From assembly GCF_043641665.1 (NCBI RefSeq), contig NC_092180.1:12269891-12333890 (forward strand): a stretch of 64,000 nt of DNA, given 5' to 3'. Under the pieces are notes generated by a model. That model searched no databases, was not told the DNA's origin, and was given only the letters and a program-made list of their open reading frames with translations. This stretch comes from Enoplosus armatus. Lineage: Eukaryota > Chordata > Actinopteri > Centrarchiformes > Enoplosidae. The position numbers and the translations under genes are program-made. Shown one piece after another: positions 1-64,000 of the stretch (positions are counted from its first letter, which is position 1; every line of letters begins with the position of its first letter).

Positions 1-301
1 ACATCAAAAATAAAACAAGACATATTCTTGTAGAACAGATACAAAGTCAAAAGACATGCATCAAAACATTATATGTACATCTACATTATTTCAGTTAATA
101 TATTTATGTACAAAATGTTGAATAAATTGTGTAACCAACGAGCAGAAGAAAGAACTTCTTCCCAGACTTCCCAAGCTACTGGTTAATTTTAATGTTTCGT
201 AGGCGAGTCAGTCTTTGTGCATTGTTCATGTTTCATACTGGTGTTTATACTTTATATAAGAAGGTGTCTGATTGATTTTTAGATTTATATGTATACTGCA
301 C

Positions 302-390
302 CTGGAATGGAATCACAAGGTTGACAGTGTCGCCAACTTTCCTGATGAGCGTCTGGCGGAGATTTCTGGGGAGCCAAATTTTAGGGCGTT
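302..390 (-). CDS. mybpc3: mybpc3 exon 27: start of Ig domain C8 (last exon in window)
   Basis: Encodes (Q)[20 protein letters not shown] then TVNLVIPFQ, with a donor at 301 (CAG|GTGCAG). It matches the opening of C8 (human [20 protein letters not shown]). Bases 1-301 are intron. The gene continues to the left of the window. Confidence 0.9.
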
Positions 391-3300
391 CTGTGAAAGA
401 AAAAACACACAAAAAGAGGCATGACAGGGACTGGAAAATGGAAGAAGGAAGTTTAAATTAGGAGGAAATATTAATATTTAAATTAGGAGAAATATTTGGC
501 TATATGAGATGTATTGGTTGTCATGTCTCAAGTGTTGAAACTAAAGGAGCAGAGAGAGTCGTCAAAAGTTTCTAATCTATAAATACTCACGCATTATCTC
601 TCTGATGGTGACAGGTTGAGCCAGAGTGGTAGGAACACTGGGCCCTGCCATGTTGTAGGCTCGCACACGGAACTGCAGCTTGTCTCCGGTGGTGAGATCT
701 CTGACGATCATCGATGTCCGCTCGGTCAGACCCTGAATGGCTGGTATCCATTCATCCGCTGCGACCAGAAAAACACACAGCTAATTAAAACGACATGATT
801 CACTAGACTTCAAATGTTACACTGGAACCAAAGTAAAAAATAGAGGTAGAAGGTCATCGGAGCCTCTATTTTGTTATAATACAGCATATCATCAGATGTT
901 TATTGTGTATGGTGGAGGCTGGTGAGAGAAACAACAGTTCATGACAGCAAATAAAATTCAAAAGGTCATTACAAAGGTTAGTGTGATCGTATGATCACCA
1001 TGCTGTCGGCCTAGAGGCAAGAAAAATGCTATCTAAACTGACATAAAACTGACATCGAAACTTTTGGAAAAAAACATTTTGCTCTGACTGTTTGCTCATA
1101 GCTGAGAGCCTTTGAGGTTTAAGACTATTTGTAAAACTTATTGCTCAGATAGAGATCAGTCGCTGAGCTTCACTGCCATTAACTGATTGTTTGTATATAA
1201 ACTTTGATGATATACGCTATAAAAAACCTTCCTTATCAGAGGCATGCAGGCGGGTGGCTCCAGCACTTACTGCCCTCCTTGCAGTACTCAACCCCATAAC
1301 CCTCGAGTTCAGCTGAGCCGATCCTCTCAGGCGGCCGCCACTTCAGCGAGATGGAAGTGTCACTGATGTCGTCGACGCACAGTCCAATGGGCTCACTTGT
1401 AGGGGCTGAGAGTGAGGCAGAGGGCAGATGAATGGGCTCAGTTAGTCAGTTAGAGCATTACTAAAATACATTCAGAGTGAATTACTGAACAAGTGGATGA
1501 ACCTGATCAGGAATTAACAAATTATGTAAAGTAACAAAAACCCTCACAAAGCTTTGTAACAGCAAAGAGTGCTTGAATGCTGTCACCATCATCCATTACA
1601 ACTTTTCTTTTGCCACAGCAGCAGCATCACCTAATTATCCCGTGAAGGTTTCATTTCAAACATACAGTATCTTCATGAACCACCATCGGATGACGAATGA
1701 GAATGAGAGAGAATGAGTACATGAGTACAGCAGAGGAAATACAACAAAACCAAAACCAGGTTTGTCCAGGTCACCAAAGTTTGTCTACGTGGTTATATGG
1801 GCCTGGTGGCTGCTGTTTCTGTCCACATAATCTTAAATGTGCCGTAATTGCAAGTTCAGTTGAAGTAGTGTAGGTGTTTATCATATTTTTGGTTGGTGAA
1901 ACGGCATCGACTGCAGCTGGTGTGCAGTGAAACACGTGTGTAGCTGTATGTTTAACATCAAAAAATGTTGGTTGTGTGAGAGTTGACAGTTGACATTTAA
2001 CTTACTAAGAGTGACGAAAGTGAGTATATATGTAACTTAACACCAGACTGCTTGATCCTGTCGACAGTCCTAATTCAAACAACAAAGACAATATTAATTT
2101 CAATATCAAATATTTGTGGTTGTGTTGTCAGTTATGAAAACAGTCTATTGGCCTGTAAGCCGGCTGATGTCATCCCGTGAAAGATGAGCTGTCTGACTGA
2201 CCCGGAGTTCACGGCTGGGCTGAAGTCTAAGTGCCTGGCGTGCTCTCTGTCCCGCAGGGATGAAATGGCATGATTTTAGTTTGCATTAAAAGGCTCTGGT
2301 TCATCAGTTACTTCCCATGCATTGATTTCACCGCAGAGGCGGCAAAAGCAAACAATCAATGTTGCAACAGCTTTAGCTGCAGAGACTAAAAGGTCTTGTT
2401 TTCAAGTAATGACGAAGCAATATTATTATTACAGTGTTAAGCATTGGGTTTTATGACCGCTACCAATTTACAAGCTTTTGTATGTCTATTGTAAAACTGT
2501 AGGGGTCAGGAGGAATTATGGAGGGGAAGAAAAGATGTATAATTGACAGCTAATAGAGATGAATAATGGTCATAGGTTTCTAAATGCCCATTTAACTGTT
2601 TTGTGTGAGAAACTAATTCAGTTAAATTGCAGGGAATGATTCCTGATGACACATTGAAAATGACACTTCTGTTTCATTATATCAAACACACCACTTGGGC
2701 GCCTACTTTAGCACTAATTATTCATTTGTCATTTTGAGGCAAAAGTTGAAGCACATCTGGAGCAGTCACCTCCACCAGCGAGTAGATTCATACATTTTTG
2801 CAGCTTGGCTTTGAACAATTAAAGTATGGAGAAATGTTTTCCCACAAAACAGAAGATATCAACACACACTGAATCTAAGCTTCTGAGGTAATATTTAGTC
2901 AACCTTATATTTTCATGTTGTTGCAACTTGTTGACAGCATGAGGTCAGACTGAGAGGTGTTGAGTTTAAGTCATGGCCTCGTCGTCACTAAGGCCAGGAC
3001 TGGAAACATGGAAACACCTGTTAGAGGTCAAGGGTTTCCTCGCATGTAGAAAGTCACAGCTTGTTTGAACAGTAGCTCAGGGCAGTCTGGACAAAAGGTG
3101 CGGAGTGAACAGCAATTCAGATGTGTTTTAAAAAAGGAAAAACAGACTTCTTTTTTGACATCATCACGATCAGACACTTCAACAGCACGATTACTAAACC
3201 ATGCTCAGCACTTTCAAACATGTACACCACTGAAAAATGAGGGGCTGGTATATGCAGCCAATTTTCCCATTAATGTTGTTCACACATAAACAAAATTAAG

Positions 3301-6300
3301 TTTCATTTCTAATTCTAAAACCCACATGATAATCCAACATCTCAAAATGAATAATGCCTACTACCAACAGGTTCTGGCTCTGGTTTAGCGGCAGGGGTGG
3401 GCTCCGCAGGGGTCTCCTCTGCAGGGGGACCACTTTCTGCTGGGGGTGTCTCATTCTCAGCTGGAGCTCCCTCTTCTCCGCTGGGGGCTGCCTCTGCTGG
3501 TGGTTCACTACTGGCATCTGGTTCCTGTTGCACCTCAGGAGGTGGAGGTATCTCTGTCTCAGGCTTGCTGGCTTCCACCTCTGCTGGAGCAGCGGCCGGT
3601 TCCACAGGTTTCTCTTCTTCCACTGGCTTCTTCTCAGCCGTCTTTGGAAGTTTGGGCTTTGTCATTCTTTCTCAGTGATTAGCAACCCTGCTGATGATTG
3701 AAGCTGGTGGTTTTACCTCTACTGCCAAATGCCTTGCTCTAACCTATGCTCTCATTCTCCCTTGCACACACACTTGTTCTCTTCACTATTGTCTTTGCTG
3801 TAGTGGCAACAATGCTCCCTCTGGAGCAGCCTCCACAGTAGCGTGAACCCCTCTGTGTTAAGCAGCTGGTCCCAGCCGAATCGAGCGCTTCCAGGCCATT
3901 ATTTATAGAGAGGGATGCCACAGATAGTTTCCTAATCAGCTGTCTTACAAGCGATTGGCCATCTGGATACAATGATGTTCCCTCTTAAATCAACAAGTGG
4001 AGAATGAAATGGTACTTAAAAATCAGTGATAGACTGAGAGACAATCCGAACCTGAGCCCCTGTTTTATAGGATACTGTCAAGCTAGTAAGGAAGCAATTT
4101 GTCCATTCTCACCCATGTATATTCTCTCTCAGCGCCACTGATGTTGGTGAAGCACAGAACAAAACTGAGTCATCAGCATACATAACAACATTGGCATTTT
4201 TAACAACATATGGACCCAAGCAACTTCATTGTGAACACCGAAAGATATTTTTTGCTGTCAGAATAACTGCCAACACTCTTCACTCAAGCATGAGCTTAAG
4301 GTGAAAAAGCACAACATTTGAGCTTGGCAACAAGAATACTGTGGTCAATGACATCCAAAGCTGCAGTAAAATCCAAGAGCACAGCCCCAACTAGTTTCCT
4401 GTCATCCAAATATGATTGATCAGTCGTGTGTACTAATGCAGAACTAGTAGAGTACCCTGGACTATAAGCATGCTGTGCTTTTGTAAGTGTCCGTTTCTAC
4501 TAAAATAATTTAACATTTGATTTAAAATGATTTTCTCAAGTATCTTACTCAGCACAGGGAGTATACTAATGGGTCTACAATTAGAGCCAGTAAAACCTGC
4601 TTTTCCGTCTTTAGGTAAAGGTATGATTTTAAAAGTCCCACTGATTAAGCATCTATTAAAAATATGACAGGATTAAATCACCAACCCTGCTCTGCCTGAG
4701 CCACAGCGCTCCTTTAAAGAGTAAATGAACACTGTATGACTTTGGTGTGTTATTTCCTCTTTGTCTGGCACAAAACATTTGGCATCGTACTGTACAGTGC
4801 TACTTCCTTTGTCTGGTCCATGTAGTGATGTATGTGCAACCTTTATTTTTGTTACACAGACAAACATATAGCAAACATGACCCCATCCTGTCATGACCAC
4901 AAGTCAAACAGACCCCATGAGTGAAACCTTAGACTGACCAAACCAGGCATGACACAACCTCAGGGTCATCAAAAGACAGACATGTCTACTGTCGCTCATC
5001 CAGATAACAATCAATCAACATCCTCATGATACTGTAGTGCAGCGAGTGCACACAAATGAGTCAGTTTCTTTTGTTTCATCTTATGATAAATGCATGATCT
5101 ATTATGGAAACAATAAACAGCTTCTTTCATTGAAGATACAGTGGAGCAAATGTCTGAAAATGATTAACTGAATGGGAAAGTGGGATAGGAGCAGGTTTAA
5201 ATCTGTCTGTAAAGACTCACCGACTGGCACGAACGGCTGTGAGGCCGGACTGTGGCGAGACATGCCGATGCCGTTGACAGCATAGACTCGCATCTCGTAC
5301 GCCACTCCTTCAATCATCCGCTTGGCTTCATAAGTTGTTTCAGGATAAGGGTCAAAATTCAGTCTCATCCACCTGTAGCTCTTTGTCTTCTTCCTCTCCA
5401 GCACATAGCCTGAGAATTAAAATGATGTTGTTGGTATCAACTGGTCAATGTCCAAACAATTTAAATAAATTGAGCATTTTAATGTGTTTTTACCAATAAC
5501 TGGCTGTCCACCATCAAACAGAGGGGGGTCCCACTGGACAACACAGGAGTCCTCTGCCACGCTGAGGATTTTGACAACCTGGGGAGGATCTGGAACATCT
5601 GGGGGAAAACATTGCTCACAGTTACAGTTTTCTGAAGAACTAAAATCCATTTGGCATCAAATATTTTAGCTACATGGCGTGATTGTGCTCCTTTGATTGC
5701 TACTTGGGTTATGTGTGTGGTAATTGGCTTATCTCTACATGGTGATGGTAATGAAAACCGACTGCTCTCATTAAAATGAACAGGGGAGCTCCATCTTACC
5801 GACAACTTTCACATTGATATCTGCGGTGTCCTCCCCAGCAGGGTTTCGAACCACAACGGAGTAGATTCCCTCGTCCTGCCTCTCTGCCCCCTCGATGGTG
5901 AAGACACAGTGTCCTTTGGTGGTTTCCACATGGACCCTACTGTCTCCGTCTGTGACGACCTACGCAATGAGAACCAGAGAAGCAGAGTTACTGGATTGTG
6001 TCTGGAGTGTGAAGTATCTTTTATCTCCTCTCACTCCTTCACTGATTGATAGCTCTGTTGCACATACGGCAGCTGGTACAGTAGATGTAGTAGAGGCATA
6101 TTAACATCATGCCACTATGACCAGAGATGATAAATATGACACTTTCAAACACAAAATTTCTTGTGTAAAGTATTTGGGCAAAATCATGCTTTTCAAAGCC
6201 AATCACACATTTAATAATTGATTTAAACATAAACTCCAGATGCCACCATGCAAATGCATTGACCAGTGCTGGACTGTGTCTGAAATGACACAGAGTGGCT

Positions 6301-9300
6301 CAAAAAGGCTGGTTGGTTGATAGTAACTCATCACTAAAACAACCACAAGAGAAACCTTAAGCATGTAAGAGAAAAACAAAATACTTCCTCCTACGAGCCA
6401 CAGGAGCATCTTTTATTGCATCTGACAGTAAGAAATGGTGGACTTTTTCTCACTGTAGACAAGAGGCAGTTAATCTGGCCTGTGCCTGTTTGATTTTACC
6501 AACCCAAAATGTAAAATAATTCAGCACAACTTCAGAAAATTCATCATGTTACTTTATTTGATTATATAATGATGTATTTGAGTGCGTGATCCAAGGATTA
6601 TTTCACCATTAAGTCACTTTGTAAAGTTGCCATACAAAACTATACTTACTGCCCCGTTTCCTGTGACCTGTGTCTGTCTGTAAGATTCAGAACATGCTCT
6701 TACCTTACTGACATGGACGGATACTGAGTTGCACCACATGCAGTTCCTTTGACCTTGACCTCTTAGTGCTATGTGACATAAAAGCAAAACACACATGTAC
6801 AGTGATAGCAAATGGAGAAGTCTGCTTTGTATTTGTATTTGCCAGAATCTGTCTGTCGTCGTCACTGCTGCAGCCTGTTCTTTCTCCAGGGTTGTAAAGC
6901 AGTAAATCAATATAACATACGACCTGTTCAGTCAAGCAGCTGCAAGATCAATTATTTTGCGTTTTGATGGCCGCATATATTCTCATTTCACAACACAATA
7001 GCGTGTTATACATAAGGGGAAATGCATGTAATTTGCGTCTTCTCCACTGGCTGCATTTGTACATCCGCTACGCTACAGGTGAGTATTGAAAAACATGATG
7101 CCAAAGCTGTCAACATACTGACTTGGATTTCAGAGCCACAATACTACAAACAGGCACATATTCATACGGGACATGCACACTTACTTCCCCATCCTTCATG
7201 GTCCAGGAGGATGTCGGCCCTCCTCCCTCCTCTCCGTCGGGTTTTACAGAACTAGCCTACATTTGAGCAGAGCAAAGCGGTAAGAGCCGAAGAGAACAGA
7301 GAGGGCATGTGACCTCTCTTTCTCCTCAACTCAAAGATCAGCACACTGGTAGGCATCATTGGATTTAGCTGTAAGTAGCATTGAACTTATTCAGCTTGGT
7401 TTATGCATCTTAGTATCCCAAATGTATTAGCAGGGAGGAAAGAATTAGTTATCATAGCATCAGTGTGCAGAGCTAACCTGTGCCACTTAATTGTTATTTT
7501 AAGGCTCCAAATAGTTAGCTTGTAGCTTGTATTATATTGTTTAAATATGCTTCTGAATGTTGCATTGCAGCATTAGTAAGGCTTTCAAGTATGTTCCTGA
7601 TAGCAAATGAGGTGTTGTTTTCTCAGCAAGCCTCAGATTTCAGACCTCACCTACTGTGCTCTGGACAGTTGGTGGATGTCAGACGATGGGTGTGTACAGT
7701 AGCTAATTAATAACACAAGTCTGTTTGTCTGTTTTACCTTCTCTCCTTTGGTCCAGATCACGGTGGGAGCAGGATCTCCAGTGATAGGGACATCCAGACG
7801 CAGCTTGTTGCCGGCCACCACCACAATGGTTGACTCGGCAGTGCGACCCATACAGTCCAGGTGGATCTTAGGAGGATCTTAGCGAGTGAGAGAAACGGGT
7901 TAAAATGAATAGACCCTTGCGGTTCAGCTGGTTTAGTCTGCACGCTACGAGAGGGTGAGTTTGTGTTACCTTGGCGCGGCACGTAATCAATCTTCACCTC
8001 TAGGGAAAAAAAGAGAGTGGGAAATAGTTTCAGTTAAATTTATCTTGTGAGGCTGTGAATTGTTCATTTTGAAGTGTAAAAAGTAAAAGCATCGGTATTA
8101 CCCAAGAAGTTGAGTTTGGCAGAAAGGTTGAAAGCATGACCATCTGGCACAAAAGTGTAGTCTCCCTCATCCTCAGGTTTGACTTCATCAATGGTCAGTT
8201 TGTGGATCCTAAAAAGGTCAAAGGTTTTCAAAAGTTTAGTTCCCGGTGTCATGGGATATATGCAGCATATCTGACGCATGTTTAAACACATGTGTAAGTG
8301 TGCTCACCTGCCAATATGTGTGATGTTTATTCTGGCATCGGACTTGACTTCTACACCGTTCTTGTACCAGGTTCCTCTCACGTTCTCATCCGACACCTCG
8401 CACTTGAAAACTGCCTGATCCTTTGCCTTCACTGTGAGGTCGGCAATGCTCTGGTAGACCTCCAGTTCTTTCTCTACACAGTCAGAAAAACACAGGCTCA
8501 GAGTGCAGACAGACAAACCATCGAGGCCTTCAGACTTCAGAGGAGGTACTACAATATGAGACGACGGAATAAGATGCAATAAGATGATGATGTCTGAGGA
8601 TAATATGATAAAGAAATTAGATGCAGCTATTGTATGTGAGGATAATATGGTAATAATATGTTTGGGCGTGAGGTGCTCATTATCATCGTGCCCACCTTTG
8701 TGTGTTGTATCTTAGCAACAGACACAAGGGGGATAGTTAATTGGATTTATGGTAGAAAATAAAGTGGGAGGATATGAAGACCAGATGCTGGAGCTTCACG
8801 TTGTATATCACAAGAAACAACGTACATGGGAGTTATTAAAGTTATCCCAAAGAAATTGTTGTTGTTATCCGGGTGAGATAACTCACACCACCGCTCCTTG
8901 AAAAGGTTACAGGAGTTTTACGTCAGCTCGCTGCCAGGGAGGGCAAATAAGGTGGAAATGGCATTATAATGGGAGTTCTGCTGTGGTCTGAGGTGTTGAT
9001 CCCTGCTGCACGATGGCAGCTGGTAATTCTTGGCAGGCTCTGTGTTCGATTAACAGGCCAGATAAACTTAACTGCACTGAAAGCAGGAACAAAGATCCAG
9101 TTTAAATCTAGACACAACACCCCTGGGACACACACACACTCAGACATATATCACACATACACATGAATATATATGCAAATGTGAGAGTATATATATTCAA
9201 TAGGTCATTGATGGCTGTCAAGTGATGATCTAAAGTGTTTTTTGGTTCATAATGAATAATTCTGCTCTGTGAGCTAATGGTACTGAGATGAAATGGTTAC

Positions 9301-12300
9301 TGGGTGGTGAAAAAAGAAAGAGGGGCAAACTAGCTGAGGTTTATATTTTTGCCTACGTCCATGTGCGGATGAGTTTGAACCGTCCCCATCCGTCATTTCT
9401 AGATCACCTGTGGATTGAAATCAAGACTTCTAAACATATTTATCCACCTTAAACCTTTACCTGCAAAACATGCCACATCTTGAACGTATAAAAACCATCA
9501 TATTATTTAAAAAAAATGTCAAAATCTGACAACTATCTAAGACTTCTGAGCGCTTTCATCAGCATCACCAGACTTGGTACTAGATGAAAATCTATCATCT
9601 CGTGACAAAACAAACCTTTAAACCACAACTTCATAAAGTTCTTCATAAAAAGATTGTACTCTCATGGAAAATTTGCCCCTAAAATATTATGGAAAGAGGT
9701 TGGAAAGAGGTTGCTGTTACTGTGTATCATGAAAGTATAGCTTGTGTCAACAATAGTGTGTGGTATTTTGTTGTTATAAACTGTTGAAATTTCAGGCTTT
9801 ATTTTACTTGGTAAACACGATGACATAGCCACTGTTAACTGAAAAAGTGTGAAAAGAAACACAACCAAACAACAACACAGAAAACAAAGACCAGAGAGAG
9901 AAAACAGGGTCACTTGTGCAGACCTGTGCCCTTCAGGTGAAATATGGTCCACGTCTTCTAACTTTAGCTGGCATGTGGACAGTAACCTTGGCAGAATGAT
10001 GTGGGCAATGGCAAGAGACGCTATATCCCCAAAATAGACAGCATGCCAGGAGTGGCAAGGCCACACAACTACTGGTGGGGTATGAGAATGTGCACTTGGG
10101 GAGTTCATCACTGACAAAAGTGGTTCGTACTGTACTCAGCACATGCGTGACTGACACTCACCCTGCACCAGGAGTTCAGCCATAGACTCGCCGCCATTTG
10201 TTTTAACCTTGTAGTGGCCGCAGTCTTCCTTCGTGGCCTCATTAATGATCAGGACATGTTTGCAGCCGTCTTTCTTGAAGCGATACTTGAAAGACTCGTC
10301 TCTCGTCAGTTCCACGCCATCTTTCTCCCTGCACAGACGTTCACACCACAACCAACATTATGGTGATTAACAGTCATGATTAAAAGAATCATAATTAAAC
10401 TCATGGGCAGGTCTTCAGCAGCTGGTTAGCCCTCGTTTAATAATTCAGTAAATATTAAAAACATCATATGATAAAGTGAATCTAAGCTCAAAGGTCCTCT
10501 TACTATTTTACTTACTTACCATCTCACGTTATTCTCCTGCCCATTCAGTATATAAACACTTGTTTTTACAAGACGGAAAGTCCACATGTAGGTCTTGTGA
10601 TGACATCTAAGCTAGCTCTATTTGCAGAATGAACATAGTGAGATTTGGTTGAAAGCTCAGAAAACTTGTATGTGAACCTTTGAGCTTAGCCTTTACCATA
10701 TACTGTTCAAAAATGTCAAAAACAAACACCCATGCTCAGATTAGAAACATAATTTTAACACCCCAGAGAAGTGGTATACTTGATAGGTTTATAAAGGTTA
10801 GTCTCACTGATTCTGTGCCTGGGTTTTTGTCAATTTTAGATCTTGACACTTTTTACCTTTTGCAATGTTAAATGTGTCTCAGTGTCAACCATTAATCATA
10901 TGACTTTTTAGAAAGTTATTTTGGACTCAAATAAAAGCCCATACACATTAACAGCAACTTTCTCCTTCAAGATAAAGGTCACATGGGACATACTAACATG
11001 CTGATGTGACCTTTTCATTGAGGTGATAATTTACATACTTCAGTCTGACAGTGCTCTGTCTGCGGACATGACACACTCAAATGCCATCTGCTGGGTGTCT
11101 GAGCAATGAACACTGTGTGAGAGTGACTGACAATTAGCTTTGAATTCAAAGAAAGGCTTCATTCTACTTTTATCAATCCAACCACCGCTCATTGATTTTA
11201 TATCTTCAGCAACAGCACCTAATTAACTGAACCTTTCTGGGGTACATTTTGTTCGTTTGATTTGTAGGTTATGCTACATTATTTTAAGTTTACCTTCAGG
11301 ATTTATGATCCAATAGCATGAAAATTAAACTCCTAACAGACAGTTGATTTGTGAGCGTAAAGAAGAAAATCTAACCATTTAACATTGGCTCCTTCCTCTG
11401 AGACTTCGCACTCTAACTCCACCCGCTCGCCCTTCATGACCATCTGATCCTCCAGATTCTTCACAATCAGGACGGGAGGCTCTGCAGAAAACAGATAAGA
11501 ATGAGGGATTAAACTCTTAATCTTGCTAATTTACATTTTCTGGATTATGTTGTAAATTTCCTCTAAACCTCAAATACCTTTAACAAAGAGCTCAGTGGTG
11601 CATTTCTCCTCTCCCACCACACAGCAATATGCTGCATCATCTGCCAAGGAGCAGTGGTTGATGGTGAGGTAGCGCATGTTGCCAACACTCTCAAAGATGT
11701 ACCTTGACAAAGACCAGGAGGATTTTTACACATTGTAAATACTTTTCTTTAAGAGATTTAACATTTAACACAGTATTTGTGCCAAAAACATACATGTTAA
11801 ACACATACGATTGTTTTGTGAAATTCAAAAAAACATTAACAATCTTTTTATTTGCTCTTTGAGACTTACTTGCTGGTGATGTAGTGAAAGAACAAGTTAT
11901 GGAGTTCATCCGTATATTAATGAAAGCAGAGGCCAAAGAGAGACAGAGAGAAGAGTTTACATAATCAATGATTGCTACTGTATTTGTTGAATGCTTCATG
12001 ATGCACAGGTACAGCATGTTTTATCTAACCTTCCAGTCGGTTGGATTTCTTGTCCGTTCTTCAGCCATTTCACCTCAACATCTGGGTTGGCGACCTCAAT
12101 GGCCAGTTTTATTTTATGTCCCTTTGTCACTTGGTAAGCAGGATCCAATTTTTTGAGGAAAGCTAAGTTTCAGATAAGTTAGTCATAGAAGAAATCAGTT
12201 ATAATAAGGTCTACATTATACAGAATTAGATCAAGTGCATCTTATCGTAAACTCTGCACAAACCTTCACTTTTCTTCTCTTCCTTCTTCATCTTCTTCAG

Positions 12301-15300
12301 CCTCTTGAGCATGCCTCTCAGGTCGGTGATGCCATACTGAAAAGCAATCTTCTGGTACTCTGTAGAGGGAGCACGGTTGAGAATCTCCCACACGTCGACG
12401 TCAGGCTCTGAGCTCGCCTGCACGGCTCTAACACGCATAAACCAACCAGATGTAGATGTTAAAACCGGTCACTTAGCACACAGTTTACAGTCTACATTAT
12501 GAATATAGACTAAAGGAACACACACAGTGTAACACTAACATCATTAATGGATTACTGCTCACTATTACTTACTTTATTCACGACTATAACAATAATAAAT
12601 AACTGATACATTGATTACTAATTTACAGTATATAAAATGGTCATTAGGTTGATAATGTAGACTGTAATCGGTCTTTACTATGTGTGATAAAGCTTAAATG
12701 TTTTCCTTACAAAAGTTATCATTTCTTCCATGACCAAAAACATTTTAGAATATAATTGCTTGGATTTGATATTGATTTATAGCCTTCACTTTCATCATAT
12801 AGAGATAATGATCAAAATAATTGACTTACACTATTTTTATTAACACTCAACACTAGGACAATATACAGTAAAAAATATTGACTGATTTGCATGCAAATAT
12901 GATGACATATGACATTTTTACTACATAATTTATGATATAGATTAAAAAACAATGTATTTCTTCATATTATTATGTTATTGATTAACTATTAAATCATTGT
13001 TACATCTGTAATAATTATTCTGAAATAATACAGTAAAATGTTAATGGTTTTCAGATAAATAAATACATAACCTATAAATAACTGGATTCTGACAGATGCA
13101 TGCACAACAAACAGCATGTCAGCAGTTTCTTACCGATTTGAGGATTTTAAGAAACTGCTGCTCATTCAGAGGTAGAAACCCCAAAGGCAAACACGGCAAA
13201 ACAAACCAGACAAGTTAAAACACAGCATTTCAAAAGCAACACAATCAGCATATTAGAAATATGCCTTTAAAACAAATTATTTATTATTCCAGTGGTTAAA
13301 CTGCAGAGAAGCAAGCCTGCACAAATTAGGCCTGAATAACAAGGTCAGTTACTAAATGCAAACATCATTCTGAGTTTGGGGGTTTGACATGGCGTTTGGT
13401 TTCTTGTGCTCTGTGGACAATAAGTATCTGGTAATGGTGTGTGATACACAAAAGTGATCTTTGACGTGTTGGGAAGGTGACTTGTGTTTGTGAGTAAAGA
13501 CTGCGTCAGTGAAAGAGGGCTCATCGGGTGAATTAATGATAGAGAATCTCAATGGCCAAACACAAAATGTCACTGTTGAAGCTCTACGTCTGACAGGTGT
13601 TAAAGAAGTGTTGCTGTTTGAGTTATTGCAGTCTGAGTGAGAAGTCCTTCAAGACAGAAGATCCAATATTAGTGATCTCAGGATTCATTTGGAATGGGAT
13701 CAGTGTGATAATAAAAGTGAGATAAGATTTAAATGGCTCTATGTGTATATATTTCAACACACTAGTACACTGTATCTTCACTAGCAGAGAAATTAAATTA
13801 TCTGACAATGGACAATGGACACATCATGTCATCCTAACTTATCATTGTGCATTGTGAGTTAATATTCAGGCTTATTTGGGTGCAGGTAAGTGTTCTTTGG
13901 TGATCACTCCCGCTTTTAGTTTGCATATGCAGAAGTAGCTTACTCTCTGAAGACACAGGGCGATCCAGAAAGAAAGAGAGTGAGACAGAGTTAGATTATA
14001 AAAGTTGTTGTCATCCTGAAAGTCTACAAATTACTGTCACTATTTTGTAATTGCTGACCTCTTTTTTAATAAGGTACTGAAGTCCAGCTCTCCTGAGTCT
14101 TCCTTTCCATCTGTACTACTGCAGAAATATCAGCCACCAGCAGCAAAACATCAACATCAACATCAACAGGACAGTAGGTTACTTGATTTCTCCAAAGAAA
14201 AGATATATGTTAATACTTCACAGACTTGGTTTGTTTTAAATAAGACAAATCCACATTTCTTTCCCACAATATTAATTATTTCCTGTTCACTCTTGCTCCA
14301 ATATGCAAGTGCAGAAGGGCACTGAATGGTACTGTACAACATAAGTATTCAAAGGCTAAAATTAAGCAAAGAATAAAAGAGAGAATTTGGATTGGACAGT
14401 ATCACTCTTCAAGACTGAAAGGAAATGAGTGCATAGATGGATGAAAGATGTAACTGTACAGGCAGATGTTTTGCTGGAGAGACAGATGTTGCCATGTTTA
14501 AAGGAACAGTTTGACTTATTGGGAAATACCACTCCATTAGCTTGGCTTAGCATAAAGACTGGAAGCAGAGTGAAACAGCTAGCCAGGCTCAAAGTTGGAA
14601 TATCTGCCAAACAGGATTTCTAATTAACACATTACATCTCGTTTGTTCAAACCAAAGTATTCAAAGGGGAGAAAATTATATTTCAGATTGTTTCCCCAAA
14701 GACCTTTATTTCTTCCTTTTAATAATAAAACTATTGACTTTTGACGACTAAATGTGAATTTTAGTGGACATTAAGCTCATTTTATTGGCATTTTCATCCT
14801 TATTTGAGAGTTTACAGTAAGAAGCAGACAGGAAACAAGGGGAGAGAGAGTGAGGGGAATCAAACCAGGGATGTTGTGGTTATGTGGTATGCACCTTCAC
14901 CATTAGGCTACCGGGGCAGCCATATTTCTGAGCTTTAAAGAGAGCCAGGCTCGCTGTTTCCCCCTGCTTCCAGTCCCACAAAGCTAAGCGCATCGCCTCC
15001 TGGCTCTAGCTTCAAACTTAACAGTGCTCTCAATCTTCTCATCTAACTCTGGGAAAGCGAATAAGCATGTTTCCCAAAAAGTCGAACAACACCTTTAAGC
15101 CATGAGCAGCAGCAGTCATCCAAGCAAGAACAATACAAAACACTCAAGGTTAAAGAAAACAACGGTCACAACAGGATCTGCTCGACTCTAATCAGTGGGA
15201 TGAAAGATAAAGACAAGGGCATAGATTCGACTGTGTGCTCGTCTCCTGCCTCTGATCTGAGAGCAGGATTAGAAGCTGAGTCTTTGGTTTATGTGGTGAA

Positions 15301-18300
15301 GTTACAACATAGCTGCGCTTCCTCTATGTGGCAACACTGTGGAAGAGCTCGACAACTGAAAAGCCCGTGTGTCTTAGCACATCCTGCACGTTCACTACGA
15401 TCAAACCACCGTCAAAGCTCACTCTGCCGGGTAGCTGTTTGTGCAGCTGGCTCTGCTGTTTTGATTGAGACCCAGGAGAAGATCAGAGAGGGCTGATGGC
15501 TGCAACCAGCGCATGTTACTTAACAGTTTAATAACCAAATCTCAACACATCAAGCTCTGCCTGAGTCAGGGGTTAGCACGACAGCTACTATAGTTAGCGG
15601 CTACACCCAGGATTTTGAATTTGGGTCCTCTTAGCTCTCTCGTGGTCTTCGTTCTGTGGTTGCTCTCTCAAAACTCAAGCAGATTGGAGGCTGCACCATC
15701 CACAACACTGGTTCTGTTTGACTTGAAGGCAGAGAAGAAACAGGCCACAGGGGAGAGAAGAGTCTCTGATCCTGGTCCTGATTTCTCTGTTCTTTAACAA
15801 TCAGAGTCCTCAGAGTTTGAATACGAGCCTCCACTGTTGCAACAAACCCCTTTACTACCTTGTTTGTGGTCCACTTCTCTTCTTACCGGCTTCACTCCTA
15901 ATAGGTTAGCATTTCCACAGTTACTTGTTACACAAAACATGGTAATATTCCACTGATGTTTGGCAATTGTGTTTTTGTCTTTTTAATATCTTAAAGCCTA
16001 ATTAGTCAATGTAATGACTGAAATACAATCTGACAAAGTGCAAATTGAGTCTGACAGCAAAATAATGGTTACAATTTTGCTCCTGATCAACTTTGCTATC
16101 AACCATATGCACAAACTTTTGCAGGAAAATGTTCTTCAGAGGTTATTTATGTGTCTCTGTGGCACTTAAGTGGTTTCCAGTAAGGCTACTGATGCCCAAA
16201 AGGTTTTCAATATTCCAGCTCATTTGTATACTAATTCCTGCACAACCTCTTCAGACGTTGAAAAATGATCTTTTTAAAAACCCTTCTTCTTCATAAATCT
16301 TCTGCTGTTCATACACTATATATCGAAATGCAGCATAAAGGGCATTGGATGGTGCATAAAATATGATTTAAATACACCTGACCTGGAACAAACTTATTCA
16401 CAGAGAACGGCAGTGAATAGCAGAATGTGGATCATTTCACTGCAATGTTTTACTGTAATCTGATCAAGGCTTTCAGGATCTATGGTATAAAGGTTTGCTG
16501 AAGCCCTGTAAGGAAAAGAAGCACAGATTGACTTTTATAGCTGCGTGATACTAATGATGAAATGTGTCAGGGGACCAGCAGTCAAACCCTTAATGAGACA
16601 TTAATATAGAAAGAAAGGATATTAATTGATCAGCATATAATAAACTTTAATGTCACAAAAGGTATTTTGTGTTTTATACAAAGTAATAAAGTCTTATAAA
16701 ACTTACGTGCGCCTAAAAGCTGCTCTTATGTCGAAACCTTCAGCGGCACAAGCCTCTGAAATGCAAAGTCATTGTTATACAACAGAATCATATTGTGACT
16801 GAAATGATGATATGCCACAAACAAACTGTCATATAAAAAAGTAAAACAAAGTATTCCCCCTCACCATGTACAATCAAGTCAAAGTTACAGCTGTCAAACT
16901 TGTCCCTGGATGAAACTTCACATCTGTAAGCTCCAGCAAAGTTAGCCTTGGCCGCGATCACGTGCATCTCAAACGTATAGACCTGCAACCACATGCGTGA
17001 GGAGAGATGTGAGAAGTGTACGCGACACAGTGAGGCTTTGATTCAAAAACCTTATTATACACATGCTTCAGTTAGTTTATGGAGTTTTATGAAGTGTGCT
17101 GCTGATTTTCCCTGCTAACTTTGCTTGTGAAGGTTTCTCTCATCATCTTGTTCTGATGAAATATGTAGAGGTAACATGTCCTCCAGTCCCCCAATAATGT
17201 TATCTGTAAGGTAGCATGCCTGTGGTTCATCATGTTACCAGGATGAGTGACTGAGGCAAGAGGTTACGAAACTGAGGGTGAGAAGGGCAGGACTTGGAAA
17301 ACACCCTTGTTACCTCAGAGTAAAATGGAAAACTAATTCTTATGAAAAAATACATATCCCAAGCAGCTGTTCATGAGCTCTTTAAATGAAGGAATAAAAT
17401 CACATAGCTATAATGTATTTTATGTCATCAAAATGGGATTTGTTTTTCTGCTAATGTCTATGTTCCTGTCTTAATTTCTGCAGCATTGCAGCACTCTACC
17501 TTTGTGTTGCGGTCATATGTTTCCTTTAGCTGCAGGTGTTTTCCAGACTTGCTGGCGAGGTCCATCCACTTCCCTTTGAACCATTTGATGGTGGGTTTCT
17601 TCAGCAATGATTCAGCATTCACTTTAGCCACAAACATGATGTTTTCACCTGCACAGAAGAATAGTTTGTCATGTGGTTTAACACATTATCCTTCAGATTC
17701 TGATATCCATTGACTTTTTGTTGTTGTTTTGTTTATTCCATGATGAAATTAGTAGTAGTATTAAAGTAGTTTTTAAATTAAAAGCACCAGTTAAAGCACA
17801 ATAACTTTCCTAGTTCAGTGTTTGAACTGAAGCGATAATAGTAATAAAATAATAATAAAAGTTTACTAACACAAATGTTAAACCACTTTCTTTGAGGGAT
17901 AATTGACACCAAACGTTTTAGATTATTTCCCATATATAAGAAGAATTCCTGTATTTGAAGCCACTCACCTACAGTGACCTCTCCACTCTGAGGTTTCTCT
18001 GTAAAGAGTCCAGTCAGGTCCTGTCTGGTGTCTGGAGGCTGCCCGTCTGAAAATCCAGCAGGGTCAGAGCAGAGCGCCACAACAGGAAGTTAGGGGGGAT
18101 CAAAATCAAACAATGTTTAATTCAAAAGCGTGTTAGAAATCAGACCAGGGAATGAAAAGCATCTTCATACGGTAGATTGATGTTGAAACCAGCATATCAT
18201 GAGCTTGAAGCTACAAAGGTTTCATCTGCATTCAGGGACATTTTAAGAAACCTCCAATTTTAAGTTGTATTATTTTCAATATTTTTGAAACACGTGGCTT

Positions 18301-21300
18301 ACAAGATACGAGACACATACAGAGGCAACAGAAAATCAAAAAGAAAACCAAGTATGTTATGATAGAATGGAAAGTGTGATGCGCATTAATGACTGAACAA
18401 AGCAGTAAATGAGTGACTGAATGAATGAACACTGGGAGTTAGTGACTCACCCTCAGCTGGAGGAGCATCTTGTGCTGGGGCAGTGGTCTGCTCCTCTGTG
18501 GGTGCTGCTGCAGGCGGAGCAGGGGCCTTCTCTGGCTCTACACTGGACTCCCCGGGTCCATCAGCTGGGGCCTCAACTGGAGCTTCTGTGTTACCATTTT
18601 CACAGAGAAAACAAGTAAGAAGTACAATGAAAAACACCGGGTCTTTACACTGAACCCCTATTAACAAGAAGTAGGCTCCTAAAAGCAGGTGACCAATCTG
18701 CCAAACCTAATTAACATTTGTCTAGAAACTTTGAGAATAAATTAACACTTAATTTAATTTTGTGTACCAAGACAGAGTTTCAACATTTATACAATTCATC
18801 TATTTGATATACTTTTATACACTGTTTAGACAGAGTGAAAATATTCTTTGGCGAACGTTTATCTCCCAAATATTTCTTATGTCTTATCATCTTTGAACGG
18901 CCGACTGATTTTCCATGTGTTATCAGCTGCCTCTCATGCCTATCCTGAGCGCCAGTCAAGTGGTGGTTACTCATGAGGAAATAATGTGCTGGTGTGAGGG
19001 TCAAGGTCGCTGTTCAGACAGAGTAAGGGTGGCTATGATATGAGCCACAGACAGCTGTGGGCAGTCTCTTGTAGCACACTGGGCCCATTAGTCTGCAGCC
19101 TTTCTTCGAGATTTGTTTCCACCTTATCAAATCCAAACAAACGACCTCAGGGGGTCATACTGACAGACTAATGGTACAAATGTTGCTCTGTGACACACTT
19201 AGCATGCAGTCATTGCAGCATACAGTACAGTGCTGTTTATATTTAATAAAGTGCTTGACAAAATGATTGTGATCAAGCCAGCAATTACAAATATCCAGAT
19301 ACTTTAATGCGCTTCAGAGCTGCTGGTAGGTGGATTTTGTTTTGGTACCTTTGGACAGAACGAGGCTAGTTGTTTCCCCCTGCTTCCAGTCTTTATGCTA
19401 AGCTAACCTAACTGTCTGCTGGCGGTAGTTTCATATCTACCTTACAAACACAAGAGTGGTATCGATCTTCTCACCTAACTCTCTGCAAGAAAGCTATTTA
19501 GCATATTTCCCAAAATGTCAAACTATTCCTTTAAGAGCTGACACTTCTTAAAGATAGACCACACAAAGCTGTTTCAGAGATTTGTTGTTGAGCGGCTGTC
19601 AGAGGGTGCAGAAGGTGAGTTCATGTGCAGAAACATCAGGTGCATGCAGTGCATCAAGAATTTACTGCCTCAGTGGTTTTCTGCATTGAGTGCCTCATTT
19701 TGCTTTGTGCTCTGTGTCGACTACGCAGCAGCCGGTACGTGAGCGAGCAGACACCTCAAACACACAGCTGCAGCATCAAAGTCTCCCACCTGGCTTTGAT
19801 ACGACCTTCAGCTCAAACTTGACCTTTGATCCCCCAGCAATAACTGCATAGACATTGGCATCTTCCTTGGTAATAGCTTTTATGGTGAGGGTGTGCTTGT
19901 TTCCATCGGCTGTGATCATGTATTTGTTGCTGCTGGCAATATCCTTTGAGTTACACTGCCATTTTACTTTAGCATCAGGCTTCTCGGTCTCTGCTTCAAA
20001 GACCACAAAGGACCCTTCTTCTGCCTCCTGAGTCTTTGGTTTCTTGGCAAATGCTGAAACTGGAGAGGGAGGGTGGGTTCAAAATAAAAAGTAAGCCTTT
20101 TGAAGTGACCTTTTTTTAACATGTTGGGGACGTAATCAAATCATCTTGAGGAGAAAACACAGATATTATAATTGTCTTGATGAGAAGTTTGTTACATTGT
20201 GAGAAAAAACAATAACAGGTAAGAGTAGGCTTACTCTATGCACCACATGTGTTTTGTTAAATTAAATAACAGACCCAAAATGCAGTTTTTGTTTTTGGAA
20301 GTTTTCATACATTCAAAAACAAAAGCCACGCACACGAGAGAGAGATGGCGGGTAGGGAAGAGGGATAGGGACATTCATGTTTTAGTAAAATAAGAAGAAG
20401 AAGGCTGATGAGCTGAGCGGAGCTGCTCGTGGTGAAAAAGTACAGTGTTGTACAGTCTGCAGCACACTGGGTGGGGCTAACTGAAAACCAATAAATTTGC
20501 CTTTTCCCGCTCCTCACAGAATGTGAAAGCACGAACATCTGGCTTCATAATATGTGATATCTGTGTGGTCTTGATATTCTCTCACATAGTTTTTGTATTT
20601 ACAAGAGAATTCTGAATTCTGAAGGACACAGGATGAGCTTCATTTGGGGAGTCAAGAAAGTCATGAACAGAAGTTAAAAGGACTGAAAACATACAGGTTC
20701 ATTCAACATAAACACCAATTTATCAGAGTCATGACAAATGTATTTAATTTATGTATTTACATATTTACATAAAAGTAACAATACCACAATTCACAAATAA
20801 AGTAAAAGCATTCAAATTTTTATTTAAGTTTATTATTATGCAGAGTTGCCCCTTTTCAGACTGTTTTTCTATTCTATTATTTGATTATTATGACTAGTTT
20901 TAAGTAATCTATATATTACATGGTAGTTTTATCTATAACATTCATTGTACCTTATTAGCTGATCATATGTTTTATACGTAAAATATTAATACAACTATCA
21001 GAAAAATGCAAGTAAAAAAATACAGTATTTACCTCAAAAGTGTAGTGGAGTAGAAGTACAAAGTAGCATAAAATCAAGTAGAATACAAGGACCTTAAAAC
21101 TGTTGTTAAGTACAGTACTTGTAAATGTACTTAGTTACATTGTACCACTGCCTTAGAAGATGTTGGTCTTCACAGCATGAGCAATATCTGAATATCAGTG
21201 GAAAACACACTATAAGCATCCATCCTGTCCTCCTGATCAGGTGGGTAATTAAAGTCCATTCACTTCCATTAATTAGCACTCAATCAAAACATTAGCGTGG

Positions 21301-24300
21301 TGTCGAGTGGAAATAAACTGGACAAAGTGGAAATAAACTGGACAAAAACCAAGACACGTCTGGAACATCCATAACAAACTGAACATCAGCACACAACTAA
21401 AAAACATATACATATATATGTGTATATATACTGTATATATATATACAGTAACAGACATACATGGTGTCTACCATCAGTCTGAAAAACTATTAATAGTAAG
21501 CTTTTACATTCCTCGTGTAAAACACCAGCTGTTGCCTTTCCTGCTGTGCGAGGTCTTTTTTTCTTTTGAAAAGTTATAAAACGTGTACAGCAATGTACTT
21601 CGCGAACACTTGTCGTCTTTAAAAAGGACCTAAAAATAGCGACAGCCCTGAAAGTAGACTCGTGTTTAACAGTAACACCAGGTGTTTGGAATCATGAAAT
21701 GCATGTAGGCGTAATATAGGGGCATATTATTTCCAGGTTTCAGTCCTGAACAGTTCAGCATAGCAGTACAAAACCACACAGAACAAAAAAAATAACGTTG
21801 CGTGTTGCAAGATGACCCTATGAGTTTAAATATAGGATGCATATGTACCGGACTAATAACTGAGGCTGGCAGGCTTCAGCTGCAGCAGGGGCGCAGGTAT
21901 CATAGTTGAGGGATTAACTTGACTATTTTTGTGACTCTGGAGGCACAGAAAGAATGATGTGCCCTCGGTCTGTCTGTAGCCAGCGTTACGACATCTCTTG
22001 TCATGCTGTCAATCCTTCATGCTGCGTTACCTTTGACACCTTTATCACATTTAAAGTAAAAGGACTCCCCTAATGTCAGTTCATATAAAGTCCATGACTT
22101 GTTTGTAGTAACTAGCAGTAATAAATAAGAATAACCTGTTACAATGAAAATACCAAATAAATATCTTCATCAACCTCATAATTTCAACGCTGATATAATT
22201 AATTTAGGGATGACTTATGGGTTGGTTGGCGCTAATACCTGCTGTATTTCCATGACTTACTGTAGTTTTCAAAACTTTCTTATATGTAATGATGTGTTTT
22301 ATTTTAATTTCTATTTAATTCTATTATTCATATTTACTTTTATCAATTACAGTTTCCATCTGAATATAATAATTTATTATTGCATTGCTTTAGTTAGTAG
22401 CTTGTTTTAGAGGTAGCGTGTGGAGTTTTTGATCAGTAGTAGCGCTATGGACCACTGTTTTCATGAGTGAGTCCCCATTTTGTTTGTGACATGCACGCAT
22501 GAAAGCACCTTCAATTAAAATTTGGTTTAAAATTTTACATTGCAATAACTTTTTTTTGGCCACTTGGAGGCAGAGGAAACAAATTCTGTACGCAACACTA
22601 ACACATCATCCCCTTCTAAGTTGATATGGTGAACTGGTTAGCAAACATTTGCTTTTTTCCACATCCAGAAGTTACGGAGCAACATTATCATTTATTTGGA
22701 GCCGTGTTTCTGGTCACCTGATGAATATCCAATATTCCCTCTCTTTTAGTTCTGTATTGGTCTCCTGGGGGAAATATCTGGCTCATTAGCTGCTAAATGC
22801 TCCACTATGTTCACCAGCTAGCTGCTAACTGTGTCTGTCTGCTGTTTAGCTGAGCAGGTAGTAACACTTTTGGATCTTTCTTTGCTGAAAACGGCTGCCT
22901 GCTTACGTGACGAACCAAAACAGTAAAGTTGTGGACCAGACAGATAAACAATGAGCTGAAACTCACTGTGAAGCTCCATAAAGCTGAGGGGAGCTGCAGA
23001 TTCAGGTGATAATTCTCTGTAGGTTCATCACTTCATGCGACCTCTTTCACATTGTCACATTGTCATTTGATATATTGTTATAAAAGTATTTATTACAGAC
23101 GCTTTAATGTACTTATTTCTTTTACTTTAAAGTTGACAAAGCAAACCATGTTTATTGCAATATTTCAAACACTGAAAAACATCCTGTTGATTGCAGGTTG
23201 TTGATATTAATTGATAATAAAGTCACAGGATCAAGACGATAATAACTGTTATTGTCCTGAACAAATCCTTGACACTAAAAGTCTTGGCACACACGCAAGC
23301 TGTCCATTTGGACTGCACTCTGTCATCTGATATGAGATATGTTGGGCTTCTCACTCCACAAACAACAATCCATTCCCACCGAAGAGAGGGGGAAAAAAAC
23401 TGTGGAAAGTCATTTGTCAAGTTGGAATCCGGTCGGGCATTTTTGGATCAGTGGTGCATTTTGTGAATGCAGTGATGCTGGAAATGTGACAGTGTTGATT
23501 TCACATCAGAGGATGTTTCCACCTGGACCATGTGACATGTTGCTGAGTTCCTGACAAGGCCAAAAGTGGTTTAGAGTAATCACACCACTGGAAAACACTT
23601 TGAACTAAGTGTGGATAATTGCAGGTAGTATGTTGTGATTTTGGCTACTGGTTACGTGAGTATCAGCACAAGCAACTTGTGTCACCTTATTAAGCCATAA
23701 CGAATATGGAATATCTTTGAATTGTATGTGCTGAAAGGATAGACCTGATCTCCTGCATTGTTATGACTGGCTACTGAGATTTCAAGTTCCCCGTGTGGCA
23801 TCAATAAAGTTTATTTTATTTTATCTTGTTAAAAAAATGTATTTAAAAAATGTATAGATGTTTATAGATGTTTTTGTCTGGAAATAATTAACCTGTAAAT
23901 GTATGTGATATACCAGTTTTATACTATTATAGCACATATTTTATATACTAAAAATGTTCTTTTATTGTGACACTGTCACACAATTAAACAAAGAAACATG
24001 ATACACACTTCTTTTATGTACCATGTAACTATCACATTACTCTGTAAATAATCAAACAGTATGACACTGTTTCTCATGAAAACAACGTACAGATCTCATG
24101 TGAGTGGTTTGGTTGTGGTTTATAGTCGCTTAAGAAGGGCGTGGCCCGACAGTAGAATATTTTCTCACAGATATGTTAATATCACATCATGTTAGATTCT
24201 TAGAAGCAGTTTCTGTTTAAGGAGAAGATTGCACAGAGGAAGTAGAATACACCACCAGATATTCAGTTGCAGCATGTTGATAAGACAATAATGAGTAGTT

Positions 24301-24513
24301 AAAATAACAGGTCATATGTACTGTAGACCTTTTGATGGATTACTTTGCTAAAGATGGACATGTGGTCTGACATCAGGATTATGTTAATGTTTGGGATTTT
24401 AGACAATGTTCTGTAAGTTGTTCCATGTTCGTGCGTTAAGGACATGTTATGAGAAATATTTAAAAAGTAGCTGAATGAGCACACTTACCTGCTTTTTTGA
24501 CTGGCTCTGGCAT
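302..24513 (-). CDS. mybpc3: Cardiac myosin-binding protein C, 27 coding exons, 3' end off the left edge
   Basis: Thick-filament protein of the sarcomere that binds myosin and titin through its C-terminal domains and modulates cross-bridges through its N-terminal domains. Coding exons in transcript order: 24489-24513, 19790-20059, 18451-18585, 17969-18046, 17500-17648, 16865-16982, 16707-16755, 14059-14118, 13944-13946, 13134-13157, 12264-12427, 12030-12162, 11870-11872, 11578-11702, 11376-11481, 10162-10328, 8308-8473, 8102-8208, 7970-7999, 7738-7877, 7185-7256, 5800-5959, 5494-5598, 5221-5409, 1271-1405, 591-758, 302-390. All have AG/GT borders and the phases join throughout, giving 2970 nt or 990 codons. 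The start [16 protein letters not shown] closely matches human MYBPC3 (MPEPGKKPVSAFSKKP). The C0 Ig domain and the spi1/slc39a13 neighbours distinguish it from the skeletal paralogs mybpc1 and mybpc2. The remaining C8-C10 exons are outside the window. Weakest donor: GTTTGT after 12264. Confidence 0.95.
591..1405 (-). CDS. mybpc3: mybpc3 exons 25-26: fibronectin III domain C7
   Basis: Exons 1271-1405 and 591-758. Encoded: [40 protein letters not shown], then [38 protein letters not shown]. Human C7 has [23 protein letters not shown] and RVRAHNMAGPGAPVTT. This exon pair would be shared by the full-length protein and by the predicted short isoform. Confidence 0.93.
1406..3364. other. Intron 24, C7-proximal part: no gene seen
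   Basis: AT-rich intronic sequence between the alternative first exon and the C7 exon. I see no conserved exon, tRNA or clear repeat here. Confidence 0.5.
3365..3665 (-). CDS. mybpc3: Alternative first exon in mybpc3 intron 24, predicted MyBP-H-like isoform
   Basis: An open reading frame starts at ATG 3665 (A at -3; in-frame TGA three codons upstream) and encodes [20 protein letters not shown], then about 80 residues dominated by Pro, Ala and Glu, ending [11 protein letters not shown]. It ends at a GT donor (GTTG|GTAGTAGG) in phase 1, the same phase as the end of the C6 exon, so it can splice directly to the C7 exon at 1405. The product would be a P/A-rich leader plus C7-C8-C9-C10, the domain order of MyBP-H. 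As an internal exon it would be unusable, because no AG in frame with C6 avoids the upstream stop. The splice itself and the transcript are inferred. Confidence 0.72.
3863..3960 (-). promoter_or_regulatory. mybpc3: Intronic muscle-type promoter for the short isoform
   Basis: On the minus strand the sequence CTATAAATAA (3899-3908) is both a TATA box and a perfect match to the MEF2 consensus YTAWWWWTAR. Around it are E-boxes CAGCTG at 3937-3942 (upstream) and 3863-3868 (near the expected start), an AGATAG GATA-type site at 3922-3927, and a CCAAT box at 3954-3958, about 50 bp upstream of the TATA. The expected start is near 3870-3878, giving a 5' UTR of about 205 nt to ATG 3665. Motifs are seen directly; promoter activity is inferred from their arrangement. 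Confidence 0.6.
4110..4645 (-). mobile_element. Degenerate non-LTR retrotransposon (LINE) reverse-transcriptase fragment
   Basis: Minus-strand translation shows reverse transcriptase blocks in order: [20 protein letters not shown] with [12 protein letters not shown] (about 4515-4645), [16 protein letters not shown] (about 4330-4385) and the catalytic YADD box in [11 protein letters not shown] (YADD codons at 4169-4180). Stops and frameshifts lie between blocks, so it is a dead fragment. The block style resembles Jockey/L2/Rex-type LINEs; the clade cannot be decided from this. It lies just upstream of the intronic promoter described above. Confidence 0.8.
5221..5598 (-). CDS. mybpc3: mybpc3 exons 23-24: fibronectin III domain C6
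   Basis: Exons 5494-5598 and 5221-5409. Encoded: [44 protein letters not shown] (joined across the junction), [40 protein letters not shown]. This is a fibronectin III fold nearly identical to human C6. The last exon ends in phase 1 (GTC G|), the same phase as the alternative first exon at 3365-3665. Confidence 0.94.
5800..7999 (-). CDS. mybpc3: mybpc3 exons 19-22: Ig domain C5 with cardiac loop insert
   Basis: Exons 7970-7999, 7738-7877, 7185-7256 and 5800-5959. They encode [49 protein letters not shown], the insert [20 protein letters not shown], then [20 protein letters not shown] and [12 protein letters not shown]. The 24-residue exon 21 corresponds to the cardiac-specific C5 insert of mammals (PARPAPDAPEDTGDSDEW in human), but it is shorter and Gly/Glu-rich rather than Pro-rich. 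Exon 21 is the least conserved exon and is supported by splice sites and frame. Confidence 0.87.
8102..8473 (-). CDS. mybpc3: mybpc3 exons 17-18: Ig domain C4
   Basis: Exons 8308-8473 and 8102-8208. Encoded: [46 protein letters not shown] then [20 protein letters not shown] and [11 protein letters not shown]. This aligns without gaps to human C4 ([19 protein letters not shown]...). Acceptor and donor are consensus. Confidence 0.93.
8474..10161. other. mybpc3 intron 16: no gene seen
   Basis: 1.7 kb between the C3 and C4 exons. It has a short CA/TA-rich patch around 9130-9200 and no coding signal. Confidence 0.5.
10162..11481 (-). CDS. mybpc3: mybpc3 exons 15-16: Ig domain C3
   Basis: Exons 11376-11481 and 10162-10328. 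Encoded: [35 protein letters not shown], then [20 protein letters not shown] and the F/G region [19 protein letters not shown] tryptophan codon is split TG|G at the junction. Human C3 reads [24 protein letters not shown], so orthology is clear; the Leu after Trp is Glu here. Confidence 0.92.
11578..12162 (-). CDS. mybpc3: mybpc3 exons 12-14: Ig domain C2
   Basis: Exons 12030-12162, 11870-11872 (microexon) and 11578-11702. Encoded sequence includes [34 protein letters not shown] and [18 protein letters not shown], clearly C2 of MyBP-C. This domain, with C1 and M, forms the regulatory N-terminal region that binds myosin S2 and actin in mammals. Confidence 0.92.
11870..11872 (-). CDS. mybpc3: mybpc3 3-nt microexon (CAA)
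   Basis: Three bases lie between an acceptor (TTCTTTCACTACATCACCAG) and a consensus donor (GTAAGT). Entered in phase 2, they complete AG+C (Ser) and start AA+G (Lys), so the C2 domain reads PTGSKYIFES. Human reads MSGSKYIFES. Skipping would give PTGRYIFES, one residue shorter and in frame. It corresponds in position to the second 3-nt exon of human MYBPC3. Confidence 0.83.
12264..16755 (-). CDS. mybpc3: mybpc3 exons 7-11: regulatory M-domain
   Basis: Exons 16707-16755, 14059-14118, 13944-13946, 13134-13157 and 12264-12427 encode the linker between C1 and C2. The sequence runs [51 protein letters not shown], then the conserved helical bundle [20 protein letters not shown]. Two phosphorylation contexts of the mammalian cardiac protein are retained: RRTS (Ser about 276) and KRDSF (Ser about 297). 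The LAGGGRRIS segment between them is absent, shortening the spacing by about 8 residues relative to human. No skipped exon that could supply it was found between 14.1 and 16.7 kb, though such an exon could be short. Confidence 0.85.
13134..13157 (-). CDS. mybpc3: mybpc3 24-nt exon with tandem (CAGCAG) acceptor
   Basis: Encodes (D)SFLKSSN(R) and ends at a consensus donor (TCG|GTAAGA). The acceptor is tandem, CAGCAG. Use of the first CAG gives the 24-nt form; use of the second removes three bases and gives a 21-nt exon (13134-13154). Both keep frame. The first choice reproduces the conserved RDSF motif. The pyrimidine tract is moderate. Confidence 0.75.
13944..13946 (-). CDS. mybpc3: mybpc3 3-nt microexon (AGA)
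   Basis: Three bases lie between a strong acceptor (pyrimidine-rich tract ending CTTCAG) and a consensus donor (GTAAGC). Entered in phase 2, they complete AG+A (Arg) and begin GA+C (Asp). The protein then reads KKRDSF, identical to human MYBPC3. Without them it reads KKSSF. Human MYBPC3 is known to have two 3-nt exons (10 and 14), and this is the apparent counterpart of one. Confidence 0.85.
14497..15099. mobile_element. Foldback MITE-like element carrying a nested SINE
   Basis: The left end (TTTAAAGGAACAGTTTGACT) and the right end (complement of CCCAAAAAGTCGAACAACAC, closing at TTTAA) form terminal inverted repeats. The interiors also mirror each other: GCATAAAGACTGGAAGCAG on the left and CTGCTTCCAGTCCCACAAAGC on the right. 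The same family recurs in the window at about 19318-19540, 41330-41640 and 52860-53065. The family is a common teleost interspersed repeat; I do not assign a formal name. Confidence 0.65.
14770..14922 (-). mobile_element. tRNA-derived SINE inserted in the foldback element
   Basis: On the minus strand the head reads CCCCGGTAGCCTAATGGTGA, with an RNA polymerase III A-box (TAGCCTAATGG, 14900-14910). A B-box-like GGTTTGATTCC lies at 14856-14866, 33 nt away, where the tRNA consensus C of GGTTCGA has decayed. A non-tRNA body follows. It is not a functional tRNA gene because the cloverleaf is not maintained. Confidence 0.65.
15100..16706. other. mybpc3 intron 7, distal part: no exon found
   Basis: I searched this stretch specifically for an exon that could encode a GGGRRxS-type phosphorylation segment in phase 2/2 and saw none. 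It contains open frames of 60-98 codons with no family resemblance and no good splice borders. Confidence 0.45.
16865..17648 (-). CDS. mybpc3: mybpc3 exons 5-6: Ig domain C1
   Basis: Exon 5 (17500-17648) and exon 6 (16865-16982) give residues of about 170-258. They contain [17 protein letters not shown] and the [21 protein letters not shown] strand region, diagnostic for C1 of MyBP-C. C1 contacts actin and the myosin S2/regulatory light chain region in mammals. The junction between the exons is in phase 0, after NTK. Confidence 0.93.
17969..18585 (-). CDS. mybpc3: mybpc3 exons 3-4: Pro/Ala-rich C0-C1 linker and start of C1
   Basis: Exon 3 (18451-18585) encodes a 45-residue segment rich in Pro, Ala and Glu ([14 protein letters not shown] and onward). 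This is the P/A linker that in mammals lies between C0 and C1 and is implicated in actin contact and heart-rate-related tuning. Exon 4 (17969-18046) gives [20 protein letters not shown], then SGEVTVG, the first strand of C1 (human: PIGLFVMRPQDGEVTVG). The acceptor of exon 3 (AACACAG) has a modest pyrimidine tract, but phase and homology agree. Confidence 0.88.
19318..19540. mobile_element. Half-copy of the foldback MITE-like family
   Basis: Contains GTTTCCCCCTGCTTCCAGTC, TTTATGCTAAGCTAACC and the end motif CCCAAAATGTCAAACTATTC next to CTTTAAG. These match the right arm of the element at 14497-15099. It lies in mybpc3 intron 2. Confidence 0.6.
19790..20059 (-). CDS. mybpc3: mybpc3 exon 2: cardiac-specific Ig domain C0
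   Basis: 270-nt exon covering residues 9-98, one complete I-set Ig domain. It has the core tryptophan (KVKWQ) and the F-strand tyrosine ([19 protein letters not shown]), close to human C0 (GSYAVIAGSSKVKFDLKV). C0 is present only in the cardiac isoform among vertebrate MyBP-Cs, so this exon is the main internal evidence that the gene is mybpc3. Confidence 0.93.
20703..21155. repeat. Interspersed repeat, AAGTAAAAGTAC family
   Basis: Scattered AGTAAAA/AAGTAC words, TATGCAGAGTTGCCCCTTTTCAGA, GTGTAGTGGAGTAGAAGTAC and GTACTTAGTTACATTGTACCACTGCC are typical of a very abundant teleost repeat. Related copies in this window are at about 31110-31330, 38520-38890, 40605-41000 and 46165-46330. Assigned from recognition of the motif style, not from a database search. 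Confidence 0.55.
21307..21346 (+). repeat. Perfect 20-bp tandem duplication
   Basis: Two adjacent identical copies of GTGGAAATAAACTGGACAAA (21307-21326 and 21327-21346) in mybpc3 intron 1. This is probably replication slippage. Confidence 0.9.
22430..23060. repeat. Probable interspersed repeat in mybpc3 intron 1
   Basis: Stretches such as CTGGCTCATTAGCTGCTAAA, GGACCAGACAGATAAACAAT and GAGCTGCAGATTCAGGTGAT have the look of a high-copy percomorph repeat that I recognise from other fish loci. Boundaries are approximate and no terminal structure was found. Confidence 0.4.
24489..24513 (-). CDS. mybpc3: mybpc3 coding exon 1 (initiator)
   Basis: Encodes MPEPVKKA and ends in phase 1 at a consensus donor (CAG|GTAAGT). 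The 8 residues match the start of human MYBPC3 apart from two substitutions, which fixes the ATG. The next coding exon is about 4.4 kb away, so intron 1 (20060-24488) is large and may carry regulatory sequence. Confidence 0.93.
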
Positions 24514-24520
24514 CCTGAAT

Positions 24521-24625
24521 GATCTCCTCTCCTCCACAGCGTGACTCACTGTTCCTAAACAGTCTGCTGTCTATCTCAACCCCCTGCCTTTAATAGTGGT
24601 GCCCCCCCCCCCCCCCCCCCTCACA
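24521..24625 (-). promoter_or_regulatory. mybpc3: Probable mybpc3 core promoter with TATA-like box and poly(G) tract
   Basis: Reading the minus strand, a TATTAAA element lies at 24589-24595, about 76 nt upstream of the ATG. It would place transcription start near 24560 and a 5' UTR of roughly 45-50 nt. Directly upstream of the element is an uninterrupted run of about 19 G on the coding strand (C at 24602-24620), followed by more C-rich sequence on the plus strand to about 24770. TATA and start site are inferred from spacing only. Confidence 0.5.
24602..24620 (+). repeat. Poly(C) run, 19 nt
   Basis: Homopolymer C on the plus strand directly upstream of the TATA-like box of mybpc3. Length may be inaccurate in the assembly. 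Further C runs occur at about 24700-24765. Confidence 0.9.
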
Positions 24626-25189
24626 TCCTTTCATGAACCATCCCACCTCTCCTGCCATTTTTTCCCCATAGGCCCAAAACAATGTTAAAAAAAACAACAC
24701 CCCCCCCCCTCCCCATTAAAGCTCACCCCATCCCAGCAGCAACCCGGCCCCCCGGCCCACCCCCTCCAGTCACGTCTGAGCTATATTTCAACCATCCTTT
24801 CCTCCAACACCTCAGCTGACTGATAGGCCTTAAGAGGGAGGGGAAAGGATGTAAGGTTAAATTTAGAACCTCGAATCCCAAAAAAGTCTCTGGTTCTCTG
24901 GTTGAGAATCAGAGAGCCACAGTTTTGTTTTATCTGTTGGCAGGGGTGATGAGTGTGTTTTCCCTTTGGACAAGGTCTTTAAACAGTCCTTCCACAGTTG
25001 CAGACCTATTGTGGTTAGTTGCTTCGCAGACTCTGCATACACTTTTGTCTTTTTTTAGTACTTTTCAAACTGTCTTCACACATGCATGGTGTCATTTTTT
25101 TCCAGCAGCTACGAGTCTGAATTATCATTTTGACAATTTAAGTATAAAGCTGCCCGGAACCCAACCTGCAATGAAAAATGACACAGGCG

Positions 25190-25400
25190 ACTGAAGAGGG
25201 GGAGATTGTGACAATATACTTCACAGTTGGTCATACACTCAATAGGTGACACTTTTGACTCAAAGGTCAAAGGTCATTGTGACCTCAAAATAGGTTTTTA
25301 GCCTTAATTTAAGAATGAATTGGGCGATTCCAGATTTCACGCACATGTTGACTGGGACGACACAATGAGTAAACAATAACTAGTGCAGCGCGGGCTTTCC
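25190..25400. repeat. Interspersed repeat containing DR1 and inverted nuclear-receptor half-sites
   Basis: The block around CTTCACAGTTGGTCATACAC and GCGATTCCAGATTTCACGCA resembles a common fish repeat. Inside it, AGGTCA-A-AGGTCA (25264-25276) is a perfect DR1 element. Its second half-site also forms AGGTCA-TTG-TGACCT (25271-25285), a perfect three-spaced palindrome of the estrogen-response type. Confidence 0.5.
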
Positions 25401-25556
25401 TCCATCTTGTCCATTCTGCCTTTCACTTCCTGCCTCATTCTGAATTTCGAGCATCATCAGAATCACGTGACTGCAAACAACATATTGGAGCATGCCGAGC
25501 TAATCGTGATCCTGTGAGTGAGTTTCACCCACAGCTCATAGAGAACTATGTGTGTA

Positions 25557-25735
25557 CTATACTATACTATAGTTTACGATACTCTAGTATATTGTAGGCT
25601 ACTACAGTTTCCTATTATATACTGTTATATATTTTACTGTACTATACTATACTACATTTTACTATACTGTACTATACTATACTATATTTTACTGTACTAT
25701 TCTATACTATACTATGATGTTTTACTGTACTATAC
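25557..25735 (+). repeat. ACTAT/TACTG-rich low-complexity tract
   Basis: Imperfect reiteration of ACTATACTATACTGT-type words over about 180 nt. Short open frames here are repeat artefacts. Confidence 0.8.
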
Positions 25736-26848
25736 TGTACTTGAAAAAGAAGATCTCCATCCTCTTACAAGACATTTGGTGTTTCAGAATTTCTTCCTGT
25801 TTTTGCTTTGAGGTCTTAATCTGTGAAACATACACTCTGTACCAATTGAACCCTGCAGTTGGCAGCTGGACCAGTCATCAAATTGTGAGAAGTGGTTTTA
25901 GTTGACCACAACAATGACCAGTGTTGTATTCAGACTCTGAACTGAGAGCCACATTTCTTGCTTTTGTTACCTCCTGAACCTTGTCAATAACTGTTTTATA
26001 TTCTGGGTAAAAAGAATTGAGCACGATCCAGTAACTGCATGGCAAATTTATATTCAGAAACCAACTTCAGTAGAACCACCAAGTCACATGAGCACCAAAC
26101 CTATGTGTCTCCTGACCTTCATTGAACCTAACCTGAGACACATCATAAAGCCACATACCTGTCATCAGCTGTCATCCTTTTTACTAACTCTCAAAATCAG
26201 ATGAGTACACAATGGCAGGCAGTAATAAGTAATATCACCAGTAATTACCATAATCTGATGATCAAGTGTGCTTGTATACTCCATGTACTGTAGAGCTTTC
26301 ATGGACATACTGTGATATTATTTATTGTGTCTAACGAGAGACTGATTATCTGTATTCTATTGTATTGTACTGAATTCTATTCAAGGCCATTTCTTTTCAT
26401 CTTTTCACCTGTTAGTTATGGGTATCAACTGCAACTTGACCATTGAGGGGTGCTGTTGGCTCTTGGGACACCAGGTGCTGTAGTATTTTTATATTTGCAC
26501 ACTGCACATTGTTACACAGTTGTTACTCCTTTGTATTACAGTGTTTTTGTATCATGTTATGTATTATTATTTCATTTTATTTTCGTTTTTTTTTTAGTGT
26601 TGTTTTATTATATTTTATTGAACTGAATTTCATCTGTAAAATTAAAATGTGGTAAGTAAATATAGTTAAGTCACTCCTGTTAAAAGGGAGATGTGATATT
26701 AATGAAGTTAATAAGCATTTCAATGAAACACTACATCAATGTGTAGTCATTACAGTTTGTTACAAATACAGAGATAAGTTATTATGTTATAAATTGTTAT
26801 TATGATCAAGCCATTCAAGAACAACTACAGTATTCAATGCAGAGAACG

Positions 26849-26865
26849 CCCCCCCCCCCCCCCCC
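26849..26865 (+). repeat. Poly(C) run, 17 nt
   Basis: Homopolymer in the mybpc3-spi1 intergenic region. Confidence 0.9.
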
Positions 26866-28274
26866 ATTAACTTCATAGTTTCTCATAGCCACCAGTTACT
26901 TCATATAGCCGCAAAGAAAGGCGTAAATCTAACACTGATCACTGTTATCACTTACCAGGGACTGTTAGAATGGACACACATACATTTATAAACAATTTAT
27001 TTTTACAAGCAATTGTTAATCATAAAATACAGAGTTTTGTGTATTTGTACGAAACTTTTGTTGTCATGTAAATATTAAATTGCAATGTAAATATGTACAG
27101 ACACAGCAGTATTACCCACAGTTAAAAGAAAACTTAAGCATGTCCAACACAAGGAGAGTCAAACACAGTAGGACGAACGCCCGGCGTCACCAAACAACTT
27201 CACACAATGCTGATGAAGCCTATGACCACCAGGTAGATCTTTCTGTGTTTTGCAGTATACAGAGTTTTTAAATCTAGTTTCTGTGGCGACATTCCCGTGC
27301 TGGTGCACCAGTAGTGATGCATTTTAGGTCAACCAGCAATGATTGGTTTGCCAGAGCTGAATGGGGAAGCAACCGTAGCAATGGAGTGGACTATCACCAT
27401 GACTACAGCAGAGCCATGTAGACATAAAGTCGCATCAAGGAAGTTCAAAATGCTTGATCATCGTGTGATTCACGTAGACTTCAGACAGTTCCAGGAAGTT
27501 CTTGACGGGCAATTAGAATGTGTAGATATAACACATCCATGGTAAATAGAGAGAGACAGAACTGCGAAGAGTTAGATGAGACGATTGATACCACTCTCAT
27601 GTGTATAAGGTAAGTAAGTAAGAACCAGTCGCTGATAGTTGACTGGCAACCTATAGTACCACATAGTGACGACAAGACTCCAGTAAGTCACTGCTCCCTG
27701 ACATATTCCAGCATGTAGCCCTCCAGAAAAACACAAACTGTTGTTTTTACATTTAGGAGACAAAAGAGACATACTTTATTTATAAGTGAGCTATAAGCGA
27801 ACCCCCTGCAGGCAATAGCTTCATATTTACAGAACATACATGAGAGTGGTATCAATCTTCTCACATTTTTAACATTAAAAATTAATCTATAAGATTTAAG
27901 ATTTATGAATATTTGTCCAGATTTTAAAACCAGTGTCCAGTTGCATGTTTTTGAAAAGTACTGAGCTCTACAACTGTGATCTCATAGAGTTTACTGAACC
28001 CTATCATTGTAGATATTCGTGTTGGTTAGTAGTGACCCATCAGTTTTAAAGCTGATGGGTCCTCCTTACGCATTAACAGGTTGGCACCTTGGATATATCA
28101 AACATTGGATGAGATATTCAAAAGGGTGGCCCATTCATTTCAATGAGTTGGTCACCTAGCACATACTGTACACTAAAAGGTTTCTATTTGTAAGTCTTTA
28201 ATGCTCATGCATTTGGGTCTTTCTCTTGCTGAAGCCAGCAGCTTTCGATGGCTTTTGAAATATGCATTCTGTTG

Positions 28275-28400
28275 CCAGTTTATTAGGTATACCTAGTTAA
28301 AACTAATAACCGTCAAATACAACAGTCCTGCAATAAATCCTACCTTCATGAAGGATATAATGTTCAGTTTTAGTTGAAACAGTTTTTGAGACGCTTATTA
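28275..28400. repeat. Interspersed repeat (CAGTTTATTAGGTATACC type), copy 1
   Basis: Shares TTTATTAGGTATACCTAGTT, CTACCTTCATGAAGGATATA and ATGTTCAGTTTTAGTTGAAA with the segment at 39960-40075 (CACTTTATTATGTACACCTG ... ATGTTCAGTTTTGATTTAC). Two diverged copies of one family in this window. Confidence 0.6.
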
Positions 28401-28748
28401 AACTTTATGATCATTATGGAGGAAGTAGTTTGTGGTGCTGTTGAATTTCATCACATTATACATGTCTCTCTGAACCCTAGCATCACATGACTTGCAGTTC
28501 CAATTTTGGCCACCATGTTGAAATCAGTGCGCTACAAAGCAGCTTGGTAGTATGCAGGGAGAAGTAAGTAGATTTTGCATGTCTCAGGGCAAATGTGAGG
28601 CAGGTTTTTCAAATCTGAGGGAGCTAAAAGGGACAAAATTTACCAACAGGAAATACTTATAATGCTTTTTCAAATCTGAGAACCCATTCACAAATCTTTG
28701 TACACATTTGCAAATGACAGGTTACACATTTTCATATTTGGCCCTGAC

Positions 28749-28754
28749 TTTATT
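28749..28754 (-). terminator. spi1b: Candidate spi1 poly(A) signal (AATAAA)
   Basis: AATAAA on the minus strand about 320 nt downstream of the spi1 stop codon. It is the closest hexamer I noticed, but others exist further downstream and no cleavage site was confirmed. Confidence 0.35.
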
Positions 28755-29074
28755 TCCCTACTGTTACTGTTAAGTATTTTCTTATCCAGACATTCAGACA
28801 GAGAAGCCAAACTGAGCTTTCTATGGGGTTTCTTATCTACTTCACAAGACAATTACTAAATGGTCTCCACAACATGTTGGAGAGAATCTTTAGGGATTTT
28901 GTCTCTTGTTCCATAATTCATTAGCTCGTATCATCAAAGGATTGACAGCCGTAATGGGCCTATTCACAAAATGCTATTTACCTGATCAGCAAGGTTGATT
29001 AAGCATCTAACAGCAAAACCTCCAATGTCAACACTTGTCATGAGTAAATCTTGACGTTTCAGTATCCCACCTGT

Positions 29075-35837
<6,763 letters not shown>

Positions 35838-36320
35838 GGAGACCTCTTCTCCAATGGACCGAGTCTCAGACGCTTTGCTGGCAAAACACTCTCACAACCT
35901 TTCAAAACTTTTGCGGCACCATTGCACAATGTTTCAAAATTTCCTCTCACTCAACGAAGACCAAAAAATGTCTCTCTCTCTTATTGTATAGCAAACACTT
36001 ATGAGCTTAGATACTCTCAGAGGCCTTGAGCTGTGTTAGATGAAATGAAATAAACAAGGCCCGCTGTTTGACTGTAAAATGAAAAAGGAACTTTTGACTT
36101 CTGTAAAATGTCTGTGGGTGGGAGCAATAGAGTGTGTCAGCTAAAGGTTCCTGGTCATTGATGATTTGTCAGGGGAGACCATGAAACTCCACATTTATCA
36201 GGGTCTATATACTGTCCCCTCCTCTTAGCAGCCAATCACCATCAAGGCTTTTCCTCACTGTCAGTTTCTCCCCCCCAAGAAATGTGATAAACACAGGGTG
36301 CAATGAGCTGTTGAGTATCT
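35838..36320 (-). promoter_or_regulatory. spi1b: spi1 5' flank with C/EBP-like site
   Basis: Sequence just upstream of the spi1 ATG. An ATTGCACAAT element at 35921-35930 (about 85-95 bp upstream of the ATG) is one base from the ideal C/EBP palindrome ATTGCGCAAT. A TATATAG-like string occurs near 36206-36212 but would imply a UTR of over 300 nt. No transcription start can be fixed from sequence alone. Confidence 0.4.
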
Positions 36321-37376
36321 TAAGTTTGGTTGATTTTATTCATTTCCGGGTGCTTTTAAAATGTGTTTCATTTAAATCATGGCATGCTTTGGTTTAAACA
36401 GCAGTAGGTTGTTGCCATGCTGGGTACCATTTAGCATTTATAAGCAGTATATAATCATTAATGAGCATTAATGAACAGTTTCTTACACACTATAATGTAG
36501 TTGTATGCAGATATAAGGAACTTTTATGTGTGTTTATTAATGTATTTTTGCAGAGATGGTGTATAAAGATACTGAATGACAATATAGTAAAATCTTATAT
36601 GTAATAATTCAAATAAGTCTTCATTGGAGGAAGTTATAATTCTTGACAAATACTGAATCAATTCAATTAACACTAATAAATGTCCTTATGTCTGTGTACA
36701 TTTCTCTACTACAGTGTGTTATAAACCATTTATTTAATGTTTATATGAGACTTATAAATGCTAAATTGGGGAGTTTTAAGTAAAGTGTTACAAAATTTAA
36801 AACTCTATATTATACTATAAAACATAATAAACTGAATATATTCATTAAATGTATAATATAATGTACTTTAACCAATAACAGTAATCAGAAGAATCAGAAA
36901 AAAAAAAGTTTTATTGACCATGTATGTTCAAACATACAATGAATTTGACTCCGATTTCCAGTAGCTTTCAATGTAAAGCACTATGATGCATTCAGATGAT
37001 TCTATACAAACAGTTTACAGCTCACATGCACAACAAACCAGGATTAAGTGTGATAATGGATATTATTTTTAGTTGCCAGTACACTGAGTGTGAAGTGCCA
37101 CATTGTAAACAACCGTGCATCCGGGTTCTGACTGCAAACCTGAAACTGACGGACTGAAAGTGTTCACTGTGGCAAAATGACTAAAACATGTTGTTTGCTG
37201 AACAGAAGTTTGTTGAGGAAAAATGTCGACACAGAAACATGTCCACATCCACCCACCCACACACACACACACAGAGCTGGAAGATAAGTTGAAGGTACAG
37301 TATCTGTGTTGTAACCACACTGAGGTGAATGGAGATTATTATTATTATAAAGAGGAGATACTTTTAGAACAACTCT

Positions 37377-37396
37377 GGGGGGGGGGGGGGGGGGGG
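37377..37396 (+). repeat. Poly(G) run, about 20 nt
   Basis: Homopolymer G in the spi1-slc39a13 intergenic region. Exact length is uncertain in any assembly. Confidence 0.9.
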
Positions 37397-39959
37397 AGGT
37401 TGAGGCCCTCTGCTGCAAAACAATAATGACCAACTAAGAAACTGCAAAAGTTGGGTTCAGTAATTATTTGGTCCACTGTATGTTCATTGGGCAAAATGAA
37501 AGTTAAATATGTTCGTTACAAGTTTCTAAACGCATCACGGCAACTGTAACAACTGAAGTTGCAGCATATTTCCCAGATGCCGAGATAACCGCTGAATAGT
37601 ACACTAACAGTGTAGCACAAATCAGAGTGTATATTGTTAGCGCTGCCTGTTTAAGAGGAAGACTGCAGCGCTGTGATAAGACAATGCACTGAAAATACGA
37701 CTTTCTCTAAGATCAAAATACTGAGGTTATGTTTATCCTCTAACCGAGGGCAGTGTGTTTATTCCTATGGGTGCTGAGATCTCAGCTACACATTAAAAAC
37801 ATGGTCAGATCCTCTTTAAAATATTGACACTGCTTTCATACTTTATGCAACATGGTCAGGTACATTAATCACACAGGAGGATGATGAAGCTACAGCAGAT
37901 CGTTGTACTGTTTATCTGCAACTTTTGTCTTCTGCAACTTTTGTCTTCTACGCGACATGCTTTTTAAGGTGGTTTAGATAATTATATCTTCAGGTCTGTG
38001 ACCAATACGACGCCCTGTTTTCACTGTTAACTGGTGGACCACGATCGTTAGAGTCTCTGTTTGGGGAGCTGTTAAAACCACGCAGACTGTGGCCAGCCCC
38101 AACTGGCCTCATCTTAATCACAGCTGGCTGAGCAAAACTGATGACATATACAGTAGCATTTTCCGAGAGTATTAATACACAGAGGGAGCTGCAGCAAGCC
38201 AGGCACTATTTCCATCACAACTATTTTCAGTGAGGCCAAAAGATAAAGTTTTTTTTCTTTTTTTCTGGAGACTTTTTCTTCATGTTGAGCAACAAAATGA
38301 CTGAAAAGCGACAATTTAAAACGCGTTTCTATGCCTAACCTAAACTCTGTCAACTGACAATATAATACTTAGTCAAGTTTGATCACTGAATCATGTGTTA
38401 ACATTACATTATAAAACTAAAGTGCTAGTTGATGTGGGGTATTAACAAACTGATACTAACATCAACTCAACTGTAAAACTCAACACCATCGATTGGTAAT
38501 AAAAGTGCTGAAAATAAGAGTGTTCTTATTTTACTTACGTAAAAGTAATAATACTACACTGTAAACATGTAAAAGTCAAATATACTTCAAGTTCCAATAT
38601 GCAGGATAGCTCATTTCAGAATATTTATTATATTATTTGATTATAATTATTGATGCATTAATGTATTTATCACTTTAATGTTGCAGCTCGTAAAGTTAGA
38701 GCTAATTTCAGTTATGTTACATTGATACATCATTATTTATTTGTTGATATTTTGCATTAATAATCTGAATCTGCAAAGTAACCAGTGACTAAAGCTTTAA
38801 AATAAATGCAGTGGAGTAGAAGTTTTAAGTAACAAATGGAAATACTCAAGTTAAGTACAGATGGTCAAAATAAAATGGATTTTATCAATAAAATAAATAA
38901 ATAATGTTTAAAATTATATATCTGGTTTTGTCCTCTACTTTGTTTCTTTGATCCCTTTTGAGGACTTTTCAGTTGCTATGAAGACTGTTTTTATGCACAG
39001 AACTGTACTAGTTCGAGTCTGTTTGTCTTCCTTGTGGCCTGAGAGATGAAGTACATGCAACATGAGTACATGCACACCAACAGTGACATATTATTACATG
39101 AGGAACTGGGAATTTGTCTTTCAGATTCAGTTCCTTGAAGGCAGCCTTTAAATGAATCCTTTTACGTGTTGTATGGTCAGGATATTCCAGACCTCTATCA
39201 GGGCTTGGTTGCCTTGTTGGTTCACTTTTCTTTTGATTTGTGATTGACATGATACTGTTCTTCAACCTTAGTGCCAAGTCTTTGTGCAACCTTTTCTCTT
39301 AAAATATACACTTTGGCCTGCTGAAATGTCCTTTAACAAGACACTGAATCCAGACCAGCTCCAGGTGCTGTAATTAAAACTACAGCTTGTCATCCTCTGC
39401 AGGAAAGAGTAACTAAATTTTGAATTTTGTTCTGGATCAAGAAGATAAAGAGACATTATAAAAGACTGTTCATATCAGTGTACAGTATAACACATAGCTG
39501 TGTATACACTTGAACTAAAAATGAAAACTAAAAATGGTGACATAATTAACATTATTGTGTAAGACATATTAGAAACTACAGCAAACAGAAGGAGGCAAAT
39601 AATACTTTTGGCTTTATTACACCAAAATTATTTCCACAAAATTCAGTACAGTGCTGTAAGAATACACATCAGTTACAGGTATTGTCACAAACTCATTAAC
39701 CGTCTTGTTTGTTATTTCTTATTGTGAAATGTAATTGATTCATTTTAAGCCCAGAGTGTGTTTATTTAAGCCTTTAACTCTTCTTTTTCACATTCTGCAG
39801 GCTGATTGCAACATCGTAAAAAGGCCATAAACACCGTTACCCTGACAGATCACATGCCCTGCATTGTTTTTCCTAAAAGTTTCCATTTGTCATGTGCATG
39901 TTATCTTTCAGTGACTGTATTAAAGTTATTGCTCCCAGTGACTTCGACTAGCATTGCCA

Positions 39960-40075
39960 ATGTACACTCAGTGGCCACTTTATTATGTACACCTGTAAAA
40001 TGTAATGCAATCCAACAGCTTAGCCATGATCTCTACCTTTATGAAGATAATAATGTTCAGTTTTGATTTACGCTG
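39960..40075. repeat. Interspersed repeat (CACTTTATTATGTACACC type), copy 2
   Basis: Begins CACTCAGTGGCCACTTTATT and shares its order of motifs with copy 1 at 28275-28400. Confidence 0.6.
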
Positions 40076-41329
40076 TCAGTCATTTGCTGTAGTGTTAAAC
40101 TGCTTTATATTGGGGGGGTGGGGAGGGGTTAGAAACACATTTCAATATAATACAGTCCAGTACAAGACCCCTACTAACTATGACCTTAGTAACAAACATA
40201 CAGTTGAATTAGCACCTCTCTGACAGTGTTAATGAAAACTGGATATTAATTCTGAATTATAATCTTCATAAATGTAGACTTTGTGGCAGATCTGTGGGTT
40301 TTATATGTGCTCTCAATGAAGTGGCCTGGTAGTGTAATATCAGCACCACTCCTTCAACCATGGAACCAGGGATCCAGCTATATTATGTTACTATACTATT
40401 CATAACACGGTGGACACAATAACATGAACACTTGTTAAATATAGTAAAATTCAATACAATAGCTGTGCAGAACATGTGACACTGGTCCAGTTTTAGCTAA
40501 GTTTGTGTCAGAGATGTGTTGAGTCATATGAACTCTGTTATTTATGCACATACACCAGTTCACAGCTGACAAAATAATGTAAGTATACAATATAATGTAA
40601 GCAGTGGTGAAATGTAAACATTTACTACTAGTACTATACTTAGGTACAAGTTTTAAGGTACTTTATTTAGGTATTTCCATTTGATGCCTCTGTATACTGC
40701 TAATATTGTACTTTTTACACTACATTTAGTCTTCAGCTATGGAACAGGTGTCTTTACATGTTAATATTTTACATAACCATAACATATGATGAGCTTGTAA
40801 AATATGATGCATTGTTATAGATTAAACTACCCAACAATATATAAAATACTTAACATTAGCTCTACTTCGACCAACTACAATAGTATAATGCTACTTACAC
40901 ATTAAAGCATCAGTAATCAGTAGTGGCCATTTTTCTGCATTGAGTACTTTTACTTTTGATACTTTAACTACATTTTGCTTATAATACATATCCTATGTAA
41001 CTTTTGCTGAACAATGGCAGCTACGGCGACTGTGGCAACAAGTCTCAGTTACGCATTAATGTCGTGTAACAATAGCACAAGTGAAGAATCATAAAGGCAG
41101 CAAACTGGCTCAGTAATGTCTTTATAAAGTTTGCTAACATTAGCTAATACTAGTCACCATACTGGTCATACCAGACGAAGTAGCAGCAAAACCCCAGTGT
41201 GTTGAAATGAGCAAGAAATGAAATGAGTTTTATTGCTCATAAATACAACTTTTAATTTGCAAGAGGAAGAAAGGGTTTTTGTTTTCTCATTTTTGCATGG
41301 TAAATATGAAGCTACTGCCTGCAGATGGT

Positions 41330-41640
41330 TAGCTTAGCATAGCACAAAGACCGAAAACAGGGGGAAACGGTTAGCCTGGTAATAAAGGTAACAAAATCTG
41401 CCTACCAGCGCCTCTAAAGCTCACTAATTAACATGTTATATCTCATTTGTTTAATCTGTGGTTGTATGGGGGTTTATGTGCCGGACCATTTCTCGGCCAG
41501 GCGCAAACGAGATATAACGTGCTAGTGAGCTCTGGAGGTCGTGGTGAATTTTGTCAACTTTGAACAGAACCAGACTAGCAGTATCTCCCATTTCCAGTCT
41601 GTGTGCTCAGCTAAGGTAACCAATACAAAGCAATAACAAG
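41330..41640. mobile_element. Foldback MITE-like family, internal arms
   Basis: Left arm TTAGCTTAGCATAGCACAAA, GGGGGAAACGGTTAGCCTGG; right arm CCAGACTAGCAGTATCTCCC, TTTCCAGTCTGTGTGCTCAG. The arms are mirrored around ATTAACATGTTATATCTCAT, as in the copy at 14497-15099. Confidence 0.55.
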
Positions 41641-43225
41641 CCAACACAAAAAACACTAGCTATGGCCTGAAAAACTGTTAATGGCCTAATGCATTGGATT
41701 GCCTCACACTCCGCAGGTACTCATGTTCTTATGTCCACCAGCAGCAACTGAATGGGCTACTCACACTCTATAAAAACAACATGCAATGAGATATACTGTA
41801 TAAAGTTGTCAGCATTGTTATATTTCTTTTTAAGCCTAAGTGACACAGTGTGAAGTTATATAATTATGACCTGCAATAGGTCTGACTAAATACTGCTGCT
41901 GGTACTTCTGGTTTGGTGTCACCACAGGGCTTAAATGAGCACTTCACAGTTTTCTGTCCGAATGCAGTCACAAGATACATATCTGTGATGGTTGGAGCTC
42001 ACGCAAGCACGCAAACAGTTACATTGGCACCTCTTAATACTCAGTCACATAGTTTGGCCCCTGGAGTATGCTATGTGGAGGTGTCAGTGTTCTCTTCACT
42101 ATCTTTGTATGCACTTATTTTAAGAGGCTACTAATATTCTGAAGGAAGCACAGTATCAAATGGTGCTTATCAAATGGTACTGTTACTGGTGCTGCTACAG
42201 TTTACTCAACGCTTCAAAACACAGAGATTATACAGTGAAATACGTCTGTTATTTACTGTAGTATGCCTTATCAACTTTTAGCAAGCAAGACTAAAGTCAC
42301 AGTATATTATACATATTTTTTTTGCTGACATTCAGAGTTTTTCTCAGACATGTGGAGTCTCCCTCGCCTCAGTCTCAGAAGATTCACAGCGCAGGGTCAC
42401 GAGATTGTGCCCGCAAGGCCTCGCAGAGGGGAATGACACGCATGACCACTGACTGTGGAAAACAGGATACAGGGTACGTCGCAACAGGAAGTGTTGCACT
42501 CCTCCTCTGCAGAACATCAGTTTGACCAGAAAGACTGCAGGTTGATGTCCACACTCCTGCAACTCCTGTGGCAGTATTCAAATTTCGTAATCGTCTTCGC
42601 TCACCATTTCTTCTGAGCTAGTTGAGTAATTCAGTTGAAAGAAAAAAAGAGTTTTCCTCCAAAAAGAAAAAGAAAGTAAAGAAAATCTCCCAGGGAGGCT
42701 GTATTATTCTTTATACTGGATGCATGCAAATAATAACTGACTTTGGTAAATTGTGTAAAGCAAAAAACATTGAATCATCCAAGACAGCATAACATTTATA
42801 TTTAGGAGGCTTTTATAAAAGAAATGAATACATGAATAACCATTACTAAATAACAAGCAAACTCAAGTACATACATTCGTTGTTGTTTTGTGCATTTTAA
42901 GTAAAGATGTTTCAGCCCTCCACATGACAAAATGTAAAGCATTTAAATTGCCATCTGTCAGGTCAGACATTAAAGATATAAAATTTGATGATGTAGTTAA
43001 TGTCTATCTGTCCACGTTAATATTTGTTTGAGAAAAGCAGGCAGTCTGTAATAAACTTAACTACTTTAAATCTTACCGTATGAATTCTTACCAAAAAGAA
43101 AACATAAGCAAACAAACAAAAAACAAAGTAATACTAAAACACCATCTCATATCAGTGTGCTCGTATAACGAAAGTCAGGATACGCCCACAGTCTCACTCA
43201 GAGAACAAGTGTGCTTCAGTCTTAC

Positions 43226-43550
43226 CGTCGCGTCGTGTACAACATCCAGCGATGAGCTGTAAAGGTGTCCACAGGGGAGTTGTTGAACTACTGGAAGCAA
43301 ATTGCCAAAGGTGGTTGAAAAATGCCGGCTTTCTATATATCTCTGAATTAGCAGGGGAACTAAAAACTTCCTTAATTCTACCAATTTAGGTTGGTGCCAT
43401 GAGGCTTCTTCTTCTTCTTCTTCTTCTTCTCCTTCTTCTTCTTCTTCTTCCTTATTAAAACAAGAAGGTGACAAACTCTCCCTACAAAACAAGTTTTTAA
43501 AGCTATGAATCCAGTGTGAACTCCTGATGCTGATGAGTTCAGCGTTCATT
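43226..43550 (-). other. Exon-like segment of unknown function, contains a TTC microsatellite
   Basis: Minus-strand open frame of 124 codons (43175-43549) that runs into a consensus donor (ACG|GTAAGA) whose intron starts at 43225, with a possible acceptor near 43555 (GTTTTAG). The middle is a Glu repeat from the (TTC)n tract. The flanking part (ELRKFLVPLLIQRYIE) has no family I recognise. It could be an exon of a long non-coding RNA, or chance. Confidence 0.2.
43405..43452 (+). repeat. (TTC)n microsatellite
   Basis: Nearly pure CTT/TTC repeat with one CCTT interruption. Confidence 0.9.
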
Positions 43551-45032
43551 CAGTCACATCTAGTCTAAAACCTGTGGCCTCCATTAGACCAGAGTGCTGG
43601 ACCTATTTTTATTTTCAAATTTACTGCACATTAATTACCAACACACAAAGACACAGTGAAAATGACCACTTTGTGCCGACACTACATGTCCACCATGAAT
43701 CTTTTTTTATTAGCATCTTTTTTCATTATTATCTTTTTTCGATAAAGAGTGTGAGTATGTTTCTGACAATGCTGAGTGCTTAAAATATATTTACAGTTCA
43801 AAGAGATACAGGTTGCATGTAAACATATTAGAGCTTTGCCACACTTTGAATTTATTAGTAACATGCACTTATTTATTTCTATCAGCTAAAAAATAGATAT
43901 CACTAATTTACATAGAAGGCACTGAGAGCTTGCTATAATTTAACTATATTTCAAAAAGCAGAGTGGTAGAATATTTCAGCATGTATTTACACAACATTTT
44001 TTGTGAAATGAGGCATGCATTTGGGCATGACAAACAGATTTCTTTGATAATTTTGGGACCTGGAGTGTCATAGCAGCGGCGGCACCACTGTGACATTCAA
44101 AGCTAGAATAATTAACAAGCATTCAAATCAGCTCATTCATTATCATTTGTTCTCACTGAATGAATGAGACAAGCTCATTTGAGAAACAGAGCAGCTGCTA
44201 CCATGGTGAAGAGTGTTCAGACCAGCTCATACCAACAACACAAAAACACCTCCCACCTGCAGGAGGTGCAGAGTTACAACGTGCAAATACAGTTTTTAAG
44301 TTAAATTTATGTTTCTGAAGATACTGAAATGTTTGCTCACACATAATACATTGCAATGAGTTTTTAGAAGACACTGTCATTGAATTAGAAACAGAATTTA
44401 AGAAGTGAACTAGGTAAACATGACCTTACTTATGTGATTGTGATAAGGCCTTTCAAAACGCAGAAATCCAGCACAGAAATGAAGGCAAGTTCATTTTAAA
44501 AAACTGAAGTACATGTGTTATATGATTTATCATATATTGACACCCTTGCAGGGCTCATGACGGTGTAAGCCACAAATTACCAGCAGACCGAAGAAATTGT
44601 CACTCTGACATGCAATGCAATTGTGCACTGCCCGATCTGAGCTGCAGACTGAACATCATCAGTGAGCCTGACAAGCAATCCATCAAGCATCTACGCGGGG
44701 TTGTATTAACCTAAAAAATATGCATTCTGTTTCACATATGATTTATATGAAATCTGAAAAAAAAACCGGAGAATATTACATTGAATATTTCAGTTCTGTG
44801 GGTGGACAGTGCAGAGATGGCCTGTGTTTCCTGGTTGATAGTCCCCAGAGGTTTCAGTGGCCATCATGTGTTTCACAATGACATGGAACGGTCGCTTGAC
44901 ATGCGAGCAAGGGGACATCCAGCCCTCTCACTTCTTATTCCTGATTCCTCATTTTCTCTGGACTCCACAAGATCAGACTCGGCTGTGGGTATTATTAGAC
45001 AAGGGTGAATCACAAGGCACATGGACACGCGT

Positions 45033-45035
<3 letters not shown>

Positions 45036-45077
<42 letters not shown>
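45036..45077 (+). repeat. (CA)n microsatellite
   Basis: About 21 uninterrupted CA units. Confidence 0.95.
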
Positions 45078-45081
<4 letters not shown>

Positions 45082-47645
45082 CATTCACAATGGAAAAGTA
45101 CTTTTTCTATTTCTTTTCTTTTTTTTTTACATGACACAGAGAACAACTCTGCAGTAGTAGGCCTAATCTGCTGTCTCAATCTGTTTAATAACATTTGAGT
45201 TTAACTTTTTTTGAATATTTTCATTCCCGAACTACACACACACAAACACGCACATTTACCCATATACACCCATATAAGGCTTCGGGCCCCTATCCCACCA
45301 AACAACTAAGTTCCTCTTTCTTTATGTATTGCTCAAGTCAGACAAGGATGACTCAGTGCGGATATTAATCATGTTTTTTTTGTTATCTTCACATCTCACA
45401 GTGCTAAGTCCACCCGTCAGAGCTGCAGTTAGCCAGTCTATTTTTAAAAATCTGCAAACTTAAAAGTTGGTTAGACTTCTTAAACGTTAAAAACAACGTC
45501 CCTAAAGAACATGTCGTCCGTTTGACTCTGACGATATGCTGTTGACAGGAGTAAAAATTGTTCATCATCCTACGTATGTATATTTAAGCCAATTCATGTT
45601 ATTGTGTTATGATGGCAAGTATACCTGAAAATGTAGCCCAATATTATTAATTCTGCAAGTCCTTCAAACTCCTTTAAACAACTCAGGCTGTGAGAAAGTC
45701 AGCAAACAGGCTTACTTTTTCAAAGGGGGGAAAATAACCATGGACAAGTTGTCCTACTTCAACTCAGGTTAAGTTGCCTATGTGCTTAGCTACAAGTGCA
45801 AAACTTAAAAAGTAGATAATGCTGAGGCAGAAGGTAGAATGTAATTGCTGTGATAATGGGATTTTTTTTTTTGGCTGTTCTCAGGGCAAATGTCAAACGA
45901 TAATTTATGCAGTAAACTCCTATCACGTGCACCACCTGGTGGTCGGACAGTTTATTAAGAGAACTTGGACCTTGGGTGCTCTACCAGAGGTGAGGTGGGG
46001 ACAGGGGTGCTGCCCACCTAGGGACCCAACCAAGGGAGAAGTGGGCGCTAAAATGCTTGTTGTGGACCTCGACAGACTGTATCTCTAAAATTAGTTAAGC
46101 TACTTTTACTGATTCACTATTTTAGAACTACTTTTGTTTGAAAGACGGTTTGAGAGAAGAAGGATTCAGATCCTTTCCTTAAGTAAAACTACCAATACGT
46201 GAATTATAGAAAATACTCCACTAGAAGTCCTGCATTCAAATACCGACTTGAGCAAAAGTGCAGAAGTATTACCAGGAAAATGTACTCATTCTGCAGAAAT
46301 GTGGTACTAATAATATATGTTGTTCGATTGTTAATACTGATGCATTTATGTGTGCGCAGCATTTCACTGTTGTAGTCTCCCATCATTTATACATCCAACA
46401 TTATTCAGTGAAAACTTGCCAGCTTATCGCTGCTTACTTACGCAGATGTACTACACTACATCCTAACCAACAGGCCAGGTTTAACAACAGTTATTTCCTG
46501 TAAGTTAGTATAAGGACAGTATGCATAAGGATGAGTAATTTGCCTGTAGGTTTCACTCTCCACCATCTTTATGTTTCCAAACACAGCCTACAGTAACACA
46601 TACACCGTGTAATTCTGTCTATCTAACAACAGCAGCACACTTGATGACAACATTAAAGGTATGCCTCTCTATTTATTGACAATTTTTATTTATGTATCGT
46701 GAATATTTAGGCTATTTTGTTTCATCTGATGGTGGGTTGCTCTAGAAGAGGTCTGTAATGCAGTCTAACACAGATACATGCTCAGCGGTCACTGATTTAA
46801 AAAGGTTTCACATCCTAGATTTGGCGCCGACTGCACCCACTTTGGCTGATGTTGTGTTGTGTTGTGTTTGTTTGTAATAACAAACACAATAAGAAAACCT
46901 GTGTTACTAATAACACTAACGATGGCTCTGTTTTAGTCAAGTGTCCCAGTGAGCCATGACAGTGTGACAGCGAGCTAGCATGCACTATACCAGCACCCTG
47001 AAACTGAAGCAACTACATGCGATTCAGCCATCATTAACTTCAATTTTTACACCTGTGCTTTTCCTTCTGTGACATGTTAAAATGTCTTCTGTGAAACTGT
47101 GTAATGGAAAATTTTAATATTCACTATAGAACTCTGTAAGGTCGTGTAACTCATGCTTGCATTGCACTAGTTTTTTCTATTGTTATGCTCTGACTGTCTA
47201 ACTACAGGACTACAGAACCAGTTTGACCTGTGGTCAAACAGCCAGACCCAGTTGTCCGTTATCTTGTGTAGCAAGGACTATCTCTCCCTGTTGGAAAGTG
47301 ATATTAACTCTTTGTAACCTTGAGCATCAGCTCACTCACTCAGCTGACAGCTAGACTCTCTGTTAGATTGATTGACTCTTCTTGCAAGAATAAATCAAGC
47401 TTTGCAACATCATGTTTCAGCTCATTATTTCTCTTTATTAGATTTGATAAGTCTCACAAATATAAAGAATACGTTTTTCCTCCACAATTGAAGGGCTACT
47501 AAGATTAGATAAAACTGTATTCATCTGAAAGGACACTTTTGCACCCCAGATACTCAGCATACATAATACACTACGACTGTATATACATAATAAGTGAAAT
47601 AAAACTAACATAGGGAGTAGCAAATCACAGATGGTACAAGCCTAC

Positions 47646-47698
47646 CTTCAATGTTGTCCTCAAGGGCCCCATCTGTTGTTGTCCAGGATGCAGTCCAC
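47646..47698 (-). other. 53-nt exon-like segment on the minus strand
   Basis: Flanked on the minus strand by an acceptor (TTTAAAACAG) and a donor (AAG|GTAGGC), with one open frame (WTASWTTTDGALEDNIE). It lies about 600 bp downstream, on the opposite strand, of the GC-rich start region of slc39a13, so it could belong to a divergent transcript. No protein family is recognised. Confidence 0.25.
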
Positions 47699-48239
47699 CT
47701 GTTTTAAATTATAAAAAAAACTAGTGAAAGATGAATCAGTGTTATTATGTTACAAATAGCAAGCATATAATTGTGGCGTATGAATGGAAAAAACAACACA
47801 CACACACATCTGGAACAGCTGGTTTATAGAGACATTTTTGTGGTTTAATACAGTTGCAATACAATACAGTTTGAATAAAACTAATTGGGGTGTAATAATT
47901 CAAAATGTTAGGCCAGAAAGTCAGTCATTGATTCCCCTGAAGCTTTCTTTTATATCCCTCTGAGCCTGAGTCCCCTGATAACATCCTGACTTGATGCTGT
48001 GATTTTCAACTCAACTAGACTGGCCGTATAGTTCAGATTTATTGGATCCTTTTCTTTGTGTATTAAATGTGCCTAAATGTGGACATCATCTACTTGCCAG
48101 ATAATGTACAGAATAATCGCGGTAGATTTGTTCAAATTGGGGCTGATTATAAGTATAACAAACGTCTCCTTATACTTGTCTCCTGGAGAGTGCTCCTACA
48201 TGTGGAAAAAGTTTCTTGAGTCCGTGGGGCAAAAAAAAT

Positions 48240-48483
48240 GAAGTTACTTCCTGAAATGTTTGGTGGGGCGGGATCCATGTCCTGACTCTCCTCTCCTGTT
48301 TATTTCCCCCCCTCCAGGATCCTGATACGTGGCTGTTTGGGAAAGCCGTGGCGGCCGACGGTAACTTCTGTGCTGTAGCTAGCAGCTGGGAGTCTGGTGA
48401 AACTCAGCGGCGTGAGCCTTCCTTCACCAAGTCGGCCTGGATGGCAGGGACACACTGGTGCAAAGACTGCCGAAACCACAAGG
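48240..48483 (+). promoter_or_regulatory. slc39a13: GC-rich start region and probable non-coding exon 1 of slc39a13
   Basis: CpG-rich patch (GGTGGGGCGGGATCC; GTGGCGGCCGACGG) unlike the AT-rich surroundings. It ends at a possible donor CCACAAG|GTATTT, with the intron starting at 48484. The first coding exon has an AG acceptor just before 49786 and an ATG at 49824. The frame continuing upstream of that ATG through this exon meets a TGA and has no earlier ATG, so this exon would be 5' UTR. Promoter position and exon start are inferred. Confidence 0.5.
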
Positions 48484-49151
48484 TATTTAAACATACAAAA
48501 ATGTCACAGTCGTGTTGTAATTTGATGTTAGCAATTTGCCGAGTTTTCCCGGCCCGTTAACTTACTGATATTGACGGTAGTTTTAGCAGTGTAACCGTTA
48601 GCGTTGATTTGCAGTGATTGCGTGTGTCGGAGCTAATCTCTTTTAGCAAGCTGTGAGTGTCTACATGGCACGGCTAACGTTAGCTTGCTAACTTTTATTC
48701 AGTTAGTTAGCTAGTTCAGTATGTCGTTGTCAAAAGCACGGTTTCCATTGTAGCGTTAATTTGCCGCATTGTTTGTCAGTTTAGCACTGTGATGTTTTGT
48801 TTTTCTGTATATTTTCCATCGCAGCGCAACTGTTGAGAGTTAACCGGTACTTCATCTGATCGACTGTCCTGCTAACTTAACCTCCAGACAGTGAAATGAT
48901 GAGCAGCATATTTAGATGCTTCCAGGCACTGATTTAATACCTGTTTGCTAAAGATGGATAAACAGTCGCAGTAAGGTTGCAGCTGCCAAAAGGAAGCAAA
49001 CAGTCTGGAGTCTGGTGTTTCTGGAGTTTTCTTTACCTGGCACAACTTAACGTTTAACACAACTTGAGCATGTTTTGGCTGCTTTGCTGGTCAGAGTACC
49101 AACAATTTGCACTCTGTGACTTGTGAATGTGTTGGTTCCATAATGTTTATT

Positions 49152-49320
49152 AGAGTCCGACCGATAAATCAGCTCACCTCAAATATTGGCTGATAGTAGC
49201 TTACCACAGATATATCAGTATTGACCTATAAATATGATGGCCGAAAGCTAACAAGAAATTGCAGTACAGATATGCATTGTCTCCATTACATAGTTTGTTT
49301 TTTAAATCTCAATATCTGTA
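49152..49320. repeat. Interspersed repeat (GTCCGACCGATA type)
   Basis: AGAGTCCGACCGATAAATCA, TATTGGCTGATAGTAGCTTA and ATATCAGTATTGACCTATAA match a very common fish repeat of GGCCGATA words. It lies in slc39a13 intron 1. Confidence 0.6.
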
Positions 49321-49379
49321 TTGCCTCAAAAGTCCACAGTTGAGCTATACTGCCTGTTGAAGTCTAATTTTGTTATTTA

Positions 49380-49725
49380 ATGTGAAGCTGAAACGATTGA
49401 TTAAGCGATTGACATAACTTTTATTTGCAGCTGTTTTGATAATCTATTCATTGTTGAAGTTGATTTTTCAAGCAAAAATGCAAGTAAAACATTCGATTCC
49501 AACTTCTCAATTGGTAGGATTTGCTACTTTGCTTTGTCTTGTGTGAAGGAAAACTGAATATGTTTGAATTTTAGATTGCCAGTCAAACAAAACAGGCACT
49601 TTGAACACTTCTTTGGGCTTGTGACAGGAGTTTTTCACAATTATCTGACATTTAACTTGCCAAATAACAGATCTGATTAATCAATAAGGAAATACACGTT
49701 AGTTGCAGCCTCAATTTAAAATTTC
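49380..49725. repeat. Interspersed repeat ending GTTAGTTGCAGCC
   Basis: Starts GAAGCTGAAACGATTGATTA and ends TACACGTTAGTTGCAGCC, with GAAGTTGATTTTTCAAGCAA, GGATTTGCTACTTTGCTTTG inside. These are hallmarks of a high-copy teleost repeat with GATTAAT-rich ends. It lies in slc39a13 intron 1, immediately before coding exon 1. Confidence 0.65.
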
Positions 49726-49823
49726 TTTCATTGTTGAAATGGTGAAGGAGAGGCCTGTTTGTCTGAAAGTGTGCTCCTCTTACAGCATTATTGGTTGCCA
49801 GTGCTTTTTGGACCGTGGGACGG

Positions 49824-52800
49824 ATGAAAGGTGGAAGCTGTAGGAAGCCCAGCTGGGCTGTAGCTGCTCTGTTTCTCCCAGTTACCCTGCTGGTGCTGAC
49901 CTCCAGGGGGGCATCCAGCAGCCAGAAGATGACACAAACATCTATGGCTCATGCAACAGCCGCGTCTGCAGGACCAGGCCCCAGCCTGACGGATGACCTC
50001 CCAGGCCTCCGGGCAGTAGCAGACTTCTTAGCCAGCGAACATGCTCATGTTTGGCTCTTGTCCCTGGTGGGCTCTGTTGCTGTAGGCCTCAGTGGAATCT
50101 TCCCCCTGCTTGTCATTCCTATCGAAGCTGGAGCCGCCCTCAAAACAGAAGGTAGGAGATGACAAAGCAGAAGAGTTCAGAGTTCAAAGAAAGGGCCATT
50201 CGTCTGCCCTGGCATCCATGTTTCTCACACTTCTTACAACTATATACATAAAGTTCAAGCTCTTTTGTGGCTCTGTTGTAAATCTCAGCTCTCCACACTC
50301 CCTAACGAGGGAAAACAACCCCAGTGGGATCAATAAGTAGTTCTTCTGGGTCTTTGTCAGCCAGTCCTTGTCCCAGCTGCATCTTCTTCATCGTTTAAAA
50401 TTTTAAAGATCCCCGTGAAATGGACACTTCCTGGAAAACAGAGCATCTTCAGTGGTGACCTCATGAACTCCATTGCATGTTTTTCTCCATGAAGCATGAG
50501 CATGTCTAACAGCATAAATGAGATTGAAGGTTTTGAAAGCAGGCTGTAAGTGACGTAAATATACAGAAAACATTGTTTTTTGCCTCTATAAAATAACAAA
50601 ATCAGTAGAAAGAGCTATGTCTTGATTGACTGATTACGAAGAATGTCAGACTGTCAGTTAAAAGGTCACCCATCTCCACTCTAAAATTGAATCGAAAATA
50701 TACAGTGGGGAAAAATTATTGAAAAATGAAAAAAGACACTATATGTAGAATTTTAATATTCTCGGGTCTCGCACCCCCAGAGGTACTTCTTAAAACAAAA
50801 ATAACAGTCTACGGCCATGCTAGCGATTCTGAGGCACAGTGGTGATTTGAGCTAAAACCACCATTAGCATGCTAATATGCTCACAATACTAACATGCTGA
50901 TGTTTAGCAGGTATAGCATGCTAACATTTGCTAATTAGCGCAACACACAGTACAGCTGAGGCCGATGGTAATGTCATTAGTTTTGCAGGAATTTGGTCAT
51001 AAACCAAAGTATTGGACAGAATAAAAGTTTGACCTGATGATAAGCGCTGGATGAAAAGTTAAGGGATGACAAAAGTTATCACAATTCATCCTGAGGGGGA
51101 CACAGATGTGTGAACCTGTTTCATGGAAATCCATCTAAGTGAGATATTTCACTCCAAATCATAAGATGATGCTAGAGAAGGGGTCAAGGAATCACCAAAG
51201 GATACACTGTCTGTCAGGGAACCATGACTGTCAAAATGTACAAAATGTTGTGTCAATCCTTGTGATCTATGGTGAGATATCGCTGGAGATGTGAAAACTT
51301 TGACCTGCTGGTCACACTAGATGAGAAGTTGGACGACCACCAAAGTTTGTAGGATTCTTCCTTCGGGGGCCATGAATGTCTGTACAAAATATCATGGCAC
51401 TCCATTTAGCGCATAAAAAAACCTGAGCTGAGCGGAAACACTTCAATAGCCAGGCCAAAGTGACTGTAGGTCAGGCTGAGGCCTGCGGCCTCTCCAGTGG
51501 CCCCACCCACAGGAACGTGGCATTCCAGATGTATTTTAGGCCGTGGGTTTGCAGTCCTGACCGGAGGTTAGTCATTACTGAGGGAAATCCTAAAGCATGA
51601 ATAATGTCTGTGGAACACATGAGAGACAATTTTGTGGATTTGTGTGTGTGTGTCATGTTTTACATGTGAAAACATTATAAATTAATCAGTAGAAAAAATG
51701 AGGAGGGAACTGTAGAGCTGTAAAGTCTTGATTGTGGCTAAAAATTAAAGAAGATCACATGAAATTGATGTACAGTTCTTTATTAAACATACTTTGCAGT
51801 AATTGCTACCTTTTTTAAAAAAACAAAAAAAAAAAAAAAAAAAAAACCCAAAACATTTTCTTCTCGTTTTCTTTGTTTTGTCAGCCGGATGCCAGAAGCT
51901 GAAGCAGCTCTTGAGCTTTGCTATTGGTGGTCTCCTTGGCGATGTATTCCTTCACCTCCTTCCTGAGGCGTGGGCGCTTTCTGGCTCTTCAGGTGGGTCA
52001 CCTTTCCACCAAAACCATCACCACCATAGTTATTATTATATCTCTGACCCATTCTTCCCTCTTAAAAATACATGAAAATAGAATAGTTCTAGGTGAAATT
52101 GGCTAATTATATGTTTAATTATAATTGTATGTTTTATTAATTATAATATAAAACTATATTAATACTGCTCCATTGCCTTGTCTTACTAATAGTCTGCTTA
52201 AGACCTTCTCACATACAACAAAGACCAGTGAACCTCATTTGGGAACAGTAGTTCTTCAAAAATATTTTTAAATATGTTAATTATTCATTACATTGCTTTC
52301 AGAATGTGAATATTTATTTGTTATTATTATTTACCCAACTCTTGGTTTTAGTTATTATTATAAACAGTGTTGTTTGTCGCACTACCACTTGTTGTGTGTT
52401 GTATGTTGTAGCTTGGTGGTCACTTACTGCATTTATTCACTCAGTCTTATGTCTCTCTGCTTTCATGCTAGCTAGTAAACAGAACCACTACATGACCCAG
52501 GGCCTGTGGGTAATCGTTGGCCTGTTGTCCTTCCTACTCCTGGAGAAGATGTTTCCAGAGCAAGACAGCCAGGAGGATCCCACTTCAGATTCAGACCTGA
52601 ATTTTAACTCTGCTGTAAGTATTTCAGCTGAAATAGTATGTTTTTTAGAAGAATATGCCATCAATAGGAGTCTGATGGCACACAGACATGCTAATACAAG
52701 CCTCCACATATTTTTCTTTTCAAAGGTATGCTTAGTATTGACCCCTGTTAGTGCTTGGTTTGCATATTTCTGGCAGTGTTATAAGTGTTTTGGTGAATGT

Positions 52801-55800
52801 AGCATCAGATGACCTACTATACAACTGGCCTATCAGTGACCTCCTCTAACAGGAAAGAGTTTAAAGGAATAGTTCAATGTGTCATTTTTATGCTTAGGTT
52901 TTTGTGCAGATTAAGCAAACACAATATTAGCATTAAAGCTAGTGAGCTTAAGAGGTAATGGTAGGCAGATTTAGTAACTTTTGGATGGAGCCAGGCTAGC
53001 TGTTTCCCCCTGTCTCCAGTATTTATGCTAGCATATTTCCCAAAATGTCAAACTATCCCTTTATAAGATCCTTTTAGTATAAATACTTTTATCATTGAGC
53101 AAGCTAAACCATATGAGAGATTGTGTCAACTCTGTACTGTGTCGAAACAGCTGTTCATATTTATTTTTTACTTAGTGAGAGTGCTTGTCCTAATCAGCAT
53201 CAAAGTTGAAGTTTAGAAATTATATTACAAATAGTGCAACATGAAATATGACTGGTTGCAGTATGTTTGTAGAGGCTGTCTCATCCTCCCTCCTGCCTTT
53301 TTATTTATTTATTTTTTATTTTTTTGCCAGTGAGGGAGAAGATTGGAATCTACGGCTCAGCTCCTCCACTTGTGTCTATTTATAGTGCCAGGGTGAAGCA
53401 GCTGCTTTAGCCATTTCAGCGTCCACAGGAGAGCACTCAGCTTATAGACAGAGGCAACAATAGACAGGGACCGAGTGTGACAGTGTGTGTGAGAGACAGA
53501 GAGCGAGGTTATGCGTATTTTTTTCTTTCCTTGCCAAAAGGTGCAGGGACTGCAACAAGCTAGACTTCTTTTTACTGGAATTGGGTCAGTGTTTTTCAGA
53601 ATCAGGATTTTGATGGATGCATTATATATGTGGAGAGCAACAATGTTTGATTGAAAATGTGAAGAAGTCATTTTATCACTCTATCTCTTATTTTAGATAA
53701 TTCTAAATTCCTCATTAAACAAAACTTGCAAGGTGTTTTGCAGTGACAATTGAGCTCTGATCTGTTTTACAGCAGGAGGAGATTGATAACCCTGAAAACT
53801 CATCACCCTTTATTACTTCCTCATGCTTCAATCATAGTCAAATTAAGTGAGCGGGAAATAGCCTGCTGTCTTCTGGTGGCAGGAAAGGAAATGTTTGCTC
53901 CATGTCTATCAGTCTAAATGGCAACGTAAGTGGTTTCTGATTGAGGGAACAAGGAAGTTGGCTGTTCTCGGAAAACAGAGGATATAACCAGAGATGAATC
54001 GGTCTCTTCTTCTATATTCAAAATATAAATGTTGAGCAGTGTTGGAATTTAAGGGTCATCTATTATGTCTGAAAAATAAAGCAGAAGTACACATTTTTCA
54101 CTTATTACTGCAGGAAGAAAAATAATTAGGGCATTTTTCAAAAGCTGTTCTGCTGACAGTGGGTGAAACCCTTTGACGCACATGAGGAGCAACAATAAAA
54201 TGTCTGTTTATTGTACTGTTGAATTCAGGCTCCATTAAATTACTGTTTTTAGACTGGTGTTGTTTGTGGCCAAGGTGGTTTCCATAGGGGAGACAAGCTA
54301 ATGACATATTACTTATTGTGGGCACTGATGGGTAATGGGAACATAAAGATTATTTAGTTTAGAGTTTGGGGTTATGGCACACGTGGGGACAACGTGTTCA
54401 TTTTTGCCTTGTTTTTCTTCCCTTTTTCTCTGCAGACACAGTCTGATTCAGTTTTCAGTGGAAATGCAGTGGCATCACTCAGAAATGGGCACCATGCAGA
54501 CTCATGGAAATCCTCCAAGCAACAGAGTCTGCAGGAAAGATCAGAGAAAATCAAGGTAATGCTGACAACCAAAACATTTTCCAGTTAACAAAAAAAGACA
54601 GAATATGATTTATTTTTTTTAAATAGACACCACTTGGGGTAAACTCTTGATATGGGTTGCTTATGTAAGAGATGCATTTTTTGCTTCTTCAGTCCTCCAA
54701 TTCATTTAGTTTGTCATAACCAGCAACTTAGTTGGCTCAATGAAACCACAACAACAAAATTGGCTCAGAAATTCATGGTGCATCACCAGCAGCTGCAGCA
54801 GTTTCTTTGTCTTCTTACGCTGGACTCAGATTCCACAGATTCCACAGAGGAACGGATCATTTACAGCCTTGTTTTAATGGGGTCAAACTACAAAGCTGGG
54901 TGTAACTTAAGCTGACATCACAAGTAATTAATTATAATTAAAATTACAACCTGATCAAGTTTAGAATTGTATCTTAAAGAGTGACTGATAGATAAATACA
55001 TTCCTGTTGGCCATACTTTTGACTAATTAATGGTAATGTGAGTAACAGTGGCATTATGTTTCGTGTCACACAGACAAGTGGATACCTAAACCTACTGGCC
55101 AACTGCATTGACAACTTCACCCATGGTCTGGCAGTAGCAGGGAGTTTCCTGGTCAGCAAAAAGGTAAGAAGCTGCCATAACCTCAACAATAAAAAGACTA
55201 AAAATCAATTCTCTTGGAAAGTCCATATTTCTCATTCAAATGTGGTTTACACAAAAAAGGTTTGTTTTCATCAATGAATGAGAGCGCCCACATTCTTTCA
55301 CCCTGTGCTACATTTAGAGTAATATGCATGTAAACTAGATTATTGTATATTATGAAGTTGCTTTGCTTTGTCTTGCTCAGATGCTTTTTCCGTTGGGCAA
55401 AGATACAGTGTAGAATTTGAAGTTTTGAAGGCCTAAAATATACTGCTGTTTTACGCCAGTCAGTAAATATTACAATAAAGTTTTTACAGTCTCAGAATGC
55501 AGCATATCGAATTCATGTTTACTTATTTCATGCAGTCAGTCCTTGAATCAGAAGTGAAAGAAAAACTGCCATGCATTAAAAAAGACAAAACCACCAGTGA
55601 GGAAATTGTGTTTTACAACAGATCTGCAGTTATGGATCTGGATCCGTGCATCTACATTTCTGACCACACTGGGTTAGCAGATGACTCATGTATGAGAATG
55701 TGATTACGTTCACACGTAGTCCTCACCATGTATATTTATACATGAAATCCTGGTTTTGTGTAATTGGAGGTGAAATGGCTCCCGGTGTTGCAGACCCACA

Positions 55801-58700
55801 CAATCATGAAGTGACAATCATTGTTAATAAATATTGTGCATATTACTGACAGTTGGCTGCCTGGCAGGTCGACATGTAGGACAATTTAGTAGCAAGTTAT
55901 TCAAGTATCAGTTATTGTCATCATTGATTGATTCTTGACCAGCAGCCAAGAAAACACAACATTAACATATACTGTATTTATAAAGCTGGAGAAATGTAAT
56001 TGTATAGGGAGGTACTTGTACTGTAGATTTGTGACCCTACCAGATCCAAAAAAATGGTTTGGGGAAAACTCAAATCCTGCCTTCAGAGATGTCGGACTGA
56101 ATAAGAGACTTGTTGTCCATTCAATGTAAATATCAGGCTCCATCTGCTATATTACAGGTTCAGATATGGAGTATTAAGCAGGAGAGCTGCAGCTATAACA
56201 CTTAATGAAAGCAAAGGACAAAAATGTATCAGGGGAATTTGGACATAAAACACCGTCCTGGTGAGTGCAGTGTTTGGCAGCTTATACAGCCTCACTGGCA
56301 GAGAGGTAGACTTTATTGTATCAGCGTTCCTACAGTTGTAAGAGTGGACCACTCGGCATACATTCATTACAGGATACAACAATCTTTTTCCGTTTGAAAC
56401 GTACTCTAGTCATATTATCTTGCATGCTTGTTAAAAAGGTTAATTTTTAACTGCAGTAACATGGATTTGTGTCGCTTCAGTAGGTTACTGTATATGTGTG
56501 GCAGTGGGAAGGAGAGAGTCCAGCTGGAGAAACATAAGGCTATCAGCATGAACGATGAATTGAAGTGCCAGAGAGGAAGTTACCTAGATGTCACAAACAT
56601 ACACATACAAGACATCTCCCCGGTGTTTTCTGTTTACTCTCATGCGCATTTGTCACAGTGTGATTTTGCCACAATGAAATGCTCAACGCAGTGTTGATTA
56701 AACATGAATAAGTTCACAGTTTTTAATTCTGAATGGCCGATGAACATACTTATCACTTAGATCTTTTATTAGTAAATAGCATTCAAGGATATCAGGATTC
56801 TGTTTTAATTGTATTTTTTACTCACCTTCCCCTCACTGATTTGATCACTGACTGAGTTTTGATCTCTCAAGGTTTTGATCCCCTTGGTTCTTGGACAAAG
56901 GTTCATTTTATCATTATTTCATTTAGCTACATTATACACTTTTTTAATTAATTTAATGTTAACAGATTTTTAAATACTTATACTTACGTTCACATTTCTA
57001 TTTTATTATGACGAAGTCTTTGGCTACTATCTCATCAACGTTTAAAATTTTGTAAATGTAATTTTCAAGAAAAAGTTTAGAATATTATTTAGGCAAGTCC
57101 CTAATAAGGATGAAGTAGTCATACATTTTCCCTTTTGAAACAGAGAACATTTTACAAAGTAAGTCGTGTTAATGACACGTTTCTTGCAGGTTGGGTTCCT
57201 CACCACCTTTGCCATCCTGCTCCATGAAATCCCCCACGAGGTGAGATTTCATAATTCTTCGTTAAACTGTACAGTATAATTCAAGTTCAAGGTTTACTTG
57301 AAGCTTTCATGTTTACATATCAGACAGTACGTAGGAGGAATCTGACTGCTACAGTGCTTGTAAACACGCTGAATATGTTTAGCCATTCCTCTGCTGTGTC
57401 ATCGTCTGCAGGTGGGAGACTTTGCCATTCTTCTGAGGGCCGGGTTTGACCGGTGGAGTGCTGCTCGCATGCAGCTGTCCACGGCGCTGGTGGGGGTCTT
57501 TGGAGCTTGCTTTGCTCTGTGCGCTCAGTCACCAAAAGGCACAGGTAAGATAGGACCAGTTCTCAGTATACACATAATCAAACACATTATTGTTAACTGG
57601 AGACCATTTTACAGTTGTCAGAATCAGTCATAAGTCTTTCTTACCGTTTCTAGAAAATGCCACTGCCTGGATATTGCCTTTCACTTCTGGAGGCTTCCTC
57701 TACATAGCCTTGGTGAATGTGGTGCCTGACCTGCTAGAGGAGTCCAGTTTAAGGTATGTTGGATGTTTTTGAATACTCATTCTCTTAATGGTGCTCTTTT
57801 TGTAAACAAACAAATGTTATTTTTACATTTAGTGTTACTCATTAAAACCCACTGTATGTGACCTTGAGGTCTAACTAACATGTTGAATGCATTTCCTTTG
57901 TCATAAAACATTTGCAAATCCGCCATACACAAAAATATTTTAAATTCTGCATTGTTTACATCCATGTTTACTAGCTTGTAGTTTTCTTCCTCACTGCCTC
58001 TGTTGGTGCATTGCTACGTTGATCATAAACAAACAAAACAGGGACCCACTTGTAACGACATGGCTCCATAGTGCTGCCAGTGGCCAAAAACTACACAGGG
58101 CACCTTTTAACCTTTTCTGTGTTGTTGAGGTTGAACCATGATGCAGTGTTTCCCCTAGGATGGAGTTGTAGCAGCGGAGGTGAAGAGGTTTTTATCTCAC
58201 TCATGTACAAAAATGTGTGCACTCGCAAAGCGCTCCCCAGGAAGAAGAAAACAATCAGTGCGTGTGGAATACAAACTACCTTTGTATCAAGATGGATCTT
58301 CCAAATGTTGTTTATTTCACAGATATGTGTTTCCTTGCGTACTCCTTTCAAATGATTGCGTTTGCTGTAATGTTACTGTGCGATATGTTAGTTTCTAAAG
58401 AGATAAGACGGAGCCCTCTCCTCTCGTAGAGTTCAGCATAACGTAACGCCGTTGCTAAGTGCATTAAAGGGGAAACACTGTGGTAACAATGTAAGAAGGC
58501 CGTTTACTGTAGAACAAAACCTGGTATATTGTGTGAAATGAGTAATGAGTTCTGTGGTGTGAAAATGGGCAGATGGCATATTTCTTTAATGGACCTGTAA
58601 CCTTTGTGGGGGGGGGGTTTCCAGGCACTCTTTACTGCAGATTCTGCTCATTTTCTGTGGCGTGGCTGTCATGGCTCTCCTCTCTGCTGTTGTTGACTGA
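49824..58700 (+). CDS. slc39a13: Zinc transporter ZIP13 (SLC39A13), complete coding region, 9 coding exons
   Basis: ZIP-family (LIV-1 subfamily) transporter that in mammals moves zinc out of Golgi/vesicular stores and is needed for connective tissue and BMP/TGF-beta signalling. Coding exons: 49824-50151, 51885-51992, 52472-52614, 54436-54555, 55074-55163, 57190-57240, 57412-57544, 57654-57753, 58625-58700. They total 1149 nt, 382 aa plus stop, with all phases consistent. An N-terminal hydrophobic signal-like segment ([15 protein letters not shown]) is followed by [40 protein letters not shown] and [16 protein letters not shown]. The transport core has [18 protein letters not shown] (TM4) and [20 protein letters not shown] (TM5, HExPHE metal site). 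The C-terminus ends in a membrane helix. The variable cytosolic loop (residues about 170-230) is least conserved. Confidence 0.95.
50820..51440. repeat. High-copy percomorph interspersed repeat (GCTAACATGCTGATG type)
   Basis: Contains CATTAGCATGCTAATATGCT, ACAGTACAGCTGAGGCCGAT, GTCATTAGTTTTGCAGGAAT, CCAAAGTATTGGACAGAATA, ATTCATCCTGAGGGGGACAC and TGTACAAAATATCATGGCAC. These words occur in the same order in a very abundant percomorph repeat I recognise. It lies in slc39a13 intron 2. No coding capacity is seen. Confidence 0.7.
51822..51846 (+). repeat. A-rich tract before slc39a13 coding exon 2
   Basis: About 25 A interrupted by one C, 40 bp upstream of the exon acceptor. Confidence 0.85.
52860..53065. 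mobile_element. Short complete copy of the foldback MITE-like family
   Basis: Starts GTTTAAAGGAATAGTTCAAT and ends CCCAAAATGTCAAACTATCC followed by CTTTATAA, so the ends are inverted repeats. The interior has GCCAGGCTAGCTGTTTCCCC. About 200 bp long, in slc39a13 intron 4. Confidence 0.65.
58000..58440. other. slc39a13 intron between coding exons 8 and 9, possible repeat
   Basis: The stretch AAACAGGGACCCACTTGTAA to CTAAGTGCATTAAAGGGGAA looks like an old interspersed repeat. Short open frames here (up to 94 codons) have no recognisable product. Confidence 0.35.
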
Positions 58701-59530
58701 ACATGGAGCGAACCCCCCCCCCTTTCACCTTACCAAACACTAAAGCTCAGCACTGGAGAGACATCCTGTTCTCCACCAACCGCTGATGATTGGTACCTCT
58801 CATTCATGGAAACAAAGAGATTACACCTCCTTTTGATATCATCATGTTACACTAAAACAAACATCCATCAAAAGAACGGCACTTTATGGATGGATGACTG
58901 AAAGGAAGACCTTCCTTGTGTGGACACTTTAAAATGTGCCAGACTTAAATCTCGAGGGAATTAAGAGGGTTTGTGTGGATATCTGTTACCAAATTGTCTT
59001 AAAATGTTGATCAGACAATCATTTTGTTTTGCACATACATTTACACAGGTACACCTGATGTACCTGTGTCAACACAACTGGTATTATTGGACCTCCTTCT
59101 TTAAAATGTATTCAACCTTAAATTGTTTAAACATTGTACTATTGTTACTGTTGTGCATCTTCTGTTTCCGATGTAGCTGCTGCATATTTATTAACAATGA
59201 GACGAGCAACAAACCGCTTTATCAGATGTACTACCACTCCATTATTTTGTCTTGTTAAGAAATAAGTGCCAAGAAGTCAGGATGGTCAGTTACCCTAATG
59301 TCAGGTCTACACCAAAGTACTTATTTTTTTCTGTTTGTGTCGTCCCCACACAGTACAATCTGCACCTTTTTGAGCACAAGTTGCTGCTCAGACTAAACTC
59401 TGCTTGAGTAAATAATTGTGATAAAGTTGAAAGTAATTAAAGAAAAAGATTGGTACTGTTTTAACCAGGATTATTCACATCACTATGTTGTTGAAGTTTC
59501 TACCCCTGAATAAATAAATAAATAAATATA
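58701..59530 (+). other. slc39a13: slc39a13 3' UTR
   Basis: Follows the TGA at 58698-58700. It ends with an AATAAA at 59509-59514, embedded in AATAAATAAATAAATAAAT, the best candidate poly(A) signal; this predicts a 3' UTR of about 830 nt. Confidence 0.6.
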
Positions 59531-61060
59531 TATCTGTATAAAAAAAAGACTGCTGTTTGTTTTCAACTTTCACAGACAATTAGTCTGAAGAACTGGAACA
59601 CAGGCATTATAATGATCTCAGTTGGATTAGGATATCCTGATAATGATAGTAGACCTGTTAGGTGCTGAGGCAGCCCAGTGTGTTGAAATGACCTCGCTCC
59701 ACAAAAGCCTGTCCACCATGAGCATATTTTTACTGCAAAGATCCTATGCCTACAATGTCATATGGGAGGGGAGGGAGGGGGGTATTGATTGTGTGTTCAC
59801 ACTTGTCCAAATTCAACCCAGTCTGTTTGGCATGCTTCTATTGCCATAACGACTCCACCGCGGGTTGCCTTCCTTAGTCATCAGCCTGTGAGCAGCCTAT
59901 TGTCTGTGGGAGCCTTCCTCAGTCACAGCACAGAAGGACAACAAACAACCACTATGTACACTGTAGTGGAGGACGTTCAGCCGAGTGACAAATCTTTCAT
60001 TGATACACGAATGAGTCCCCATAACTTCATAGTCAGTCCAAGTGTTTAAGTCCTGGACTATATATGATTGATCTTTACTGGCTTACTGCTCACAAAACCC
60101 TGAAATTTTCCATCATGTTTTTTGATTTAATGCCCATGCTGAAGACAACATCATGGACAGATTGTCTCGCACCAAAACTGTGAACGTTTCCAACGTGACT
60201 TTACAAGTTATACACGCATGAAAACAATCAGTCGTGTCAGTGTTTTACGCTGTAACATGCTCTTGTGCTATCAGGAATCAGTTCCAATAAGCTTGGTAAC
60301 AGATGGTCTATCATTCATAGTGGCCGAGTCTCATTTAAGTGCGAGTCTGTTAGAAATAAGGAAGTAAAGGTGTGTTTGAGAATTAGGCTTCCTATATAAT
60401 CCAGTTCAAATGTGCCTTATTGATATGATCATAATTATTGCCAAAGCAGGTTGTACACGCTTTAGAATGTTATAACAATTCACATTATAATTATATAACA
60501 TATGAAATGTATTTTCATTGTCATAAAGCTACTATACAACACTACATATAATGTATATAGCCTACTACATAATGAAGAAACATAACTAATCGTTACTGTT
60601 GTATTCAAATGTATTTGATGTCCTTTTTTTTATCTTAACCATTCTCTTCTTTTAGCAATAGTTTGGTGTGTTTGTCTTAACGTTCCCTGTAGCACATTTG
60701 CTTTTATTGGCCTGTGTACACAAGGAGCACCATGTATACATAAAGGTAGAGTGAATGAACAGTTTGTAGTGGTGATCGAGTTATGTGACTTTATATGCTG
60801 ACCTGCCTCTTAGGAGGGCACCGCTTTGCATGACACAAGTAATTTATTAATTCCTAAAATTATATTTAATATCCAAACATATAAAAATAGGTAAACAAAC
60901 ATTTTACAAATGTCATAATCTAAGATGGCACTCATCTCATATCCAATCACCAGCAATATTAGAACAACCACTTTGTTTTGCTGCTGTTCAAGATAATAAA
61001 TTAGTATGGATTTAAAAGACGAACTGTATTTGATTAAATTCTCCCTCCGTGACACCTGAG
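59531..61060. other. Intergenic region between slc39a13 and tmem178b
   Basis: About 1.5 kb. I see no conserved exon, RNA gene or clear mobile element. Confidence 0.5.
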
Positions 61061-61471
61061 TTTGACATGTTTACCAAATCCAAAAGGTGACCATTGAAGC
61101 ATCACAAATGACCACTCCCCCACACCAGAGCAGCACACTCCTGTCCTCCCCATCTCGCAACAACCTGGAGGAGAGAGCACGCAACTGCACCCCTGCCCCT
61201 GCCTCCTCCTCACAGCGTTGGTCGCCATCCATCCCCTCTCCTCCTGTACCATAACAGATGGTGGGAACAACATTGCATCCACCGGGTACCACAACAATAG
61301 ACCGCAGCATCCAGTCCAGACAACGCTGGCCTTGCACCATCATGCTCCTAGTGCAGGACTGCGCGAGGCTCTGAGTGCCGTCGTGATTCATTTCACGCGG
61401 TACCACCACCACCACCACGGCCACGGAGGAACCTTCTTGCGACTGTTTGGGCTCTCCATCGAGCGGGGAAG
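61061..61471 (+). promoter_or_regulatory. tmem178b: GC-rich 5' flank/UTR of tmem178b
   Basis: Sharp rise in GC compared with the preceding AT-rich DNA, with CpGs and a CCACCACCACCACCAC run just upstream of the ATG. Probably promoter and 5' UTR. No TATA box is seen, and the start site cannot be placed. Confidence 0.45.
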
Positions 61472-61868
61472 ATGGCCGCTATGAAAATATTAACAGGCAC
61501 AGGGCTCTTCTTGGCGTTCTGTGCGCTGGGGCTGCTCGCCATGGCGATTTGCACCGATTACTGGTACGAGACCGACGCGAGGAGACATCGAGAGAGGTGT
61601 AAAAACTATGCCAACAAGCGAAACGACCCGGGGTACATCTACATTTCAAACCACAACCTCCCCCTCCAGATGCCTCCAAAGAGCCTGGAGAGGAAAGGTA
61701 ACGGCCCAGATGCTGGTGCTCTCATCAGGGGGAAGCGGCACTTTCTGGCCGCGGCGTCTGCCATGGAGTCTCACTGCAGTCGGCAGTTTAACTCCACCAT
61801 CTCCGGGCTTTGGAGGAAGTGTCACCGGGAGGGCTTCGACCTGGAGACCGAGGACCTTATTTACAAAG
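61472..61868 (+). CDS. tmem178b: TMEM178B-like four-pass membrane protein, first coding exon only
   Basis: Encodes 132 residues and ends in phase 1 at a donor (TACAAAG|GTAAAC). A first membrane helix (GTGLFLAFCALGLLAMAIC) is followed by TDYWYETDARRHRERCKNYA, DPGYIYISNHNLPL, a putative glycosylation site (NST) and [12 protein letters not shown] then LIYKG. Human TMEM178B reads [20 protein letters not shown] and [20 protein letters not shown], clearly closer than TMEM178A. The GLWxxC motif places it in the claudin/PMP22-like superfamily. Relative to human it carries a few extra residues around KRHFLAAASAMESHC. The remaining exons lie past the right edge. Confidence 0.88.
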
Positions 61869-64000
61869 GTAAACACGAGCAGTCTGGTTTTTCTTGTGTG
61901 CACCAGGCCGTGATGCTCAGCGATGAGCTCACACCTAGCCTGACACAGAGGCCTCCTCTCACATTAATGTGCGTCTGCGTTTTACATTTTCTGGTTATAA
62001 AACTAGATTCGGGTGTCTTTTTAGAAGCGTATGTCTCTTCCCCCCCCTTTTTTTTTCGCTGTCCATGGTGCTGAGTGAACCCCCCTCTTCAGTCCCTGTC
62101 TGAGATAATGGCCGGTCTCAGATGCTCCTCTATTTTCTGAACCCGTTTTGCATCTTTTAAGAAATAACATCTTGTGGAGGTTATTTTCATGATGAATTGA
62201 TTTCATAGTGCAACAGAAGCCGAGCCATTGATAAATGTGCTTCAATTTTAGGCCACAGCAGAGAAATTAATGTACAGCCCTCCTCATTGGACAACAATGA
62301 GAAGCCATATTTCAGGCCTCACTCATTGATGCTATACCTGGACTGGACCAAGGTCCTAAAACTCAGAGAGGGGGACCACCCTGTGTAGAAAACATGGGTG
62401 TCACACGTTGTTATTGTGATTACAGCAGTCAAAGTAGAAGTAGGTGTGCCTTCACACATCAGTGTACTTAAAAACTGCACAAATGGTGCATTATTGACAG
62501 TTTTCTCTTCCAAGCATTGACTCTAAAAAAAATGTCAACTACACCATGTTGTTTCAAAATCCATCTATGTCTGAGCCTGCCCCACTTTATCAACCTAGAA
62601 GTAATACATAATGCCACTTTGTGTTAAGTTTAACCATTCGAATCTGCAACTTATGTAGCATTAAAAAAACATTTTATAGAATAGAGGTCAATCAATAGAA
62701 CACAAGATCTCTGAAATAAAACAACGCAGTTATGTTTTTGTTTACTTGACTGTACCTCTCAGCCCTATAGTAGTGGACTTTATGGCAACACTTGACTCCA
62801 ATGCAATACCTCTGTAACACCCACAGTACTACCTTTATGAAGCTTGTTATATTTTTGTTGACATTGCCTCAGAAAGGTGTTGATTTAGTCCTTTGGTCTA
62901 AAAAAAATACATTTGAGTATCTTTTACACATTGTGTCAGCAAAAAAATACATTTTACAATCCATTTACTATTAACTTTAGTGGCCAGAGAAGTAAATACT
63001 GTATGTAATATACTGTAAGTGAACACATATGTTAATCAATTTACTTAGCCTTGTCTGACACATATTAATACTGTATTCACAGATTATTTATAATGTCCAC
63101 TAGGTTTAAAGAGCCAGTTTTACGTAAGGACTAATAAAGTGGAAAAAATGGCTGTATTAAGCTTTCTTTCTTGTCCCAACTTACCTCTGTCATTTGCCAT
63201 GTGCACTATATATAAGTTAAATCTGCACATTACATGAGCTTGTACACATACATTTGAAACACACATAAATGAACCTAACTGATCAACATGATAGTTCTGA
63301 AAAAGCTGTTTTCAGAGCTATAATAGTGCGTGCACACAGAAAGCTACTCAAGCAGCTTAATTGTGATCATGCTCATCAGTTTTAACACATAAGAGAGGTC
63401 AGATGTCAACAGCCAGGCATATTTTGGTGGGATTTTTTACTTTAAATGACAACTTTGATGCACAGGTATAAAGGTGTCTAATGTTTGTCTAATCACGATT
63501 AGAACAGTCTTGATGATCACAGTGCTGGTGTGGACTCATATACCCACTGCTAAATTAACACTCAGAGTTTTGAACATATGCTCCAGATCTATATAGCACA
63601 TTTTCACATTGTTGATCTTTGAGTGGCATTTTATAAGTTCCTTTCAACATCATTTAATACTACGCAGGTAGTGTTAAATTGCTTTGGCTGATTAGACCTC
63701 TGCTCAGATTAAAGGTGAGCAGATATATGTTGGTAATTACAGGGAGACACTGATGTGAATTAATAATAATTATAAAGGTGTACTTTACAGGAACAGCAAA
63801 GCTAACAGGAGAGTCAGGTAGATGTCAATGAAGCGTCTGTAGATTACCACACAGTTCTGAGTGATTTTAAAATCACCTGTGTGGATCTGCCATAGGTGTG
63901 CAGGGCATCTAAAAGGTAGCCACCATTTTGTTAGTCATAGTAATTAAAAAATACAATTTCCTATGAATTGTGAAAGTTGAATCTTGACTTGAGACTTGAG
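61869..64000. other. tmem178b intron 1 (partial)
   Basis: AT-rich intron sequence to the window edge. No exon or clear repeat was recognised; a homopolymer-rich patch lies at 62041-62056. Confidence 0.5.

Follow-up and report, generated by a model that had tools for sequence, protein, structure and literature searches.

The window analysed here, a 64,000-nt (64-kb) stretch of Enoplosus armatus DNA, carries mybpc3 on its minus strand, from a C0 frame to the first C8 exon at the window's edge; the remainder of C8-C10 lies outside. The C0 frame (20078-19779) found its best matches in 8g4l (E 7.4e-46), 2k1m and 6cxi, all of them C0 of cardiac MyBP-C. Judged from its sequence, the C0 domain marks this gene as the cardiac paralogue, mybpc3. 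The neighbour sought beside mybpc3 was also found, in the form of an Ets-domain exon at 29078-29401 on the minus strand (Pfam E 7.1e-27), which we take to belong to spi1, the neighbour of human MYBPC3. The features of the gene that concern us are the following.

19779..20078, minus strand: C0-domain open frame, exon borders inexact; best matches are cardiac MyBP-C C0.
5221..5409, minus strand: final C6 exon, present in the long form and predicted to give way to the leader in the short one; acceptor TTCTCAG, donor GTGAGTC; ends in phase 1.
3899..3908, minus strand: MEF2 consensus YTAWWWWTAR and TATA-like box CTATAAATAA; candidate core promoter of a short isoform.
3666..3875, minus strand: putative 5' untranslated region, its start guessed at about 25-30 nt past the TATA-like box.
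3362..3665, minus strand: leader exon, drawn from conservation and fused-protein junctions; ATG at 3663-3665, 304 nt of it coding if the preferred donor, GT at 3361-3360, is used.
1406..3361, minus strand: intron of 1,956 nt separating the leader exon from C7, its limits set by the exon borders.
1271..1405, minus strand: first C7 exon, predicted as common to long and short forms; acceptor TCACTCTCAG, donor GTAAGTGC; the spliced product has an fn3 match here.
591..758, minus strand: second C7 exon, predicted as common to both forms; acceptor CTGGTCGCAG, donor GTGAGTAT.
302..390, minus strand: first C8 exon, predicted as common to both forms; acceptor TCTTTCACAG, donor GTGCAGTA.

The intron between the C6 exon at 5409-5221 and the C7 exon at 1405-1271 measures 3,815 nt, and the leader exon lies within it. 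Its frame opens at the ATG (3663-3665), with an in-frame TGA (3672-3674) three codons upstream, encodes about 101 Pro/Ala/Glu-rich residues and joins C7 in phase 1. The original prediction had described an ATG-started frame with an upstream in-frame stop and about 100 residues leading to a phase-1 GT, and each of these elements was found in its place. It was also correct that the leader donor shares its phase with the C6 exon ending at 5221, both being phase 1. When the leader was joined to 1405-1271, 758-591 and 390-302, the frame remained open for 231 residues, or for 232 with a donor 3 nt downstream. A 115-aa open frame on the plus strand (3354-3701) overlaps the leader exon in antisense and is probably a by-product of its composition. 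A tandem-repeat origin of the leader was rejected, as just a 15-nt unit in 2.5 copies was found (3391-3427).

The length of the leader frame is ordinary, because the ORF list of the 64-kb window has 14 ATG-initiated ORFs of at least 100 aa, one of them antisense to the leader exon. What lifts the leader above chance is its conservation, not its length. A single-sequence protein search with the 107-aa leader ORF listed six matches, five of them with E <= 7.4e-11 and the sixth at 0.34. A search with a profile of seven listed 11 matches at E <= 1.1e-3; five of these were new, P0001-P0006 having been in the profile (P-numbers are the row labels of our protein searches). The leader ORF is open to the donor in nine of the 11 listed predicted proteins, with lengths that vary while the frame is kept. 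The remaining two, P0007 and P0008, resemble each other closely, are cichlid-like near copies of the intact P0004 and are frameshifted in mid-leader, apparently by different deletions; the leader exon may be decaying, and the short isoform may have been lost, in some cichlid-like fishes. Absence or frameshift of the exon in relatives was to count against the original prediction, and on this point the listed proteins divide, nine for it and two against. P0002 lacks the window's in-frame TGA, and its frame extends 36 codons further upstream.

Leaders were compared in 23 sequences, comprising the window, nine ORFs and 13 proteins in which the leader is fused to C7-C10 (see below), with rows that are not independent (for example P0002/P0013 and P0004/P0015). 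Within a head motif, LPKTAEKK, the L, K and A are present in 23/23 leaders, and 22/23 have the E and the K that comes after it. Three rows start at a Met just before this head, and zebrafish and Xyrauchen have MTKPM at that place. In total the leaders span 82 to 179 residues and are P/A/E-rich, with net charges from -3 to -31; the value of -3 belongs to Xiphophorus (P0028), whose leader has drifted (P 11%) and has an odd junction. Overall, the leader has two parts, a basic head that hardly varies and a Pro/Ala/Glu-rich tether of acidic character. We expect the leader to be disordered; the structure of C7-C10 has already been solved. The 23 real leaders, which had themselves built the profile on which they were scored, reached a mean of 77.0 bits (lowest 23.8) compared to -8.2 (best 8.9) for 460 shuffles. 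These comparisons confirmed, at the level of sequence, that the leader exon is coding and conserved in ray-finned fishes.

We then searched proteins with the spliced window product, which was padded to admit longer proteins and scored on residues 1-231. With 7,999 candidates scored, this search gave 132 matches at E <= 1, of which 120 were listed. Among those 120, at least 13 proteins have the leader, recognized by its head motif within the N-terminal 80 residues, fused to C7-C10. These are from Seriola dumerili (P0012), Champsocephalus gunnari, the source of P0014, Pundamilia nyererei, Oncorhynchus mykiss, Danio rerio (P0017), Oryzias latipes, Ophioblennius macclurei, Xyrauchen texanus, Albula goreensis, Acipenser sinensis (P0025), Coilia grayii and Xiphophorus couchianus (P0028). 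The sturgeon record, P0025, is flagged UNVERIFIED_CONTAM. Two fn3 and two I-set stretches were detected in each of P0012, P0014, P0017 and P0025, and in the true MyBP-H P0047; of this FnIII-Ig-FnIII-Ig layout, the window itself shows the leader, C7 and the beginning of C8. In the thick-filament structure 8g4l, the cardiac MyBP-C chain is matched over its residues 857-1271 by residues 111-523 of P0014.

P0014 is an unbroken 536-aa ORF that opens with the leader and continues through C10; its contig measures 2,123 bp, and the leader-C7 intron takes up 1,956 nt in the window. The contig is best read as spliced RNA; a retrocopy would look alike but would also require such an mRNA. P0014 is thus evidence, in another fish, of a probable spliced transcript that begins in the internal exon and runs to the C-terminus. 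The other 12 of the 13 fused proteins are known as database entries alone, and gene models can be homology copies. A product consisting of the leader and C7-C10, as had been proposed, is borne out as a fused mybpc3 protein of other ray-finned fishes, once on a spliced-RNA-like contig, and would be expected for the window. Database models of about 500 aa called 'Myosin binding protein C3/cardiac' represent the short isoform in Seriola dumerili (A0A3B4TX22), medaka (A0A3P9HVM6) and zebrafish (nr). Such models are named mybpc3 alone, with no remark on a second start or a MyBP-H layout, and the short isoform sequence is already in databases as unremarked gene models.

The fused proteins also bear on the end of the leader exon, for which the original prediction stood only in part. 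There is a phase-1 GT at 3364-3363, which would give an exon end at 3365 and a coding part of 301 nt, but 3 nt beyond it comes another GT in the same frame (GGT A/GTAGGC, the stroke marking the exon end at 3362). Either donor keeps the reading frame. The junction that the second GT gives, ...xT-PTS(E/Q)P, occurs in 11 of the 13 fused proteins among the matches listed. In medaka and P0014 the second donor is the sole fit because these have H and A, respectively, where the first donor needs a codon ending in GT. The fused protein P0013 uses the first donor, and Xiphophorus P0028 is a clean fit to neither. Given this majority we favor 3362 over 3365, and the window's donor probably lies 3 nt beyond 3365.

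To place these proteins among the paralogues, we built a C7-C10 tree from 42 chosen rows (13 fused, 9 canonical mybpc3, 7 mybpc2-like and 13 MyBP-H, without mybpc1), in which paralogue labels came from names and our own reading and the window's 130-residue piece was left out. All 13 fused proteins fell together with canonical ray-finned mybpc3 (18 rows, branch values 99/98). Fused and canonical rows are interleaved, Coilia grouping with P0026 and the two Pundamilia rows with each other, and the sturgeon row branches first among the mybpc3 rows, as expected for its lineage. The 13 MyBP-H rows occupy their own side of a branch (100/99), and the C7-C10 of the fused proteins is not in their clade. 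With the fused rows inside mybpc3 and MyBP-H apart, the gene is mybpc3 and not a hidden mybph. The window piece has its best fused match in Seriola P0012, with 123/130 residues identical. Separate MyBP-H proteins (mybpha/mybphb) were returned by the same spliced-product search from zebrafish, herring and many other fishes, which leaves the suggestion of a fish-specific substitute for MyBP-H unsupported.

The leader itself was also compared with those of MyBP-H. On the profile of the new leader, 57 MyBP-H leaders taken by pattern scored a mean of -5.2 bits (best 7.8) versus -14.3 (best 5.4) for their shuffles. We rejected homology between the two kinds of leader, which was not detectable in these scores; the small excess can be attributed to composition and the basic head.

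These results weigh unequally on other explanations of the exon. That the leader comes from a separate MyBP-H gene, with the window or its matches mis-assigned, is suggested by the like layout and the like leader composition. Yet the window exon lies between C6 and C7 of a C0-bearing gene, and the leader motif occurs in no MyBP-H-like entry among the 107 other matches listed. We rejected this explanation on the clustering of the fused C7-C10 with mybpc3 in the tree and regard it as very improbable. An open frame that arose by chance and has no product would fit the many ORFs of similar length in the window, but it is contradicted by the conserved leader and by the fused products in databases; rejected on these grounds, it retains a negligible probability. 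The exon could instead be real but near-neutral, yielding a low-level transcript and a protein of little effect, kept by chance and lost in some lineages. The two frameshifted copies (P0007 and P0008) and the drifted Xiphophorus leader are in keeping with this, as is a leader identity far below that of C7+C8a: 72/97 versus 123/130 between the window and Seriola, and 44/97 versus 108/130 between the window and medaka. Against it, the open frame and the fixed head recur in percomorph and other fish groups as well as in the flagged sturgeon record. We group the leader-bearing fishes, on our own assumption, as otophysan, salmonid, clupeiform, elopomorph and percomorph. Near-neutrality is in our judgment unlikely.

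We also considered where transcription begins. The element CTATAAATAA is the sole exact MEF2 match on the minus strand in 4300-3300, and E-boxes lie near it at 3942 and 3868. The MEF2/TATA box carries no statistical significance, since the two strands of the window together hold 56 matches to MEF2 and 7 to MEF2 and TATA jointly. The same exon and protein could also arise from the main mybpc3 promoter, through a non-coding 5' exon spliced to the leader and without any internal promoter. Between 3900 and 3660 there are 29 AG sites, and the pyrimidine content upstream of them peaks at 60% (3691 and 3688), compared to 65-85% for four genuine mybpc3 acceptors; another genuine one gave 60% but was one base out of register, 2/6 control coordinates being shifted in this way. 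If the out-of-register acceptor is counted, 3691 and 3688 come within the range of real ones. The purine-rich stretch right upstream of the ATG and the joint MEF2/TATA-like box at 3908, whose distance fits, both argue weakly against such splicing, which we consider possible but rather unlikely. An internal promoter in the C6-C7 intron, about 200 nt upstream of the ATG, is the most likely arrangement on this analysis. Just upstream of the supposed promoter lies a reverse-transcriptase-like remnant (4454-4621, minus strand; RVT_1 E 0.0041, under the Pfam cut-off), probably a decayed LINE.

We consider it likely that mybpc3 has a second first exon, from which an internal start would give a short isoform of leader and C7-C10 with the docking part of MyBP-C. 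Transcription would begin inside the C6-C7 intron, about 200 nt before the ATG, and the leader exon would join the first C7 exon in phase 1, as is seen in relatives. The predicted product, leader plus C7-C8-C9-C10, has the layout of MyBP-H. According to passages of PMC7109175 and PMC10073172, MyBP-C is anchored to myosin tails and titin by C7-C10, and C0-C2 is a functional region. The short form would retain that anchor but, without C0-C6, would have neither the reach nor the regulatory end. By occupying sites where MyBP-C docks, as an unregulated partner or one tethered in another way, it could reduce the amount of full-length cMyBP-C on each thick filament in certain fibres or stages. The basic head on its acidic, flexible tether may contact a neighbour.

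The short isoform appears to be at least as old as the ancestor of most living teleosts, and as old as the sturgeon-teleost ancestor if the flagged P0025 record holds. None of the leader proteins, at least 13 among the matches listed, is from a tetrapod, shark or coelacanth, in searches that were word-limited, capped at 7,997 and 7,999 scored candidates and not aimed at these groups. Passages of PMC9330239, PMC4667402, PMC4558960 and PMC8061045 name mybpc3 in skeletal-muscle or jaw lists of fishes, with isoforms not separated, and in PMC9330239 a slow-type protein is tabulated under the name mybpc3. For these reasons we draw no inference about tissue.

The proposed isoform has several relatives among known proteins. 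It shares its gene and C7-C10 with full-length cardiac MyBP-C, from which it differs in lacking C0-C6 and in having another N-terminus and probably another promoter. MyBP-H resembles it in its length of about 500 residues and in its layout, a basic-headed Pro/Ala-rich leader and then FnIII-Ig-FnIII-Ig equivalent to C7-C10; unlike the short form, MyBP-H has its own gene and its own clade, and its leader starts MPAKPAPIKK... MyBP-HL (MYBPHL) is described in part of PMC6620353 as mainly atrial in humans, encoded by its own gene and having C-terminal domains in common with MYBPC3. Both it and the mybpc3 short form are short and built of C-terminal MYBPC3-type domains, but MyBP-HL comes from a gene of its own. 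As a working model we use titin Cronos, which is likewise a C-terminal sarcomere isoform started inside its gene. In zebrafish ttna, according to passages of PMC4720518, Cronos has a conserved intragenic promoter and partially rescues N-terminal truncations. Cronos is a different protein, and its promoter and product were demonstrated experimentally, whereas those of the mybpc3 short form are inferred. In a literature search that lay largely outside subscription papers, no account was found of a fish mybpc3 isoform with an internal start.

MYBPC3 is the commonest gene behind inherited hypertrophic cardiomyopathy, and fishes serve as models. Passages of PMC9408294 describe a zebrafish mybpc3 knockout with a stop placed in exon 2. 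If the internal start holds, this allele should still yield leader and C7-C10 (P0017 being the zebrafish short form), and the residual protein could make the phenotype milder or distort it, in the way that Cronos acts for titin. A short mybpc3 form may be going unnoticed in fish models of heart disease. Such a form would also offer a natural test of the anchor when the regulatory end is missing, and would show in concrete terms how a MyBP-H-type protein can emerge from a MyBP-C gene.

The idea that this locus illustrates how MyBP-H arose is possible: the domain cut point is the same and the leader make-up is alike, but homology between the leaders is not detectable. In the portions of PMC9272480 that treat its evolution, MyBP-C is discussed without MyBP-H. 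A double output of mybpc3 might be an old trait of the MyBP family, MyBP-H being a duplicate that kept the internal start alone; we offer this tentatively, as an idea with little probability behind it. If it is true, ray-finned mybpc3 would preserve an intermediate state on the way to MyBP-H, and one gene would supply fish thick filaments with mixed regulated and unregulated MyBP-C.

Elsewhere in the window, two open frames on the plus strand were noted. The frame at 49824-50159 has no Pfam or NCBIfam match and presumably resembles the start of slc39a13. The other, a 200-aa frame at 61472-62071, gave a weak Claudin_2 match below the cut-off (E 0.00087) and in our estimation resembles TMEM178.
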